From NCBI RefSeq assembly GCF_000270285.1, contig NC_015738.1:2108001-2172000 (forward strand): a stretch of DNA of 64,000 nt, given 5' to 3'. A program made the position numbers and the translations under genes. Position 1 is the stretch's first letter. Every line of letters begins with the position of its first letter. Under the pieces are notes generated by a model that saw only the letters and a program-made list of their open reading frames with translations, was not told the DNA's origin and made no database searches. Of the stretch, positions 1 to 64,000 are shown in pieces. Source of the stretch: Eggerthella sp. YY7918 (GTDB taxonomy: Bacteria; Actinomycetota; Coriobacteriia; Coriobacteriales; Eggerthellaceae).

Positions 1-315
1 ATCGGCATTCCGCACCAGCTCCGCCACATCAAACCCCAGCACATCAGAAGCACACTCAAAGACGTCCGCCACCTCGGCCACGTCCATAAGGTCCGCCCCC
101 ATCCCCGCCTTCTGAGCCCCCTGCCCCGAGCAAAGAAACACCGGCGCACTGTCAGGGATAGAGAAAGAAACCGACCCCCCACAGGGCTGGGCGGTGGCGT
201 CCACCAAGCGAGTTCCGCACGAGCCGAAACGCCCAGTGGGCGTTTCGTGCGAGCAGGACTGTCTGAGCGACTGGACGCTGCCGCCCAGTCCACCCGCAGG
301 TTGAATTTCACCCAT
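1..315 (-). CDS. fabD: Malonyl-CoA:ACP transacylase, N-terminal part (runs off window)
   Basis: This is the start of FabD, which moves malonyl groups from CoA to acyl carrier protein in fatty-acid synthesis. The visible 105 codons contain the FabD signature FLCSGQGAQKAGM at about residues 62-74; the family normally begins almost directly with this motif. Here it is preceded by about 55 extra residues, of which residues 14-39 come from a palindromic repeat also found in hisH. The start is the ATG at 313-315, with a strong AGGAGG seven bases upstream; no start with a comparable ribosome site lies closer to the conserved domain. It follows fabK after a 12-base gap on the same strand. The catalytic GHSLGE region lies beyond the window. 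Confidence 0.88.
   Translation of the reverse strand, partial: MGEIQPAGGLGGSVQSLRQSCSHETPTGRFGSCGTRLVDATAQPCGGSVSFSIPDSAPVFLCSGQGAQKAGMGADLMDVAEVADVFECASDVLGFDVAELVRNAD
199..276 (-). repeat. In-frame palindromic coding repeat, copy A (in fabD)
   Basis: A 78-bp segment with conserved ends (199-217 and 248-276) that recur in hisH. The core is a near-perfect inverted repeat, GAAACGCCCA at 226-235 and TGGGCGTTTC at 237-246. Read in the fabD frame it encodes VQSLRQSCSH, then a variable part, then GTRLVD. The hisH copy encodes VQSLKQSCSH and GTRLVD in the same frame and orientation. This resembles the Rickettsia palindromic elements in concept; family membership elsewhere is not shown here. Confidence 0.8.
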
Positions 316-327
316 CAAAACACCCTC

Positions 328-1305
328 CTACAAAGCCCGCTCACGCCGAGCATTCAAACCCGCCAAACCAGCTAGGTCATGCGCCCCCAGCGCCTCAGCC
401 TCAGCCACCATCTGTGCGATGGCCTCCGCCGCCGTGCCGCGCCCGTGCACCAGTGCCGCGGACTGGCCAGCCATCATGGTGCCATTGTCCACGTCGCCCT
501 CAACCGCGCGACGCAAAGATCCCACATACATAGCCTCTAGCTCGTCACCATTCTGCGCCACATCGCCCTCAAGCGAGCGCACCTTACGAGCAAACTTGTT
601 CTTCAAGCAGCGCACGGGATGCCCGCTGCCGCGACCGGTCACAATCGTGTCGGCGTCCTTCGCTGCGAGCACCTTCTCCTTGTACGCGTCGGCGATGGTG
701 CATTCGTCTACCGTCAGAAAACGCGTGCCCACCTGCACGCCTTCCGCACCGAGCGCGAAAGCCGCTACCATACCGCGCCCATCGGCGATACCGCCCGCCG
801 CGACGACCGGGATGGATACCGCGTCGCACACGGCCGGAATGAGAGCCATCGTGGTAAGCTCGCCAATGTGGCCGCCCGCTTCGGTACCCTCGGCAATCAC
901 AGCATCCGCGCCTAGACGCTCCATGCGCGTCGCAAGCGCACTTGAGGCCACCACGGGTACCACCTTGATGCCCGCTTCCTTCCACATGGCCATATAGTTC
1001 GCCGGGCTGCCCGCACCGGTGGTGATAACGTCTACATGCAGCTTCACCAGAAGCTCGGCGAGCTCGGTGGCGTTCGGATCCATGAGCATGACGTTCGCAC
1101 CGATGGGCTTTTCGGTCATCGAACGGGCGATGCGTACTTGCTCCTCCACCCACTCAAGCGGCGCGCCGCCACACGCGATGATGCCGAGACCGCCCGCTTC
1201 GCTCACCGCACCCGCCAAGCTTGCGTCGGCGATGCGTGCCATCGCGCCTTGAATGAGGGGAACCTCGATTCCCAAAAGTTCGGTTACTCGCGTGTTCATG
1301 TTCAT
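328..1305 (-). CDS. fabK: Enoyl-ACP reductase II (FabK family)
   Basis: FabK is the FMN-dependent enoyl-ACP reductase that completes each fatty-acid elongation cycle; it replaces FabI in some bacteria. The 325-residue TIM-barrel protein has the N-terminal LIQGAMARIAD segment, a GGLG turn, and EAGGHIGE at about residues 142-149, which contains the family's catalytic His. A FAD/FMN-type AAGGIADGRG phosphate loop follows. An upstream ATG at 1380 would add 25 residues, but the ATG at 1305 has GAGGAAG at a sensible distance and gives the usual FabK N-terminus. It lies between acpP and fabD, as in the Streptococcus fabT-fabH-acpP-fabK-fabD order. The broader nitronate monooxygenase family is the main alternative label; context favours FabK. 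Confidence 0.92.
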   Translation of the reverse strand: MNMNTRVTELLGIEVPLIQGAMARIADASLAGAVSEAGGLGIIACGGAPLEWVEEQVRIARSMTEKPIGANVMLMDPNATELAELLVKLHVDVITTGAGSPANYMAMWKEAGIKVVPVVASSALATRMERLGADAVIAEGTEAGGHIGELTTMALIPAVCDAVSIPVVAAGGIADGRGMVAAFALGAEGVQVGTRFLTVDECTIADAYKEKVLAAKDADTIVTGRGSGHPVRCLKNKFARKVRSLEGDVAQNGDELEAMYVGSLRRAVEGDVDNGTMMAGQSAALVHGRGTAAEAIAQMVAEAEALGAHDLAGLAGLNARRERAL

Positions 1306-1385
1306 GCTCTCTCTTCCTCGTAGCGGCCCAACCTCGCGTCGGACGAACGTCTCAGGGGGCTCGCCACCGCGCCCCGTCATGAAGG

Positions 1386-1405
1386 CGGGCCCCGCGCGGG
1401 GCCCG
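1386..1405. promoter_or_regulatory. Perfect GC-rich palindrome between acpP and fabK
   Basis: A 20-bp perfect inverted repeat (CGGGCCCCGC and its complement) sits 11 bases downstream of the acpP stop codon. There is no T-run on the transcribed (minus) strand, so it is more likely an RNA-stabilising or attenuating hairpin that lets acpP be expressed above fabK than a full terminator. This function is inference. Confidence 0.55.
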
Positions 1406-1416
1406 TTTCTCCGTGC

Positions 1417-1638
1417 CTATTTCAGCGAGTCAATGTGCGCGACCAGCTGGCCGACCGTTTCAATGCCCTCAGGCTCGCCGAATTCGACGTCGCACTTCTC
1501 TTCGAGGTCGCAAATGAGTTCCACCATGTCGAGCGAATCGATGCCGAGGGACTCAAGCGTCGCATCCTCGGTGATGGTCTCCGCGTCGAGGTCGAGGTTC
1601 TCAACAAGGACTTCTTTGACGGTGTCGATGGTAGCCAT
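1417..1638 (-). CDS. acpP: Acyl carrier protein
   Basis: A 73-residue acidic acyl carrier protein that carries growing acyl chains on a phosphopantetheine arm. The attachment site is the Ser in GIDSLDMVEL (Ser at about residue 36). The start is the ATG at 1638, chosen because AAGGAG lies eight bases upstream and because the protein then has the usual ACP length; in-frame ATGs further upstream would overlap the operator region. It is first in the acpP-fabK-fabD unit. A FabT-type operator lies about 65-80 bases upstream, so repression by FabT is likely. Confidence 0.96.
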   Translation of the reverse strand: MATIDTVKEVLVENLDLDAETITEDATLESLGIDSLDMVELICDLEEKCDVEFGEPEGIETVGQLVAHIDSLK

Positions 1639-1692
1639 AGCGCTTCTCCTTTTCGCTTCGGTGCCGCCCATTGCAGCACCCATAATCCCGCT

Positions 1693-1718
1693 TATCAAAA
1701 TAGTTTGATAATCAAAGT
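1693..1718. promoter_or_regulatory. FabT-type operator upstream of acpP
   Basis: The core TTTGATAATCAAA at 1704-1716 is a perfect palindrome around a central A; read on the other strand it is the TTTGATTATCAAA consensus known for streptococcal FabT. A second overlapping inverted pair, TATCAAA (1693-1699) and TTTGATA (1704-1710), suggests two adjacent dimer sites. A fabT homologue is the next gene upstream. Confidence 0.75.
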
Positions 1719-1908
1719 ATTTCTATAAGGCTCATGATATGAGCAGCGACGCTTGTGCGCAAGTCCCTCGCCCTGCCCTCCATGATTTCTGCGCGTCAAT
1801 TGCCCCCGAGCGATACTCGCAGCGACGCTCTGTAGCGACGTCGGCAGCGTCCGGAAACGACAGGCGCGCAACCGTGAAGACCTATCGCATGCGCAATTTA
1901 AGACAAAA

Positions 1909-1924
1909 TGTTTCACGTGAAACA
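1909..1924. other. parS site (ParB binding)
   Basis: A perfect TGTTTCACGTGAAACA, the conserved bacterial parS sequence bound by ParB (Spo0J) for chromosome segregation. It lies in the gap between fabT and acpP, 18 bases from a second identical site. Confidence 0.9.
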
Positions 1925-1942
1925 CTCGTTCGTGCAAACAAA

Positions 1943-1958
1943 TGTTTCACGTGAAACA
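1943..1958. other. parS site (ParB binding)
   Basis: Second perfect TGTTTCACGTGAAACA, 34 bases from the first (start to start). The rest of the 1639-2006 gap holds the operator near 1700 and no other gene that I can support. Confidence 0.9.
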
Positions 1959-2006
1959 CTCGGCCCCTTCGCTGCTTCTAGCGGCTTGATACGGCGAGCG
2001 CACGCG

Positions 2007-2477
2007 CTACGCCTGCGCGTCGAAAAAGGCCTTTACTTTGGTGAGGGCTTCAGCAAAAACACGCTCTTCCTCTTCCGAAAGGTCAGCCAGCGCTTCGTCG
2101 ATCATCTGGTGATGGAATAGATTATGGGCGCGCAACACCTGTCGACCCTTCTTCGTAAGCGACACCAACACCACGCGGCGATCGTCCTCGGCACGCGTGC
2201 GTTCCACGAATCCCTTTTTGACCAGCTTGTTTATGGCCGTAGTCAGCGTTGCAAGCGTCACGCCGAGCCGTGCGGCAACCACGTTCATCGGGCTGCGTTC
2301 GTGCAGCCCTACCGCCACGATCGTGTGTACCTCGGTGATGGTGAGCCCGTGCGTAAGCCGGTTGTCGAGGGAGCGCTCCTCGATGCGCAGGATGGAATTG
2401 AACGTACCCGACAGCAGGTCGTCGATCGCCTCACGCTGCGCATGTCGCGCATCAGCCGCTCCGCAGGAATCGTCCAT
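2007..2477 (-). CDS. fabT: MarR-family regulator of fatty-acid synthesis (FabT-like)
   Basis: A 156-residue winged-helix protein of the MarR family. Residues about 45-110 hold the helix-turn-helix (PMNVVAARLGVTLATLTTAINKL) and wing (RAEDDRRVVLVSLTKKG). Its position next to acpP-fabK-fabD and the two FabT-type palindromes, one before acpP and one over its own promoter, argue that it represses fatty-acid genes and itself; in streptococci acyl-ACP is the co-repressor. Two ATGs compete for the start. The first directly abuts GAGGAG, so the second (2477), six bases beyond it, is preferred. The N-terminal 15 residues (CGAADARH) are not typical of FabT and have no assigned role. Confidence 0.85.
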   Translation of the reverse strand: MDDSCGAADARHAQREAIDDLLSGTFNSILRIEERSLDNRLTHGLTITEVHTIVAVGLHERSPMNVVAARLGVTLATLTTAINKLVKKGFVERTRAEDDRRVVLVSLTKKGRQVLRAHNLFHHQMIDEALADLSEEEERVFAEALTKVKAFFDAQA

Positions 2478-2515
2478 ACCCATCTCCTCGCCAGTCTCCG
2501 TTTATTATCATCCGC

Positions 2516-2546
2516 ATCATACCGCATTTACTTAGAGTATCAAAGT
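2516..2546 (-). promoter_or_regulatory. fabT promoter with overlapping FabT-type operator
   Basis: On the minus strand, -35 TTGATA (2538-2543) and -10 TATGAT (2516-2521) are separated by 16 bases. The 17-bp imperfect palindrome ACTTAGAGTATCAAAGT (2530-2546) covers the -35 box and matches the operator before acpP in its right half (ATCAAAGTAT). This fits autoregulation. Confidence 0.6.
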
Positions 2547-2909
2547 ATTCGCCCTAGGGCATTTCTCATGCAAATACAGCACCCCTCCATTCGGCTGGTT
2601 TACTACAAGAAGCACGAGCAATACCACGCTGGCTACTCCAAATTCCCAGCTTGCCTTTGACTGGTGTCCCGCAAGAAACGAGAGGAGGATAGAAACACGG
2701 AGCAAAAGGCGAGAGACAAAAAGCGCAAAGCGCGAAGTGAGAGGCGAGAAGCGGGTAAAAAGCGGGAAACGGGGGCAAAGAGAGGGGAGCAGGAGCGCGG
2801 GGTAAGAAGTGAGAGGCAAGCAGTGGAGGACGAAGAGCGAGAAATACGGAAGACGGGTGCACAACAAGTGCTTTATGGCAGTCGCCAGGAAGCAACGAAC
2901 CGCATACCG

Positions 2910-2925
2910 TGTTTCACGTGAAACA
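2910..2925. other. parS site (ParB binding)
   Basis: Third perfect TGTTTCACGTGAAACA, about 1 kb from the first pair, in the gap between fabT and rnr. Confidence 0.9.
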
Positions 2926-2978
2926 TTCGCCATCAGGGCTCTCACAAAACGCGTGCCGCGGCACAGCACATCAGTCCG

Positions 2979-5312
2979 TTAGTCGTTGCGCACAGGACGA
3001 AAATCCAAGCGACCTGCGCGAGGATCGGCACTCACCAACGCCACCGGCATGCGCTGCCCCAGGCGATAGGTGATACCGGTATCTTGCCCCACCAATCGGT
3101 GCAACACGGGATCAAACGCGAAGTACTCGTTACCAAGCGAACGCATAGGCACCAGTCCCTCCGCCGTATTATCAAGCCGCACGTACACCCCATACGTCGT
3201 CACGCCCGACACCACGGCAGAGAACGACTGCCCGACGAACTGCTCCAGGTATTCGATAATCTTAAACTCCTGCGACTCGCGGGCTGCCTTCTCGGCTACG
3301 CGCTCCATATCGGAAGAATGCTCGGCAATCCAAGCGAGAGCAGCAACCTCCTGGTCAAACTTTTCGCCACGGTGCGTAACCTGAGCCTTGAGCATTCGAT
3401 GCACTACAAGGTCGGGATAACGCCTGATGGGAGACGTGAAATGCGTATAGGCCTCGCTCGCTAGACCAAAATGTGGTTCGCATGCGGGTCGATAGACCGC
3501 ACGCTTCATCGAACGCAGTACGAGCGACGACACGAGCACACCCTCGGGTCGCCCTGCACTTGCCGCCAGAATGTGCTGCAGAACATGGGGGTCACCCGCA
3601 ATAAGCGCATCGGGGTTGACCTCGGCAAACCACGAAAATTCCTGCAACACTGGCACAAGCGCCGCCAGACTGTCCGCAGCAGGTTGCTCGTGCACGCGAT
3701 AGAGACTGGGAAACTTCGCATCTCGTAGATGTGCCGCCACCGTCTCGTTCGCGAGGATCATCGCCTCCTCAACAAGAGATGTCGCATCGGTTTTGCGACG
3801 AAGCTCAATACCAATTAGCTGCCCATCCTCATCAAGCCGTACGCGCGCTTCCTCCGTATCGAAGTCGAGTCCCCCAGCCCACTCCCGCATCGCCGCGCGC
3901 GTCTTTGCAATACGCGAAAGCTCCCGCAAGCGCCACGCGAGACTTTCGCTTAAATCCGCCGATTCGAAAATTTCCGAGGAACTCCCCTCAACGTCCGAAG
4001 CAGCCGCATCCGCAAAAGTGCGACGTATGTCATCAAGCGGGTCCTCCTCTACATCGCGAGAGAGAGCATCGCAAGAAGCGGCGGTATCGAGCATCGCTTG
4101 GGCCTCGTCGTAGGACAACCGCGCCCGTGAGCGAATGAGTGCCGGATACAACTCATACCCGACCAGCCGTCCCTCCCCGTCCAGATACAAGTCCGCCGTC
4201 ATCGTACGGCGCACCTCGCCGGGCTTGAGCGAACACAAGTCCCCCGAAAGCTCCTCGGGAAGCATCGGGATGACACGATCCACCAGATACACGCTCGTAG
4301 CCCGCCTCCGCGCATCCATGTCGATCGACGAGTTCCATGGTACATAGTGCGATACATCCGCAATATGTACCCCCAATCGCCACTGCGCAGTCGATAAGTC
4401 ATGCCCACGTACAAACCGGATGCCGCTGGATACTTTTTCTTGATAGCCTGGTCGGCTCAGTAAGTCAGCGAGGGTTTCCGCAGTGCCTGAACTGGGGTTG
4501 ATGGCGAGCGCGTCGCGTACTTCGTTACGCAAGCCTTCCTCAGCAGCCCCAGATCGGGTGCTGCGGGAAGCCGCAGCATCGAACGTTCCGTCGTTCGGAA
4601 GAACGACGGAATCCAAAGACAAGGCATCGTCGAAATCACGTGCGTCGGCAGGGTCGATGGTGAACGTGAAGCGATCCCGAAGATCGCGATACCCTTCCAC
4701 CAGCGCCCCTTCCTCATCGAGCACCGCTGCACGCGCCTCGACACACGCACCCTCCGAGAACACGGTCTCCAGCTTGTGACGCGCCACAATCAAATCCACC
4801 GCGACATCTTCATCGTCAGCACGGCCGATAACCTCTTCGATTACACCCGTTGCGGCAGTGTTGCGCGAAGGGAACGTCGTAATGCGAACGCGCACCAGCG
4901 CGCCATCTTCGATGTCGGGGCGATCCGCGCGCATGGTGAATATGTCATGGCGAATGCGCGGGTCGACAGGAACAACCACGCCGAAAGGCGCCGCTACCTC
5001 ATAGCGGCCCACCACCGTATCATGCGCGCGATCGATAACCCGCAGGACGCGGGCGGCGGGCAAAGCGCCAGAGCGCTTAGCGTGCTCCCGATCCTGCCCG
5101 CGATCGCGCGCGCCAGCACCGCTTGCCGGACGCGCAGCCAATGGCGCAATCTCAACAAGATCGCCGTCGAAAGCACCTGCCATTTTTGTTTCGGGAATGA
5201 AAAATTCGCCTTCGGCCGTCTGCACGAACCCAAAGCCTCCGGAGCGCACGTCGATGACGCCTCGAGGGTTGCTACGAGCGTGCCGACGCGTGTGCGTACG
5301 CGTGCGTGCCAT
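2979..5312 (-). CDS. rnr: Ribonuclease R (RNase II/R family exoribonuclease)
   Basis: RNase R degrades structured RNA from the 3' end. The 777-residue protein has an N-terminal cold-shock/OB region, the RNB catalytic core with the metal-binding DPADARDFDDALSL near residues 216-229, and a C-terminal S1 domain (about 680-770). The core is interrupted by about 75 extra residues between that motif and QWRLGVHIADVSHYV (about 307-321), which are nearly contiguous in other family members. The insert begins in a palindromic repeat shared with the region downstream of secA. A second, shorter insert of about 45 acidic, Ser-rich residues precedes LAWRLRELSRIAK. The reading frame is open throughout, so the inserts are tolerated. 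It starts two bases after the ctp stop codon, so translation is probably coupled. Confidence 0.93.
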   Translation of the reverse strand: MARTRTHTRRHARSNPRGVIDVRSGGFGFVQTAEGEFFIPETKMAGAFDGDLVEIAPLAARPASGAGARDRGQDREHAKRSGALPAARVLRVIDRAHDTVVGRYEVAAPFGVVVPVDPRIRHDIFTMRADRPDIEDGALVRVRITTFPSRNTAATGVIEEVIGRADDEDVAVDLIVARHKLETVFSEGACVEARAAVLDEEGALVEGYRDLRDRFTFTIDPADARDFDDALSLDSVVLPNDGTFDAAASRSTRSGAAEEGLRNEVRDALAINPSSGTAETLADLLSRPGYQEKVSSGIRFVRGHDLSTAQWRLGVHIADVSHYVPWNSSIDMDARRRATSVYLVDRVIPMLPEELSGDLCSLKPGEVRRTMTADLYLDGEGRLVGYELYPALIRSRARLSYDEAQAMLDTAASCDALSRDVEEDPLDDIRRTFADAAASDVEGSSSEIFESADLSESLAWRLRELSRIAKTRAAMREWAGGLDFDTEEARVRLDEDGQLIGIELRRKTDATSLVEEAMILANETVAAHLRDAKFPSLYRVHEQPAADSLAALVPVLQEFSWFAEVNPDALIAGDPHVLQHILAASAGRPEGVLVSSLVLRSMKRAVYRPACEPHFGLASEAYTHFTSPIRRYPDLVVHRMLKAQVTHRGEKFDQEVAALAWIAEHSSDMERVAEKAARESQEFKIIEYLEQFVGQSFSAVVSGVTTYGVYVRLDNTAEGLVPMRSLGNEYFAFDPVLHRLVGQDTGITYRLGQRMPVALVSADPRAGRLDFRPVRND
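4561..4613 (-). repeat. Palindromic repeat inside rnr (copy 1)
   Basis: Two adjacent hairpins: CTGCGG/CCGCAG (4561-4576) and an 11-bp perfect inverted repeat TTCCGTCGTTC/GAACGACGGAA (4586-4611). Positions 4573-4613 match 11579-11619 downstream of secA with only a few differences. In rnr the sequence is read as protein (about residues 234-251) and forms the start of the extra segment splitting the catalytic domain. Confidence 0.75.
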
Positions 5313-5314
5313 TG

Positions 5315-6595
5315 CTATTTCCCAATGAGAGATTGCGCAGTCTCAAGCGCGAGCGTTTTTTGGTTGTCCCCTTCGCCAGAAAGGCCTACCGCGATATCGG
5401 GTGATACGCCAACAGCGTCGATATTGTGTCCGAGCGGGCTTTTGTAGTAAGCCGCTGTATAACGCAGCGCACCGCCAAAGCTTAACTCGCGCGTCACCTG
5501 GACAGAACCCTTTCCAAGCGTAGTCGCTCCCACGAGCGTCGCCCGCTGGTTATCCTGCAAGGCCGCGGCAAGTACCTCGGCCGAAGCGGCGGTGTTGGCA
5601 TTCACAAGCACGACAAGCGGCTTGTCGGTAGCAACTGAGCCCGTCGCGTTCTTCGTCGTCTCCTCGGCCTCTTTCGTTTGGATCTTCACGAGCGTACCGC
5701 TCTTCACGAACAGACTCGCAATATCAACCGACTGCGTAAGGTATCCGCCGGGGTTATCGCGAATATCCAGCACGAACGAAGCGGCTCCCTGGGATTCCAG
5801 GTCTTCCAACGCCTTCTTCACCAGCGTGGCGGCATTCTGGGTAATTTGCTTTACGCTAATGTAGCCAACCGAACCTTCCAATGAGGACTCGACGTTCGTC
5901 ACCTTGTAGTCCGCGCAGGCAAGCGTTGTGGTAAACTCTTCGCCACCCTCGTCATCGAGCGTTTCTGCACGTCGCCAGGTAATGACAATGCTGTCGCCTT
6001 CGTCTCGTCTGAGAGCAGCGGCAACTTCGCTCATCGTCCAATCGTGCTCGTGGTCGCCATCGATAGCAACGACAAAGTCGCCCTGTCGCACGTCGGCAGC
6101 TTGCGCCGCAGAACCTTCAAACACGTCGACCGCATAGGCGCGACCGTTGTATTCGGAGAACAGCACACCAACGCCCGAATAGTTCCCCGAGCTATCTTGC
6201 AGCAATGCCGCATACCGCGCCGGATCAAAATAGCGCAGGTATGGGTCTTGTGTCGCTTCGGAGAAGGCGTCGAGCACATTCGACGTAACAAGATCAAGAT
6301 CGTAATAATCAAGACTGTCGTCAGCAATGATGCCTTCGACTTCGTTCACCCGGGCGCCTATGGAATTATAGGTGTCTCCCGAAGTTGTCGAACCGGGATT
6401 GCGATCGACATCAACCGCAAGCGAGGTAAACCCAAGCGACTCAAGAAACTTCGAATCGCCGCGTATAAAAAAGCCGGCCGCAAAGGCACTAAACACAATT
6501 ACGACGATCAAGAACCACTTGATAAGCCGCACGTTGCGGGCCCGCGCCTTACGCGCGGACACCGCAACGTTTTTGATGTCGCTATGCCTGGCCAT
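5315..6595 (-). CDS. C-terminal processing peptidase, S41 family, membrane-anchored
   Basis: A 426-residue Ctp-type serine protease expected to act on the outer face of the membrane. It has a short basic cytoplasmic tail, one transmembrane segment (about residues 24-45), a PDZ domain (about 140-215) and the S41 catalytic domain. The Ser/Lys dyad is visible: Ser in NTAASAEVL (about residue 337) and Lys in TLGKGSVQ (about 361). It belongs to the ftsE-ftsX-ctp-rnr run, with 15 bases separating it from ftsX. Placement behind FtsEX suggests a link to cell-wall remodelling at division, but the substrate cannot be read from sequence. Confidence 0.9.
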   Translation of the reverse strand: MARHSDIKNVAVSARKARARNVRLIKWFLIVVIVFSAFAAGFFIRGDSKFLESLGFTSLAVDVDRNPGSTTSGDTYNSIGARVNEVEGIIADDSLDYYDLDLVTSNVLDAFSEATQDPYLRYFDPARYAALLQDSSGNYSGVGVLFSEYNGRAYAVDVFEGSAAQAADVRQGDFVVAIDGDHEHDWTMSEVAAALRRDEGDSIVITWRRAETLDDEGGEEFTTTLACADYKVTNVESSLEGSVGYISVKQITQNAATLVKKALEDLESQGAASFVLDIRDNPGGYLTQSVDIASLFVKSGTLVKIQTKEAEETTKNATGSVATDKPLVVLVNANTAASAEVLAAALQDNQRATLVGATTLGKGSVQVTRELSFGGALRYTAAYYKSPLGHNIDAVGVSPDIAVGLSGEGDNQKTLALETAQSLIGK

Positions 6596-6610
6596 GACCT
6601 TTCAACGTCA

Positions 6611-7516
6611 CTACACCTTGAGGTAGCGGCGCATGGCAAGAGCCGAACCAATCAGGCCGATGAGCAGGCCCGAAACCGCCAGTACAACGTAGATGAGCAA
6701 GAACGTATTGGCGCCGATATCGAAAGAAAGGAACATGATGGCCTGCTGAAGGCGCGGCAGCGCAAGATTGCGTATCAGCTCCAGTGTGCCTACCGCCAAA
6801 AGCGCTCCGATGATGGCATGCAGAGCACCTTCCATAAGGAAGGGCCCGCGGATAAAGCCATTCGACGCACCCACCAGGCGCATGATGGCAATCTCCTTGC
6901 GGCGTGCCAAAATAGCGAGGCGAATGGTGTTGTTGATGAATACCATCGCGATGAAAATCAGCAAGATAACCAGCGCCGCACCGATATAGCGCACGTAATT
7001 CGTAAGCGTGAACAGGCGCTCAACCGACTTCTGTCCATACTTCACCGACTCGTTCACGTCGCCCTCATCGGCAATCTTCTTGTACGTCGTGTTGTCGCGG
7101 ATAGCCGAAGCCACCTGTTCGACCAACTGCGGGTCGGACAACTCAACGTCAATGGAGGCCGGCAGAGGATTCTGCCCGTCAAGCGTATCGATAATTTCGG
7201 AATTAGAAGTCGCCGAGAACTTTTCGAGCGCTTGATCCTTGGTTGTAAAGCCAACCGAAGCAACGCCGTCGAGTCCCTTGATGAAGTTTTCGACCGAGTC
7301 GATATCGGACTGAGAAGAATCGTCGGCAACATAGGCCGTAATCGACACTTCGCTCTCCACCGACGAAACAACCTTCTCGACGACGAAGCCGCCAACAAGG
7401 AAGATGCCGATGATCAGCAACGACAAGAAAATGGTGACAATGGAGCCAAGCGCTGTGGATAGATTGCGCGAAAAGCCCGTGATGGACTCGCGCAAAAAGT
7501 AAACGAAACTAGACAT
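6611..7516 (-). CDS. ftsX: Cell-division ABC transporter permease FtsX
   Basis: FtsX is the membrane half of the FtsEX complex, which transmits ATP-driven movements to cell-wall hydrolases. The 301-residue protein has the family layout: an N-terminal membrane segment (about 22-45), an extracellular domain of about 120 residues, then three membrane segments (about 170-195, 220-245, 265-290) around the [22 protein letters not shown] region. The ATG start overlaps the ftsE stop by eight bases, a tight coupling typical of ftsE-ftsX. Confidence 0.95.
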
Positions 7517-8351
7517 CGAAACCGTACACCCCCCGATCCTGGTCGCGGGTCAAGTTGCCGCGATCAAGCGCGATGACGCGTCGACGCATATTGTCGACCA
7601 TTTCGCGGTCGTGGGTGGCAACGAGCACCGTGGTACCCGTGCGATTAATGCGCTCAAGCAGATCCATAATGCCACGCGACGTTTGCGGGTCAAGGTTACC
7701 CGTCGGCTCGTCGCAAATAAGCAGCGGCGGACGGTTGACAATGGCACGCGCGATGGACACGCGCTGCTGCTCGCCACCAGACAGCTGATCGGGGCGCTTG
7801 TTGAGCTTATCTTGCAAGCCCACCAGGCGCAATACTTCGGGAACCTGCGTTTTGATAACGTGGCGCGACTTGCCGATAACCTCAAGCGCAAAGGCCACGT
7901 TTTCAAACACGGTCTTGTTAGGCAGCAGCTTGAAGTCCTGGAACACGCAGCCGATGTTGCGACGCAGATACGGTACGCGCCAGTTGCGCATCGTGGTGAG
8001 ATCTTCGTCGGCCACATAGATATGACCCTGCGTCGGCTTCACCTCGCGAATGAGCATGCGAATAAAGGTCGACTTGCCTGAACCCGAATGACCTACGAGG
8101 AAAATGAACTCGCCAGCATAAATTTGCAGAGAGATATCGTTGAGCGCAGGCTTATTTGGTTGGGCAGGATATACTTTTGTCACGTGATCAAAGGTGATAA
8201 CCGGGGTACCCGTCTGCTGAGGGATATCTTCGACCTCCAGCACGGGAAGCGAGGCTGACAACTGAGACGTTGTCTGCCGCGCCGGCGCCACATGAGCGCC
8301 GCCGCGTCGAGCGGGACGCGCAGGAACCCCTTGGCTGATATCGTTCGTCAC
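7509..8351 (-). CDS. ftsE: Cell-division ABC transporter ATP-binding protein FtsE
   Basis: The ATPase partner of FtsX. Walker [10 protein letters not shown] is at residues 87-95, the signature LSGGEQQR is followed by Walker [13 protein letters not shown], and a DxxT/HD switch (ATHDREMVD) is present. The protein has about 50 extra residues before the conserved [12 protein letters not shown] start; this Pro/Ala/Arg-rich tail looks disordered. The start is a GTG at 8351 with GGAG eight bases upstream; a later start within the tail cannot be excluded. Fifty-five bases separate it from the upstream transketolase gene. Confidence 0.94.
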
Positions 8352-8406
8352 AGAGTGCTCCGTTCAAATAGTGATGTACTGAGACTGATTGATTTTATCA
8401 GAAAGC

Positions 8407-9372
8407 TCATCTGGCCATAACCTTCTTCACAGCTTCGACAATCGCCGCGGAATCCATGCCAAAATACCCGATCAGATCATCGAATTCGCCAGATTTACCA
8501 AAGGCGTCCTGCATCCCGATAAACGCAACCGGCGCAGGATTTTCGCGCGCAAGCGTCTCTGCTACCGCCGATCCAAGACCACCGTAGACGCTGTGCTCCT
8601 CGGCAACGACAGCACATCCCGTCTTGCCCACCGAAGCGAGAATCGTCTCTTCGTCAAGAGGCTTTACGCTGAAGGCGTCGATAACTTCCGCTTCAATGCC
8701 TTCGATGGAAAGCATCTCTGCCGCCTTGAGCGCTTGCTCAACCTCAACGCCGCAGGCAACGATGGTGACATCGGTTCCCTCGCGCAACACATAGGCGCGT
8801 CCAACCGCAAGTTCAACTCCGTCTGCATATACGGCAGGCACCGACGCGCGACCCATACGCACATACACCGGACCTGGCGTTTCAGCAGCTAAACGAATAG
8901 CCGAACAGGCAGCAGCGTAATCTGCCGGCACGAGCACGCGCATATTGGGAAGACCTCGCATGAGCGAGATATCTTCGAGCATCTGGTGGCTACCTCCATC
9001 GGGACCCACCGAAATACCTGCATGCGTCGGCGCAATCTTCACATCCAAATTGGAGTAGCACACCGTGTTGCGAATCTGATCGTAGGCGCGTCCTGTGCCA
9101 AACACCGCAAACGAGCCCGTAAAGGCAACGTGTCCCGTAATGGCAAGGCCCGCCGCTACGTCGATCATGTTCTGCTCGGCAATACCGCAGTTAAACAGCC
9201 GCTCGGGATATCCCGCGTCGGCGAGTTTCTTTGTGGTCGTAGAACCCGTCAGGTCGGCATCCACCGCAACGACCGGCATACCCTCCGCAGCAAGCTCGGC
9301 AAGCGTTGCGCCGTAGGCCGCACGCGTAGCACGTTTAACCTGGGACTGCGTTTCATCTGCCAGCTTAACCAC
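8407..9372 (-). CDS. Transketolase, C-terminal subunit
   Basis: The second half of a split transketolase, containing the pyrimidine-binding and C-terminal domains (321 residues). The conserved FNCGIAEQNMIDVAAGLA segment, with the Glu that activates thiamine diphosphate, is at about residues 61-78; SVGPDGGSHQ and the VYVRMGRA strand follow. The chosen start is GTG at 9372 because GAGGAGG lies six bases upstream and the start overlaps the stop of the N-terminal subunit gene by eight bases. The upstream in-frame ATG would put 25 residues inside the neighbour. It works with the next gene in the non-oxidative pentose phosphate pathway. Confidence 0.92.
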   Translation of the reverse strand: MVKLADETQSQVKRATRAAYGATLAELAAEGMPVVAVDADLTGSTTTKKLADAGYPERLFNCGIAEQNMIDVAAGLAITGHVAFTGSFAVFGTGRAYDQIRNTVCYSNLDVKIAPTHAGISVGPDGGSHQMLEDISLMRGLPNMRVLVPADYAAACSAIRLAAETPGPVYVRMGRASVPAVYADGVELAVGRAYVLREGTDVTIVACGVEVEQALKAAEMLSIEGIEAEVIDAFSVKPLDEETILASVGKTGCAVVAEEHSVYGGLGSAVAETLARENPAPVAFIGMQDAFGKSGEFDDLIGYFGMDSAAIVEAVKKVMAR

Positions 9373-10201
9373 GACAGGCCTCCTCTCCCAGCGTCGCCAA
9401 CTCGGCGAGCGCAGCTTCTGCTTGTTCGGCATTGGGCGCTTTGCCATGCCATCCTGCTTGGTTTTCCATGAACGACACGCCCTTGCCCTTCACCGTGCGC
9501 GCAATAAACGCGTGCGGCTTGCCGCCGTGGTCGGCCTTGGCTGCCGCAAACGCCTCCACAAGCGCAGGGATATCGTGACCATCAACCTCGCGCACGTCCC
9601 AGCCAAACGCCGTGAACTTTGCAGCGAGGTCGCCCGGGTCGCAGACATCGGCCGTCGTGCCGTCAATCTGCAGCCCGTTGCGATCGACAATGGCCACCAG
9701 GTTATCAAGCTTGCGGTGAGCCGCAAACATGGCAGCCTCCCACACCTGACCTTCCTGGCATTCGCCATCGCCAAGCAGAGTAAACACCGTCTGAGAAGAG
9801 CCGTCCAGCTTAAGTCCTGCACCAACCCCGGCAGCTATCGAAAGACCTTGCCCCAACGAGCCAGTGGACACCTCTACACCAGGCAGCTGGTTGGAGTCGG
9901 GATGGCCCTGCAGACGCGTTCCCAGTTTGCGCAGCGACAGAAGTTCGTCTTTCGGGAAGTAGCCCGCATGCGCAAGCGCGGCATAGAGCGCCGGAGCGGC
10001 ATGACCCTTCGCCAAGATGAAGCGGTCGCGTTTCTCCCAAGCGGGATTCTTCGGATCATGCTCAAGTACGCCGCCAAAGTAGAGCGCCGTGAGAATATCG
10101 ATGCAGGAGAGCGATCCACCCGGATGCCCGCTTCCCGCCTCTGCAATCATGCGCACAATATCGATGCGCATTTCATTAGCCCGCCGTTCAAGCTCGGTCA
10201 T
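9365..10201 (-). CDS. Transketolase, N-terminal (thiamine-diphosphate) subunit
   Basis: The thiamine-diphosphate half of a split transketolase (278 residues). It has GSGHPGGSLSCIDIL (substrate-binding His), GSLGQGLSIAAG, and the ThDP/metal motif LLGDGECQEGQVWEA ending in DRNGLQIDG. The start is the ATG at 10201 with AAGGAC upstream; earlier ATGs at 10225 and 10219 lie next to the 3' arm of a long leader hairpin. The gene follows prfB after a 148-base gap filled almost entirely by that structured segment, suggesting control at the RNA level. Confidence 0.92.
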   Translation of the reverse strand: MTELERRANEMRIDIVRMIAEAGSGHPGGSLSCIDILTALYFGGVLEHDPKNPAWEKRDRFILAKGHAAPALYAALAHAGYFPKDELLSLRKLGTRLQGHPDSNQLPGVEVSTGSLGQGLSIAAGVGAGLKLDGSSQTVFTLLGDGECQEGQVWEAAMFAAHRKLDNLVAIVDRNGLQIDGTTADVCDPGDLAAKFTAFGWDVREVDGHDIPALVEAFAAAKADHGGKPHAFIARTVKGKGVSFMENQAGWHGKAPNAEQAEAALAELATLGEEACRG

Positions 10202-10230
10202 GCTCGTCCTTTCTACCATGGTCATAGCAG

Positions 10231-10348
10231 GGCGTCTGTGGTGGTACAGATTGCCTTGAAGGTTCCGGGGGCTTGAGCTAAGCGGCCTTCGCGCCGTGTG
10301 CGAAAGTCCCCGGGTTCTGAAAGGCAAGATGCGCCGCCACAGACGGCC
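10231..10348 (-). promoter_or_regulatory. Long structured RNA leader upstream of the transketolase genes
   Basis: A 118-base segment folds into one extended hairpin with internal loops. The base pairs 10334-10348 with 10231-10244 (14 pairs, one bulge, one mismatch). Next come 10321-10327 with 10251-10257 (seven perfect pairs, TTGCCTT/AAGGCAA), then 10308-10313 with 10265-10270 (CCGGGG/CCCCGG), and an arm 10300-10306 with 10286-10292. It starts right after the prfB stop and ends 30 bases before the transketolase start. I do not recognise a known riboswitch, SRP or 6S signature. Either strand could form the fold; the minus-strand leader fits context best. Confidence 0.55.
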
Positions 10349-10349
10349 G

Positions 10350-11438
10350 TCATTGTGAGACCCTCCACCTATGATACCCTACAACAAATTCATCCAAGTC
10401 GCCGTCGAGGACGGCGTCGACGTTGCCGGTTTCGATGCCGCTGCGCACATCCTTCACCATCTGGTAGGGATAGAGCACGTAGTTGCGAATTTGGCTACCA
10501 AACGTGGAATCCATGCGCTCGCCACGCAACTGCGCGAGTTCTTCGGCACGCTTTTGCTCCTCAAGTTCGTAAAGCTTCGCCTTGAGCACGCGAAAAGCCG
10601 CTTCCTTGTTTTGCAACTGGGACTTCTCGTTTTGGCAGGTCACCACAATGCCGGTGGGCATATGGGTAAGGCGCACGGCCGAATCGGTGGTATTCACGCA
10701 CTGGCCGCCGGGACCGCTTGAGCGATACACGTCCACGCGCACGTCGGCGGGATTGAGATCCACCTCGATGTCGTCGGGCAGCACGGGCAGCACTTCCACG
10801 CCCGCGAACGTGGTATGGCGGCGTTTCTTGTCGTCGGTGGGGCTGATGCGCACCAGACGATGCACGCCGTTTTCGCTCTTCAACATGCCAAAAGCGTTAC
10901 GCCCTTCCACCTGAATGGTGGCCTTGTCCAGTCCGATACCCTCCCCTGGCACCACGTCAAGAATCGTGACCTTCCAGCCCTTCTTCTCGGCGTAGCGCGT
11001 GTACATACGGTAGAGCATGTCGGTCCAGTCCTGGGCCTCAAGACCGCCGGAACCGGGATTCACCGTAAGGATGGCGTCGCCGGAATCGAAGCGCTCCGAA
11101 AACCATGAATTGATCTCAAGCGTATCGAGTAACCCATCAAGCTTATCCAGCGCCTCATCGGCCTCTTCAGCGAAAGCTTCGTCCTCGGACGCAAGATCGA
11201 ATGCCGCGCGCGCATCATCAAGCAATGTCGCGGCATCCTCGTATTCTGCAATGGTGTCGCGCAAAACGCTCGCCTGCTTCGATACGCTTTGCGCATGCGC
11301 GGCATCGTCCCAAAAGCCCGGCTTCGCGCTTTCGGCATCAAGCTTTTCAAGTTCGGCGCGCTTCTCGTCAACATGCAGGTAGGCATGCGCATCCGTCACG
11401 CGCCGCGCCGCTTCTTCTATGTCCTTGCTATCTGCCAT
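10350..11438 (-). CDS. prfB: Peptide chain release factor 2
   Basis: RF2 ends translation at UGA and UAA. The 362-residue protein has the N-terminal helical domain, the tripeptide-anticodon region and the SGPGGQCVNTTDSAVRLTH motif with the catalytic GGQ near residue 242. It is encoded in one frame; the usual programmed +1 frameshift near codon 26 is absent. The tripeptide position, normally SPF in RF2, reads SPT (VRISPTDDKKRRHTTFAG). The rest of the family signature (VEVLP, VDVYRSSGPGGQ) is that of RF2 rather than RF1. A TAAGAT -10 preceded by CTGACT 17 bases upstream may be its promoter. Confidence 0.93.
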   Translation of the reverse strand: MADSKDIEEAARRVTDAHAYLHVDEKRAELEKLDAESAKPGFWDDAAHAQSVSKQASVLRDTIAEYEDAATLLDDARAAFDLASEDEAFAEEADEALDKLDGLLDTLEINSWFSERFDSGDAILTVNPGSGGLEAQDWTDMLYRMYTRYAEKKGWKVTILDVVPGEGIGLDKATIQVEGRNAFGMLKSENGVHRLVRISPTDDKKRRHTTFAGVEVLPVLPDDIEVDLNPADVRVDVYRSSGPGGQCVNTTDSAVRLTHMPTGIVVTCQNEKSQLQNKEAAFRVLKAKLYELEEQKRAEELAQLRGERMDSTFGSQIRNYVLYPYQMVKDVRSGIETGNVDAVLDGDLDEFVVGYHRWRVSQ

Positions 11439-11557
11439 GTTCCCTATCTATCTTATCTTACCGGTCCAACAAAGTCAGCGAGGGGTGCTCTGGTGTCTAG
11501 AATTGCCCCGCTTCGCAGCCAAGCGCGTTTGACACGCGCGGGTAAGCGAAAAGGCAA

Positions 11558-11618
11558 GGCTCGATGCCAGAGCGCCTCGCAGCATCGAGCCGTTCCGTCG
11601 CTCGGAGAACGACGGAAC
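11558..11618 (-). terminator. Double hairpin, probable secA terminator (carries repeat copy 2)
   Basis: Immediately after the secA stop lies a hairpin GTTCCGTCG/CGACGGAAC (11592-11600 with 11610-11618). It is followed by a 10-bp perfect stem GGCTCGATGC/GCATCGAGCC (11558-11567 with 11582-11591) and, on the minus strand, the T-rich TTGCCTTTTC. This works well as an intrinsic terminator. Part of it (11579-11619) is the repeat found inside rnr. Confidence 0.65.
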
Positions 11619-11619
11619 C
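11579..11619 (-). repeat. Palindromic repeat downstream of secA (copy 2)
   Basis: Forty-one bases matching 4573-4613 in rnr with a few substitutions and a one-base gap. Here it is intergenic and hairpin-forming; in rnr it is translated. Confidence 0.75.
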
Positions 11620-14430
11620 CTATGACTGGTTACGTCCGTGGCACTTCTTGTACTTGAGGCCTGAACCGCAGGGGCACGGATCATTGCGTCCTACGTTGGC
11701 AAAGGGATCGTCCTTGTCCTTCACGTAAGTCTGCGGTTTAGCGGCGGCTGGCTTGGGAGGCGCCGCAGGTACACCTTGCGGCCCCGCCCCCGCGGCGGCC
11801 TGTTGGCGCGCGGATGCCACGCCCGTTTGCTCAAGCGCCTGTTCGGGCGAGGAATAGCTCACCTTTCCGTCAAGCGGGCTGCGCTCCTCGGGCAATTCTG
11901 GCTGCTGCTGCACAGCCACCTGCAAGCGCAAAAGCGTCCGCAAGTAATCTTCGTACATACCAGCTGTCAGGCTTTGGAAGGCGTTATACGCCTCGTTCTT
12001 GTATTCAACAAGCGGATCGCGCTGTCCGAACGCGCGCAAACCGATGCCCGCCTTCAAATAGTCCATTTCTTGCAGATGCGCCATCCAACGCGTATCGATG
12101 ATACGCAGCATTACCTGGCTCTCAAGCATACGCATGACCGGCTCGCCCAGCTGCTCGGTCTTCTCGGTATACGCCTGCTCCAAATACTCGACGATGGCAT
12201 CTTCCAGCAAAGCAGGATCGTCGTCGTGATCAACCTCGGCAGCGACAAAGTCAGTGCGACCGGCCATAGTGTTCACCCATGTGTCGACCGACTTCATATC
12301 CCAGTCGTCGCTGGGCGACTTCGCGGGACAGTTCTCGGCGACCACGGCACTCGCCGCATCGCGAATAATTTCCGGGATACGCTCGTCCATATTTTTGCCG
12401 TCAAGGATAGCGTTGCGTTCGCCGTAAATGGCGGCACGCTGCAAGTTCATAACGTCGTCGTACTCAAGAACGTTTTTACGTGCGGCGAAGTGCATACTCT
12501 CCACCTGACGCTGAGCGCCCTCGATAGCCTTCGACACCATGCCCGCCTGAATGGGCATATCCTCAGGCATATCAGTTTTCTCCATCATGCGCGCGATGCT
12601 GTCCATGCGGTTACCGCCGAACAGGCGCATAAGATCATCTTCCAGAGAAAGATAAAACTGCGTCACACCGGGGTCGCCCTGACGTCCGGCACGACCGCGC
12701 AACTGATTGTCGATACGACGGCTTTCGTGCCGCTCGGTGCCGATAACCGTTAAACCGCCGGCCGCAATTACCCGATCGTGCTCGTCGGCGCACACGCGCT
12801 TCGCCTCGGCGAGGGCAAGGGCACGATCTTCGGCAGATGGCGCTGGCGCCTGGCCTTCTTCAACCTCGACACCCTCTTCAAGTTCGGGGTTGAATCCTTG
12901 TGAACGCAGCACATCGTCGGCCATAACGTCAGGGTTTCCGCCCAGCAGGATGTCGGTACCACGACCCGCCATGTTGGTGGCAATAGTCACCGCACCCACA
13001 CGACCCGCCTGCGCGATGATGTGCGCTTCTCGTTCGTGGTTCTTCGCGTTTAAGGTTTCATGCGCAATGCCGCGCTTATCAAGCAGGCGCGAAAGCTTCT
13101 CCGAACTTTCAATGGATACGGTGCCGATCAGGCAGGGCTGACCATGGGCGTTGCGCTCGGCCACATCGTCGGCCACCGCATTGAACTTTGCTTCGATCGT
13201 GCGGTAGATGAGGTCGTCTTCATCCTTACGCACAACCGGCTTATTCGAAGGAATGGCGACAACCGGCAGCTTGTAAATCTGGCGGAACTCTGCGTCTTCG
13301 GTCATAGCCGTACCGGTCATGCCTGAAAGTTTTTCGTACAGACGGAAATAGTTTTGCAGCGTGATGGTGGCCAGCGTCTGATTTTCCTCGCGCACAAGCA
13401 CGTGCTCTTTGGCCTCGACCGCCTGATGGAGGCCCTCTGACCAGCGACGACCCTCCATGATGCGACCGGTGAACTCGTCGACAATCTTCACTTCCCCGCC
13501 TGTCACCACGTAATCGATGTCGCGGTGGAACAAAAACTGCGCTTTGAGCGCCTGCTGCAGATGATTTGCCAACTGGCCTGACGGGTCGGCATAGATGTCG
13601 TCGATACCGAGCATGGCCTCGATCTTCTCAAGGCCGCTTTCGGTGGCGTTGATGGTCTTTTTCGCTTCGTCCATGTCGAAGTCGACTCCGGGCTTAAGAC
13701 CTGGCATGACGCGCGCGAACTTGTTATAGGTTTCGGCCGCCTGCGTACCCGCGCCCGAAATGATAAGGGGTGTGCGCGCCTCGTCGATAAGAATGGAGTC
13801 CACCTCGTCGACGATGGCGAAGTGATGCCCGCGCTGCACGCGGGAATCAGCACGCGTCACCATATTGTCGCGCAGATAGTCGAAGCCGAATTCCGAGTTG
13901 GTACCGTAGGTAACATCGGCCTTATACGCAGGTATTTTTTTGTCGGGCTGCATGCCGTTTTGAATGAGGCCCACTTCCATGCCAAGAAACCGATAGATCT
14001 GCCCCATCCATTCGCTGTCGCGACGGGCAAGGTAGTCGTTCACGGTCACAATGTGCACGTTGTTGCCCGTCACGGCGTTCAGGTATCCCGCCAACGTGGA
14101 TACGAGCGTTTTACCTTCGCCGGTTTTCATCTCGGCAATCTGACCATCGTTTAAGGCCATGCCGCCGATAAGCTGCACGTCAAAGTGGCGAAGCCCCAAC
14201 GTGCGAACGGAAGCCTCGCGCACCGCGGCAAAGGCCTCGGGCAAAATGCTTTGCAAATCCTCGCCCGCATCGGCGCGTTCGCGGAACGCCGCCGTAAGGG
14301 CGCGCAACTCCTCGTCGCTTCGCGCTTGCATAGCGCCTTCTAGATCGTTGATTTTGGCCGCAGTGGCCTCGTAGTTCTTCAGCTGCTTGCCTTCGCCGAG
14401 CGTCAGCAGCTTGGATAAAAATCCTGCCAT
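11620..14430 (-). CDS. secA: Preprotein translocase ATPase SecA
   Basis: SecA drives protein export through SecYEG. The 936-residue protein has the N-terminal MAGFLSKLLTLGEGK start, Walker A MKTGEGKTL, the VHIVTVNDYLARRD helicase motif, DEVDSILIDEARTPLIISG (DEAD-type Walker B), the preprotein cross-linking domain, and motif VI QLRGRAGRQGDPG. The C-terminus ends in the zinc motif CPCGSGLKYKKCH, which binds SecB or ribosomes in other species, after a Pro/Ala-rich linker. The start at 14430 has AAGGATG upstream and gives the canonical N-terminus; an earlier in-frame start would add seven residues. It is a separate unit between the large regulator and prfB. Confidence 0.97.
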   Translation of the reverse strand: MAGFLSKLLTLGEGKQLKNYEATAAKINDLEGAMQARSDEELRALTAAFRERADAGEDLQSILPEAFAAVREASVRTLGLRHFDVQLIGGMALNDGQIAEMKTGEGKTLVSTLAGYLNAVTGNNVHIVTVNDYLARRDSEWMGQIYRFLGMEVGLIQNGMQPDKKIPAYKADVTYGTNSEFGFDYLRDNMVTRADSRVQRGHHFAIVDEVDSILIDEARTPLIISGAGTQAAETYNKFARVMPGLKPGVDFDMDEAKKTINATESGLEKIEAMLGIDDIYADPSGQLANHLQQALKAQFLFHRDIDYVVTGGEVKIVDEFTGRIMEGRRWSEGLHQAVEAKEHVLVREENQTLATITLQNYFRLYEKLSGMTGTAMTEDAEFRQIYKLPVVAIPSNKPVVRKDEDDLIYRTIEAKFNAVADDVAERNAHGQPCLIGTVSIESSEKLSRLLDKRGIAHETLNAKNHEREAHIIAQAGRVGAVTIATNMAGRGTDILLGGNPDVMADDVLRSQGFNPELEEGVEVEEGQAPAPSAEDRALALAEAKRVCADEHDRVIAAGGLTVIGTERHESRRIDNQLRGRAGRQGDPGVTQFYLSLEDDLMRLFGGNRMDSIARMMEKTDMPEDMPIQAGMVSKAIEGAQRQVESMHFAARKNVLEYDDVMNLQRAAIYGERNAILDGKNMDERIPEIIRDAASAVVAENCPAKSPSDDWDMKSVDTWVNTMAGRTDFVAAEVDHDDDPALLEDAIVEYLEQAYTEKTEQLGEPVMRMLESQVMLRIIDTRWMAHLQEMDYLKAGIGLRAFGQRDPLVEYKNEAYNAFQSLTAGMYEDYLRTLLRLQVAVQQQPELPEERSPLDGKVSYSSPEQALEQTGVASARQQAAAGAGPQGVPAAPPKPAAAKPQTYVKDKDDPFANVGRNDPCPCGSGLKYKKCHGRNQS

Positions 14431-14646
14431 ATATACGCCATCCTTTATCACGGTCAGACGAACGCCGGCCGTGCGTACGTGCGGTTAAATAGAGCAAGCT
14501 TCACTCTAACATAACCAACTGCCCTGCGATTATCCGCCAAAAATCTCAACAGCTTTTTCGCACGGGGAAACCATGCTGCCGACCAAAAGAGCACAACAAT
14601 CCGCCCTCTCTTGATCGACAGCGAATCGCATTCGAACGCCGCCCCC

Positions 14647-17262
14647 TCACTCAAGAATTTCTTCCGTCTCAATAATCTCGTGATACAAGGCCATCGTTTC
14701 GAGAGAAGGGTCTATACCCAGCTCGTCGGTAAGGAATCGCCGACAAGCGAAGTAGGTTTCAAGCGCTGCTGTGCGCTGGCTGGCCGACACCTGCGCACGC
14801 ATAAGAGCGGTATAGGCGTCTTCTCGCGTTCGATCTCGCTGAAGCGCAGCACGCGCGAACCACAATCCTTCCTGCACATCCCCTGCCGCAATAAGGCGCG
14901 TCGAAGCAGCCACGAGCGCATCCACCAGGCGATTGCGATAGTCAAGCCGCAACGACACGATGGCATCGTTGTCATTTTCGCTTGGCACAAGATCGTCCGA
15001 AAACTTGTTGCTTACCTGATCGTACAAATAGGCCCACCCTCCATACCCAGGACGTTCAAAGAGAAGCGTGCGACACACCTCATCGAATTGATCGACATCG
15101 CTGACCAGCAAGCTCGCATCAAGTCTGAGTCCATTTTGTTGGCGAATAAGATAGGGGCACGTGCCGGCGGACGTCGATAACGCACGACGAAGCATCGACC
15201 AAATGCCGTAAAAATTCTTTCGCGCCGCTTCGAGATTGCTTTCAGGCCACAGCAACGAGACCAGCTTGTCACGCGAGTATTCCTTTCCCCGATTGAGCAC
15301 AAGCAAAGCGAGCAGCGTTTTGACTTTTTGACGGCGAAAGCGTGCCGGATCGATGCGAGTCTGCCCGATGCGTACCTCGAATCCGCCAAAAAGATTTACC
15401 GTCAGAATGGGGTGCGTCGTCACAGGCATGCTCTCTTGCGCCGGCGATGCCGAGCGAAACGTGTCGGGGTGCGTTGCAACGAACGAGCGACGCTGATCAG
15501 CGCGATCGCGTTCGATATGTTCGTAGGTGCTTCGCTGCGCAAACACGGTCGCCTCGAAACGGCGAACGGCGAGCGTCGTTGCGGCATCAAGTCCCGGTTG
15601 CACCACCACGCCCTGCTCGCAGGCCTTTTCATACGCAGCCCCCGCTAGGGCTTGAGCAAGGCCGATATGACCGCGATCTCCGTTGACCTTTATACGCACG
15701 ATAGAGGCCAATCGATCAAGCGCTTCCGAGCGAATGCGGGACGAAGCCCCGTTTGGGTCGACAATGTAGTCGGCTTGCCTGCCGGCCCGATCCAATACCC
15801 ACGCCGAAGAAAGCCCCAACGCACACCCGCGGACTCCCCGATCATACCAATCGACCCAGGCCTCGGCGCCTTCTGCATACGACTGAGCAAGGGCCGTATG
15901 AACCGATGCCGCCGCCACCCAACCAAGATCTTCCTGTGCCTCGCAAGCGGGCATCATTTCTTGCACCCTCTTCTCCTCAGCTGCGGCGGTGCCAAGGGCG
16001 GCAACCAACGCTCCCGCCCGCTGTCGCTCGCTTTTGTCAGCACACTTTGCAAGAACGAGCGCTGCGGTCGTTCGCGTCTTTAACGATGCTGCGGCATCTT
16101 GCGCGACGCGTCGTGCCGCCGAGCACGCAGCGCGACGATCCCCCAACAAGGCGCGTCTCACCGCCTCCGCCACAGCAAGCGCCGCAAAGTCATCTCCCGA
16201 TTCCCCCGAAAGAGAGCGATATACCTCATGCGCCGGAATAAGACACGCTTCGCCGATAAGCTCACAATCGTGCAAAGCAAGCCAGTGCGCACGCTGGGAA
16301 CGCGAAGCCAACAGACGCACCAACCCGCAGGCTCGATCAAAACGATGGCGCGCAACCAAAGCGTCAGCCACTCGTGCCACCAGCACGTCCCGGTCAGGAA
16401 ACAGAGAACGCTCAGCCGCTCGGTCAAGACACGAAGAAAACGCAGTCGCGATGTCCTTGTCGGAAAACGGCGCGGCATCGAACCTTTCCGCCTGACAGTC
16501 AATACCAAGATAGGGATAGCGCTCGGCCAAAAGGGCAGCTTGGGCAGTGTCGCACGGACCAAAGGCGGTTATATCATCCAAAGAACCCCGCTGAAGCGAA
16601 AGGATCACGAAGAAGCAGAGCAAAAGGTCGGCCGGAAGCTCCTCGTTCAACGCGGACGCTAAAAAGGACTCCCCCGCATCGGGAGGACCCCACAGCATTC
16701 CCGCGACACGACAGGCCGGTGAAATGGTAGAAGCGGGCGCTTCGCTCCGCTCGCGCGAAGTCCGCAAAACGTCCACCTCCTCATCGGTCAAAAGCAATTC
16801 TTCAGACCCGAGTTTGACTCGATCACGATGGCAATCAAACGCGTCACAGGTGGGCACGCAGGTGACCAGCACCTCGCATTCCCGGTCAAGCAGGCGATCC
16901 ATCTCCCGCGACAACAGCCCAACCCGCTCCGGATCAAGCGGCGGAACATCTTCAAACACCACGAGAAACGGTTGAGAGTCTTCAGGCAAAAGCGTTTTGG
17001 CAATACGACGCGCATCGAGGTCGCGCAGAAAACAGGGGCTTTTCCCATTGATCCAAAAGACGTGATCAAACGAGAATACCGTATCGGCATACTCAAAGGA
17101 GAGTGCACTTTTCCCAAATCCATCAGGCGCAACGATAAAACGAGCAACGTGACGTTCTCGCAGGAGTTTCGCAACAAGATGGGGACGTGAAATGTGACGA
17201 TGAGTAACCAAGTGGCGTGGACGACGACCGCGACAAGCCGCTCTCGTAAGGAAATCGGGCAT
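14647..17262 (-). CDS. Large regulator: N-terminal P-loop ATPase, C-terminal SARP-type winged helix and BTAD
   Basis: An 871-residue one-component regulator. Residues about 30-330 look like a MalT/STAND-type ATPase, with Walker A APDGFGKSALSF (44-55) and a hydrophobic LVVFEDV strand. A helical, TPR-like Ala/Arg-rich middle follows (about 330-600). At about residue 619 an OmpR-type winged helix begins (ILTVNLFGGFEVRIG, then RFRRQKVKTLLALLVLNRGK), followed by a BTAD domain (about 720-865, ending ELGIDPSLETMALYHEII). SARP proteins usually carry DNA-binding and BTAD domains at the N-terminus with the ATPase after; here the order is reversed. The ATG has GGGAGG upstream. The target is unknown; the divergent peptidase-ClC pair is the nearest candidate. 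Confidence 0.8.
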   Translation of the reverse strand: MPDFLTRAACRGRRPRHLVTHRHISRPHLVAKLLRERHVARFIVAPDGFGKSALSFEYADTVFSFDHVFWINGKSPCFLRDLDARRIAKTLLPEDSQPFLVVFEDVPPLDPERVGLLSREMDRLLDRECEVLVTCVPTCDAFDCHRDRVKLGSEELLLTDEEVDVLRTSRERSEAPASTISPACRVAGMLWGPPDAGESFLASALNEELPADLLLCFFVILSLQRGSLDDITAFGPCDTAQAALLAERYPYLGIDCQAERFDAAPFSDKDIATAFSSCLDRAAERSLFPDRDVLVARVADALVARHRFDRACGLVRLLASRSQRAHWLALHDCELIGEACLIPAHEVYRSLSGESGDDFAALAVAEAVRRALLGDRRAACSAARRVAQDAAASLKTRTTAALVLAKCADKSERQRAGALVAALGTAAAEEKRVQEMMPACEAQEDLGWVAAASVHTALAQSYAEGAEAWVDWYDRGVRGCALGLSSAWVLDRAGRQADYIVDPNGASSRIRSEALDRLASIVRIKVNGDRGHIGLAQALAGAAYEKACEQGVVVQPGLDAATTLAVRRFEATVFAQRSTYEHIERDRADQRRSFVATHPDTFRSASPAQESMPVTTHPILTVNLFGGFEVRIGQTRIDPARFRRQKVKTLLALLVLNRGKEYSRDKLVSLLWPESNLEAARKNFYGIWSMLRRALSTSAGTCPYLIRQQNGLRLDASLLVSDVDQFDEVCRTLLFERPGYGGWAYLYDQVSNKFSDDLVPSENDNDAIVSLRLDYRNRLVDALVAASTRLIAAGDVQEGLWFARAALQRDRTREDAYTALMRAQVSASQRTAALETYFACRRFLTDELGIDPSLETMALYHEIIETEEILE

Positions 17263-17469
17263 GAGAACCTCCCCTGGTGGAGAGAGAGCGCAACGACCCC
17301 AACGGGGGAATTACCCTATCACAGCTCATCTTTTGGTTCAAGCAGACATGAGTTCGATCCCTGCAATACGAGAGCTTCAAAAGTCTGATTGGCCGACTGA
17401 AATGCGATATTCTCACGCGCCTTTTTGGCAACGGTGTACAATATTCGCACATTGAACAAAGGAGAAGCC

Positions 17470-18453
17470 ATGCTGCAACCCGCCACCCTTGCCGACCTGC
17501 CCGCCTTTTGCTGTGGTCACGCCGATGACCCCCAAGGCGGAACCGGCTGTACCGTTTGTATCGCGCCCGACGGTGCGACGTGCGGGGTTGATGTGCGCGG
17601 CGGAGGACCGGCTACCCGCGAGACAGATCTTCTGAAACCTGAAAACATGATCGAAGCGGTACATGCCGTCGTGCTCTCGGGCGGGAGTGCTTTCGGCTTG
17701 GCGGCCTCGACGGGTGTCATGGATGAACTCGCCGCACGCGGCATTGGGTTTCCCGTAGAGACCGCCCGCGTACCTATCGTCGTGGGAGCCTGTCTGTTTG
17801 ACCTCCTTGTAGGCGAATCCGTCCACCCCGATGCCGCCATGGGGCGCGAAGCTGCGAAAAAGGCGCTTGTCGCGGGCGCGGGCGCTGCACTTTCGGAGGG
17901 CAACGTAGGCGCGGGTTGCGGAGCTTCCGTCGGAAAGCTGCTGGGCGGCGAGCGAGCCATGAAGGCGGGATTGGGAATATACGGACTGCGTCTCGGCGAC
18001 CTCGTTGCGGTAGCGATAGTCGCCGTCAACGCGCTTGGCAACGTACGGACGACCGATGGCACCTGGATTGCGGGATGTCGCAATGATGACGGAAGAGTCA
18101 TGGATCCCCTTGAAGCGCTCTACCTCGTAGCGCAAAACGCTGCACCGAAAAAGTCAGGGCCGTGCGAAAACACCACTATCGGCGTCGTACTCACCAACGC
18201 GCGTCTGACCAAAGCGCAGGCGACAAAAGTTTCCTCGACCGTGCATGATGCCTATGCGCGCGCCATCAAGCCGGTGCACACCTCAGGCGACGGCGACACC
18301 GTATTCACGTTCGCGTCGGGCGAGGTAAAAGCCGACTACGATATCACAGCCGTACTGGCCACCGAAGCCATGCAAGGGGCCCTTGAGCGCGCCGTGACGC
18401 AAGCCGAGGGCGCTTACGAATTGCCCGCCGCCCGCGACCTCGCGGCGCACTAA
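17470..18453 (+). CDS. P1-family peptidase (DmpA/S58-like)
   Basis: A 327-residue protein of the self-cleaving DmpA/L-aminopeptidase family. Members are made as one chain that cuts itself before a Ser or Thr, which becomes the N-terminal nucleophile. Family segments visible are VVLSGGSAFGLAA near residues 76-88, FPVETARVPIVVGACLFDL near 100-120, GNVGAGCGAS, and ENTTIGVVLTNA near 238-249; the second Thr of this last motif is the likely nucleophile. The ATG at 17470 with AAGGAG upstream is preferred over an upstream start that would add 15 residues. It is followed after 11 bases by a ClC gene. The substrate is unknown. Confidence 0.85.
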   Translation: MLQPATLADLPAFCCGHADDPQGGTGCTVCIAPDGATCGVDVRGGGPATRETDLLKPENMIEAVHAVVLSGGSAFGLAASTGVMDELAARGIGFPVETARVPIVVGACLFDLLVGESVHPDAAMGREAAKKALVAGAGAALSEGNVGAGCGASVGKLLGGERAMKAGLGIYGLRLGDLVAVAIVAVNALGNVRTTDGTWIAGCRNDDGRVMDPLEALYLVAQNAAPKKSGPCENTTIGVVLTNARLTKAQATKVSSTVHDAYARAIKPVHTSGDGDTVFTFASGEVKADYDITAVLATEAMQGALERAVTQAEGAYELPAARDLAAH

Positions 18454-18464
18454 GGGGGAAAGCC

Positions 18465-19736
18465 ATGGAGGGGGCGAAGATCGCGAATCGCACGCTGTTC
18501 GTTGCAGCAGTGATCATCACCGGTGCCGTCGCGGGCGCGTTTGTATGGTTTCTCTTGTTCGCTATGAATACGGGTATCGCATTTCTTTGGAATTGGCTTC
18601 CCGCGCGTTTCGGACCGCTCTTCCCGCTTGCTGCCTGTTTGGTGGGCGGCCTGGTCATCGGACTCTTCGCCAAACGGTTTGGACCCTACCCCGAGGACCT
18701 GAACGAAGTTATGGGCAAGGTGAAGCGCGACGGGCGTTATGACTATGACAAGCTGGGCGTGGTGTCCGTCGCTGCGCTGTTGCCGCTCGTGTTTGGCGGC
18801 TCCATCGGCCCCGAGGCGGGACTTACCGGCGCCATCGCCGGCATCTGCACCTGGGTGGGCGACCGCATGAAGCGCTTCGGCGCGGACTTCCACGAGCTCA
18901 CGTCGGTAGGCACCATGGCAGCGCTTTCGGCCATCTTCACAGCACCCCTGTTCGGTTTCGCCGCCCCGCTCTACGGTGACGGACGCGAGGAGAACGGCGG
19001 TCAGACCATCACCCTGCCAAAAACTTCCAAGATGATCGTCTACTTCTGTGCCATCGCTGGCGCGCTTGGCGCATTTCTGGGATTGAGCGCGCTTTTTGGC
19101 GGCGGTATGTCGCTGCCGCGATTCACCGATATCCATGTGGGAGTATATGAGCTTCTGTGGTTTTTACCCCTCGCGGCCGTAGGCGCGGCAGCAGGATGGC
19201 TCTACGGCGTGTTCGATGGAGTTTTCGAGCGCTTGGCCGCACGCATGGGTGAACGGCCCGTGATAAAAGCAGTGCTGGCCGGACTGGTACTGGCGAGCAT
19301 CGGCATCCTGCTTCCCTTTACCATGTTTGCGGGTGAAACGCAGGCTGAAGAACTCGGAGAGATATGGACGACCATGAGCGCGCTTGCGCTTTTGGCCACA
19401 GGATTCGCAAAGGTATTGGTCACACCCTTGTGCATTCGCTTCGGTTGGCGCGGCGGACACTTCTTTCCCGTTATCTTTGCAGGCATCGCCATCGGCTATG
19501 GCATGGCGACCCTTACCGGCGCCGACCCCGTATTTTGTCTGTGCGCCTGTTCCGCGGCGCTCGTAGGCGGCGTTATGCGCCAGCCGCTCATGGCGGCACT
19601 GCTGCTGTTTTTGTGCTTCCCCGTGAAAGGGGTTGTCGTCATGCTGGCCGCCGCCGCACTCGGCGCCGCCGTCCCGCTGCCCCGTGCGCTACGCCAAGAA
19701 CCACAAACAAAGGAAGAACTCACGCATTCGGCGTGA
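18465..19736 (+). CDS. ClC-family chloride channel or exchanger
   Basis: A 423-residue integral membrane protein with about ten hydrophobic segments. The ClC selectivity motifs are recognisable: GGSIGPEAGLTG near residues 109-120, with the gating Glu, and GWRGGHFFPVIF, the GxFxP equivalent, near 327-338. It lacks a C-terminal CBS pair. It has its own AGGGGGA ribosome site and lies 11 bases after the P1 peptidase, so the two are probably co-transcribed. Its last 17 bases overlap the end of the convergent antitoxin gene, and no terminator separates them. Whether it is a channel or a proton-coupled exchanger cannot be decided here. Confidence 0.88.
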   Translation: MEGAKIANRTLFVAAVIITGAVAGAFVWFLLFAMNTGIAFLWNWLPARFGPLFPLAACLVGGLVIGLFAKRFGPYPEDLNEVMGKVKRDGRYDYDKLGVVSVAALLPLVFGGSIGPEAGLTGAIAGICTWVGDRMKRFGADFHELTSVGTMAALSAIFTAPLFGFAAPLYGDGREENGGQTITLPKTSKMIVYFCAIAGALGAFLGLSALFGGGMSLPRFTDIHVGVYELLWFLPLAAVGAAAGWLYGVFDGVFERLAARMGERPVIKAVLAGLVLASIGILLPFTMFAGETQAEELGEIWTTMSALALLATGFAKVLVTPLCIRFGWRGGHFFPVIFAGIAIGYGMATLTGADPVFCLCACSAALVGGVMRQPLMAALLLFLCFPVKGVVVMLAAAALGAAVPLPRALRQEPQTKEELTHSA

Positions 19737-20025
19737 CCGTCAGCTTGAAACCCAAAGCATCGAGCACGTCCATGATCGTAGCAAACCGCGGATTGCCTTC
19801 AGCTGAAAGCGACTTATACAGGCTCTCGCGCCCCACCCCTGCTTTCTGCGCCACCGCAGCCATACCCCGCGCACGAGCAACCTCACCGAGTGCTTTTTGG
19901 AAAAATTCGGGGTCGTTTTCCTCAAGTGCAGCAGAAAGAAACGCGGCGATAGTCTCGTTGGAATCAAGATAATCGTATGCATGAAATTCGGAAATCTCTA
20001 TCGATTTTTTAAAGGGATTCTTCAT
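19720..20025 (-). CDS. Antitoxin of a HigBA-like toxin-antitoxin pair
   Basis: A 101-residue helix-turn-helix protein of the addiction-module antidote type. The DNA-binding part is VARARGMAAVAQKAGVGRESLYKSLS followed by GNPRFATIMDVLDALGFKLTV, a pattern typical of this family. It is encoded downstream of and overlapping the toxin gene by 17 bases, which is the HigBA order. The ATG at 20025 is chosen because AGGAG lies six bases upstream of it and directly abuts the earlier ATG. The antitoxin is expected to bind the toxin and repress the palindrome in the promoter at 20351-20383. Confidence 0.83.
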   Translation of the reverse strand: MKNPFKKSIEISEFHAYDYLDSNETIAAFLSAALEENDPEFFQKALGEVARARGMAAVAQKAGVGRESLYKSLSAEGNPRFATIMDVLDALGFKLTVTPNA

Positions 20026-20341
20026 CACCATCTCCTGCCTTCAACCTTGCAGCCATTCTTTTCGCGCGAGCAATATCCCTTTTCTGAGAACCTTTATCTC
20101 CTGCGCATAAGAGCACAATAACTACTGCTCCCATTATGGTGCCGTATAGCCGATACCCTGGACCATAATCGATCCGCAGCTCAAACACACCCTCGCCTAC
20201 TGACCGCACATCACCGAGCAACCCTTCTTCCAAGCGAAATACCCGGGCTGATATACGACCTCGAGCCTTCCGATCTTTCAGCCTGCGCAGCCAACGCTCA
20301 AACGTCCGAGTTTTCTTGACTGTCCACGTTTCCTGACCCAT
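20009..20341 (-). CDS. Toxin of a HigBA-like toxin-antitoxin pair (RelE/ParE superfamily)
   Basis: A 110-residue basic protein of the phage-derived Gp49/HigB-like group. The pattern TFERWLRRLKDRKARGRISARVFRLEEGLLGDVRSVGEGVFELRIDYGPGYRLYG followed by a hydrophobic strand and LLCAGDKGSQKRDIARA is diagnostic. Relatives are ribosome-dependent mRNA endonucleases; that activity is inferred from the family. The ATG at 20341 with AAGGAG upstream is preferred over an ATG 14 codons earlier that would lie inside the promoter. Confidence 0.85.
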   Translation of the reverse strand: MGQETWTVKKTRTFERWLRRLKDRKARGRISARVFRLEEGLLGDVRSVGEGVFELRIDYGPGYRLYGTIMGAVVIVLLCAGDKGSQKRDIARAKRMAARLKAGDGDEESL

Positions 20342-20350
20342 CGCCACTCC

Positions 20351-20383
20351 TTGTATCTTACAGGATACAACCGCCATCGTCAA
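20351..20383 (-). promoter_or_regulatory. Toxin-antitoxin promoter with overlapping operator
   Basis: Minus-strand -35 TTGACG (20378-20383) and -10 TAAGAT (20355-20360), 17 bases apart. The inverted repeat TTGTATC/GATACAA (20351-20357 and 20364-20370) covers the -10 box, as expected for autorepression by the antitoxin complex. Confidence 0.7.
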
Positions 20384-20430
20384 GATGGCAGCTCGAGAGA
20401 ACGAGGATATCAGGACCTATCCAGCGAATT

Positions 20431-20566
20431 CATGATCGAAGTCCAGCGGCACGGATGCACAAGCCTTGCAAAAATCCAGCGAGTATCCAACGCAAATCAA
20501 GCAGAAATCCAGCAGATTTCTAACGTAAATCTAGCAAGAATCAAGCGAAAACCAAGCGACATCCCA
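20431..20566 (+). repeat. Degenerate 33-bp (3 x 11) tandem repeat
   Basis: Three clear 33-base units start at 20467, 20500 and 20533, and a weaker one precedes them. Each unit is built from 11-base steps resembling ATCAAGCGAAA or ATCCAGCAGAA. Units one and two agree at about 25 of 33 positions. In one frame this reads as 11-residue repeats (AKIQRVSNANQ, AEIQQISNVNL), part of an ORF ending at 20602, but no ribosome site precedes any start. It may be a protein-binding array or a decayed coding sequence. Nothing else is seen in the 20384-20674 gap. Confidence 0.5.
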
Positions 20567-20674
20567 TTACATGCCCCATACGTTAGATCCTATCAGGGAT
20601 AATAAAAAGGGAACAAGGAACTTAGCTTCTGGTGGAAAACGCTTGGAGCATCCGAACCGTTTTGGTGAAACCTC

Positions 20675-21145
20675 TTACGCGCGACCGAGCAATTTGGCGA
20701 TGCGGTCGGAGTATTCAATGTCGGTAAGGCCCGCTTCCTTGGCAAGATCGACCACCGGCGCGTCGTTCCACAAGGCTTCCAAGCGGTAGTACTCGCGGGT
20801 TTCGGGCTGAAAGACATGCACCACGAAGTTGCCGTAGTCGAGCAACGACCACGTACCATCCTGCGTGCCCTCGCGATGAAACGGTTTGACGTGCGCCTGC
20901 ATGCGCAGTTGCTCTTCGATCTCGTCGACAATGGCTTCCACCTGGCGGTTATTCGCCGCCGTGGCGATAACGAAATAGTCCGTCACTCCGATAAGTTCGG
21001 CCACCTCTTGCACCATGATATCGGTTGCTTTTTTCGCATCGGCCGCACGCGCCGCAATGAGTGCGCATTCGCGGGACGGCGCCTCTGCCACCCGCACGTT
21101 TTCGGAAGTTTGCTCTGCCTGTTGCACCTTAGTTGTTTCGCTCAC
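20675..21145 (-). CDS. rsfS: Ribosome silencing factor RsfS
   Basis: RsfS binds ribosomal protein L14 and blocks subunit joining when nutrients are short. The 156-residue protein contains the core AARAADAKKATDIMVQEVAELIGVTDYFVIATA, then NRQVEAIVDEIEEQL and GTWSLLDYGNFVVHVFQPETREYYRLEALWNDAP, all characteristic. The start is GTG at 21145 with AAGGGA upstream; it overlaps the end of yqeK by 17 bases. The YqeK-NadD-RsfS order matches the conserved nadD-yqeK-rsfS cluster of many Gram-positive bacteria. Confidence 0.94.
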   Translation of the reverse strand: MSETTKVQQAEQTSENVRVAEAPSRECALIAARAADAKKATDIMVQEVAELIGVTDYFVIATAANNRQVEAIVDEIEEQLRMQAHVKPFHREGTQDGTWSLLDYGNFVVHVFQPETREYYRLEALWNDAPVVDLAKEAGLTDIEYSDRIAKLLGRA

Positions 21146-21812
21146 ACTGTTCCCTTCTCCCCGCCGCTGCACGCGAACGGGCCACGTAGTAATTCCATAC
21201 CTCGACAGTCGCCGGATGAAGGCGACGACGACGCTCCACGAGCGTCGAAAGAATATGATTGAATGTCATCATAAAAAGCTCTTCGAGCGGCACACGCCCC
21301 GCCGCTGCGCGTAAATCGCCCAGTCCCTCGAAGTCGCGCTCAGGCTCGATGGCGTCGGCGATATAAATGATCATATCAAGATCGCTCATGCCCGCTGCGG
21401 CAGCCGTATGGCGCGCGATCGATTGCAGCACGTCATCGGGAAGCTCAGGCCATGAAATACGGAGCGCCGCGGCAGCGGTCGGTCCATGAAGAAGGCGCGG
21501 CATTTCTTCCAACACAAACGGTTCGATGGCAATCTTGAGCGCACGAGCGCGCGCACGGGCCTCGTCATCGGAATATTCCTTATCCCAGTCGTGCAACAAA
21601 CCCGCTAAACGCGCCTTGCGCACGTCGACCCCATAGGCCTCAGCAAGCGCTGCCGCCGTCTGCGACACACCCTTCACATGTTCAAAACGTTTATGTCGTA
21701 AGCGTTTTTCAAGGTCACGCTCACGCGCCTCATAAAATTCATCCGACAACACGTTACCGCCTTCGACGGGAAGCGCCCGAGGCACCAAATCGGCCACCAC
21801 ATGATCGCTCAT
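21129..21812 (-). CDS. yqeK: HD-domain hydrolase YqeK (Ap4A hydrolase, symmetrical)
   Basis: A 227-residue HD-superfamily phosphohydrolase. Metal ligands are visible: RFEHVKGV (His), LAGLLHDWDK (HD), LLHGPTAAA (His) and SIARHTAAAAGMSDLD. Bacterial YqeK hydrolyses diadenosine tetraphosphate symmetrically. The family N-terminus is extended by about 25 residues here. An AAGGAGGAG site precedes the ATG, which overlaps the nadD stop by four bases (ATGA). Confidence 0.9.
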   Translation of the reverse strand: MSDHVVADLVPRALPVEGGNVLSDEFYEARERDLEKRLRHKRFEHVKGVSQTAAALAEAYGVDVRKARLAGLLHDWDKEYSDDEARARARALKIAIEPFVLEEMPRLLHGPTAAAALRISWPELPDDVLQSIARHTAAAAGMSDLDMIIYIADAIEPERDFEGLGDLRAAAGRVPLEELFMMTFNHILSTLVERRRRLHPATVEVWNYYVARSRAAAGRREQCERNN

Positions 21813-22477
21813 TGCGCTCCTCCTTCGCTATCGATGTATAATCCCTGTTCTCGAATATAGTCGAGCACTCGCTGCATCGTCAAATAACGAATCGACTTCG
21901 CTTGCGCGACCCGCGCGCGTAAATCGCTCGACGAGATAGCAAGGGCGGTCACTTCCAAATAATCAATCGAGAATCTTCCCTGATCCGCAATGAACGCACG
22001 GCGCTCTTCCGAAAGGGTGTACCCCGGACGCGTAACCGCGATAAGCCGCGCAAGATCAGCAATAGCCGCGCTCTCGTGCCAGGTGAGAATGTGGTACACC
22101 GCATCTGCACCCGTGATGAAGTACAGCTCGACGTTTTCCGGATAGTGGGTGCGTATTTGGCGCAGCGTGTCAACCGTATAGGTGTCGCCCCCGCGCTCGA
22201 TTTCAACAGCGCTCACATCGAACGCCGGATTGCTGGCAACCGCAAGCTGACACATGGCCAAACGGTGGGCGGCCGGCGTAACGGCGCGGTCCTTCTTAAA
22301 CACCGGATTGCCCGCCGGAATGAAGATAACCGCGTCGAGCGAGAACGCTTCGCGTGCCTGTTCGGCACAAGCAAGGTGTCCGATATGGATAGGGTCGAAC
22401 GTGCCTCCCATGATGCCAAGTCGCGTCGGCCTCCCGTCAGCCCCCAACGTATCGAAGCGCTCGCAGATAGAGCTCAC
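21809..22477 (-). CDS. nadD: Nicotinate-nucleotide adenylyltransferase
   Basis: NadD makes deamido-NAD from nicotinate mononucleotide and ATP. The 222-residue protein has the nucleotidyltransferase motif GIMGGTFDPIHIGHL (HxGH) at about residues 21-35 and the C-terminal ISSSDLRAR (SxxxxR) motif. The GTG start shares one base with the proA stop (TAG/GTG), so it is translationally coupled to proA. About 17 residues precede the conserved domain. Confidence 0.95.
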   Translation of the reverse strand: MSSICERFDTLGADGRPTRLGIMGGTFDPIHIGHLACAEQAREAFSLDAVIFIPAGNPVFKKDRAVTPAAHRLAMCQLAVASNPAFDVSAVEIERGGDTYTVDTLRQIRTHYPENVELYFITGADAVYHILTWHESAAIADLARLIAVTRPGYTLSEERRAFIADQGRFSIDYLEVTALAISSSDLRARVAQAKSIRYLTMQRVLDYIREQGLYIDSEGGAQ

Positions 22478-23754
22478 TATGCACGCACCTGCCCCGCGCC
22501 GCGCAGAAGATACTTATAAGACGTGAGCGCGCCGAGCGCAAACGGCCCACGCACATGAAGCTTTTGCGTGGAGATGCCGATTTCAGCCCCCAGTCCAAAC
22601 TGCGCGCCATCGGTAAACGCCGTCGAAGCATTCGCATACACAGCCGCAGCGTCAACGCGCGCAAGAAAGGCCTCGCAAGCGGTCGCATCTTCTGCAACGA
22701 TAGCTTCGGAATGCTTCGTGCCGTAGCGATTCACGTGGTTGATGGCTTCATCCACACCTTCGACCACGCGCACGGCTAATTCCGGAGCCAGATACTCGGT
22801 TGCCCAGTCGTCCTCGGTTGCACGCACGACTTCAATTCCCGCCCTTGCGGCAAGTGCTACGGCCCGCTCGTCGGCATGGAGCACTACGCCCCGTTCGCGC
22901 AGATCAGCAAGCACACCCGGCAAAAAGGCTTCGGCGATGGATGCATCCACCAGCAAGGTCTCCGCAGCGTTGCATACGCCATAGCGGCGACATTTCGCGT
23001 TCACCACGATGGCATGCGCCTTGGCGAGATCGGCCGACTCATGTACATACACATGACAATTGCCCGTCCCCGTTTCAATGACCGGCACCTTCGACGTTTC
23101 CACACAATGACGTATGAGCCCCGCGCCGCCACGGGGGATGAGCACGTCCACCACCCCATGAAGCTGCATCAGCTCATCGGCAGCGCTGCGATCCGTCGTC
23201 GTGATCGCGCCGATACAGCCTTCGGGCAACCCGGCCGCAACGGCAGCTTCGTGCAGTACGCGCGCAATAATTTCATTCGATGCCGCCGCAAGGCTTCCGC
23301 CGCGTAAAACAACGGCGTTGCCCGACTTCAGGCAAATGCCCGCCGCATCGGCCGTTACGTTGGGGCGCGCCTCGTACACCAGAGCCACAACCCCAAGCGG
23401 CACACTCACGCGTTCAAGCTCAATGCCGCTCTCCAGCGTTCGCGTTTCTTGTACACATCCAAGCGGATCGGGCAGTTTGGCAAGGTCCTCAAGAGCGGAG
23501 GCCATATCCTCGATGCGCCCCGCATCCAACATAAGTCGATCGAGCAAGCTTTCCTTCGTGCCCGCCGCACGGGCTGCATCCATGTCGCGCATATTTGCCT
23601 GAACAATGTCGTCCGTGTGCGTACGCAGTGCCGCCGCCATCGCGAACAGCGCCTCGTTGCGCACTTCGTTGCTTGTTTGCCCAAGCGTCACGCTGGCCGT
23701 ACGCGCCTGCTCGGCAATGCGCCGAACTTCAGCTTTCACCTGATCGTTTGCCAT
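22477..23754 (-). CDS. proA: Gamma-glutamyl phosphate reductase
   Basis: Second enzyme of proline synthesis, reducing glutamyl phosphate to the semialdehyde. The 425-residue aldehyde-dehydrogenase-like protein has VYEARPNVTADAAGICLKSGNAVVLRGG, VLIPRGGAGLI, and the catalytic Cys in RRYGVCNAAETLLVD (near residue 258). Two in-frame ATGs are possible; the one at 23754 sits six bases after GTGAGGG, while the one at 23760 directly abuts it. It follows proB by about ten bases. Confidence 0.95.
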   Translation of the reverse strand: MANDQVKAEVRRIAEQARTASVTLGQTSNEVRNEALFAMAAALRTHTDDIVQANMRDMDAARAAGTKESLLDRLMLDAGRIEDMASALEDLAKLPDPLGCVQETRTLESGIELERVSVPLGVVALVYEARPNVTADAAGICLKSGNAVVLRGGSLAAASNEIIARVLHEAAVAAGLPEGCIGAITTTDRSAADELMQLHGVVDVLIPRGGAGLIRHCVETSKVPVIETGTGNCHVYVHESADLAKAHAIVVNAKCRRYGVCNAAETLLVDASIAEAFLPGVLADLRERGVVLHADERAVALAARAGIEVVRATEDDWATEYLAPELAVRVVEGVDEAINHVNRYGTKHSEAIVAEDATACEAFLARVDAAAVYANASTAFTDGAQFGLGAEIGISTQKLHVRGPFALGALTSYKYLLRGAGQVRA

Positions 23755-23763
23755 ACCCATCCC

Positions 23764-26315
<2,552 letters not shown>

Positions 26316-26390
26316 CTATTTCCTATTCATCCCTCAGCAAAGAGATGCGCGGGGAGTTTGTAATTCCTACCACCGCGATTGTATATGAAA

Positions 26391-26417
26391 CATGCCCCCT
26401 GCAAGACAGGGGGCATG
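26391..26417 (-). terminator. Strong hairpin between rpmA and obgE (partial terminator)
   Basis: An 11-bp perfect stem CATGCCCCCTG/CAGGGGGCATG with a five-base loop. On the minus strand it is followed by TTTCATATA, a weak U-rich tail. It probably reduces transcription from the rplU-rpmA promoter into obgE without stopping it. Confidence 0.6.
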
Positions 26418-26458
26418 CAAAAACAGATAAGGTGTAGCAGTCGCGAAAGGGACTGGTT

Positions 26459-26710
26459 TTACGCCTCGGGGCGCACGTGAATGCGGCGCTTGATGCCACG
26501 CGTGAACTCAAGCGTGCCGTCGCACAGTGCGAACAGGGTGTCATCCTTGCCGCGACCAACATTGTCGCCCGGATGGAAATGCGTGCCACGCTGGCGAACG
26601 ATAACGTTGCCCGTCTTGACCTGCTGACCTGCAAACATCTTCACGCCGAGTCGTTGAGCGTGGGAGTCGCGGCCGTTTCGAGTGGATCCGAGACCTTTCT
26701 TGTGAGCCAT
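26459..26710 (-). CDS. rpmA: 50S ribosomal protein L27
   Basis: An 83-residue L27, whose N-terminus reaches the peptidyl-transferase centre. It starts directly with [16 protein letters not shown], so it is the form without the cleavable N-terminal peptide found in Firmicutes. GGGAGGT precedes the ATG. It is the second gene after rplU, a conserved pairing. Confidence 0.98.
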
Positions 26711-26724
26711 GGTGTTACCTCCCT

Positions 26725-27273
26725 TTACTCAGCGTCTTTGGACGCGGGCTTCTCGTCAGCCTTTTCAGCGGGCTTCTTTGCAGCCGGCTTCTTGGCGGCG
26801 GGTTTCTTTTCGGTCGTAGCCTTCGCAGCAGCAGGCTTCTTGGCAGCTGCGGGCTTCTTGGCGGCGGGCTTGGCCGCTTCCGTCTTCTCGGCCGGCTTCG
26901 CAGCGGGCTTCTCCTCCGCGGCATCCTTCTTCGCAGCCTTCTTGGCAGCGGGCTTAGCGGCCTTCGCGCTACCGATCGACTCGATTTCGACACGCGTCAG
27001 CTGCTGACGATGACCGCGCAGTTTTTTGTAGTTCTTGCGCTTCTTAAACTTGAAAACGAGCTGCTTCTCGCCCTTGAACTGCTCAAGCACAACGGCAACA
27101 ACCTTCGTGGCCGCCGCCTTCGCAGGATCGGCCTCCACTTTTTTGCCGTCAACGACGCAGATGGCGTCCAGCTCTACTTTCGCGCCCACCTCGGCGTCGA
27201 GCTTTTCGATGTTCAGTTTGTCCCCGGGCGCGACCTTATATTGCTTGCCACCCGTTTTCACGATTGCGTACAT
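26725..27273 (-). CDS. rplU: 50S ribosomal protein L21 with long Ala/Lys/Pro-rich tail
   Basis: The first about 103 residues are a standard L21 ([40 protein letters not shown]). About 80 further residues made almost only of Ala, Lys, Pro and Glu (repeats like PAAKKPA) follow before the stop. L21 is usually 100-105 residues, so the tail nearly doubles it; it resembles a histone H1-like or nucleoid-binding tail. The frame is intact. The start at 27273 has AAGGAG upstream; an earlier ATG adds ten residues. A good promoter lies 35-65 bases upstream. Confidence 0.96.
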
Positions 27274-27309
27274 GTATGTCTCCTTGTATGTGTCAAAACG
27301 CAAGGCGAT

Positions 27310-27338
27310 ATCTTATCAGCGTGATCGCATCAAGTCAA
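27310..27338 (-). promoter_or_regulatory. rplU-rpmA promoter
   Basis: Minus-strand -35 TTGACT (27333-27338) and -10 TAAGAT (27310-27315), separated by 17 bases, about 37 bases before the rplU ATG. The leader is too short to hold an L21-type autoregulatory structure. Confidence 0.65.
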
Positions 27339-27414
27339 CGATTCGACACGTGATTTTTCGTTCACCCTCGCAGTTTTCACAGTTTTCGGTCGAACCATGA
27401 TACCAGAGCACCGC

Positions 27415-30042
27415 TTAATGTGCCTCGGCCCAGGTATTGCCCCACGAAACGTCCACGTCGAGCGGGACGCGTAGCTCCGCCACGCCCTCCATAACACCCT
27501 TCACCAACGTGGACAGCGACTCAAGTTCTTCTTCCGGCACGCTGAAATCCAATTCGTCGTGCACCTGCAAAAGCAATCGGGCCTTAAAACCTTCAGCCAT
27601 AAGACGTCGCTGCACCTCCGACATGGCAAGCTTAATAATGTCGGCCGCACTTCCTTGCATGGGATGGTTCATAGCCGTACGCTCGCCAAATCCTCGTTGA
27701 CTGGCGTTGCTGGCACGCAGCTCGGGAATGTGACGCTTGCGACCAAACATCGTTTCGGCATAGCCGGTTTCCTTGGCATGGGCAATAGTCTCGTCAAGAT
27801 ACGCGCGCACACGCGGATACGCCGCGAAGTAACGTTCGATCATCTCCTTGGCTTCGCCAAACGAAATGCCCAAACTCTGTGACAGCCCGAATGCTTGCTG
27901 ACCATACACGATGCCGAAGTTCACCGCCTTCGCCCGACTGCGTAGCTGCGGGGTCACCTCGTCTACCGGCACGTCGAACACGCGCGCAGCCGTGCTTGCA
28001 TGGAAGTCCGCCCCCGAGCAGAACGCCTCCACAAGCCCCTCGTCTCCCGACAGATGAGCCAACAGGCGAAGTTCAATCTGCGAGTAGTCGGCCGAAAGGA
28101 ATTTCTGGCCGGGGCCAAGCGGCACGAAGCATTCGCGAATCTGTCGCCCAAAATCGGTACGCACTGGAATGTTTTGCAGGTTCGGATCCGACGAAGACAA
28201 TCGCCCGGTGGTGGTGACCGTTTCGTTGAAGCAGGTATGCACCCGACCGTCGGTCGCGCGCATGCGCGGCAAAGCGTCAATATAGGTTGACTTGATTTTT
28301 GCCAGTTCGCGATAGCGCAGCACGAGCGCCGGCAGTTCATGCTCCTTCTCCAGCTCCTTGAGCACCGCCGCATCGGTGGAGTAGCCGCGCTGGTTCTTCC
28401 GCAACGGCGTAAGCCCCAGCTCTTCGAACAGTATGCGAGAAAGCTGTTTGGGCGAATCGATGTTGAACTCCTCGCCCGCCATATCGAAGATACGCGCGCT
28501 CAGATCATCGAGTTCTTCCTGCGTACTCTTGCCCAACTGAGCAAGTCGATCGCAATCGACGAGTGCCCCGGTACGCTCAACAATGGTAAGGACCGCAACA
28601 AGAGGCAAATCGATATCGAAGTAGGGACGCGTGCTACCATCGCGCTCAAGGCCCTCGGTCAAAGGCGCCACCAGCACCCGCGCCGCCGCAGCCTGGGCCG
28701 CTGCGCGCGAAGCCTCGTCCTTTGTCTCGGGCAGCACGCCTTCGCAGTAGGCGTCAAGCAGGACGTCATAGGTGTACTGCGACACCGATGAATTCAACAC
28801 ATACCCCGCAAGCGACAGGTCGAAGGCACGCATACGCATCAAATCGTCATCGTCAACAAGCGCCCGCTCGGCGGTGTCGGCCGGATAGATGGAGTGGAGC
28901 GTGCGTTTAACGTCGAGCGCCGCAAAGGACCCTTGGCGCACCACCCGGGCCAACACGGCAAGCCCTTCCTCGTCTTCAAGCAGCGCGGTCCCCTCGCTCG
29001 TGCCAAAGGCGCACTGGGCGCCTCCGCTGAACAGCGATATCTGTTCAGGCTCCACCACCGACACGCCCACCGTTTCGCCACGCTCGATGGCCGCATCCAC
29101 CAACGCCACCGCATCGGCGCCTTTCAGCACCGGCTCGATGGCAAGGGGTGCAACCCTCTTTTCCGCCTCTTTGCCCACCAGCTTGAGCACACGGTTTAAA
29201 TGAGCGTTGAACTGCACCTTTCTGAACGCTTCAGTCACCACATCGGAATCGAACGACGGAAAACTGCAGGCTTCCAAATCGAGCGGAAAGTCTAGATCGC
29301 ACACGATCGTGGCCACCTCTCGGCTGGCGAACGCCGCATCCCTATTCTCGACGATGCGCTCCTTCTGCTTGCCCTTAAGCTCGTCGATGTGCTCGTAGAG
29401 ACCCTCAAGCGATCCGTATTGCTGCAGAAGCTTCGCCGCCCCCTTCTCGCCAATGCCGGGCACACCGGGAATGTTGTCGGAAGAGTCGCCCTTCAAACCC
29501 AAAAAATCAGGCACCTGCGCAGGCGTTACTCCATAGCGATCGAGCACTTCTTCGGGCCCATAGATGGCCACGTCGGTAATACCCTTTTTGGTGGTAACGA
29601 TGCGTGTTTTTGACGTAGCCAGCTGATACGCATCCTTATCACCCGTCACGAGCAGCGTCTCGTAACCCAACGCCTCATCGCGCGCGGCAATGGTCCCCAA
29701 CACGTCGTCGCCTTCCCAGCCCTTAATGCGCACCACCGGCACATTCATGGCTTCCAGCAGCTCTTCGATGATGGGAAACTGCACCTTCAGGTCGTCGTCC
29801 ATGGGAGGGCGCTGCGCCTTGTACTGTTTGATAGCTTCCATGCGAAAGGCTGGACGACCCGCATCAAACGCACAGATGAGCGCATCGGGATTGGCAATGT
29901 CGATAAACTTAAGCAGCATGGCCAGAAACCCGAAAACAGCATTGGTTGGCCGACCATCGGGCGCATTCATGGTGGGCGGCACCGCATGATAGGCGCGGTG
30001 CATAAGCGAGTTGCCATCGATAACGGCGATTTTCTTCGTCAT
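27415..30042 (-). CDS. polA: DNA polymerase I
   Basis: An 875-residue PolA for Okazaki fragment processing and repair. The 5' nuclease domain is at about 1-290 (VIDGNSLMHRAYHA, GWEGDDVLGT, LVTGDKDAYQL, GLKGDSSDNIPGVPGIGEKGA). The central domain (about 300-490) lacks recognisable DEDD exonuclease residues, so proofreading is probably absent. The polymerase domain has motif A DYSQIELRLLAHLSGD, motif B RSRAKAVNFGIVYGQ and motif C QVHDELDF. It is transcribed alone; a TATACT -10 is seen at 30078-30083. Confidence 0.96.
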   Translation of the reverse strand: MTKKIAVIDGNSLMHRAYHAVPPTMNAPDGRPTNAVFGFLAMLLKFIDIANPDALICAFDAGRPAFRMEAIKQYKAQRPPMDDDLKVQFPIIEELLEAMNVPVVRIKGWEGDDVLGTIAARDEALGYETLLVTGDKDAYQLATSKTRIVTTKKGITDVAIYGPEEVLDRYGVTPAQVPDFLGLKGDSSDNIPGVPGIGEKGAAKLLQQYGSLEGLYEHIDELKGKQKERIVENRDAAFASREVATIVCDLDFPLDLEACSFPSFDSDVVTEAFRKVQFNAHLNRVLKLVGKEAEKRVAPLAIEPVLKGADAVALVDAAIERGETVGVSVVEPEQISLFSGGAQCAFGTSEGTALLEDEEGLAVLARVVRQGSFAALDVKRTLHSIYPADTAERALVDDDDLMRMRAFDLSLAGYVLNSSVSQYTYDVLLDAYCEGVLPETKDEASRAAAQAAAARVLVAPLTEGLERDGSTRPYFDIDLPLVAVLTIVERTGALVDCDRLAQLGKSTQEELDDLSARIFDMAGEEFNIDSPKQLSRILFEELGLTPLRKNQRGYSTDAAVLKELEKEHELPALVLRYRELAKIKSTYIDALPRMRATDGRVHTCFNETVTTTGRLSSSDPNLQNIPVRTDFGRQIRECFVPLGPGQKFLSADYSQIELRLLAHLSGDEGLVEAFCSGADFHASTAARVFDVPVDEVTPQLRSRAKAVNFGIVYGQQAFGLSQSLGISFGEAKEMIERYFAAYPRVRAYLDETIAHAKETGYAETMFGRKRHIPELRASNASQRGFGERTAMNHPMQGSAADIIKLAMSEVQRRLMAEGFKARLLLQVHDELDFSVPEEELESLSTLVKGVMEGVAELRVPLDVDVSWGNTWAEAH

Positions 30043-30356
30043 GAAACATCCTCCGTTGCTTGTGTTTTGCGCGACTCAGTATAAAGCAACCACCAAGGAC
30101 CTTAAGGCCCTTTGCGTTAGAAACAAAGAACCCGCATGTGGGTTTAACGTGAAGCACACCCCCGCTGCAACCACCGCTTTTCCGATTCACGTTGCCGCAA
30201 GCGCAAAGCAACCAACAGGTTTGTAACACGCCGGATGGGAGCAAGACCGAGCAAAGCATGTGGTACGATGGATGCGAGCGAAGGCGTGGCCATCCCCGCC
30301 TCGCGGCAGGCCGGCTTGCGATCGGCACCGCCGCTCTTCCAAGAAAGGACGGCATC
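30043..30356. other. Divergent promoter region between polA and the hydrolase operon
   Basis: A 314-bp gap. It contains the polA -10 candidate (30078-30083) next to an inverted repeat CCTTAAGG. It also holds a 13-of-16 match to parS at 30141-30156, probably chance. I could not find a convincing promoter for the rightward operon, and there is no RNA gene or ORF with a ribosome site. Confidence 0.5.
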
Positions 30357-31376
30357 ATGCCCATCAATAAAGCAATCCTCGCCGCATTTAAAGCTGCTTC
30401 GCGGCTTAAACCCGACATAAAGAAATCCTACGAAGCACAGCGTGCGGCCGAAGAGGTGCTCGGCAAAATGTCGTTGCCCGACCCGCGCTGCCGCATCGAC
30501 GAAGCCGTCGCAACCATGCCCGACGGCTACGACGTACCCTTGCGCGTGTTCACGCCGCTCGACATCGACTTTTCGCTGACAGAAGGCATCAAAGTCACCG
30601 AAGACTCCCGCGGCACCATCCTGTTTTTCCACGGCGGCGGCTGGGTCAACGGCAACGTGGATTTCTACATCGACGCCTGCGCGACCATGGCGGTCAAGCT
30701 TGAGCGACGCGTGGTGTCGGTGGACTATCGCCGTGCGCCCGAATACCGCTTCCCCCAAGCACCCGAGGACTGTTACGAAGTGGCCCGTCAGCTTCACACC
30801 GGAAAGCTACTGGAAGATGTCGACCCCGACCATATCGTGCTGTTTGGCGACAGCGCAGGCGGCAACCTGTCCGCCGTCGTATCGCTGATGGCGCGCGACC
30901 GCGGCGAGTTCATGCCCCGCACCCAGATGCTGCTCTACCCCGTCACCTACGACGATCACAACCCCACAACGTCATGGTTCGATTCGGTGCGCGAAAACGG
31001 CGAAGACTACTTGCTGACCACGCGCGAAATAGAAGGTTACATGGAACTGTACGCTTCTTCGCCCGACGACTTCGCAAACCCCTATCTTTCGCCGCTGCTT
31101 GCGCCCGATGTAAGCAACCAGCCCCGCACCCTTGTGATCACTGCAGAATATTGTCCGTTGCGCGACGAAGGCGAAGTGTACGCCGGGCGGTTGGACCTAG
31201 AAGGCAACGACGTGCAGTGCTATCGTGTACTTGATGCCGTGCACGGGTACTTGCTGTATCCGTCGGTATTCAATATTGTGAGAGACACCTATCGCATCAT
31301 CAAACATTTTCTCGATGGCGACGAGCTTGCACAAGGAGGCGAACCCGCTTGGCTCGAGATACTTGGTACCGACTAG
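30357..31376 (+). CDS. Alpha/beta hydrolase (HSL-type esterase)
   Basis: A 339-residue carboxylesterase of the hormone-sensitive lipase group. The oxyanion-hole motif HGGGW is near residue 91 and the nucleophile motif GDSAGG near 163; the acid and His follow in CPLRDEG and AVHGYLL. The ATG at 30357 with AAGGA upstream is chosen over an earlier start that adds 55 residues without a ribosome site. It begins a three-gene operon with an acyltransferase and a small membrane protein. Together they suggest the making or remodelling of an acylated envelope molecule, but the substrate is unknown. Confidence 0.85.
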   Translation: MPINKAILAAFKAASRLKPDIKKSYEAQRAAEEVLGKMSLPDPRCRIDEAVATMPDGYDVPLRVFTPLDIDFSLTEGIKVTEDSRGTILFFHGGGWVNGNVDFYIDACATMAVKLERRVVSVDYRRAPEYRFPQAPEDCYEVARQLHTGKLLEDVDPDHIVLFGDSAGGNLSAVVSLMARDRGEFMPRTQMLLYPVTYDDHNPTTSWFDSVRENGEDYLLTTREIEGYMELYASSPDDFANPYLSPLLAPDVSNQPRTLVITAEYCPLRDEGEVYAGRLDLEGNDVQCYRVLDAVHGYLLYPSVFNIVRDTYRIIKHFLDGDELAQGGEPAWLEILGTD

Positions 31377-32734
31377 ACAACGTTGGCAAGTTCTACTCGT
31401 CACAGGCGGGCAGTTCCGCCCAGACGGTGTTTCGCTATGCAGCGACCGTCGTCGATGAGATTGACCCCGCAGCCCTCCAGAGCGCGCTCGAAAAGACTGT
31501 TGCCATTTTCCCTGGATTTAACGTGTGTTTGCGCAGCGGCATGTTTTGGCACTACCTTGAACCCGCAACGGTTACCCCTACCGTCCAGCCCGAAAATCTG
31601 CCCATCTGCTTTGGCTTGCACGTCGATGCGAAGAGCGTGCTTTTCCGCGTGAGCTACTACCGCGATCGCATCAATCTGGAAGTGTCGCATATGGTTTCAG
31701 ACGGGCGTGGTACCTTAGGATTTTTCAAGGCGCTTATCTACGCCTACGTCGAGGAGCGCTACGGCGTGCACGACGTGCCGTGCGAATACGACGGGTCTGA
31801 CTTTCAGAAGTCCGAAAACAGCTTCGACAAATACTACGAACGCGACAAAGCAGCCTCCACCCCCACGCCGAAAGTGTATCGGATCAGCGGTTGGCGCGAC
31901 GTGGCCGACCCTACCTTCATAGAGTACCACCTGCCCGCGAGTCGCGTCCTTGAGCTTGCACGCAGCTGCAACGTGAGCCTCACGTCGCTTGTGATCGCCG
32001 CCATCATCTGCGCCATTCGCGCCGAGATGCCGCGTCGCGAACGCCAGCGCGCGATTCGTCTAGACGTCCCCGTCGACCTGCGCAAGTTCTTCAAGTCGGC
32101 CACCACCAAAAACTTCTTCGGCCTTGCGTTTGTGTCGTATGTGCCCGGCGACGAAGATGAACCTGTGGAAGCGGTGGCGGTACAGGTGCAGGCTCAAATC
32201 AAGGAAGCCACCCAGGCCGAACAGCTGAAGCCCCGCATGAACCGCATGATCGCGCTTGAGAAAAACCCGCTTCTGCGCCTTGCTCCCCTGTTCGTAAAAG
32301 ACGCGGTATTAGAGTTCGCCGATTGGCTCGCCTCACGCGAAACAACCACCACAGTATCGAGCTTGGGCAAGATTGCATTTGATGAGCGCATTGCCCCCTA
32401 CATCCGCGACCTGGGCGTGATGACCTCTTCAACCGGAATCAACTTCATCCTCAGCACGTTCGGCGATGACTTTTGCATCGGCATCTCGACCGCCTATTCG
32501 AACCCGGATGTCATCAAAAACCTGTGCCGCTACTTTACCGGCGTTGGCATTGAAGGGCGCATCAACATCAATAAGACAAGCGAAGAAGTGGCGGAGGACC
32601 GTCTCGAGACGAAGCTTGAAACCTCGGTGCGGCAACTCGGCGGCCAGGCTCCCGCGCGCGACGAGAGCGATGCGTCTGACAAGGTTGTCGCGAATCGCAA
32701 AAATACCGACACGGCGAAGGAGGTCGGAGCGTGA
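31349..32734 (+). CDS. HxxxD-type acyltransferase (alcohol acetyltransferase/condensation-domain superfamily)
   Basis: A 461-residue protein of the chloramphenicol-acetyltransferase-like/condensation superfamily. The active-site motif SHMVSDGRG (HxxxD) is near residues 111-119, and a DVPVDLRKFF segment near 232-241 corresponds to the family's structural DFGWG region. The likely start is TTG at 31349, because GGAGG lies eight bases upstream; it overlaps the end of the hydrolase gene by 28 bases. The last 50 residues are hydrophilic and probably disordered. A role in acylating an alcohol or glycolipid is inferred from family only. Confidence 0.78.
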   Translation: MARDTWYRLDNVGKFYSSQAGSSAQTVFRYAATVVDEIDPAALQSALEKTVAIFPGFNVCLRSGMFWHYLEPATVTPTVQPENLPICFGLHVDAKSVLFRVSYYRDRINLEVSHMVSDGRGTLGFFKALIYAYVEERYGVHDVPCEYDGSDFQKSENSFDKYYERDKAASTPTPKVYRISGWRDVADPTFIEYHLPASRVLELARSCNVSLTSLVIAAIICAIRAEMPRRERQRAIRLDVPVDLRKFFKSATTKNFFGLAFVSYVPGDEDEPVEAVAVQVQAQIKEATQAEQLKPRMNRMIALEKNPLLRLAPLFVKDAVLEFADWLASRETTTTVSSLGKIAFDERIAPYIRDLGVMTSSTGINFILSTFGDDFCIGISTAYSNPDVIKNLCRYFTGVGIEGRININKTSEEVAEDRLETKLETSVRQLGGQAPARDESDASDKVVANRKNTDTAKEVGA

Positions 32735-33387
32735 GGCACTGTAAGAAATGCGGCATTGATTTTTCCGGAGACCTTGAGCGCTGCCCCCTCTGCCAAGCTG
32801 AGCTTGTAGGCGAGGCCACCCCTGCGGTGTTTCCCAAAAACGAAGTGCGCAAATCCGGCACGGTCGCACTTGCGGTCCTTGCCTTTGCTACCGGCGCCAC
32901 CCTGCTCGTCATGTTGTTTTTGGGATACCTCGTGCCGCTTCCGTGGGATATTGTCGTATCGGTGTGTCTGGCCCTCGTGCTTAACTACCTGTTCGTGCGC
33001 AATATCATTACGCACTCGCCCGACTTTTTGCGCGTGGTGGCGCGCTACTTCCTTGTACTGCTTGCCATCGCCGCCCTCTGGTTTCTCATCACCGGCAACC
33101 TTGCGGTCACCACCTTTGTGATTCCCGGCATCTGTCTGGTGGCACTTGTTTACGACACCGTGCTCGTTGCGGTGTTCAAGGGCACGTTCGTGTCGGGATA
33201 CGCCAAATACCTGCTGTTCGACGTCGCATTAGGCTTAGCTCCGCTCGCCCTCGTGGCGCTTGGACTCACTACCTGGGATGTCCTAGCCCTCGTCAGCGCC
33301 CTGATGGCGAGCGTGTTTCTCCTCGGCCTTGTGGTGTTTATGCGCAAGCAGCTCATGGCCGAAATGCGCAAACTATTTTCAGCCTAG
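32731..33387 (+). CDS. Zinc-ribbon membrane protein (DUF6320-like)
   Basis: A 218-residue protein with an N-terminal zinc ribbon, CKKCGIDFSGDLERCPLC (residues 4-21), followed by about six transmembrane segments. The GTG start overlaps the acyltransferase stop by four bases (GTGA). I recall this kind of protein beside acyltransferases of the same type in Firmicutes and Coriobacteriia, but it has no known function. It may anchor or regulate the two enzymes at the membrane. The stop lies in a 14-bp palindrome (33385-33398). Confidence 0.72.
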   Translation: MRHCKKCGIDFSGDLERCPLCQAELVGEATPAVFPKNEVRKSGTVALAVLAFATGATLLVMLFLGYLVPLPWDIVVSVCLALVLNYLFVRNIITHSPDFLRVVARYFLVLLAIAALWFLITGNLAVTTFVIPGICLVALVYDTVLVAVFKGTFVSGYAKYLLFDVALGLAPLALVALGLTTWDVLALVSALMASVFLLGLVVFMRKQLMAEMRKLFSA

Positions 33388-33429
33388 CCTGCAGGCTATG
33401 TTGCCACGAAAATATCCTACCTGCACCGG

Positions 33430-33468
33430 GTCCTTCGACTTCGGCTACGCGCCCTTGCCCAGGATGAC
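33430..33468. repeat. REP-like intergenic repeat
   Basis: The segment GTCCTTCGACTTCGG ... CAGGATGAC resembles the short scattered repeats, reading CCTTCGACT to AGGATGACA, that occur between genes in many genomes. It lies between two convergent genes. Only one copy is seen in this window, so its status as a repeat is from memory of the type. Confidence 0.4.
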
Positions 33469-33484
33469 AGACGCACTCGCGGCA

Positions 33485-35515
33485 CTAGGCACGTATCTGC
33501 GAAGGATGCTTTTCGAAGAAATCGAAACGCGGCGGCAGTTCGCGAATGCGATGACGTCCTTCGGCGATCTCGCCAGCACTACAAAGCTCTTCCATGTTTT
33601 CGAAATCGTAGTTCCAGCTAAAGAAATCGTCGAACTCAAAGCTGAGGTAGTCGCAAATCTTTTCAGTACCTGCTGGCACGATGGGATGCATGAGCAGCGT
33701 GGCAATACGCAGCAGGAAGAACGAATCGAGCAGCACCTGACGGCGCGCCTCGTCGTCATCGGCCTGCTCAGCCTCGCGAATGCCTTCCGTCCAGTACTTG
33801 TTCGCCCAGCGAATGAACTCGTCCATAAGCGACATGATGGTATGCAACTCAACGCGATGCATCACCTGGTCATAGTCAAGCAGCACATCATACGCCTTCG
33901 AAAGGGCGGCAGACGACACCTTTCCGAGCGGCATATAGCCGTCGAAGTTCTTCTGCGCCTCGTAAAAACAGCTGCGTGCAAGACGATTAAACACGTTCGT
34001 GAGCAGCGCACCCTCTTTGAGCACCGGATCGGCCACCCGCGTGTCCTCAAGCTCCTCGGGCGTGGCTAAAAACGGCTTCGGCTTGAATCCGACGGATTTC
34101 TGATCGAGGCCAAGCGCCAGAAAATGAGCGCGTAGCTGTTCGACCGTGTAGTAGTCCAGCAGCTCATCGGCGCTGGGGGGCTTCACGCTGCCCGACGACG
34201 AGGCTTTCTTGTTGCCAAACAGAATGTGATGATTGGCCACCAGCCTGGTCTGACGTAGGGGACGATCGGTTTCGCCGGGAATGAGAATGTCCCCCGGACG
34301 CAAGGCTTCGATAAGCGCCGGCTGGGCTACGCCATAGAAGTACAGGTTGTCCTGGCCGATAAACTGATACACCTCGGCATCGGGGGAACACCACCAATCG
34401 CGCCAACTCCCCCGTGGCAGCCCCATCTTGTCATTCACCGCCATGGTAAACGACATCGGCGCCCACAGACTCTCGGGCCAGCACCACACCGTCAGGCCTT
34501 CTACGCCCTCGATAACAGGCGCCTTGACTCCCCACTCGATGTTGCCGGTGATGCGAAACGGCACGAGCGCTTTACCGGTACGGAAACGAATGCCCGACTG
34601 AGCAAGCACTTCGCGCGCCGCATCGCGCTCGTCGATCGTGGAAAACTCGATTTCGAAGCTCTGCTTGCCCTTTTCCGCTTCACGCAGCACGTGTTCAGGA
34701 AGCTTTGCCTTGATAGCCTCGTAATCCTCCCGCACATCGTTTTTGATATAGATGACCGGAGGGGCCAAAAACTCCTTGATAGCCTGCGGCACAATGGGTC
34801 GAATGTCGGGATCGGCCTCGAGTTCGGCCACATGATCGCGCAAAAAATCACCGAATGCGGGCAGATCGAAGTACCAGTTTTCCACCGGACGCATTTCGGG
34901 AACCGTATCAGTCAGGGTCGATTTCGGCGCAATGAGATCCTCGGGCGCATAGCTGTGCCCCAAATCGCATTCGTCGGCATAGCCATGTTCGGACTTGCAC
35001 CCCTGCACGGGACAGCGGCCTTGCACCTGACGACCGTTCAAAAACGTACCGGCTTCCGCATCGTAGAACTGCATGGTCGCTCTACGCTGCAAATGCCCGT
35101 TTTCGTACAGCTTTTCGATAAACTTTTCGCTGATAAGCTGGTGCACATCGCCGGAATGGCCCAATCCCGAACCCTCGTAGATGGACAGGCTGATGCCGTA
35201 CGCGTCGAGGGTCGCCTTCTGAGCCTCGTGATTTTTACGCACGTACTCGTCAATGGAGCCTTCGAACTCGCCCTGTTCGACAAGCTTGCGATACCCCTCG
35301 TTGATGGGCGAGCCGAAACAGTCGGTTCCGCTGATGAAACGAACGTTTTCGGCACCGATGCGATCGCGCAGAAAACGCGCAAAGGCATCGGCCGGAACGA
35401 ATACGCCCGCGATGTGACCAAAGTGCAGCGGCTTGTTTCCGTAGGGCATACCTGCGGTAACGACGGCCCGCTTGGGCCACACGACACGTGCGCGCTTACC
35501 GTGCAATGCTGCCAT
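33485..35515 (-). CDS. metG: Methionyl-tRNA synthetase-like class I tRNA ligase
   Basis: A 676-residue class I aminoacyl-tRNA synthetase that matches MetRS best. It has the HIGH motif HFGH near residues 32-35, SGTDCFGSPIN, a CPVQGC...DECDLGH zinc knuckle near 157-175, VENWYFDL, and the GQDNLYFYGV tRNA-synthetase strand. The KMSKS loop is unusual: the equivalent reads NKKASSSG near residue 437. An anticodon-binding helical domain completes the protein; no C-terminal tRNA-binding OB fold is present. The start overlaps the sppA stop by 20 bases. I cannot tell whether this is the sole MetRS of the cell. Confidence 0.82.
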   Translation of the reverse strand: MAALHGKRARVVWPKRAVVTAGMPYGNKPLHFGHIAGVFVPADAFARFLRDRIGAENVRFISGTDCFGSPINEGYRKLVEQGEFEGSIDEYVRKNHEAQKATLDAYGISLSIYEGSGLGHSGDVHQLISEKFIEKLYENGHLQRRATMQFYDAEAGTFLNGRQVQGRCPVQGCKSEHGYADECDLGHSYAPEDLIAPKSTLTDTVPEMRPVENWYFDLPAFGDFLRDHVAELEADPDIRPIVPQAIKEFLAPPVIYIKNDVREDYEAIKAKLPEHVLREAEKGKQSFEIEFSTIDERDAAREVLAQSGIRFRTGKALVPFRITGNIEWGVKAPVIEGVEGLTVWCWPESLWAPMSFTMAVNDKMGLPRGSWRDWWCSPDAEVYQFIGQDNLYFYGVAQPALIEALRPGDILIPGETDRPLRQTRLVANHHILFGNKKASSSGSVKPPSADELLDYYTVEQLRAHFLALGLDQKSVGFKPKPFLATPEELEDTRVADPVLKEGALLTNVFNRLARSCFYEAQKNFDGYMPLGKVSSAALSKAYDVLLDYDQVMHRVELHTIMSLMDEFIRWANKYWTEGIREAEQADDDEARRQVLLDSFFLLRIATLLMHPIVPAGTEKICDYLSFEFDDFFSWNYDFENMEELCSAGEIAEGRHRIRELPPRFDFFEKHPSQIRA

Positions 35516-36566
35516 CGTTTTCCAGCTCCTTCAACGCATTGACGATATCATCGGTTGAAATGCTCTTGCTTTCGGACATGAGGCCAAGCAGGCCCGACAA
35601 GCTGCTTGACTGATTTTGAAGATTTACGGTGGTGTAGCGAGACATGCCCGCAAGCTCGGCGGCCTTGGACACGGCATCTTCCTTCGTGCCAATCTCGTCG
35701 GCCAGCCCGTTTTCCACCGCAGTCATTCCCGTATAGGTAAGACCCGTCGCAAGCGCGCGCACCTCTTCGACAGACATGCCGCGACCCTCGGCGACCGTTT
35801 GAATGAAAGTCTCGTTGATCTGGTCAACTATGCTCTGGTAATACGCACGCTCCTCTTCGGTCAGCGGGCGGGTCCCATAGCTGGAATCTTTACTATCGGT
35901 ACTGGTGACGTTATCGACCGAAATACCAAGCTTCTCGAGAAGCCCCGACAGATCGGTGATCTGCATAGCCGTGCCGATGGCGCCAATGGACGTGGTTTTG
36001 GCGGTAAAGATATAGTCGGCCTGACTGGATATTTCATAGGCCGCGCTCGCATTCAGCGATGCGCTCGAAACCACGACCGGCTTGCCCGTAGTTTCGGAGA
36101 ACTCGCGTACGTAGGCAGACATTTCCTCGCCTGCCGTTGCTACGCCGCCGCCGGAATCGACGCGCAACACCACCGCTTTAATGTGGTTGTTCTCGGCCGC
36201 ACGGTCCAGCTGCGCCTTCAGGCCCTCGGGACTTGACGTGGTGTTATCGTACTGGATGGTACCGTCGATGGCGATAACCCCCACAGCGTCGGAGGAGAGA
36301 AGATCGACGTCGTCCACCGTGGAAATCGAACCGAACGAACCGAACGACGAGGTCATCATTGAGGTGCACGACCACATGCTCAGGGCGATGAGGGCGAATA
36401 CGCACAGGATCGACACGAGCGCCACAATCCATCCGCGGCTCTTTTTGGGCTGCTGCGGAGCGGGAGGCTGCTGAGGGTAGGCGTATGTGGGTGCCGGAGT
36501 GGCTGCGGGGGGCGCAGGCGGCTGCTGCCACACCTGCTGTTGCCAATTATCATTGCCTTGGGGCAT
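35496..36566 (-). CDS. sppA: Signal peptide peptidase SppA (S49 family)
   Basis: A 356-residue membrane-anchored protease that clears cleaved signal peptides. A Gln/Pro-rich cytoplasmic N-terminus (about 1-45) precedes one transmembrane segment (about 46-68). The catalytic Ser is in NASAAYEIS (near residue 171) and the Lys in TDSKDSSYGTRPLT (near 223), as in Bacillus SppA. VLRVDSGGG is also conserved. The ATG at 36566 is chosen because GAGGA abuts the earlier ATG and sits six bases before this one. Confidence 0.92.
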   Translation of the reverse strand: MPQGNDNWQQQVWQQPPAPPAATPAPTYAYPQQPPAPQQPKKSRGWIVALVSILCVFALIALSMWSCTSMMTSSFGSFGSISTVDDVDLLSSDAVGVIAIDGTIQYDNTTSSPEGLKAQLDRAAENNHIKAVVLRVDSGGGVATAGEEMSAYVREFSETTGKPVVVSSASLNASAAYEISSQADYIFTAKTTSIGAIGTAMQITDLSGLLEKLGISVDNVTSTDSKDSSYGTRPLTEEERAYYQSIVDQINETFIQTVAEGRGMSVEEVRALATGLTYTGMTAVENGLADEIGTKEDAVSKAAELAGMSRYTTVNLQNQSSSLSGLLGLMSESKSISTDDIVNALKELENDGSIAR

Positions 36567-36592
36567 GTTCATTCCTCGTTTCGGTTTTGCCG

Positions 36593-38182
36593 CTAGATGT
36601 CGAACGTGTCACCCTTGCTGTGCTGAGCCTTCTTGGCAGTGCGCAGCAAGAACTCTTGATTCGTGTCGGTCTGCTTGAGCGACTTAATGAGCATATCCAT
36701 AGCGCGCTCGGTGCTGTTCATATTCGCAAGAATACGACGTACCGCCCAAATGAGCGGCGCCTCCTGCGGATCGAGCAGCAAATCTTCCTTACGCGTGCCG
36801 CTGGCCACCGGATCGATAGCGGGAAACACGCGACGATCGGACAGGGTGCGATCGAGCTTAAGCTCCATGTTGCCCGTACCCTTGAACTCCTCGAAGATAA
36901 CCTCGTCCATCTTGGAACCCGTGTCGATAAGCGCCGAAGCCAAAATGGTGAGGCTTCCGCCGCCTTCGATATTGCGCGCAGCGCCAAGGAAGCGCTTGGG
37001 CGGGTATAGCGCCGTTGAGTCCACGCCGCCGGAAAGGATGCGGCCGCTGGCAGGTTGCGCCAGGTTGTAGGCGCGGGCGAGACGAGTGAGCGAGTCAAGC
37101 AGAATAACCACGTCTTTGCCGCATTCCACAAGACGCTTCGCACGTTCGATTACCAATTCCGCAACCGCGATGTGGTTTTCGGTGGGCATGTCGAAGGTGG
37201 ATGAAATCACCTCGCCTTTGATGGAGCGCTCCATGTCGGTCACTTCTTCGGGGCGCTCGTCCACGAGCAGGCACATGAGGTGAACTTCGGGATTATTCGC
37301 GCTGATGGCAGCTGCGATATCCTTCAGGATGGTCGTCTTGCCGGCCTTGGGAGGACTTACAATCAGCCCGCGCTGTCCCTTGCCGATCGGGCTTACCAAG
37401 TCGATGACACGCGCGGTGATGGTGTTTTTACCGTGCTCCATCACCAGGCACTCGTCCGGATACACGGGCGTCAGGTCGCCAAAGCGCACGCGAGCGCCAC
37501 ACTCCTCGATAGGCGTTCCATTGATGGCGGTCACCTTCTGGATGGCGGCATATTTCTCGTTTTCGCGCGCCGGGCGCGTTTGGCCCGTGACCAAGTCTCC
37601 CTTGCGCAGCCCGTTGCGACGGATGGTGGACAAACCCACGTAACAGTCGCCCTCGCTGGGCAAATAGCCCTGCGTACGCAAAAAACCATAACCATCAGCC
37701 AAGATATCAAGAATGCCCGACGCTTCGACAAAACCCTCTGCCTTCACGCTCGCATCGAAAACAGCTTCGACGAGTTCCGCCTTCTTGAGACCGGTCACAT
37801 CGACGCCAAGTTCTGCCGCCTTTGCGCGCAAATCGGCAACCTTAAGCTTCGCAAGCTCCTCGCGCGAAACGCTGGGCTGGATATCGCGGCTATTCTGATT
37901 ATTGTAGGGACGACGTTGGCGGCGATGGTTCTGACCGTTCGCTTGATTATTCTGCTTACCGCCCTGCTTCTGCCTACCGTTTGAGCCATTGGACTTGCTG
38001 GAAGCGCTTGCAGAACTTGTTCGCTTTCCGGATGAATCGTTTGAAGCTGCACTCTTTGTCGTTTTGCGAGAGGAACGCGTTGCGGCCTCGCCGCCTGACG
38101 GAGCCTTGGCGTTCACATTGGTGGTACGCCGACGACGCGGTGCGGCGGTAGCTGCGGGTGCAGTGGTTTCGTTTTCACTCAT
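36593..38182 (-). CDS. rho: Transcription termination factor Rho with disordered insert
   Basis: A 529-residue Rho helicase. An N-terminal basic, Asn/Gln/Ser-rich region (about 1-85), typical of actinobacterial Rho, precedes the SAP-like segment and the RNA-binding cold-shock domain (DGYGFLRTQGYLPSEGDCYVG). The ATPase has Walker A PPKAGKTT near residue 279, Walker B VVILLDSLTRLARAYN, the Q-loop and the R-loop. An upstream start would add 24 residues inside the transaldolase gene; the ATG at 38182 overlaps that gene's stop by four bases and is preferred. The tail is RTAKKAQHSKGDTFDI. Confidence 0.96.
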   Translation of the reverse strand: MSENETTAPAATAAPRRRRTTNVNAKAPSGGEAATRSSRKTTKSAASNDSSGKRTSSASASSKSNGSNGRQKQGGKQNNQANGQNHRRQRRPYNNQNSRDIQPSVSREELAKLKVADLRAKAAELGVDVTGLKKAELVEAVFDASVKAEGFVEASGILDILADGYGFLRTQGYLPSEGDCYVGLSTIRRNGLRKGDLVTGQTRPARENEKYAAIQKVTAINGTPIEECGARVRFGDLTPVYPDECLVMEHGKNTITARVIDLVSPIGKGQRGLIVSPPKAGKTTILKDIAAAISANNPEVHLMCLLVDERPEEVTDMERSIKGEVISSTFDMPTENHIAVAELVIERAKRLVECGKDVVILLDSLTRLARAYNLAQPASGRILSGGVDSTALYPPKRFLGAARNIEGGGSLTILASALIDTGSKMDEVIFEEFKGTGNMELKLDRTLSDRRVFPAIDPVASGTRKEDLLLDPQEAPLIWAVRRILANMNSTERAMDMLIKSLKQTDTNQEFLLRTAKKAQHSKGDTFDI

Positions 38183-38841
38183 GCGTTCTGTACTTTCTCC
38201 CAGTCTTTCATGAAGGCATCGAGACCGCGATCGGTCAACGGATGCTGGACACATTTCTTCAACGCCGCAAAAGGTACGGTGGCAATATCGGCACCCATCA
38301 GGGCCGCCTGCGTCACGTGATTGGCGCTGCGCACCGAGGCGGCGATGATTTCAACCTCATGGCCGAAGTCGTAGTTGTTGACCGCTTCCACCACATTAGC
38401 CAACTGCTCAAGGCCGTCTTCCGAAATGTCGTCGAAACGGCCCACGAAGGGGCTGATGTAGCGCGCGCCGGCGCGGGCAGCCATGATGGCCTGCGGCACG
38501 CTGAAGCACAACGTCATATTGACCGGAATGCCCTCCGCGGCAAGCGCCTTGGTGGCGGCCAAGCCCTCGATAGTCGCGGGAAGCTTCACCACCACGTTGT
38601 CGGCGAGCGCAGCCAGCTCACGGCCGTCGGCGATCATTTCGTCGCGCGTCATAGCGACGCTTTCGGCCGACACCGGACCGTCAACAAGTTCGCAGATGCG
38701 CTTGATGTGGTTGTGGAAGTCGGCAAGCTTGCCGCCTGTGCGAGCGTAGAGTGTGGGATTGGTGGTCACGCCGGCAAGCACACCCCAACTGGCTGCCTCT
38801 TCGATCTCGGCAAGATCGGCCGTGTCAAGGAAAAATTTCAC
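38179..38841 (-). CDS. Transaldolase / fructose-6-phosphate aldolase family
   Basis: A 220-residue small transaldolase. It begins MKFFLDTADLAEIEEA and has GVTTNPTL, the Schiff-base Lys in VVVKLPAT (near residue 86), NMTLCFS and SPFVGRFDD. These features fit both the TalC transaldolase and FSA subgroups; with split transketolase genes in the same window, a pentose phosphate role is likely. The start is GTG at 38841 with GGAGGACC upstream. The 218-bp gap before the next gene holds promoter-like sequence only. Confidence 0.9.
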   Translation of the reverse strand: MKFFLDTADLAEIEEAASWGVLAGVTTNPTLYARTGGKLADFHNHIKRICELVDGPVSAESVAMTRDEMIADGRELAALADNVVVKLPATIEGLAATKALAAEGIPVNMTLCFSVPQAIMAARAGARYISPFVGRFDDISEDGLEQLANVVEAVNNYDFGHEVEIIAASVRSANHVTQAALMGADIATVPFAALKKCVQHPLTDRGLDAFMKDWEKVQNA

Positions 38842-39059
38842 CCAGGTCCTCCTTATGATGTGGATTTGTCCGCTTCAAAACGCGCGCAAACACGCGTGTA
38901 TTCCAATAAGGGAAATGATGATGAGAAGTGCTTTCCATACGAGGGGAATTCAAAGAACGCACCCATGTTAGCGTATGAAGCGCATCGGTTCAAGCACAAC
39001 CCTCTGACATACCGTGGAATTGCCGTGAAGGAGGTCATCGAATCGTATACGATACCGTT

Positions 39060-41627
39060 TCAACTTGCTGCGTTGCCTTCCTCCGGCACCATAATGTTGA
39101 TACTGAGCGACGCTCGCCGTCCGTCCTCGGTTCGAACGATAACCCCCCGATCCTCCACAAAAATGGTCGAACCGTCTTTTCGCCTGAGGTGGTAGTGCTC
39201 AAGATAGGTATCGCCAGGCTTGCGATTGATCATGGGTCCCTCAACACGCGCAGCCTCAACCACCACATCGCGCGTGATGCCGCCGGTATGCTCGATGAAG
39301 TCGGTGTACGAGTCGTACCCAAGCATAGCGATAAAATCGACGCTGGCGAAATACTGCGGGAAATCTTGCTCGATATAGCGTCCCACCAGCCCAAAGACAA
39401 TGTTGTCACGGATGAGCTCGATAAGCGTACGCTGGTTGGCCTCATTCAGGCGCGCAAGCACCTGCTGTCCGAGCGTCAGGTCCATTTCTTTTTCGCGCGT
39501 GACGTTCTCAACCAACCCTACCGCCCTTGAAGGCCTGCCGGCCGCATCGCGCACGGTCATAAGCGTAACGCGATTCCATGCCGTCACATCGTTGGCCATA
39601 TGCGAGCGCACTACCGTCGATGCGTGGTCCGCACCTTGATAAATAGTTTCGTACACTTCGCGAAAGTCGTCGACCGACACCTTATCGATGCCGCCGCTTT
39701 CAATAAAGTATTCCGGCACCCGAGCTTCGGCGGAGTCCATTCCCAGCAAGCGCTGGGCATACTCCGAGCAACGTATCGTACGCGTGGGAATATCAAGCTC
39801 GAACACCACGAGGCCGGTCGCCTCCATGGCAAGCTCAAAACGCCGCTCACTCATGCGCAGCGCCTCTATGTCTTCCATACGCTCTGTCACATCGACGACG
39901 CTGCTGTACAGCATGTTGTTTTCGCCGTACGCATGCAAACAGAACAGGTGCAGCTCGAACCAACGCGCTTGCGCATAGGCGATACTGCGTATAACCACCT
40001 TCACGCCCTCATCATTGTGTGAATTACGGGCGCGATCGACGGCATCGGCGAGCAGCGCGCGATCGTCAGGATGACAGCGGTCAAATACGCTTTCGTTGAT
40101 CCGATCGGCACCAATAAGACGTTGATAGGCGGAATTGCCCCGTACAGCGCGCAGAACGCCGTCGTCATATGAGTAGAGCGCCACCGCGCCCAAAATGTTG
40201 CTGAGCATGCGATCACTAATTACATCCTCGTGCAGCAAATCTTTGAAATCGAACACGCTCGGCGCGTCCTCGACAAGCCGTTCGCTCGTGTCTCCACTTT
40301 CAACCGCTTCGCCATCTGTAAGGAGGGCCGCAAACGTGTCGGCATCCATAGGACGATAAAAGTGAAAGCCCTGGGCAAACGAACAGCCCACATCAAGCAA
40401 GAAATCAACCTGGTCATCGGTTTCCACGCCTTCGGCAATAACGGGAAGGTTGAGCCAGCGCGCCATATGCACAACCGATTCCATGATGTCGCGGCTGCGA
40501 CGATCGGCGCGATCAAGGAAACGCATATCGATTTTGAGCACATTGACGTTGATGTCTTTCAGCATATTGAGGGACGAATAGCCGCTGCCAAAGTCGTCCA
40601 TAAGCACCGTAAACCCGCTGTTCATAAGCGATTCAGATGCTTTGATAATGCTTTCGCGATCCTCGGCGTACGCACTTTCGGTTATTTCAACCTCCAGCTG
40701 CGAGGGCTTGAGATTATAGCGCGCAATGATGTCCTGCAGCGTGGCGCATACATCCATGCCTTCGATGTCGGTGCGCGACACGTTCACCGAAATGGGCACC
40801 GTCGCCACCCCTTTGGCGTTCAGATCGGCCATCCAAGCAGCGGTCTTTTCCCACATGTATCGGTCGAGCACCCGTATAAAGCCGCTCCGCTCGAGCAGGG
40901 GGATGAATTCGCCCGGCGCCACAATGCCGCGCTGAGGATCGCGCCAGCGAACCAGCGCTTCTGCACCGACAATCTTACCTGTACGAATGTTGCACTTAGG
41001 CTGAAAGAAGGGCTCGATCTGATCGGCGGCCAAAGCGGCTTCGATTCCTTCCTGCACGGCACGCTCTTCCATAAGAGCGTCGCGCATACCCGGCTGATAG
41101 AAGGAAACACGCCCAAAATAGCTCCCCTTCGCCGCGCGCATTGCCATAAGCGCCCGATCACACATAATGCCGACCGGCAACGTACGGTCGTCGATACCAT
41201 ACACGCCAACAACCGCCACCACGTTGTATCGACTCGGACACGCGTGAGAAATGCTGGTAAGCGCCTCTTTCGTAGCTTCACCTGATTCGGTGGGAGCTAG
41301 TACCACAAAAGTATCGCCACCAAGTCGCGAAACAAGCGCAGGGGCATCAAGCGGATAGCGGTCGACGAGCGCGTAAGAAAAGGCACGGAGAAGATTATCG
41401 CCATCTTCAAAACCGCCCATATCATTTACAAGCTTGAAGCGGCAGATATCAAAGCAGAGAATGGAAAAGTGCGTATCGGGATGTTCCGCCATAAGAGCCG
41501 CCGCATCGGCGTAAAACGCTTCGCGCGTGAGCAGATCGGTAAGAGGGTCATAGCGACGCGCAGAATCAAGCGCACGACGCAACGATTCGTTCTCGCGTAC
41601 GAGCTCATCTGCGGTTGTAGCCCCCAT
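39060..41627 (-). CDS. GGDEF/EAL signalling protein with C-terminal PAS domains
   Basis: An 855-residue cyclic-di-GMP protein. The GGDEF domain (about 15-165) has RLGGDTF at the active site instead of GGDEF, so cyclase activity is doubtful. The EAL domain (about 195-440) keeps GAEALVRW, VEITES, DDFGSGYSSL, KIDMRF and AEGVET, so it is probably an active phosphodiesterase. PAS-like sensor modules follow at about 475-850 (SVVDVTERMEDIEAL, AVGLVENVTREKEM), whereas most such proteins carry PAS first. There is no transmembrane segment. The ATG at 41627 is chosen by GGGGAAGAGG upstream. It follows hisI on the same strand after 71 bases and may be read from the his operon. Confidence 0.88.
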   Translation of the reverse strand: MGATTADELVRENESLRRALDSARRYDPLTDLLTREAFYADAAALMAEHPDTHFSILCFDICRFKLVNDMGGFEDGDNLLRAFSYALVDRYPLDAPALVSRLGGDTFVVLAPTESGEATKEALTSISHACPSRYNVVAVVGVYGIDDRTLPVGIMCDRALMAMRAAKGSYFGRVSFYQPGMRDALMEERAVQEGIEAALAADQIEPFFQPKCNIRTGKIVGAEALVRWRDPQRGIVAPGEFIPLLERSGFIRVLDRYMWEKTAAWMADLNAKGVATVPISVNVSRTDIEGMDVCATLQDIIARYNLKPSQLEVEITESAYAEDRESIIKASESLMNSGFTVLMDDFGSGYSSLNMLKDINVNVLKIDMRFLDRADRRSRDIMESVVHMARWLNLPVIAEGVETDDQVDFLLDVGCSFAQGFHFYRPMDADTFAALLTDGEAVESGDTSERLVEDAPSVFDFKDLLHEDVISDRMLSNILGAVALYSYDDGVLRAVRGNSAYQRLIGADRINESVFDRCHPDDRALLADAVDRARNSHNDEGVKVVIRSIAYAQARWFELHLFCLHAYGENNMLYSSVVDVTERMEDIEALRMSERRFELAMEATGLVVFELDIPTRTIRCSEYAQRLLGMDSAEARVPEYFIESGGIDKVSVDDFREVYETIYQGADHASTVVRSHMANDVTAWNRVTLMTVRDAAGRPSRAVGLVENVTREKEMDLTLGQQVLARLNEANQRTLIELIRDNIVFGLVGRYIEQDFPQYFASVDFIAMLGYDSYTDFIEHTGGITRDVVVEAARVEGPMINRKPGDTYLEHYHLRRKDGSTIFVEDRGVIVRTEDGRRASLSINIMVPEEGNAAS

Positions 41628-41698
41628 ACGCCTCTTCCCCATTCGGGTTTTGCACAGCGTGTCTATTATGACCGCCCGCCAACGACGACACAAGCACT

Positions 41699-42046
41699 TT
41701 AGCCTATTTCCGCAGGAGATACTCCCTGATCGAATGATCGGTAGAAACAGGTGCGCTCACCGGTATGACAGGCAGGGCCGGCTGGGTGCACAAGTGCAAG
41801 CACCGTGTCCGCGTCGCAGTCATAGCGCAGATTGACAAGCGTTTGCGTATTGCCTGACGTGGCCCCTTTGTGCCAGAGCTCCTGACGGCTGCGCGACCAA
41901 AATACCGTTTCGCCCCGTTCGAGCGTGAGGCGCAGCGATTCGGCATTCATCCACGCCATCATAAGCACTTCGCGCGTATCGACGTCCTGCACAATGCAGG
42001 GAATGAGTCCGTCGGCGTTGTAGGTAAGGTCAGGGATGGGTGACAT
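41699..42046 (-). CDS. hisI: Phosphoribosyl-AMP cyclohydrolase
   Basis: Third step of histidine synthesis. The 115-residue protein has [42 protein letters not shown] and the metal ligands in [27 protein letters not shown]. No HisE (phosphoribosyl-ATP pyrophosphatase) domain is fused and none is in the operon. The ATG at 42046 has AAGGAG seven bases upstream. It is the last his gene, 34 bases after hisF. Confidence 0.96.
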
Positions 42047-42080
42047 GTTCACTCCTTGTTTGCAGGTGCTTCACACCGAA

Positions 42081-42845
42081 TCACAGTCGTACCGGAATGC
42101 CTTGGCTTCGCATATGCTCTTTTACCTGGCGTACCGTTAGTTCGCCAAAATGGAACACGCTTGCCGCCAAGACCGCATCGGCCTCGCCTTCGATGATGCC
42201 CTGCGCAAAGTGTTCCAACTTCCCCACACCGCCGCTTGCGATGACCGGAATATTTACGGCACGGGCGACCGTCCGGGTGAGTGCGCAGTCAAAGCCGTCG
42301 CGGCTGCCGTCGCGATCCATACTGGTAAGCAGAATCTCGCCCGCACCGCGCCTGGCCGCCTCACGAGCCCACGCGACGGCATCGATGCCGGTAGCGGTGC
42401 GCCCGCCGGCCACATAGACCTCCCACTTGTTGGGGTTGCCCGCCACCTGCTTCGCGTCGATGGCGCACAGTATTGCTTGCGTACCGAAAGCGGCGGCGGC
42501 CTGGGTGATGAGCTCAGGGTTTTTTACTGCGGCCGAGTTCACCGACACCTTGTCGGCGCCGGCAGCTATCATCGTGCGGATATCGGCCACACTGCGAAAA
42601 CCCCCGCCCACGCAGTACGGCAGGTGCAGCTGCTCGCTTGCACGGCTCGCCAAATCCACCGTGGTGGCCCGGTCGTCGCTGGTAGCCGTAATATCGAGAA
42701 AGATAACCTCGTCGGCACGCTCTTCATCGTAGCGCTGCGCAAGCTCAATGGGATCCCCCGCATCGCGCAGGTTCACGAAGTTCACGCCTTTAACGACGCG
42801 TCCATCTTTGACGTCCATGCAAGGTATCACGCGTTTTGCTAACAT
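42081..42845 (-). CDS. hisF: Imidazole glycerol phosphate synthase, cyclase subunit
   Basis: The 254-residue (beta/alpha)8 synthase subunit that partners HisH. Catalytic Asp residues are in [15 protein letters not shown] (Asp near 9 and 11) and [26 protein letters not shown] and [10 protein letters not shown] bind phosphate. The ATG at 42845 has GGAG upstream and overlaps the hisA stop by seven bases. Confidence 0.97.
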
Positions 42846-43573
42846 AGCCACTCCAACCGGCAAGCTGCTACGCCTTCTTCAACCGAGAGCGCGCCCTCGT
42901 AAATAGCGCGACCAGCGATAACGCCTTCAATGCTGGCTGCAACCTCGCCCAAACGTTCGATGTCGCGCACGCTCGCGACACCGCCCGACGCGATAACCGG
43001 GTGCCCAAACGCTTCGGCCATACGCACGTAGGCTGCCGGATCGATGCCGGTCTGCATGCCATCGCGCGCGATGTCGGTGTATACGAGATGCTGAAATCCA
43101 AGTTCAGCGACATGATGCACCAACTCTTCAGCCGCCACACCTGCGCCCTCGCGCCAGCCCGCTACGGCCACTTCCCCGCCCTTCGCATCGATACCAGCGC
43201 ATAGCAGCTCGCCATACTGCATGATGGCGGCTTCTGCAAACGCGGGATCGGCCACAAGCGAGGTGCCGAGCACCACGCGCGACACGCCCGCATCAGCCAG
43301 ACGCGCGATGGTATCGAGCGAGCGAATGCCGCCGCCCACTTCCACCTTGAGCGACGTACGCGCAAGAATGCGCTCGATCATGGCAAGGTTCTCGGGTTTG
43401 CCCGAGCGCGCACCATCCAAGTCAACCACATGGAGCCACGTTGCCCCCTGATCGGCAAATGTTTGGGCCTGCTGAGCAGGATCGTCGTTATACACCGTCA
43501 CCTGGGCGTAATCACCCTTGGCAAGGCGCACCGCCTTGCCGCCGAGAATATCGATAGCGGGAAGCAGATACAT
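42839..43573 (-). CDS. hisA: Phosphoribosylformimino-5-aminoimidazole carboxamide ribotide isomerase
   Basis: Fourth enzyme of the pathway, an Amadori isomerase. The 244-residue barrel has the first catalytic Asp in [24 protein letters not shown], and the second in [14 protein letters not shown]. It is three bases from hisH and overlaps hisF. Confidence 0.97.
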
Positions 43574-43576
43574 ACC

Positions 43577-44407
43577 TCAGGCTCCTTTCGCGATGTTCAC
43601 AAAGTTGCGCAGCAAACGCGCACCGGCATCCGAGCTTTTTTCCGGATGAAACTGCACGCCGAACGCCACCTCGCCGTAGTGCACCGCGCAAGGAAACGTC
43701 ACGCTGTGGGTGGTTTTCGCGATGGCGAAGGGGCCGTCGGGTGCGATGAAGCTGTGCGTGAAGTAGAAGTAGGTGCCGGAAGGGATGCCTTCAAAGAGAG
43801 GGCTTGCAAAAGAGCCCTCCGGCGAGTCGAATGGATCGGCGGTGTCCACCAAGCGAGTTCCGGATGGCGAACAGTCCTGCGAACTGTTCGCACGCTGCTT
43901 TTCGCGCCCGAACGGGCGCGTGGGCTGTCTGTGCGAGCAGGACTGTTTGAGCGACTGGACATTGCCGGTCTGTTCGACGGAACAGGTTGGTTCTACCGTA
44001 TTCCAACCTACGTGCGGCACCTTGTAAGGAGTGCCGCTTTGATCGACCGGCGGCATTTTTGCGACGACCCCGGGGAGAATGCTGAGGCCGGGGGCATTAT
44101 GGGTGGACGTTTCATCGTCTTCTTCGGGGGCACCCTCGACCCCTTCCTCGAACATGAGATGCATACCGAGGCAAATGCCGAGAAACGGCACACCCGCTGC
44201 AATGCGGCGGCGGATGACATCGGTTTGTCCCAGATCGCGCATCGTGGTTGCCGCGTCGGCAAACGCTCCCACACCCGGCAGCACAATGGCATCAGCGCGC
44301 GCGATGGCACCGGCGTCGTCAGTGACAAACGCTTCAGCACCCGCCGCGATCAAACCGCGCTCAACGCTTTTCAGGTTGCCCTTATGATAGTCGACAACGG
44401 CAATCAT
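43577..44407 (-). CDS. hisH: Imidazole glycerol phosphate synthase, glutaminase subunit, with repeat insert
   Basis: HisH supplies ammonia to HisF. The Cys of the triad is in FLGICLGMHLMF (near residue 80) and the His/Glu are in FGVQFHPEKSS. HisH is usually about 200 residues; this one has 276. About 60 extra residues lie between PHVGWNTVEP (near 143) and SPLFEGIPSGTYFYFTHSF (near 207), which are adjacent in normal HisH. Most of the insert is the palindromic coding element shared with fabD, in the same frame. An intact triad and open frame suggest the enzyme still works, with the insert in a surface loop. Its start overlaps the hisB stop by four bases. Confidence 0.93.
   Translation of the reverse strand: MIAVVDYHKGNLKSVERGLIAAGAEAFVTDDAGAIARADAIVLPGVGAFADAATTMRDLGQTDVIRRRIAAGVPFLGICLGMHLMFEEGVEGAPEEDDETSTHNAPGLSILPGVVAKMPPVDQSGTPYKVPHVGWNTVEPTCSVEQTGNVQSLKQSCSHRQPTRPFGREKQRANSSQDCSPSGTRLVDTADPFDSPEGSFASPLFEGIPSGTYFYFTHSFIAPDGPFAIAKTTHSVTFPCAVHYGEVAFGVQFHPEKSSDAGARLLRNFVNIAKGA
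43844..43960 (-). repeat. In-frame palindromic coding repeat, copy B (in hisH)
   Basis: A 117-bp copy of the fabD element. The ends (43844-43862 and 43932-43960) match fabD 199-217 and 248-276 almost perfectly; the core differs and holds two hairpins, GCGAACAG/CTGTTCGC (43868-43891) and CGCGCCCG/CGGGCGCG (43903-43920). The encoded ends are VQSLKQSCSH and GTRLVD. Confidence 0.82.
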
Positions 44408-44994
44408 AGCGCGCCCTTAGTCGACGGAAGCACACCCTCAATGCGGGTGTTCACCGCAACCGCTTCGCAAAGCACGCGCCCGACCGCTTTAAACACCGCC
44501 TCCACGATGTGATGGGAATTCTCTCCCTTGAACCCGACCACATGCAACGTGATGCCAGCATTTGACGCGAGTGCGATAAGAAACTCTTTCGCAAGCGTCG
44601 TGTCGAACGTGCCGATGATCTCAATGGGAAGCGACACGTCGTAGTGAAGCTGACCACGACCCGAAATGTCGCAGGCCGCCAAGACAAGCGCCTCGTCCAT
44701 CGCAACAAACTGCGAGCCGAACCGCGTGATGCCGCGCTTGTCGCCGAGCGCCTGCGCAAGCGCCTGCCCGAGCACGATTCCAACATCCTCCACCGTGTGA
44801 TGGGCATCGACATCCACATCGCCTTGGGCGCGCACCGTAAGATCAAACAAGCCGTGCCGCCCAAAAGCGTCGAGCATATGGTCGAAGAAGGGTACGCCCG
44901 TTGCAATGTCGGTCACCCCTGTTCCGTCAAGGGAAAGCGACACTTCGATATCGGTTTCTTTCGTGGTGCGTGTGATAGTTGCTGCTCTCTCCAT
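44404..44994 (-). CDS. hisB: Imidazoleglycerol-phosphate dehydratase
   Basis: A 196-residue single-function HisB. Metal-binding repeats are visible: PFFDHMLDAFGRHG, DAHHTVEDVGIVLG, and later ENSHHIVEAVFKAVG. No phosphatase domain is fused, so histidinol-phosphate phosphatase must be elsewhere. It lies 12 bases after hisC. Confidence 0.97.
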   Translation of the reverse strand: MERAATITRTTKETDIEVSLSLDGTGVTDIATGVPFFDHMLDAFGRHGLFDLTVRAQGDVDVDAHHTVEDVGIVLGQALAQALGDKRGITRFGSQFVAMDEALVLAACDISGRGQLHYDVSLPIEIIGTFDTTLAKEFLIALASNAGITLHVVGFKGENSHHIVEAVFKAVGRVLCEAVAVNTRIEGVLPSTKGAL

Positions 44995-45006
44995 GGTGTT
45001 TCCTCT

Positions 45007-46104
45007 TCACTGTCGGGCCGACGGAAGTCGTACGTCACATTTTCCCATGATGGCATCGCGCAGCGTATGCAAAAACAGGTCGTTCTCTTCGGCCGTACCA
45101 ATGCTCACGCGCAGGCAGTTTTCCAGATAGGGCGCGTGCGAAAAGTCGCGTACCAGCACGCCGCGGCTATAGAGCATGTCCCAGATCTGGCTTGCATTCT
45201 CGGTGCGGAACAGCACGTAATTCGCATCCGACGGGAACGGTTTCACCTGAGGAATGCGCGTGAGCCTCTCCAACACCCGCGCACGCTCTTCGATAATTTT
45301 CAGTATGCCGGGCTCAAACTGCGCGCGATTGGCATATACCACACGCGCAATGGCTTGCGACACGGCATCCACCGAATAAGGCTGGCGCACCTTCACAAAC
45401 TCGCGCAGAACCTCGGCATCGCCCAAAAGATATCCCATACGCACGCCCGCAAGCGAAAACGCCTTCGAGAACGTGCGGAGAATGACGAGGTTTTTATGCT
45501 GCGCCAGGTAAGGTCGCATGGTCAGACGGGAAAATTCGAAGTACGCCTCGTCCACCATCACCAAGGCATCGGACGTCTCGAGCACACGGCAGATGAACTC
45601 CTCGCTTGCAAGCTCGCCCGTAGGATTGTTGGGGCTGGTGATGATGAGGTAGTCGATATCGCCTTGGGAGAGTCGCGCGAGCACGGCCTCTTCGTCAATG
45701 CGAAAATCGGGAAGACGAGGCACGTTCACCACACTCGTGTTGGTAAGGCACGCATTGGCCTCGTAAACCGAGAACGTCGGCGGCAGATTGAGAAACGTAC
45801 GACCCGGACCTCCCCAGGCAAGCGCGAGATTGAACAGCAGCTCGTCGCCACCGTTGCCCACAAGCACCTGATCGCGATCGAGACCGTTGGCCTCGGCGAT
45901 CATATCGCGCAAGTCGTTGGCAAGCGGATCGGGATAGCGATTCAGGCGAACCTGCTTGATCTCATGCATGATTTCCTGGCGCAGTTCCTGTTCGACGTCC
46001 TGAGGGTTTTCGTTTGCAGAAAGAAGCGCGTCCGCGGGCAAATACTTGGGGTCATAAGGGGTAAGGCCCGCAAGCGGCGGGGCTGAAGGGCGAACGCTAT
46101 TCAT
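45007..46104 (-). CDS. hisC: Histidinol-phosphate aminotransferase
   Basis: A 365-residue PLP enzyme. It has ANENPQDV, GNGGDELLFNLA, SPNNPTGE, VDEAYFEF and the PLP-binding Lys in LRTFSKAFSLAGVRMGYLLG. The ATG at 46104 overlaps the hisD stop by eight bases and gives the usual N-terminus (RPSAPPLAGLTPYDPKYLPA); the longer ORF adds 19 residues from hisD. Confidence 0.95.
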   Translation of the reverse strand: MNSVRPSAPPLAGLTPYDPKYLPADALLSANENPQDVEQELRQEIMHEIKQVRLNRYPDPLANDLRDMIAEANGLDRDQVLVGNGGDELLFNLALAWGGPGRTFLNLPPTFSVYEANACLTNTSVVNVPRLPDFRIDEEAVLARLSQGDIDYLIITSPNNPTGELASEEFICRVLETSDALVMVDEAYFEFSRLTMRPYLAQHKNLVILRTFSKAFSLAGVRMGYLLGDAEVLREFVKVRQPYSVDAVSQAIARVVYANRAQFEPGILKIIEERARVLERLTRIPQVKPFPSDANYVLFRTENASQIWDMLYSRGVLVRDFSHAPYLENCLRVSIGTAEENDLFLHTLRDAIMGKCDVRLPSARQ

Positions 46105-47458
46105 CGCGACCGCCACCCGCAACGGGAGATACCTCACTGCCTGATGCGCCGCCATCCCCAAACACCGTACCGGTGCGCAACAGATTCTGGCGCATCTCCA
46201 CGCTCATGGCGTGTGCCCAAAGGCCCTCATGGCGCGCGATGGTAACCACCGCGTCCGCATCGCGCGCGAGCGCCGCTGAGGAGTACTGAATGACGCTCGA
46301 TTTCTTCACGAATTCATCCACGGAAAGCGGAGACGCGTAGCGCGCCGTACCGCCGGTGGGCAGCGTGTGATTGGGGCCCGCCACGTAGTCGCCCACCGCC
46401 TCGGGCGTCCAGGCGCCCAAGAAGATAGCCCCCGCATTACGAATGGCACCCAAAAGGTCAAAGGCGTGGTCAAGATGCAGTTCCAGATGTTCGGGCGCAA
46501 TGACGTTTACCGCTTCCAGCGCTTGAGGGATGTCGTTGCACACCACCACAAGCCCCTGATCGGCGAGGGAGGCTGCAGTGATCTCCGCGCGCGTCGACGA
46601 CTTCAGATGCACCTCAACCGCACGCTCTACCTCATCGGCATAGGCCGAATCGAACGTGATCAGATAGCACGACGCCAGCGGGTCATGCTCGGCCTGCGCC
46701 ATGAGGTCGATGGCAACAAGTGCCGGATCGGCCGTCGCGTCGGCAACCACGCACACCTCGGAAGGACCCGCGATCATGTCGATACCCACGTCGCCCGACA
46801 CCACCTTCTTCGCGGCGGCCACATAGGCGTTGCCGGGGCCGGTAATCTTGGTCACAGGTTCGATGGTTTCCGTGCCGTACGCAAGCGCCGCCACCGCCTG
46901 GGCGCCGCCCACGGCATAGATTTCGGTCACTCCCGCCAGCTTGCACGCATACAGAATGGCCGGATCGAGCTTGCCGGATGCGGCCGGCGGCGTTACGCAC
47001 ACGATACGCGGCACGCCAGCGACGGCGGCGGGCAGGGCATTCATCAGAACGGTGGATGGATAGAGCGCACGTCCCCCCGGCACGTAGATGCCGACAGACT
47101 CCAGCGGCTCCACCTTGCTTCCCACCAACGCGCCGTCTTCGCGCACCGTAAACCAGCTTTGCTGGCGCTGACGCTCGTGGAAATCGCGAATTTGATCGGC
47201 CGCCTGACGCAGAGCCTTGACCGTTTTGTCATCCACATAGGCGACGGCTTCGTCGATGGCAAGCTGCGGCACGCGAAAGTCGTCCAAGCGCACGCCGTCG
47301 AACTTCTCGGTGTATTCCCGCAATGCCGCATCGCCGCGCTCGCAAACGTCTTCGATAATGGCCGTGGCCGCCGTAAGCGCTTCGGCGTTAAACGCCCCTG
47401 TACGCTTGAGGTGTGTGTTCGAGAAAACCTCGCCGGATGTAAGGATGACACGGCGCAT
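46097..47458 (-). CDS. hisD: Histidinol dehydrogenase
   Basis: A 453-residue zinc enzyme performing the last two steps of histidine synthesis. Conserved features are YVPGGRALYPSTVLMNALPA, GGAQAVAALAYGTE, GPGNAYVAAAKKVVSGDVGIDMIAGPSE, the catalytic ApEHLELH segment (VIAPEHLELHLDHAFD) and GPNHTLPTGGTAR. It begins three bases after hisZG. Confidence 0.96.
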   Translation of the reverse strand: MRRVILTSGEVFSNTHLKRTGAFNAEALTAATAIIEDVCERGDAALREYTEKFDGVRLDDFRVPQLAIDEAVAYVDDKTVKALRQAADQIRDFHERQRQQSWFTVREDGALVGSKVEPLESVGIYVPGGRALYPSTVLMNALPAAVAGVPRIVCVTPPAASGKLDPAILYACKLAGVTEIYAVGGAQAVAALAYGTETIEPVTKITGPGNAYVAAAKKVVSGDVGIDMIAGPSEVCVVADATADPALVAIDLMAQAEHDPLASCYLITFDSAYADEVERAVEVHLKSSTRAEITAASLADQGLVVVCNDIPQALEAVNVIAPEHLELHLDHAFDLLGAIRNAGAIFLGAWTPEAVGDYVAGPNHTLPTGGTARYASPLSVDEFVKKSSVIQYSSAALARDADAVVTIARHEGLWAHAMSVEMRQNLLRTGTVFGDGGASGSEVSPVAGGGRDE

Positions 47459-47461
47459 GAG

Positions 47462-49141
47462 TTACTCCTGTTCTTCGTTTGCTTGCAGCGATGAGGACGC
47501 AATGACGTTGCATTGCAGTGTTTTTGCCAATTCTACGATACGAGGGTCGGTTCTAAACGCGCACGTATTTGAGAAAAAGCGAGCGGTAGAGGAAAGAACG
47601 TCCTCGACAATTGTCAGGTTGTTCTCGCGCAAGGTGGTTCCCGTTGCGGTGATGTCGACAATTCGCTCGGCCATGCCTGTGAGCGGTGCCAATTCGATGT
47701 TGCCGTGCAGCTTCACAATCTCAACCTGCGTACCGGTTTTTGCGTAATGAGCCTGCGTAATGCGCGGGTATTTCGTCGCCACGCGAAGGGATCCAAGGCG
47801 CCGATAGTGCTCGTCGGTCGCCTCAGCGGCTCCCGCGGGTTCGGCCACCACAAAGCGGCACGCCCCAAAGGCGAGATCGACCAACTCCACAACATCGCGC
47901 TCGGCCTCAAGCAGCGAATCCTTCCCGCAGATGCCGCAGTCCGCCGCACCCGAAGCCACAAACGCGGGAGCATCGGTGGGCCGTACAATGACGTACTCCA
48001 CCCCAGGATTGCGAATGATGAGCTGACGACCCGGATCGGCAAGCCCCGTCACATCGAGCCCCGCCGCCTCAAGTGCCGCAATGGTGTCGGCATTGAGCGA
48101 CCCTTTGGGCACCGCGATACGCAGAGGACGAGGGTTTTCTGCCCCAGGTTGGCGTAGTGAGTCAGCCGAAGATGCCGCCATTGCCTGTTCGAGGAAGAAC
48201 GCAAAACCGGCGGCCGGACGACTCGTCCCGTACGATCCGACCATGTTGTCGTAGCGCCCGCCGCTGCCAAGCGGCGTTCCCAAGCTTGGCGCGTAGGCCT
48301 CAAACACGATGCCCGTGTAGTAGTCGAACGAACTCATGACCGAGAAGTCCACAATCAAACGCTCAGCCAGCCCGCGCTCAACAAGCAGGTCATACGTAGC
48401 CGCAAACACGTCAAGCCCGTCTTCGCAGCCAAGCGGCGCCACAAGCTCACGCACCTTATCCACCGCTTCACGCCCTCCACGAATACGCGAAAGCGCGCGA
48501 ATGGCGGAGGCGAACACCGGCGGCACGCCCTGCTTAGAGGCGTACTCACCGGTGAGCCGATCAAGCTCCACGAAGTTTGAGCGATGGTAGGCCTCAAGCA
48601 CCTGCTCCTTCCACGGTTCGGGCGCGCCACACGCAACAAGAAGCGAGCGCAGCACCCCCACCGTGGCAAGCGCGAGCTTGCAATTGCGCACGCCGGTGAG
48701 CTCCAAGGCCTCGACGAATAGCTCGACCACTTCGGCATCGGCAGCAGCCCCCGCTTCGCCGATACATTCGATGCCGATCTGCGTCATCTCGCGCGCTTCG
48801 GCCCGCATGCGACCATCGGCTTCGCGAAAGACCCGTTGCATATAGCGGAAGCGGAACGGGCCCGGTTGACCCGCCAAGCGCGTCGCACACATGCGCGCCA
48901 CCTGCAGCGTCACATCGGGGCGCATAGCTAAAAGGTCGCCGCGCGCATCGAAGAACTTGAAGGGAGATCCCGGCACGCGCCCACCTGCCCGCATGACATC
49001 CATGACCTCAAGCGTAGGGGTTTCGATAGGCACATAGCCCCGTGCGGCAAAGCATCCCTGCACTTCGCGAGCAATGCGCTCGCGCGCTGCCGCCTCGTCG
49101 GACAGCACATCTCTAAACCCCGCCGGTGTCACCAATTGCAT
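47462..49141 (-). CDS. hisZG: Fused ATP phosphoribosyltransferase: HisZ regulatory domain plus HisG catalytic domain
   Basis: First enzyme of the pathway as one 559-residue chain. Residues 1-322 are HisZ, a histidyl-tRNA-synthetase paralogue (FKFFDARGDLLAMRPDVTLQVARM, YMQRVFREADGRMRAEAREMTQIGIE, GGRYDNMVGSYG). A linker (about 323-337) joins it to the short-form HisG (PLRIAVPKGSLN ... LVDLAFGACRFVVAEP ... ITATGTTLRENNL). Short HisG needs HisZ for activity and histidine feedback, so the fusion is functionally sensible. HisZ and HisG are usually separate proteins. It heads the operon. Confidence 0.93.
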   Translation of the reverse strand: MQLVTPAGFRDVLSDEAAARERIAREVQGCFAARGYVPIETPTLEVMDVMRAGGRVPGSPFKFFDARGDLLAMRPDVTLQVARMCATRLAGQPGPFRFRYMQRVFREADGRMRAEAREMTQIGIECIGEAGAAADAEVVELFVEALELTGVRNCKLALATVGVLRSLLVACGAPEPWKEQVLEAYHRSNFVELDRLTGEYASKQGVPPVFASAIRALSRIRGGREAVDKVRELVAPLGCEDGLDVFAATYDLLVERGLAERLIVDFSVMSSFDYYTGIVFEAYAPSLGTPLGSGGRYDNMVGSYGTSRPAAGFAFFLEQAMAASSADSLRQPGAENPRPLRIAVPKGSLNADTIAALEAAGLDVTGLADPGRQLIIRNPGVEYVIVRPTDAPAFVASGAADCGICGKDSLLEAERDVVELVDLAFGACRFVVAEPAGAAEATDEHYRRLGSLRVATKYPRITQAHYAKTGTQVEIVKLHGNIELAPLTGMAERIVDITATGTTLRENNLTIVEDVLSSTARFFSNTCAFRTDPRIVELAKTLQCNVIASSSLQANEEQE

Positions 49142-49180
49142 GCCTGTTCCTTTTCGTCGTTTGCCTCAAAAACAAACGAA

Positions 49181-49196
49181 TGTTTCACGTGAAACA
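49181..49196. other. parS site (ParB binding)
   Basis: Fourth perfect TGTTTCACGTGAAACA, inside the leader of the his operon and 40 bases before its first codon. ParB bound here would sit on the 5' untranslated region. Confidence 0.9.
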
Positions 49197-49346
49197 TTCG
49201 CACTCGTCGCTTGTTCGCGTTGCGTTCCTGGTGTTCGCTTGCGTTGCGAACATTCCCACTGCGTTTGCCGCAGTAGTGCCGCGTTCGCCGGAACATCTTT
49301 CCCCGCGGAACGCCTTTCGGTACTGAACGTCCGCGTTCTGTCTTTC

Positions 49347-49374
49347 ACTTTATCACAGTAGAGTGATAAAGCAA
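49347..49374 (-). promoter_or_regulatory. his operon promoter with overlapping palindromic operator
   Basis: Minus-strand -35 TTGCTT (49369-49374) and -10 TAAAGT (49347-49352), 16 bases apart. A perfect 9-bp inverted repeat CTTTATCAC/GTGATAAAG (49348-49356 and 49363-49371) spans the promoter exactly. This is the layout of a repressor site; the repressor is not in the window. The leader that follows is about 200 bases and no T-box specifier was recognised. Confidence 0.55.
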
Positions 49375-49384
49375 GCAAGTTCCA

Positions 49385-49756
49385 TCATTTCTTTGCGTTG
49401 CTGAGCAACGTATTTAGCTGTGGGTCTTTAGCTGAGTCTTTAAGCCTGCGCTCTGCGGAAACGAATACTTTGTTTTTATCTCGTCGCCCTATTGCCACTA
49501 CCTCTGCAATAGTCAGCACTTCAACACTGTCGTTAATGATCCTGAAAATAACACGAATCCCAGCATCGCGATACTTGAGTTCTTTACACCCAGCAAGTCG
49601 CCCCTGCAGAGGCTTACCTAATTCATCTGCGCGTATACGAAGCTTTGCAAGACCTATGTCAACAAGCTTCCGTGTTGACCCCTCAAGAGCTTGGTATTCT
49701 TTGGCAACCGCCGTGTTGAAAAAACGGACTTTAAAGCGGTCTTTTTGGACGTTCAT
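49385..49756 (-). CDS. Toxin of type II toxin-antitoxin pair (RelE/ParE superfamily)
   Basis: A 123-residue basic protein with the RelE-like pattern KVRFFNTAVAKEYQALEGSTRKLVDIGLAKLR, then LQGRLAGCKELKYRDAGIRVIFRIINDSVEVLTIAEVVAIGRRDKNKVF. Members usually cleave mRNA on the ribosome. Its ATG overlaps the antitoxin stop by four bases, giving the usual antitoxin-first order. It lies just upstream of the his promoter. Confidence 0.85.
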   Translation of the reverse strand: MNVQKDRFKVRFFNTAVAKEYQALEGSTRKLVDIGLAKLRIRADELGKPLQGRLAGCKELKYRDAGIRVIFRIINDSVEVLTIAEVVAIGRRDKNKVFVSAERRLKDSAKDPQLNTLLSNAKK

Positions 49757-50118
49757 TCGAAAAGATCCTTATCGCTTATCAAATTGGGATCGCTTGATTC
49801 CCATTCCGCATAGCGTTTCTTGCCCATAGCTTCTGAAAGCTCAACAGGGCAACGCGTTGGATCTGCCTCCCCATGAGCAAGTCGAGTTGCTACAGCATCG
49901 TAGAAACGTTGCAGGCGCAACTCTTCAAGCTCAAGCGCAAGAGATTCGAAAGTTTCATAACTAACAATGACGGTATCAATCCCGTCGTTGCGATCAGAAA
50001 CATACAGCGGTGCTAGTCTAGCCCGATGACGCATCTCCCCAAAATTTTTGGCTGCTTGAGAGGATGAGACTATCTGATCTCTACTAAAGGTTAGTTTTCC
50101 ATCGCGAACAGCATCCAT
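49753..50118 (-). CDS. Antitoxin of type II pair (Phd/YefM-like)
   Basis: A 121-residue protein whose N-terminal 75 residues (FSRDQIVSSSQAAKNFGEMRHRARLAPLYVSDRNDGIDTVIVSYETFESLA) fit the Phd/YefM DNA-binding fold. The C-terminal half would wrap the toxin. GAGG lies five bases before the ATG. It is preceded by a promoter with an inverted repeat. Confidence 0.8.
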   Translation of the reverse strand: MDAVRDGKLTFSRDQIVSSSQAAKNFGEMRHRARLAPLYVSDRNDGIDTVIVSYETFESLALELEELRLQRFYDAVATRLAHGEADPTRCPVELSEAMGKKRYAEWESSDPNLISDKDLFE

Positions 50119-50150
50119 AATAACCTCAATCCGCTTAGTATGCTAAATAC

Positions 50151-50172
50151 AATACGGATTATAACACGTATT
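50151..50172 (-). promoter_or_regulatory. Toxin-antitoxin promoter and operator
   Basis: An extended -10, TGTTATAAT on the minus strand (50158-50166), lies within the inverted repeat AATACG/CGTATT (50151-50156 and 50167-50172). This suits autoregulation by the Phd-like antitoxin. Confidence 0.6.
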
Positions 50173-50245
50173 ACAATGATAGCATCGAATTCACGCTTGC
50201 CGGAGCCTAGCGCTCCAAAAGCGACATCTTGTAGGCAATGACTGC

Positions 50246-50428
50246 CTACTTCGTGAGCGCGCGGAAACGACCATCCTTTTGCACGATTTCGACAAAGCGC
50301 GCCGCGTCTCGCACATACTTGCCCACCGTCGCCGGTACCATCACGCGCCCAATCAAATGTTCCCCAAACTTTTCTACCGATGCGACCAGGCGCCGTTTGT
50401 CCAGTATGCAAAACCCGGTAAGCTCCAT
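50246..50428 (-). CDS. Small hypothetical protein (60 residues)
   Basis: An ORF starting MELTGFCILDKRRLVASVEKF and ending VQKDGRFRALTK. Codon third positions are mostly G or C, as in neighbouring genes, and a purine-rich GGGAAGGGG precedes the ATG. I do not recognise a family. It may be a complete small protein or the surviving tail of a larger one; it lies in a stretch with other short or broken genes. Confidence 0.45.
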   Translation of the reverse strand: MELTGFCILDKRRLVASVEKFGEHLIGRVMVPATVGKYVRDAARFVEIVQKDGRFRALTK

Positions 50429-50598
50429 GCCCCTTCCCTTCTCCCCGACTGACATCCAAAGAGAAGCCTAGCACCTTATGTCCTTTTCTCAGGTAACGGA
50501 TACAGTGCGCGGGTCATTTTCTACAAAGCGGATGGAGCTGGATCAAAGCGCTGAGCTATACCGGCCCCCGACCGCAAGCCGGAAGAGCAGAAAGCTCT

Positions 50599-50868
50599 TT
50601 ATTCGTCCAAAACCGCCCAATGGCCCGCTTTCCTTGAGCCGACTCGAATAATTTTTCCTGACTTTTTCAGCTTTTGGTAGCGGTATTCTACCTGCTTCGG
50701 CGTCATTCCTAGCCGTGCTGCAACTTGGGGCTGTGTTATTTTTGGATGAGAGCTAATAAGAGCGAGAATCTGCGAATCGAGATTTATCTCCGAATTTATC
50801 TCCGAATCAGGGGATAAGTTTTCCTCAAGCCCTCGCGCTCGGGACTCGCTGGTTTTCAGCATGACCAT
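50599..50868 (-). pseudogene. Winged-helix fragment, probable C-terminus of an AlbA_2/RecG-like protein
   Basis: Eighty-nine codons. The last 60 residues (LISSHPKITQPQVAARLGMTPKQVEYRYQKLKKSGKIIRVGSRKAGHWAVLDE) form a winged helix very like the extreme C-terminus of divergent AAA/AlbA_2 ATP-binding regulators. The large N-terminal part of such proteins is missing: an in-frame stop occurs 24 codons upstream of the first ATG, and no ribosome site is seen. It is most likely a remnant, although a small DNA-binding protein is possible. The 50869-51126 gap upstream contains nested inverted repeats (TTGGAGGG/CCCTCC around ACCCCG/CGGGGT). Confidence 0.5.
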
Positions 50869-51126
50869 GATGTCGTCAGGATTGACGGCTATCCAAAGAA
50901 TTGTAGGTAAAAACTCCTAATTGTTTCTCATTTTTTAATACGCTAAAGTTTTAAACGGTTGGAGGGCAGCAGCATCCAACCCTTCCTGTACCCCGCTCCA
51001 CCCAGACCGGGGTGCAGGACCCTCCAGTTTTCAAGTAGTAACCAAATTTGGTAAAGTAGCTGATCCCGCCATACGTCGATACCGACAATCTTCATTATTG
51101 CCACAACCGCGCGGAGTCCCTACGCC

Positions 51127-52020
51127 TCAGAACAGCGAGATTTGTTGCGGGGCGAAGTCGTAAGAACATATGACTTCGTCTTCCAGCAGTTCCACCTCGT
51201 AAGACTCCCATTCCTTGACAGACACGACGTAGTTCGCCTCGCCCTGCTCAAGCACCAGACAACCGCCCACCATGCCGAGGCACCGGCCCCCACACTCATT
51301 TTCGTGGCCTTCGGGTACCTGCAAGTCATGGCAGTCGGGCGAAGACCCACCGAAGTAGTACAAGGAAAGATCCTGCGGCGGCTCGGCTGCATCCAGTCCG
51401 AGGCGTGTCACCGCTGCGTCCAATACGGCACGCGCCTCCGCAAAATCGTAGCGCTCCTCCACCAGCAATTCGACCTTCTTAGCCGCACGCATCGTCTCCA
51501 CAATACCGGGCTGAGCACAAAGGGCCGCCTCCAGTTCGCGCGCCTCGTTGGCATTGGCAAACCGCCCAACAATGCATGCCGCCCGCGCGCCCTGCTCGAG
51601 CAGCCGTTCGATGCCGCGCGTTTCCGACGAGATGCCCGCCTTTACGTACTGAGGTGAAAAGTACGCCAAGTACGTAAAGTGCGGCGTGAGGTTATAGGCG
51701 CGCTGCTGCGGCGAGACAAAATCGGCATAGTAAAACGACGGGTTGAAACCGGTTGCTTCGGCGCAGGCCGGGCAGGCCGTATCCTTCGCATCCGACAGCA
51801 ATGCCACATTGAGCGGACACACACTCCTCTCATACGTTTCCAAATCAAAGCGTCCCACACACCGCCGCTGCGACGTCCGGCGAAGCGAAAACGTACGTCC
51901 CCGCACCGAAAAACGGTTTACCGTACCTGCGTCGATATCATTGAGCGTGAGATACGGGCCATCTTCTGCGAAGCCATAGCCCGCCAAAACGACCCGATGG
52001 CCGCGCGGAATAGTCGTCAT
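51127..52020 (-). CDS. DUF2797 family protein
   Basis: A 297-residue protein that fits DUF2797 by its Cys-rich N-terminal region (RRCVGRFDLETYERSVCPLN ... DTACPACAEATGFNPSFYYAD) and the following YLAYFSPQYVKAGISSETRGIERLLEQGARAACIV, a GIY-YIG-like segment. CxxC pairs suggest zinc binding. The function is not known. The ATG has AAGGAAC upstream. It stands alone between the broken-gene region and the nitrogen operon. Confidence 0.75.
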   Translation of the reverse strand: MTTIPRGHRVVLAGYGFAEDGPYLTLNDIDAGTVNRFSVRGRTFSLRRTSQRRCVGRFDLETYERSVCPLNVALLSDAKDTACPACAEATGFNPSFYYADFVSPQQRAYNLTPHFTYLAYFSPQYVKAGISSETRGIERLLEQGARAACIVGRFANANEARELEAALCAQPGIVETMRAAKKVELLVEERYDFAEARAVLDAAVTRLGLDAAEPPQDLSLYYFGGSSPDCHDLQVPEGHENECGGRCLGMVGGCLVLEQGEANYVVSVKEWESYEVELLEDEVICSYDFAPQQISLF

Positions 52021-52133
52021 TGCATGTTCCTTGTCTCGTGCACCTCATACGTTATCGTGTAGTTCGCTGCATATGATAGCGCATAGGAAACACAACGAAA
52101 TGAAGAACCTTCGTCTTTTCTGCGGCAGATAGG

Positions 52134-52718
52134 CTAACTATAGATTTTAATAATTCCTTCGGCAATTTGGCGCCGCGTGGCACCGCGGTCCATGGCCTGC
52201 TTTTCAATGTAGCGATGCGCATCGGGCTCACTCATGCTAAGCTCGCTGATAAGCAGCCACTTTGCCCTGTTGATAAGCCGAATTTCCTCCATCTTATCCT
52301 CGATGGAAACCGCCTTCTTTTCGAAACGCTTCAGCCTTTCGCGAACGCTCGCCATCCAGTTGAACGCCGTCACGATCATCATCTTCGACGTTGGTTTCGA
52401 AAGGGTAAAAATACCCTGCTTTGTCATACGATCGGACACCTCTTCATACAGCTCCGACCGCACAAGAAAAAGTACGACTGTTCCGGTAGAGGCTCCGACA
52501 TCAACGGCAAAGTGCATACCGACATCATCGGGCAGCGGCGAATTGATAATCACAAAGTCAAAAGTGCGTTCGGCAAACGCCTGCTGCGCCGCATGAACGC
52601 TCGACACCATGCGCACGGGGCTGTATTTCAATTCGGGAAGCAACGTTGCAATGTCGTCATTAAACTTGTCCGATGACGAAACAACCAGAACGCTATATAC
52701 GCATTCTTTTAGACCCAA
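52134..52718 (-). CDS. ANTAR-domain RNA-binding antiterminator with degenerate receiver domain
   Basis: A 194-residue regulator. Residues about 1-125 have a receiver-like fold (YSVLVVSSSDKFNDDIATLLPEL ... DFVIINSPLPDD ... GIFTLSKPTSK), but the phosphorylated Asp position is Asn (VIINSP) and the acidic pair is reduced, so ordinary phosphorylation is unlikely. A coiled coil (about 125-140) leads to the ANTAR domain (IRLINRAKWLLISELSMSEPDAHRYIEKQAMDRGATRRQIAEGIIK). ANTAR proteins bind paired hairpins with six-base loops and prevent terminator formation. It is the last gene of the nitrogen operon. The start is a TTG with GGGGGG eight bases upstream. Its likely targets are the glnN and pyrG leaders. 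Confidence 0.88.
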   Translation of the reverse strand: MGLKECVYSVLVVSSSDKFNDDIATLLPELKYSPVRMVSSVHAAQQAFAERTFDFVIINSPLPDDVGMHFAVDVGASTGTVVLFLVRSELYEEVSDRMTKQGIFTLSKPTSKMMIVTAFNWMASVRERLKRFEKKAVSIEDKMEEIRLINRAKWLLISELSMSEPDAHRYIEKQAMDRGATRRQIAEGIIKIYS

Positions 52719-52765
52719 CGTTTTGCCCCCCTTCCCTCTCTCGTGCTTCCGAACTCGCAGGCCCT

Positions 52766-53986
52766 CTACTCACCATCGCGCGAGGCGCAATAGCCATTCA
52801 ACATTGCTGTGGGGATATGCCCCTGAATAAACGCGCTTGCGCGAGCGCGCTCTTGCGCCTCGCGCAAGCTTTCCGGAAGCTTCTCAAGGCCGGCCACCTC
52901 TTCTGCGCTCGCTTTGTACAAATTGAGATCCACCGCCGGCGGCAACGCAAGCCCTTGCTCAACACCCCGCAAGCTCGCCCACATCATCAGCGCGAAGGCG
53001 AGATAGGGATTCGCCGCAGGGTCAGGCGAGCGAAGCTCCATGCGATAGAACTCCCCCCCTGCGGCCGGAATTCTTATCAGCTGCGAGCGATTCTCCTTTG
53101 ACCAAGACACATACTGGGGCGCCTTCTCGGAGCCAAAGCGCCTATAAGAATCTTGCACGGGGTTCAAAAACAGCGTCATATCGCCAGCTTTATCGAGAAT
53201 GCCAGCAACCGCGGCGTCAAGCGCGTCGGAGCCGCCCGATGAGAGCGACATGTTGATATGAAACCCATTGCCAGGCTTGTCCTCAAGAGGTTTCGGGCCA
53301 AAATCGGCATACACTCCGTTGCGACGAGCTGCCGTTTTCACCACGTTTTGGAACGTCATCGCGTTGTCGGCCGCAGAAAGTGGATCGGAATAGCGAAAAT
53401 CAATCTCGTTTTGGCCGGGACCCTCTTCATGGTGGGAACATTCGGGATGAATGCCCATTTGCTCAAGCGTCAAACAAATTTCTCGGCGGATATTTTCTCC
53501 CCTGTCATCAGGGGCGATATCCATGTAACGTGCCGTATCGTACGGGGTCTTTGTCGGAGCACCTTCTTCGTCAAGTTCAAACAAATAGAACTCCTGCTCG
53601 GCACCGAAGGCAAACGTATACCCCGCCGCCTTCGCGTCCGAAAGAGACTCTTTAAGGATACGGCGCGAATCACACTCAAACGGCGCCTTGTCGGGATACA
53701 AAATATCCGAAAACATGCGCACAACTTTTCCGTGTTCAGGCCTCCAAGGAAGCGGCATCAGCGTATCGGCATCCGGAAAGAGCAAAAGATCAGAATGCGT
53801 CTCGTCGCCAAAGCCGGCAATTGCCGAAGCGTCAAACGGAATACCGTATTCAAAAGCACGCGGAAGCTCTTCGGCCATGATGGAAATATTCTTCTGCCTG
53901 CCAAAGATGTCGCAAAATGCCAAGCGTATAAACTTCACATCCTCCTCTTGGACATATTGCATGATGTCTTCTTTTGAATACTTCAT
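52766..53986 (-). CDS. glnA: Type I-like glutamine synthetase
   Basis: A 406-residue glutamine synthetase, making glutamine from glutamate and ammonia. The metal and substrate motifs are DIFGRQKNISI, GAEQEFYLF, EEGPGQNEIDFR, NGFHINMSL and the C-terminal RMELRSPDPAANPYLAFA. It is shorter than the usual 440-470 residues and lacks the Tyr adenylylation loop. The ATG at 53986 is preferred over a TTG seven codons upstream. It follows the GXGXG gene by 17 bases. It may serve glutamine or another glutamyl-amide; the GSIII gene in the same operon is the other route. Confidence 0.88.
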   Translation of the reverse strand: MKYSKEDIMQYVQEEDVKFIRLAFCDIFGRQKNISIMAEELPRAFEYGIPFDASAIAGFGDETHSDLLLFPDADTLMPLPWRPEHGKVVRMFSDILYPDKAPFECDSRRILKESLSDAKAAGYTFAFGAEQEFYLFELDEEGAPTKTPYDTARYMDIAPDDRGENIRREICLTLEQMGIHPECSHHEEGPGQNEIDFRYSDPLSAADNAMTFQNVVKTAARRNGVYADFGPKPLEDKPGNGFHINMSLSSGGSDALDAAVAGILDKAGDMTLFLNPVQDSYRRFGSEKAPQYVSWSKENRSQLIRIPAAGGEFYRMELRSPDPAANPYLAFALMMWASLRGVEQGLALPPAVDLNLYKASAEEVAGLEKLPESLREAQERARASAFIQGHIPTAMLNGYCASRDGE

Positions 53987-54003
53987 CGCCAACCTACCCT
54001 CTC

Positions 54004-54726
54004 TCAATTTGCCACATACATCTGTGTATAGGGATTTTTGCTATGAGGCTTTACCACGGTGAAAGGCGCATCCAGTACCGCGTTTACATCGTAGTCAAAA
54101 AGCTTACCGTATTCTGAAACATACGTCGCAAGTTCCTCTCTATCCTCAGCATTTGCAGGACAAGTCATAACCTGAGAAGGGAAATTCACGTCGCGACAGT
54201 CAGAGCGCAGAAACATCTTACCGCCATGCATGCCCGTACACGGGAAACGCCCCACCAGGGGCTTTCCCTGAGACTCCAAACCCAAAACCACAATCACACC
54301 GCCCGCCTGATATTCCCCCAGAAAGCTACCGGCGCATCCACCAATAACAAGAAGGGGAACCTTATCTTGATAGGCCTTCATATGAATACCGGCGCGATAC
54401 CCGGCATTGCCTTTGACGAACAGCTTTCCACCACGCATCGCATATCCAGCCGCATCGCCAATGCTGCCGTGGATGACGATCTCTCCGTCGTTCATGGTGT
54501 CGCCAACGGCATCTTGGGCATTGCCTCGCACCACCACGGAGGCGCCATTCAAGTATGCTCCAAGGGCGTTACCCGGTATACCATCAATCGTGATAGTTTT
54601 ATCCGCCATGCCAGCGGCAATATAGCCCTGGCCGCAGCAGCCGACAAGATGTATTTCACCTGCGCTTTTGCGAAGCTTTTCATTCAGATCGCGATACGCA
54701 ACTCCCGCAGCGTCAATTCGCACCAT
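54004..54726 (-). CDS. Glutamate synthase GXGXG-domain protein (GltB C-terminal part)
   Basis: A 240-residue beta-helix domain corresponding to the C-terminal structural domain of the glutamate synthase large subunit. The repeated pattern GNALGAYLNGASVVVRGNAQDAVGDTMNDGEIVIHG ... GYAMRGGKLFVKGNAGYRAGIHM is diagnostic. With the next two genes it forms a three-piece GOGAT, as in archaea and some anaerobes. The ATG at 54726 has GGGAGAG upstream, four bases after the previous stop. Confidence 0.92.
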   Translation of the reverse strand: MVRIDAAGVAYRDLNEKLRKSAGEIHLVGCCGQGYIAAGMADKTITIDGIPGNALGAYLNGASVVVRGNAQDAVGDTMNDGEIVIHGSIGDAAGYAMRGGKLFVKGNAGYRAGIHMKAYQDKVPLLVIGGCAGSFLGEYQAGGVIVVLGLESQGKPLVGRFPCTGMHGGKMFLRSDCRDVNFPSQVMTCPANAEDREELATYVSEYGKLFDYDVNAVLDAPFTVVKPHSKNPYTQMYVAN

Positions 54727-54730
54727 TCCA

Positions 54731-56236
54731 TCACTCTCCCGCATGAGAAATACCCAACACTTCAAGCTCTTTTTCGGTAAGCCCAATGCCACACAGCATC
54801 AGACGATTGCCACAGAGCGCCTCGATGGAGTTGATGCCCATAGCCCCCATCATCTCTTTAATCTCGTGAGTCCATGCCTGCACCACGTTGATAAGACGTT
54901 GGCTGGCCACATCGGGATCAAGCCGTTTGACAAGATCGGGACGCTGCGTTGCAATGCCCCAGTTGCATACACCGCTTTGACAATTGCGGCAAAGATGACA
55001 CCCCATGGCAAGCAGAGCGGCCGTCGCGATATAGCAAGCATCTGCCCCAAGCGCAATCGCCTTTACCACGTCAGCCGCACTGCGAATGCTGCCCCCTACC
55101 ACAAGCGAAACGTCGTGTCGGATACCTTCGTCGCGGAGCCTTTGGTCAACAGCAGCAAGCGCAAGCTCGATAGGAATACCCACGTTGTCGCGAATCCGCG
55201 TCGGAGCCGCACCAGTTCCCCCGCGAAATCCATCAATTGCGATGATATCCGCGCCGCTTCGCGCAATACCGCTTGCGATGGCCGCGATATTGTGCACCGC
55301 GGCGACTTTGACAATGACAGGCTTGGTGTATTGGGTGGCCTCCTTAAGCGAATAAACAAGCTGGCGAAGGTCTTCTATGGAATAAATGTCGTGATGAGGT
55401 GCAGGCGAAATCGCATCCGATCCCTCGGGAATCATCCTCGTACGCGACACATCGCGCGTGATCTTTGCCCCGGGAAGATGTCCCCCAATACCCGGCTTAG
55501 CCCCTTGTCCCATTTTTATTTCGATGGCGGCGCCAGCGATGAGATACCCTTCGTGAACGCCAAAGCGCCCCGAAGCCACTTGGACAATGGTATTGCGGCC
55601 ATAACGATAGAAGTTCTCGTGCAAACCGCCCTCTCCCGTGTTGTAAAGAATACCCAACTCTTCCGCCGAACGCGCAAGCGATTCGTGGGCGTTATAGCTG
55701 ATGGAACCATAACTCATTGCCGAGAACATGATCGGCACCGAAAGCTCTATCTGGGGAGGAAGCTCACAGCGAAGGTTACCTTGCTCGTCGCGCTCAATCT
55801 TTTGCGGCTTTTTGCCAAGCGACACCCGTGTTTCCATAGGTTCACGCAAAGGGTCGATGGAAGGATTGGTTACCTGCGAGGCATTGACCAAAATTCTGTC
55901 CCAGTACACAGGCAAACGACGAGGACTGCCCATCGAAGAGAGCAAAACACCGCCGCTGTTTGCCTGCCGGTACAGCTCCTTGACAGTATCATTCTGCCAA
56001 TTTTCATTCTCGCGCAGCGCACAGTCGCTTTTTACGATTTTAAGCGCCCTCGTGGGGCAAAACGATACACAGCGCTGACAGTTGACGCAGGCGCGCTCAT
56101 CGATGGTTAGTACGCCGCGTTTGTCATCAAAGCTATGTACACCATTGGCGCATTGTCGTTCGCAGACATGACACACGGTGCAGCGTTGTTCGTTTCGCAC
56201 AACCTCGAATTCAGGGCAGATATACTCTACGCTCAT
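54731..56236 (-). CDS. Glutamate synthase FMN-domain protein with two ferredoxin-type clusters
   Basis: The 501-residue synthase part of the split GOGAT. An N-terminal pair of 4Fe-4S motifs (CTVCHVCERQCANG at about 18-31 and CVNCQRCVSFCPT at about 50-62) feeds electrons to the FMN barrel (SAMSYGSISYNAHESLARSAEELGILYNTGEGG, GQGAKPGIGGHLPG, DGFRGGTGAAP, LGADACYIATAALLAMGCHLCRNC). It probably accepts electrons from ferredoxin or an unlinked NADPH subunit, as no gltD is present here. Its start overlaps the amidotransferase stop by four bases. Confidence 0.93.
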   Translation of the reverse strand: MSVEYICPEFEVVRNEQRCTVCHVCERQCANGVHSFDDKRGVLTIDERACVNCQRCVSFCPTRALKIVKSDCALRENENWQNDTVKELYRQANSGGVLLSSMGSPRRLPVYWDRILVNASQVTNPSIDPLREPMETRVSLGKKPQKIERDEQGNLRCELPPQIELSVPIMFSAMSYGSISYNAHESLARSAEELGILYNTGEGGLHENFYRYGRNTIVQVASGRFGVHEGYLIAGAAIEIKMGQGAKPGIGGHLPGAKITRDVSRTRMIPEGSDAISPAPHHDIYSIEDLRQLVYSLKEATQYTKPVIVKVAAVHNIAAIASGIARSGADIIAIDGFRGGTGAAPTRIRDNVGIPIELALAAVDQRLRDEGIRHDVSLVVGGSIRSAADVVKAIALGADACYIATAALLAMGCHLCRNCQSGVCNWGIATQRPDLVKRLDPDVASQRLINVVQAWTHEIKEMMGAMGINSIEALCGNRLMLCGIGLTEKELEVLGISHAGE

Positions 56237-57330
56237 ACGGATACACCATCCTTTACCCGAACAACAACCGGCTCGCCACCCGCAGGAGCCCAGATGTTCT
56301 CCGCATCGGGTTCCATGGCACGAATAGCTGACTCCTCGCTGGCGATATACACACGGTCGTCCTTTTCACCCACCACCATAGAGCGAAGCTTCAGACGATC
56401 ATTGAGAGCCATAAGGCCACCGCTGAACCCCACAACGATAGAAAAAGGACCGGTGATAAGCAGACTCGGGAAAAGGGTGCGCAGATAGTGGTGCTTGGCC
56501 TTATCAACAAGGTCGGTTTTGCCCTGAATGGTGCTCCAAAACGGAGCAGCGATAACGCTTGCGACCTCGTTGAGCGTCAACCCCCGCACACGCGTAAGAT
56601 AGTCCACAACATAGGTGATAACTTCTGTATCGGTTTGCAAGGTACAACGATAGCCGAACATTTCTATGAAACGACGATTTGCATCGTAGGAAGATATTTC
56701 TCCGTTGTGGACCACCGACCAATCAAGCAAACTGAACGGATGAGCGCCACCCCACCAACCGGGAGTGTTAGTGGGATAGCGACCGTGCGCAATCCAGGAA
56801 TAACCTTCGTATTCTTCCAGCGCATAAAACGTGCTCACATCCTCCGGAAAGCCGACCGCCTTAAACGTGCCCATGTTTTTCCCGCACGAAAACACGTATG
56901 CGCCCGGCATTTCAACATTGATTCGCATGACACTGCGGGCGACAAACTCCCTTTCGTCCAACTGAGCGGAGGCGACAACCGATGCCAAAGGAGCCACAAA
57001 GTAGCGCCAGATGATAGGTTCGTCGGTGATGGTCGCGACCTTGCGCGTGGGTATATGCTCAGACTGCGCAATCTCGAAGCGCTCCTTCAAAAACGCTTCG
57101 CAGTTTTTACGAGTAGCGCGATCATCGAAAAACATATGGAGGGCATACAAATCGGCGTACTGAGGATAGATACCGTATCCAGCAAAGCCGCCGCCAAGCC
57201 CGTTTGAACGATCATGCATGGGCCTCATGGCATCGGTAATCGCTTTGCCGGAAAACCGGTTTCCTTCTTTTGAAATGACCGCAGCGATGGCACACCCGGA
57301 AGGAATACGCACTTGACCTTCCTTTTTCAT
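56233..57330 (-). CDS. Glutamate synthase glutamine amidotransferase subunit
   Basis: A 365-residue class II (Ntn-type) amidotransferase that releases ammonia from glutamine for the FMN subunit. The nucleophile is Cys13 in RIPSGCAIAAVIS, implying removal of a 12-residue propeptide. Other conserved segments are HDRSNGLGGGFAGYGIYP, IAHGRYPTNTPGWWGGAHPFSLLDWSVVHNGEIS and LQTDTEVITYVVD. The ATG shares a base with the glnK stop (TGATG); a GTG one codon earlier is an alternative. Confidence 0.92.
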   Translation of the reverse strand: MKKEGQVRIPSGCAIAAVISKEGNRFSGKAITDAMRPMHDRSNGLGGGFAGYGIYPQYADLYALHMFFDDRATRKNCEAFLKERFEIAQSEHIPTRKVATITDEPIIWRYFVAPLASVVASAQLDEREFVARSVMRINVEMPGAYVFSCGKNMGTFKAVGFPEDVSTFYALEEYEGYSWIAHGRYPTNTPGWWGGAHPFSLLDWSVVHNGEISSYDANRRFIEMFGYRCTLQTDTEVITYVVDYLTRVRGLTLNEVASVIAAPFWSTIQGKTDLVDKAKHHYLRTLFPSLLITGPFSIVVGFSGGLMALNDRLKLRSMVVGEKDDRVYIASEESAIRAMEPDAENIWAPAGGEPVVVRVKDGVSV

Positions 57331-57668
57331 CACACGGCCACCTCTCCCATTTCGCCGGTGCGAATGCGCACGACTTCATCCACGGGGAAAATGAATACCT
57401 TGCCATCCCCTACTTCACCGGTACGCGTCGTCGCGCAAATAAGATCGACCAGGGATTGCACTTGACCATCTTCCACCACCAGTTCGAATTTCACCTTTGG
57501 AATCATATTCAGCATCACTTCTGACCCGCGGTAGAATTCCTTCCACCCGTGCTGATTGCCGCAACCCTGCACTTGCGAGATTGTCATGCCGTTCACCTGC
57601 GCAGCAAACAGAGCTTCTTTTAATGGTTCAAGTTTTTCAGGCCGCACAATTGCGGTTATCTTTTTCAT
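57330..57668 (-). CDS. glnK: PII signal protein GlnK
   Basis: A 112-residue PII protein that reports 2-oxoglutarate and ATP/ADP and gates AmtB. It begins MKKITAIVRPEKLEPLKEAL and has the B-loop TTRTGEVGDGKVFIFPVDEVVRIRTGE. In the T-loop the sequence is FYRGSEVML: Tyr46 is kept but position 51, the uridylylated or adenylylated Tyr of many PII proteins, is Val. Control by such modification is therefore unlikely; ligand binding must suffice. The ATG at 57668 has AAGGAG upstream. It lies 13 bases after amtB. Confidence 0.94.
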   Translation of the reverse strand: MKKITAIVRPEKLEPLKEALFAAQVNGMTISQVQGCGNQHGWKEFYRGSEVMLNMIPKVKFELVVEDGQVQSLVDLICATTRTGEVGDGKVFIFPVDEVVRIRTGEMGEVAV

Positions 57669-57681
57669 ATACTTTGCTCCT

Positions 57682-58956
57682 TTAATCCAAACCCACATAG
57701 GCGGGATAAGCGCTTTCGCCATGCGCGGCCACATCAAGTCCCTGCGATTCGTCCTGCTCGCTTACACGCAAGCTGCCCCGAAACGCCGCTTTTAGCAAAA
57801 AGCCCAGCACGATATCGGCCACGCCCACAAACGCAATGGTTATCGCGATGCCCAGTATCTGGCTTATCAGAAGCGACGGATCACCTGTGTAAAGCAGACC
57901 GCCAAAATCAGTCCACGAAAGTTCGGGAACGCAGAACAGACCCGTCAATACACCCCCGACAATTCCCCCAACGCAATGACAGCCAAAGGCATCGAGCGCA
58001 TCATCAAATCCCAAGCGCCTTTTCAAAACTGAAATGGCGAAATAGCATATCGGCGAAACGATAAGACCCATGATCAGTGCGGCTCCGGGTTCCACAAATC
58101 CTGCGGCGGGCGTAATGACCACCAGACCAGCCACCAACCCCGTAGCAGCGCCCACAAGCGTGGGCTTGCCCGCACGCACCCGCTCAACCAACATCCACGA
58201 AACAAGGGCGCTACCCGAAGCGACGAGGGTGTTCACGAGCGCAAGAGCTGCTACACCATCTGCCGCAAACTGCGAACCTGCGTTGAACCCAAACCAGCCG
58301 AACCATAAAAGCGTCGCGCCTAAAGCCACAAAAGGAACGTTGTGGGGTCGATAGCTCACCAGACCATAGCCCCGCCTTTTTCCCGCAATGAGGCAAAGAA
58401 TAAGACCTGTCAAACCCGAGCTGATATGCACAACATCCCCACCTGCAAAGTCAAGTGCACCAATCGCCTCGCCGATAAGACTGCCTTCTCCGCCCCAGAC
58501 CATATGGGCAAGCGGCGGATACACCACGATCGTCCACACAGCCAAAAACGCGCACACTGCACCAAACTTCATACGCCCCGCTACAGCACCGGTGATAATA
58601 GCCGTAGTGATCATGCAAAAAGCCGCCTGAAATGCCACGTCGGCGAGGGCGGGATAGGTGTCATGACTCAGCGCCGCGGGACTATCGCTTATTACGTTAC
58701 CGACAAGCCCGGTAAGACCCAGCTGATCGAATCCTCCAAAAAACGGGAGAGATCCGTCACCCCCATAGGCAAACGACCAGCCGCACAACGTCCAGGTAAT
58801 ACCTACGATGCCGACGACCGCAAACACCATGATCATGGTGTTGACAACGTTTTTACGCCGGCTAAGACCACCGTAAAAGAAAGCCAATCCTGGCGTCATC
58901 AGACATACAAGCATGGCGCACATCAGCATAAAACCCGTAGAACCCGCATCAAACAT
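57682..58956 (-). CDS. amtB: Ammonium transporter
   Basis: A 424-residue ammonium channel with 11 transmembrane segments. The twin pore His residues are in GDVVHISSGLTG (near 173) and DAFGCHCVGGIVGG (near 325); GFNAGSQFA is also conserved. AAGGAG precedes the ATG. The gene is directly followed by glnK, the usual regulatory partner, and follows glnN by 70 bases without a separate promoter that I can support. Confidence 0.96.
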   Translation of the reverse strand: MFDAGSTGFMLMCAMLVCLMTPGLAFFYGGLSRRKNVVNTMIMVFAVVGIVGITWTLCGWSFAYGGDGSLPFFGGFDQLGLTGLVGNVISDSPAALSHDTYPALADVAFQAAFCMITTAIITGAVAGRMKFGAVCAFLAVWTIVVYPPLAHMVWGGEGSLIGEAIGALDFAGGDVVHISSGLTGLILCLIAGKRRGYGLVSYRPHNVPFVALGATLLWFGWFGFNAGSQFAADGVAALALVNTLVASGSALVSWMLVERVRAGKPTLVGAATGLVAGLVVITPAAGFVEPGAALIMGLIVSPICYFAISVLKRRLGFDDALDAFGCHCVGGIVGGVLTGLFCVPELSWTDFGGLLYTGDPSLLISQILGIAITIAFVGVADIVLGFLLKAAFRGSLRVSEQDESQGLDVAAHGESAYPAYVGLD

Positions 58957-59026
58957 ATGCTCTTACTCCTTCACGATAGAACCGTTCGTCCCTAGCCTCA
59001 CTCTGCCGATTTCACCCGCAGGGGAC

Positions 59027-61123
59027 TCACTGCACGCTATAAAGCACATCAGCATACGAGGGATAGGGCCAGTATTCTTTTGCGGTCAACGTTTCTGCCT
59101 CGTCGCAGGAAACACGCAGTTCACTCATGAGGTTGAGCAGCGTGTCGCGAATCATGATGGATTCAGAGCCAACATCGGAGGCCTCCTGGATGGTAAGCAG
59201 GACTTCTTCTAACTCCTCGGCCTTTGCTGAAATATCGTCAAGCAGAACGGAGAGAGTTTTTACCAACTTAGTTTCATACTTACAGGGAAGGGATGAGTCG
59301 ATCGCCCGCTTCGCCGCCGTCGCACGCGCTACCTTGGCGGCATACATTTCAATTGCCGGTGCAATCTGAGTCTTGGCCATTGCCACCATCGTTTGAGCCT
59401 CAATCACTACTGACTTACAGTAGTTTCCCAGCATGATTTCGTAACGAGATTTCAGTTCCGCCTCGGAATACACCCCCTGCGCGGTCAACATGTCGACATT
59501 TTTCTTGTCAAGCAAATGTGGCATGCAATCTGGCGTTGTCCGGTAATTAAGAAGCCCACGTTTTTCGGTGGCTTCCTTAATCCAGTTGCTGTCATAGCCG
59601 TTGCTGTTGAAGATAACGTTTTTGTGATCCTTGATCGTTTTGCGAATAAGCTCGTTAAGCATTGTCTGGAAGTCGTCGGCCTTCTCCAGACGGTCGGCAT
59701 AGCTCTTGAGGCTTTCGGCAACAGCGGCATTCAACATAATGTTGGTGCAGGCAATACTGTTGGCGGAACCCAACATCCGAAACTCAAACTTGTTGCCGGT
59801 GAAAGCAAAAGGAGACGTCCTGTTGCGGTCAGTCGTATCGCGGTTGAATTTCGGTAAGACGTCAACACCAAGCTCCATCTGGGTTTTTTCGGTACCTTCA
59901 TACGGCGTACCTGTTTCGATAGCGTTCAGGATGGCGCTTAATTCGTCTCCCAAGAAAATGGAGACAACTGCGGGAGGCGCCTCATTTGCCCCTAGGCGAT
60001 GATCGTTACCCGCCGTTGCAACCGCAATGCGCAACAAGTCCTGATACTCATCCACCGCCTTGATAACGGCGCAAACGAAGAAGAGAAACTGTGCGTTTTC
60101 ATACGGCGTTTCGCCAGGAGAAAATAAGTTTTGCCCCGTATCGGTGGCAAGCGACCAGTTGTTGTGTTTGCCGCTTCCATTCACGCCCGCAAACGGTTTC
60201 TCGTGCAGCAGACACACCAAACCGTGTTTTGCCGCGACCTTTTGCATGATTTCCATCGTAAGCTGATTGTGGTCGGTCGCAACGTTGGTCGACGCGTAAA
60301 TGGGCGCCAATTCGTGTTGAGCCGGAGCCACTTCGTTGTGCTCGGTTTTAGCCAGAATACCCAGCTTCCACAGCTCGTGATTAAGCTCTTCCATATAGGC
60401 GGCCACACGCGGCTTGATGGTGCCGAAATAGTGGTCGTCCATTTCTTGGCTCTTCGGAGGCTTGGCCCCAAACAGCGTACGACCCGTGATGCGCAAGTCG
60501 GGGCGACGATCATACATCTCCTTGGTTATGAGGAAGTATTCTTGCTCGGGTCCCACAAAGGAGCGAACGTACTTTGCTTCCTGATTTCCAAAAAGGCGAA
60601 GCATGCGAAGTGCTTGGGTGTTGAGCGCTTCCATCGAGCGCAGAAGCGGGGTCTTCTTATCAAGCGCATGTCCGTCGTAGGAGCAAAAGGCGGTGGGGAT
60701 GCACAGCGTTTTGCCCTTGATAAACGCATAGGAGGTAGGATCCCATGCGGTATACCCGCGCGCCTCAAACGTGGCACGCAAACCTCCCGAGGGAAACGAG
60801 GATGCGTCTGGCTCGCCCTTTACCAGCTCTTTTCCCGAGAATTCCATGATGACGCCGCCATCAGGAGCGGGGGCAATAAAGCTGTCGTGCTTTTCTGCGG
60901 TGATGCCGGTCAAAGGTTGAAACCAGTGGGTGTAATGTGTTGCGCCTTTTTCGATGGCCCAGTCCTTCATCGCCGAAGCGACGGCATCAATAACGCTTCC
61001 ATCAAGGCGTTCGCCCTCGTCAATGGTCTTTCGCAAAGAGGCATATACCTCTGATGACAAGGTTGCCTTCATCACTCTGTCGTCAAAAACAAGACTGCCG
61101 AAATACTCAGGTACTGTTCCCAT
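59027..61123 (-). CDS. glnN: Type III glutamine synthetase
   Basis: A 698-residue GSIII, the large form of glutamine synthetase found in Bacteroides, cyanobacteria and some anaerobes. Characteristic parts are YFGSLVFDD at the start, the [19 protein letters not shown] active-site region, [33 protein letters not shown] and [20 protein letters not shown]. The ATG at 61123 is chosen because GGGAAG precedes it and because the earlier in-frame ATG at 61150 lies inside the leader terminator. It heads the nitrogen operon and is preceded by a strong promoter and two tandem ANTAR-type terminators. Confidence 0.95.
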
Positions 61124-61141
61124 GCTCACTTCCCTTTCGCT

Positions 61142-61190
61142 CAAAAACAAAGGCGTCCCTTATGCCGAAGCACAAAAGACGCCTTTGTCT
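61142..61190 (-). promoter_or_regulatory. glnN leader, downstream ANTAR-type hairpin and overlapping terminator
   Basis: On the minus strand, the hairpin AGAC-AAAGGC-GTCT (61177-61190) has a six-base loop with A1 and G4. The same bases form the 5' arm of an intrinsic terminator, CAAAGGCGTC (61178-61187) paired with GACGCCTTTG (61148-61157) and followed by five Ts (61143-61147). The two folds exclude each other, the layout of an antitermination switch. Confidence 0.75.
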
Positions 61191-61218
61191 ATGGACCCGC
61201 CTATGCAGTTTTCGAGAC

Positions 61219-61265
61219 GAAAAAGGCGCCCTCGAGCCTGAGCGCTCGAAGACGCCTTTGCCTTC
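61219..61265 (-). promoter_or_regulatory. glnN leader, upstream ANTAR-type hairpin and overlapping terminator
   Basis: Near the predicted 5' end of the transcript, GAAGGC-AAAGGC-GTCTTC (61248-61265) forms a six-pair stem with loop AAAGGC (A1, G4). It overlaps a terminator whose outer stem pairs AAAGGCG (61253-61259) with CGCCTTT (61222-61228), plus an inner TCGAG stem, and which ends in five Ts (61220-61224). It is the second of two switches in series. Confidence 0.78.
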
Positions 61266-61275
61266 ACGGCGGGTT

Positions 61276-61304
61276 ATATTACGACGGAAAAAATGATCTG
61301 TCAA
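61276..61304 (-). promoter_or_regulatory. glnN operon promoter
   Basis: Minus-strand -35 TTGACA (61299-61304, perfect), a 17-base spacer, and -10 TAATAT (61276-61281). Transcription would start near 61269, a few bases before the first ANTAR-type hairpin. Confidence 0.8.
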
Positions 61305-61346
61305 ATAACTTTTTCACTTTTTTTGCCGCAAAACCGTCGTGAACAA

Positions 61347-61375
61347 TTGACAAACATGACGCAAAAGAGTATCAA
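61347..61375 (+). promoter_or_regulatory. pyrG promoter
   Basis: Plus-strand -35 TTGACA (61347-61352, perfect), a 17-base spacer, and -10 TATCAA (61370-61375). It is divergent from the glnN promoter, with about 40 bases between the two -35 boxes. Confidence 0.7.
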
Positions 61376-61460
61376 CATTTCTGGAGAAAAGCGCTGTGAC
61401 TACCAGCACTAATGCCGGCAGCCCCTTCGCTTTCCCGCATAACAACAATCAAAGAAACAC

Positions 61461-63323
<1,863 letters not shown>

Positions 63324-63325
63324 CC

Positions 63326-64000
63326 ATGCACTTTACGAAAATGCACGGCTTGGGAAACGATTACTTATATGTATACGGAGAAGTCCCCGAAGACATTAAA
63401 GAGCTTTCAACCAGGCTTTCTGATAGACATTTCGGCGCCGGTGCCGACGGCATGATTTACATAACTAATTCTGCTGTTGCCGATTTTAAAATGCGCATCT
63501 TCAACGCGGACGGCAGCGAGGCTGCCATGTGCGGCAACGGCATCCGCTGTGTCGGAAAGTACGTCTACGACAAGGGTTACACCGATAAGACGCGCCTTTC
63601 CATTGAAACACTCTCGGGTATCCGCACGCTTCAACTTCATGTGGTAGCCGGAACCGTAAGAAGCGTGACGGTTGATATGGGAATGGTTGTGACAGAACCG
63701 CCCGTGACGGTATCAGTTGGCGAAGATCAGATTACTCTCACGCCTGTTTCCGTTGGCAATCCTCACGCAGTTGTGTTTGTGGGCGATGTTGAAGCGGTGC
63801 CACTCGCAACATTAGGTGCTGCGCTTGAACACCATGAGCTTTTCCCCGATGGCGTGAACGTTGAATTTGTGCAGGTGCTCGACAACGAGGCTTTGCGGAT
63901 GCGTGTATGGGAACGCGGCAGCGGCATCACTTTGGCATGCGGCACCGGGGCATGCGCCAGCGTAGGCGCTGCCATAGCTGCGAATCACTGCCAATATAGC
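63326..64000 (+). CDS. dapF: Diaminopimelate epimerase, N-terminal part (runs off window)
   Basis: DapF converts LL- to meso-diaminopimelate for lysine and peptidoglycan. The visible 225 codons begin MHFTKMHGLGNDYLYV and contain both catalytic Cys residues: Cys69 in MCGNGIRCVGKYVYD and Cys205 in LACGTGACASVGA. GGAGG lies six bases before the ATG. It is encoded directly behind the purF fragment and shares its strand, so it depends on the pyrG leader unless a promoter lies inside the fragment. Only about 50 residues are cut off by the window end. Confidence 0.95.
   Translation, partial: MHFTKMHGLGNDYLYVYGEVPEDIKELSTRLSDRHFGAGADGMIYITNSAVADFKMRIFNADGSEAAMCGNGIRCVGKYVYDKGYTDKTRLSIETLSGIRTLQLHVVAGTVRSVTVDMGMVVTEPPVTVSVGEDQITLTPVSVGNPHAVVFVGDVEAVPLATLGAALEHHELFPDGVNVEFVQVLDNEALRMRVWERGSGITLACGTGACASVGAAIAANHCQYS

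Follow-up and report, generated by a model that had tools for sequence, protein, structure and literature searches.

Palindromic repeats within and between genes

The palindromic elements of Rickettsia (RPEs) and Wolbachia are palindromes of 100-150 bp, which lie in frame in unrelated genes and are found at the same site in orthologs; in the excerpts available, the question of insertion hot spots is left open (PMC3767692, PMC10969869). RAYT-mobilised palindromes of the REP/BIME type are dispersed and located behind genes, and the accessible part of their description reports stem variants with paired changes and G.T pairs (PMC3733652). MITEs are portrayed, in the section consulted, as small, hairpin-forming and dispersed sequences, which are sometimes fused in frame to genes (PMC10969869). 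The available portions of two studies (PMC8794818, PMC8604942) describe template switching as a process by which stems can arise, arms can become homogenised and spacers can be inverted, and the mitochondria of Nematomorpha are described, again in an excerpt, as keeping long perfect palindromes inside coding genes (PMC6649704).

The palindrome described here was found in a fabD-type gene of Eggerthella sp. YY7918. Compared by description, it shares with RPEs the size of 100-150 bp, the presence in many copies and the in-frame location in unrelated protein genes; it differs from them in being mostly intergenic, in using several frames and both strands, and in having a split core, locus-specific paired arms and inverted orthologs. 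The original prediction had likened the element to RPEs, which is appropriate with respect to its dispersal, its variable hairpin, its in-frame location in genes and its presence or absence among relatives. However, RPEs are defined by a conserved peptide that is read in one frame, and the palindrome is read in several frames on both strands; it is therefore not classed as an RPE. Dispersal, post-gene position, paired stem changes and G.T pairs are shared with the REP/RAYT system as far as the excerpt describes it, whereas the length of about 80-150 bp, compared to 20-40 bp for the REP unit, and the arms that differ by locus are distinct. Furthermore, no match to the Y1 transposase family PF01797 was obtained at E<=0.01 in the YY7918 genome, while matches were present in 6 of 14 control genomes. 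Like MITEs in the part of the account at hand, the palindromes are small dispersed hairpins that are at times in frame in genes, but their end sequences are not constant and no target duplication was found at the compared sites. The available parts of the template-switch studies deal with RNA genes and yeast inverted repeats, whereas one dispersed family would supply many cases here. Long palindromes in coding genes are shared with Nematomorpha; there, each of the two arms codes for conserved parts of proteins, and the accessible text describes no dispersed repeat family (PMC6649704). In the literature covered, which was partial, no earlier description of the palindrome family was found.

The copies in fabD and hisH

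The window, which comprises 64,000 nucleotides of the YY7918 contig NC_015738.1 (positions 2,108,001 to 2,172,000), contains two copies of the palindrome (Table 1). The copy in the fabD-type gene corresponds to NC_015738.1 2108183-2108292 (E 2.6e-20 with the covariance model, whose alignment also contains this copy), and the predicted fold of 2108170-2108310 has an energy of -77.3 kcal/mol on the plus strand and of -72.4 on the minus strand. A 78-bp segment (199-276), which encodes the peptide VQSLRQSCSHETPTGRFGSCGTRLVD on the minus strand, had initially been taken for the element. This segment is real; however, it omits most of the paired arms and is thus only the middle part of the unit, a hairpin that measures about 110 bp. 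The start codon ATG and the ribosome-binding site AGGAGGG, both read by eye, are located upstream of the element, which places the palindrome inside the fabD coding sequence, where it is in frame at about residues 8-45. The open frame has 365 residues, and the Pfam domain Acyl_transf_1 matches it at residues 63-341, after the element. The N-terminal extension of FabD had been estimated at about 55 residues, and 57 residues are indeed found ahead of PVFLCSGQGAQ.

As predicted, the ends of the 78-bp segment recur in hisH, the left one at 43940-43960 with 1 mismatch in 21 and the right one at about 43837-43862 (genome 2151837-2151862). The conservation of the encoded ends was likewise borne out by the HisH sequence, which contains VQSLKQSCSH...GTRLVD. 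Reading frame and orientation are the same in the two window copies, as had been stated, but not family-wide, since several frames and both strands are used and three hisH orthologs are inverted.

Table 1. Features of the two palindrome copies and their host genes (window coordinates; A1, alignment of 21 copies)
Feature	Position	Strand	Remarks
Whole palindromic element in fabD-type gene	183..292	+ (G.T-pairing hairpin strand; gene on -)	Covariance-model match
Outer arm 1	183..203	+	Locus-specific, pairs with 272-292; A1 columns 1-21
Conserved core half 1 (AGCGAGTTCCGCACGAGCC)	207..225	+	A1 columns 25-36 and 38 invariant, n=21 copies
Inner hairpin GAAACGCCC-AGT-GGGCGTTTC	226..246	+	Variable, with paired changes; A1 columns 44-64
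Conserved core half 2 (GAGCAGGACTGTCTGAGC)	251..268	+	12 of A1 columns 71-86 invariant, n=21 copies
Outer arm 2	272..292	+	A1 columns 90-110
fabD-type gene, 5' part	1..315	-	Start ATG 315-313; ribosome-binding site 329-323
Second copy, longer interior, core length 100	43828..43976	+	Covariance model 2151828-2151976, E 5.4e-11
hisH (276 aa), second copy in frame	43577..44407	-	Pfam GATase 3.8e-16; named by reading, adjoins hisA-like frame

Copy number and distribution

BLAST searches of the YY7918 genome (one contig, 3.12 Mb) returned 42 places at E<=10, several of which are two halves of a single copy, and 25 places at E<0.001. With the covariance model, 18 matches were obtained at E<=0.01 (150 of 1254 candidates scored), confirming that many further copies exist; they span 77-153 bp, and 10 of the 18 span 108-111 bp. 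In one cluster at 2335230-2335640 (L008), several copies are nested or arranged in tandem.

Among the relatives, the palindrome was found in 25 of 60 genomes, and the exact core pattern in 47 of 246 genomes of the class, YY7918 being included in both counts; the reversed-pattern control gave 0 among the rows listed. The number of 47 is a minimum, as the majority of Adlercreutzia cores exceed the length that the exact pattern allows: A. hattorii yielded 0 matches with this pattern, yet 47 with the covariance model. Coriobacteriia genomes range from none to dozens of copies. Beyond the class, in a search that yielded at least 120 stretches, 80 of which were listed, the matches with the same core include at least 10 loci with a larger shared unit and 41-51% GC in Lachnospiraceae MAGs and at least one Omnitrophota MAG, the MAG labels being checked by GC only. 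The larger unit common to the Lachnospiraceae copies L103, L106, L114, L116, L121 and L133 has outer arms like GAAGCGGG/CCCGCTTC, and some copies of this group sit two close together. Carriage by phages or plasmids was considered and rejected, as the exact pattern had 0 matches in viral contigs, a single matching record in the plasmid collection (Collinsella, 899,693 bp) and no match in the E. coli genomes searched.

Core, arms and strand asymmetry

The core of the palindrome is conserved and split; it surrounds a variable inner hairpin and is itself flanked by outer arms, which mostly differ by locus yet are near-perfectly paired. The split core, 5' GCGAGTTCCGCA...GGACTGTYYGAGC, forms the internal loop of a long hairpin. 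In the aligned copies, the core halves are largely invariant, the bases of the inner hairpin change in pairs and the outer arms share little sequence across loci. The alignment A1 and the covariance model R1 were built on 21 copies, all of core length 61. For this, 113 copies with a core length of 61 or 63 and an arm score of 11 or more were thinned to 42 (23 and 19, respectively); A1 takes 21 of the 23 core-61 copies; L046 and L050, which have their arms in a different register, and the 19 core-63 copies are not part of it. In these 21 copies, which were chosen for paired arms, 96.5% of the cells are paired, both sides are changed in 27 of 30 pairs, and the covariation is 0.833 compared to 0.240 after shuffling. 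The inner hairpin contains 9 pairs, 7 of which are changed on both sides, with 100% of the cells paired. Across all 213 distinct copies, an arm score of at least 10 is reached by 174 copies, but by only 20 of 1065 controls with permuted flanks, and in the zone beyond 11 nt, a score of 8 is reached by 165 copies and 45 of the 1065 permutations. In YY7918, the arms of copies are unrelated even when their cores resemble each other; by eye, Parvibacter copies often share arms among themselves, and the same is seen within Adlercreutzia.

Mismatches were counted in copies with an arm score of 10 or more, 132 in one set and 174 of the 213 in the other. On the VQSL-encoding strand, the 132 copies contain 233 arm mismatches (168 A.C, 22 G.T and 43 others), and the excess of A.C/C.A over G.T/T.G sits largely at positions 8-10. 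At a distance of 11 nt or more from the core, the 174 copies contain 55 A.C, 17 G.T and 71 other mismatches. Here, A.C exceeds G.T in all five context classes; however, transversion mismatches (71) outnumber A.C (55), which was counted against the overall reading of the family. As the A.C mismatches lie mostly on one strand, the other strand pairs with G.T, and it is the hairpin of this latter strand that is favoured and that seems to matter.

A search of Rfam 15 with 8 copy-bearing loci at E<=5 gave 6 matches, none of which reached the gathering score; three of them (MIR3454 twice, mir-328) fall on the long-armed copy L125. The copies L088, L105, L125 and L151 have very long paired arms (37-47 by arm score), which is unusual among bacterial palindromes. 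In L013, L015 and L011, the interior carries a longer multi-hairpin insert with the motif GCGCCCG-CGGGCGC, and in Adlercreutzia copies such as L063, L090 and L136, a second small palindrome like CTCAACCATGGTTGAG follows, as if both belonged to a larger unit.

Location relative to genes

Crude gene calling assigned 141 of the 213 copies, which include orthologs, to regions between genes, 54 to coding sequences and 18 to positions near a locus end; the value of 54 is an underestimate because the caller placed the in-gene copies of fabD and L004 between genes. Between co-directional genes (n=106), the favoured strand is antisense in 81 copies and sense in 25, with a median distance from the stop codon to the core, arm included, of 48 bp and 124 bp, respectively. 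The largest group of classified copies hence sits close behind stop codons, and the 81:25 orientation bias suggests a constraint beyond pure selfishness. A further 21 copies lie between convergent and 14 between divergent genes, and those in coding sequences are sense in 31 and antisense in 23 cases. A function as intrinsic terminators was rejected, since a T run does not follow the stem in the copies read by eye and, where the flanking genes are co-directional, the strand that is favoured is mainly the antisense one. No replication-strand bias was seen when the YY7918 model matches were looked at by eye with the origin assumed at coordinate 1.

In YY7918, in-frame copies are present in seven open reading frames, namely fabD, hisH, gatA, purL, ABC-F, a permease, whose GTG start is a prediction by eye, and the L004 ORF. 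The same frame is used in fabD, hisH, ABC-F and the permease, and other frames or strands in gatA, purL and the L004 ORF. With respect to the Pfam matches, the copy falls outside the matched region in FabD, GatA, PurL, the ABC protein and the permease and within it in HisH and the L004 ORF, and some of the in-protein copies are terminal extensions, linkers or interior stretches. At least five of six frames are open in 36% of 190 copies (from the 213) compared to 21% in shuffled sequences, which is only a modest excess.

Orthologous sites and turnover

FabD was matched in 37 of the 60 family genomes, a count that includes YY7918. Of the 30 loci read, three carry the element, those of YY7918, Enteroscipio rubneri (G001) and G065, each time with different paired arms, and the presence/absence comparison that had been proposed thus shows that the insert is not a conserved FabD domain. 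An ordinary N-terminal domain of FabD or a chance repeat is refuted by its absence from 27 of the 30 loci, by the many copies and by the permuted-flank control. GatA was matched in 54 of the 60 genomes; 30 loci were fetched, 24 of them were located and 6 were not, and the element is present in 5 of the 24. The gatA locus first suggested an inverted target duplication on insertion; this was rejected, as G031 is without both arms and the 'empty' sites of G008 and G077 look like remnants, which may be left by deletion. In hisH, the element is found in YY7918, G001, G004 and G065, and the orientation in YY7918 is inverted compared to the other three. The purL linker contains the element in YY7918, none in G001 and, by eye, a different repeat in G004 and G065, while the ispD-ispF junction has a short core in YY7918, a long core in G001, no element in G004 and a different repeat in G065 (ispD, ispF, plsY and gpsA are putative names given by reading). 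The L004 ORF is without the element in G004 and G065 and carries another stretch in G001, and the ABC protein contains the element in YY7918 and G065, but not in G001 and G004. At orthologous sites, the element can therefore be present, absent or inverted, or have another core type or other paired arms.

In Adlercreutzia, one in-gene copy occupies the same place in 6 of the 9 genomes searched, and its arms differ between genomes while still pairing. A comparison of 8 loci chosen from a larger table shows further sites at which some species have no element, an inverted one or one with other arms. A. hattorii has a core version of its own: a core length of 86-87 was found in 6 of 11 A. hattorii copies examined and in 0 of 62 copies from 8 congeners, with one shared tip by a strict test in only 3 of the 6 long cores. 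For 9 A. mucosicola copies, A. muris has a counterpart among the loci examined in 6 cases and none there in 3. The empty sites seen in A. mucosicola and A. muris look like later losses. The arms of the 6 pairs are identical in one, slightly changed in one and different in 4, with flank identities of 83-99.7%, so that some pairs may be non-orthologous. At the DUF512 locus, where the two species share 95.9% identity over 4.4 kb, the replaced arms border on a stretch in which flank identity drops; allelic recombination can therefore explain the arm change, imported alleles need to be considered, and the locus is a weaker argument for rewriting in place. The 13 other matches in G085 all fall short of the full A. 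mucosicola DUF512 element; the widest covers 5-108 of 112 at 79%.

Apparent mobility and possible origin of the paired arms

With their observed dispersal, structure, strand asymmetry and turnover, the palindromes are regarded, with moderate confidence, as a family of non-autonomous, apparently mobile elements of about 80-150 bp, whose arms and core are rewritten after insertion. A trans-acting factor would recognise the folded core strand and spread the palindrome, and the rewriting of arms and core would involve a mix of template switching, gene conversion or allele replacement, and selection for pairing. Template switching would homogenise the arms and invert the spacer; it fits the core inversions, but the changes in both arms are not predicted by simple arm homogenisation and need an added step such as mutation, conversion or replacement. 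The palindrome is read as being tolerated in proteins rather than specialised for coding DNA: the copies in genes are tolerated peptide inserts, which need not be of any use to FabD or HisH, and the palindrome works like RPEs in invading genes. No match to the reverse transcriptase family PF00078 was found at E<=0.01 in the YY7918 genome, and among the orthologous loci compared in the relatives, none was a clean case of a recent insertion that had duplicated its target. An autonomous partner flanked by core halves was also searched for; one distant pair (L268, 1275 bp) was detected, and no convincing carrier was present among the loci examined. A more radical version, which is rather unlikely, is that of a self-templating palindrome, of which only the split core of about 35 nt would be inherited; the arms would be regenerated at each site by template switching, with the folded single strand, which would have a kink-turn-like internal loop with tandem G.A pairs, as the unit recognised. 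An arm would be copied from the other arm or from local DNA, and cores would flip between arms and be overwritten by other copies. If this were true, protein sequence at such sites would be rewritten in blocks.

The differing arms, orientations and cores could also be separate arrivals through repeated insertion at a few tolerant hot spots, with the arms travelling with the unit. This is conceivable, though doubtful: arms are shared within the genomes of Parvibacter and Adlercreutzia by eye, nested copies exist, and in other genera a different repeat is found in the purL linker (G004, G065) and at the ispD-ispF junction (G065); however, the insert at the same place in 6 of 9 Adlercreutzia genomes, the unrelated arms of YY7918 copies with similar cores and the lack of a complete DUF512 element among the 13 other G085 matches argue against it. 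It seems improbable, to much the same degree as self-templating, that the palindromes are REP/BIME-like host elements, for which the post-stop hairpins would have a role at mRNA 3' ends or in DNA topology, compensatory changes would be selected stepwise, and in-gene copies would be by-products. The single orientation of 81 of the 106 co-directional copies close to the stop codon, the covariation at orthologous sites, and the arms of A. mucosicola and A. muris, which match exactly at one locus and almost exactly at a second one, are all expected for such an element, but the strand with the G.T pairs runs antisense to the genes in those 81 copies, sites present in one species are lost or inverted in others, copy number differs widely among relatives, and the in-gene copies are found on both strands. 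The original prediction of an element adapted to insert in coding sequence, i.e., an RPE-like repeat specialised for one frame, is largely refuted and very improbable. The seven YY7918 open reading frames, four of which share a frame, are in agreement with it; however, most classified copies are intergenic, the frame or strand is another one in gatA, purL and the L004 ORF, the hisH orthologs are inverted, and frame openness is near the shuffled expectation.

The family offers many natural cases of long palindromes that persist, invert and are rewritten in place, some of them in essential-type genes. As the host genera include cultured type strains, two questions are directly testable: whether compensatory stem changes originate from selection or from template switching, and how repeats turn into protein segments outside Rickettsia.

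The different repeat that fills the purL linker (G004 L314, G065 L323) and the ispD-ispF junction (G065 L309) is itself a second dispersed repeat, GTCATCCTGAGCGGAGC...GGAGTCGAAGGATCCCGTGCGG, which is also present in YY7918 near 799226 (L016) and 2345416 (L017).
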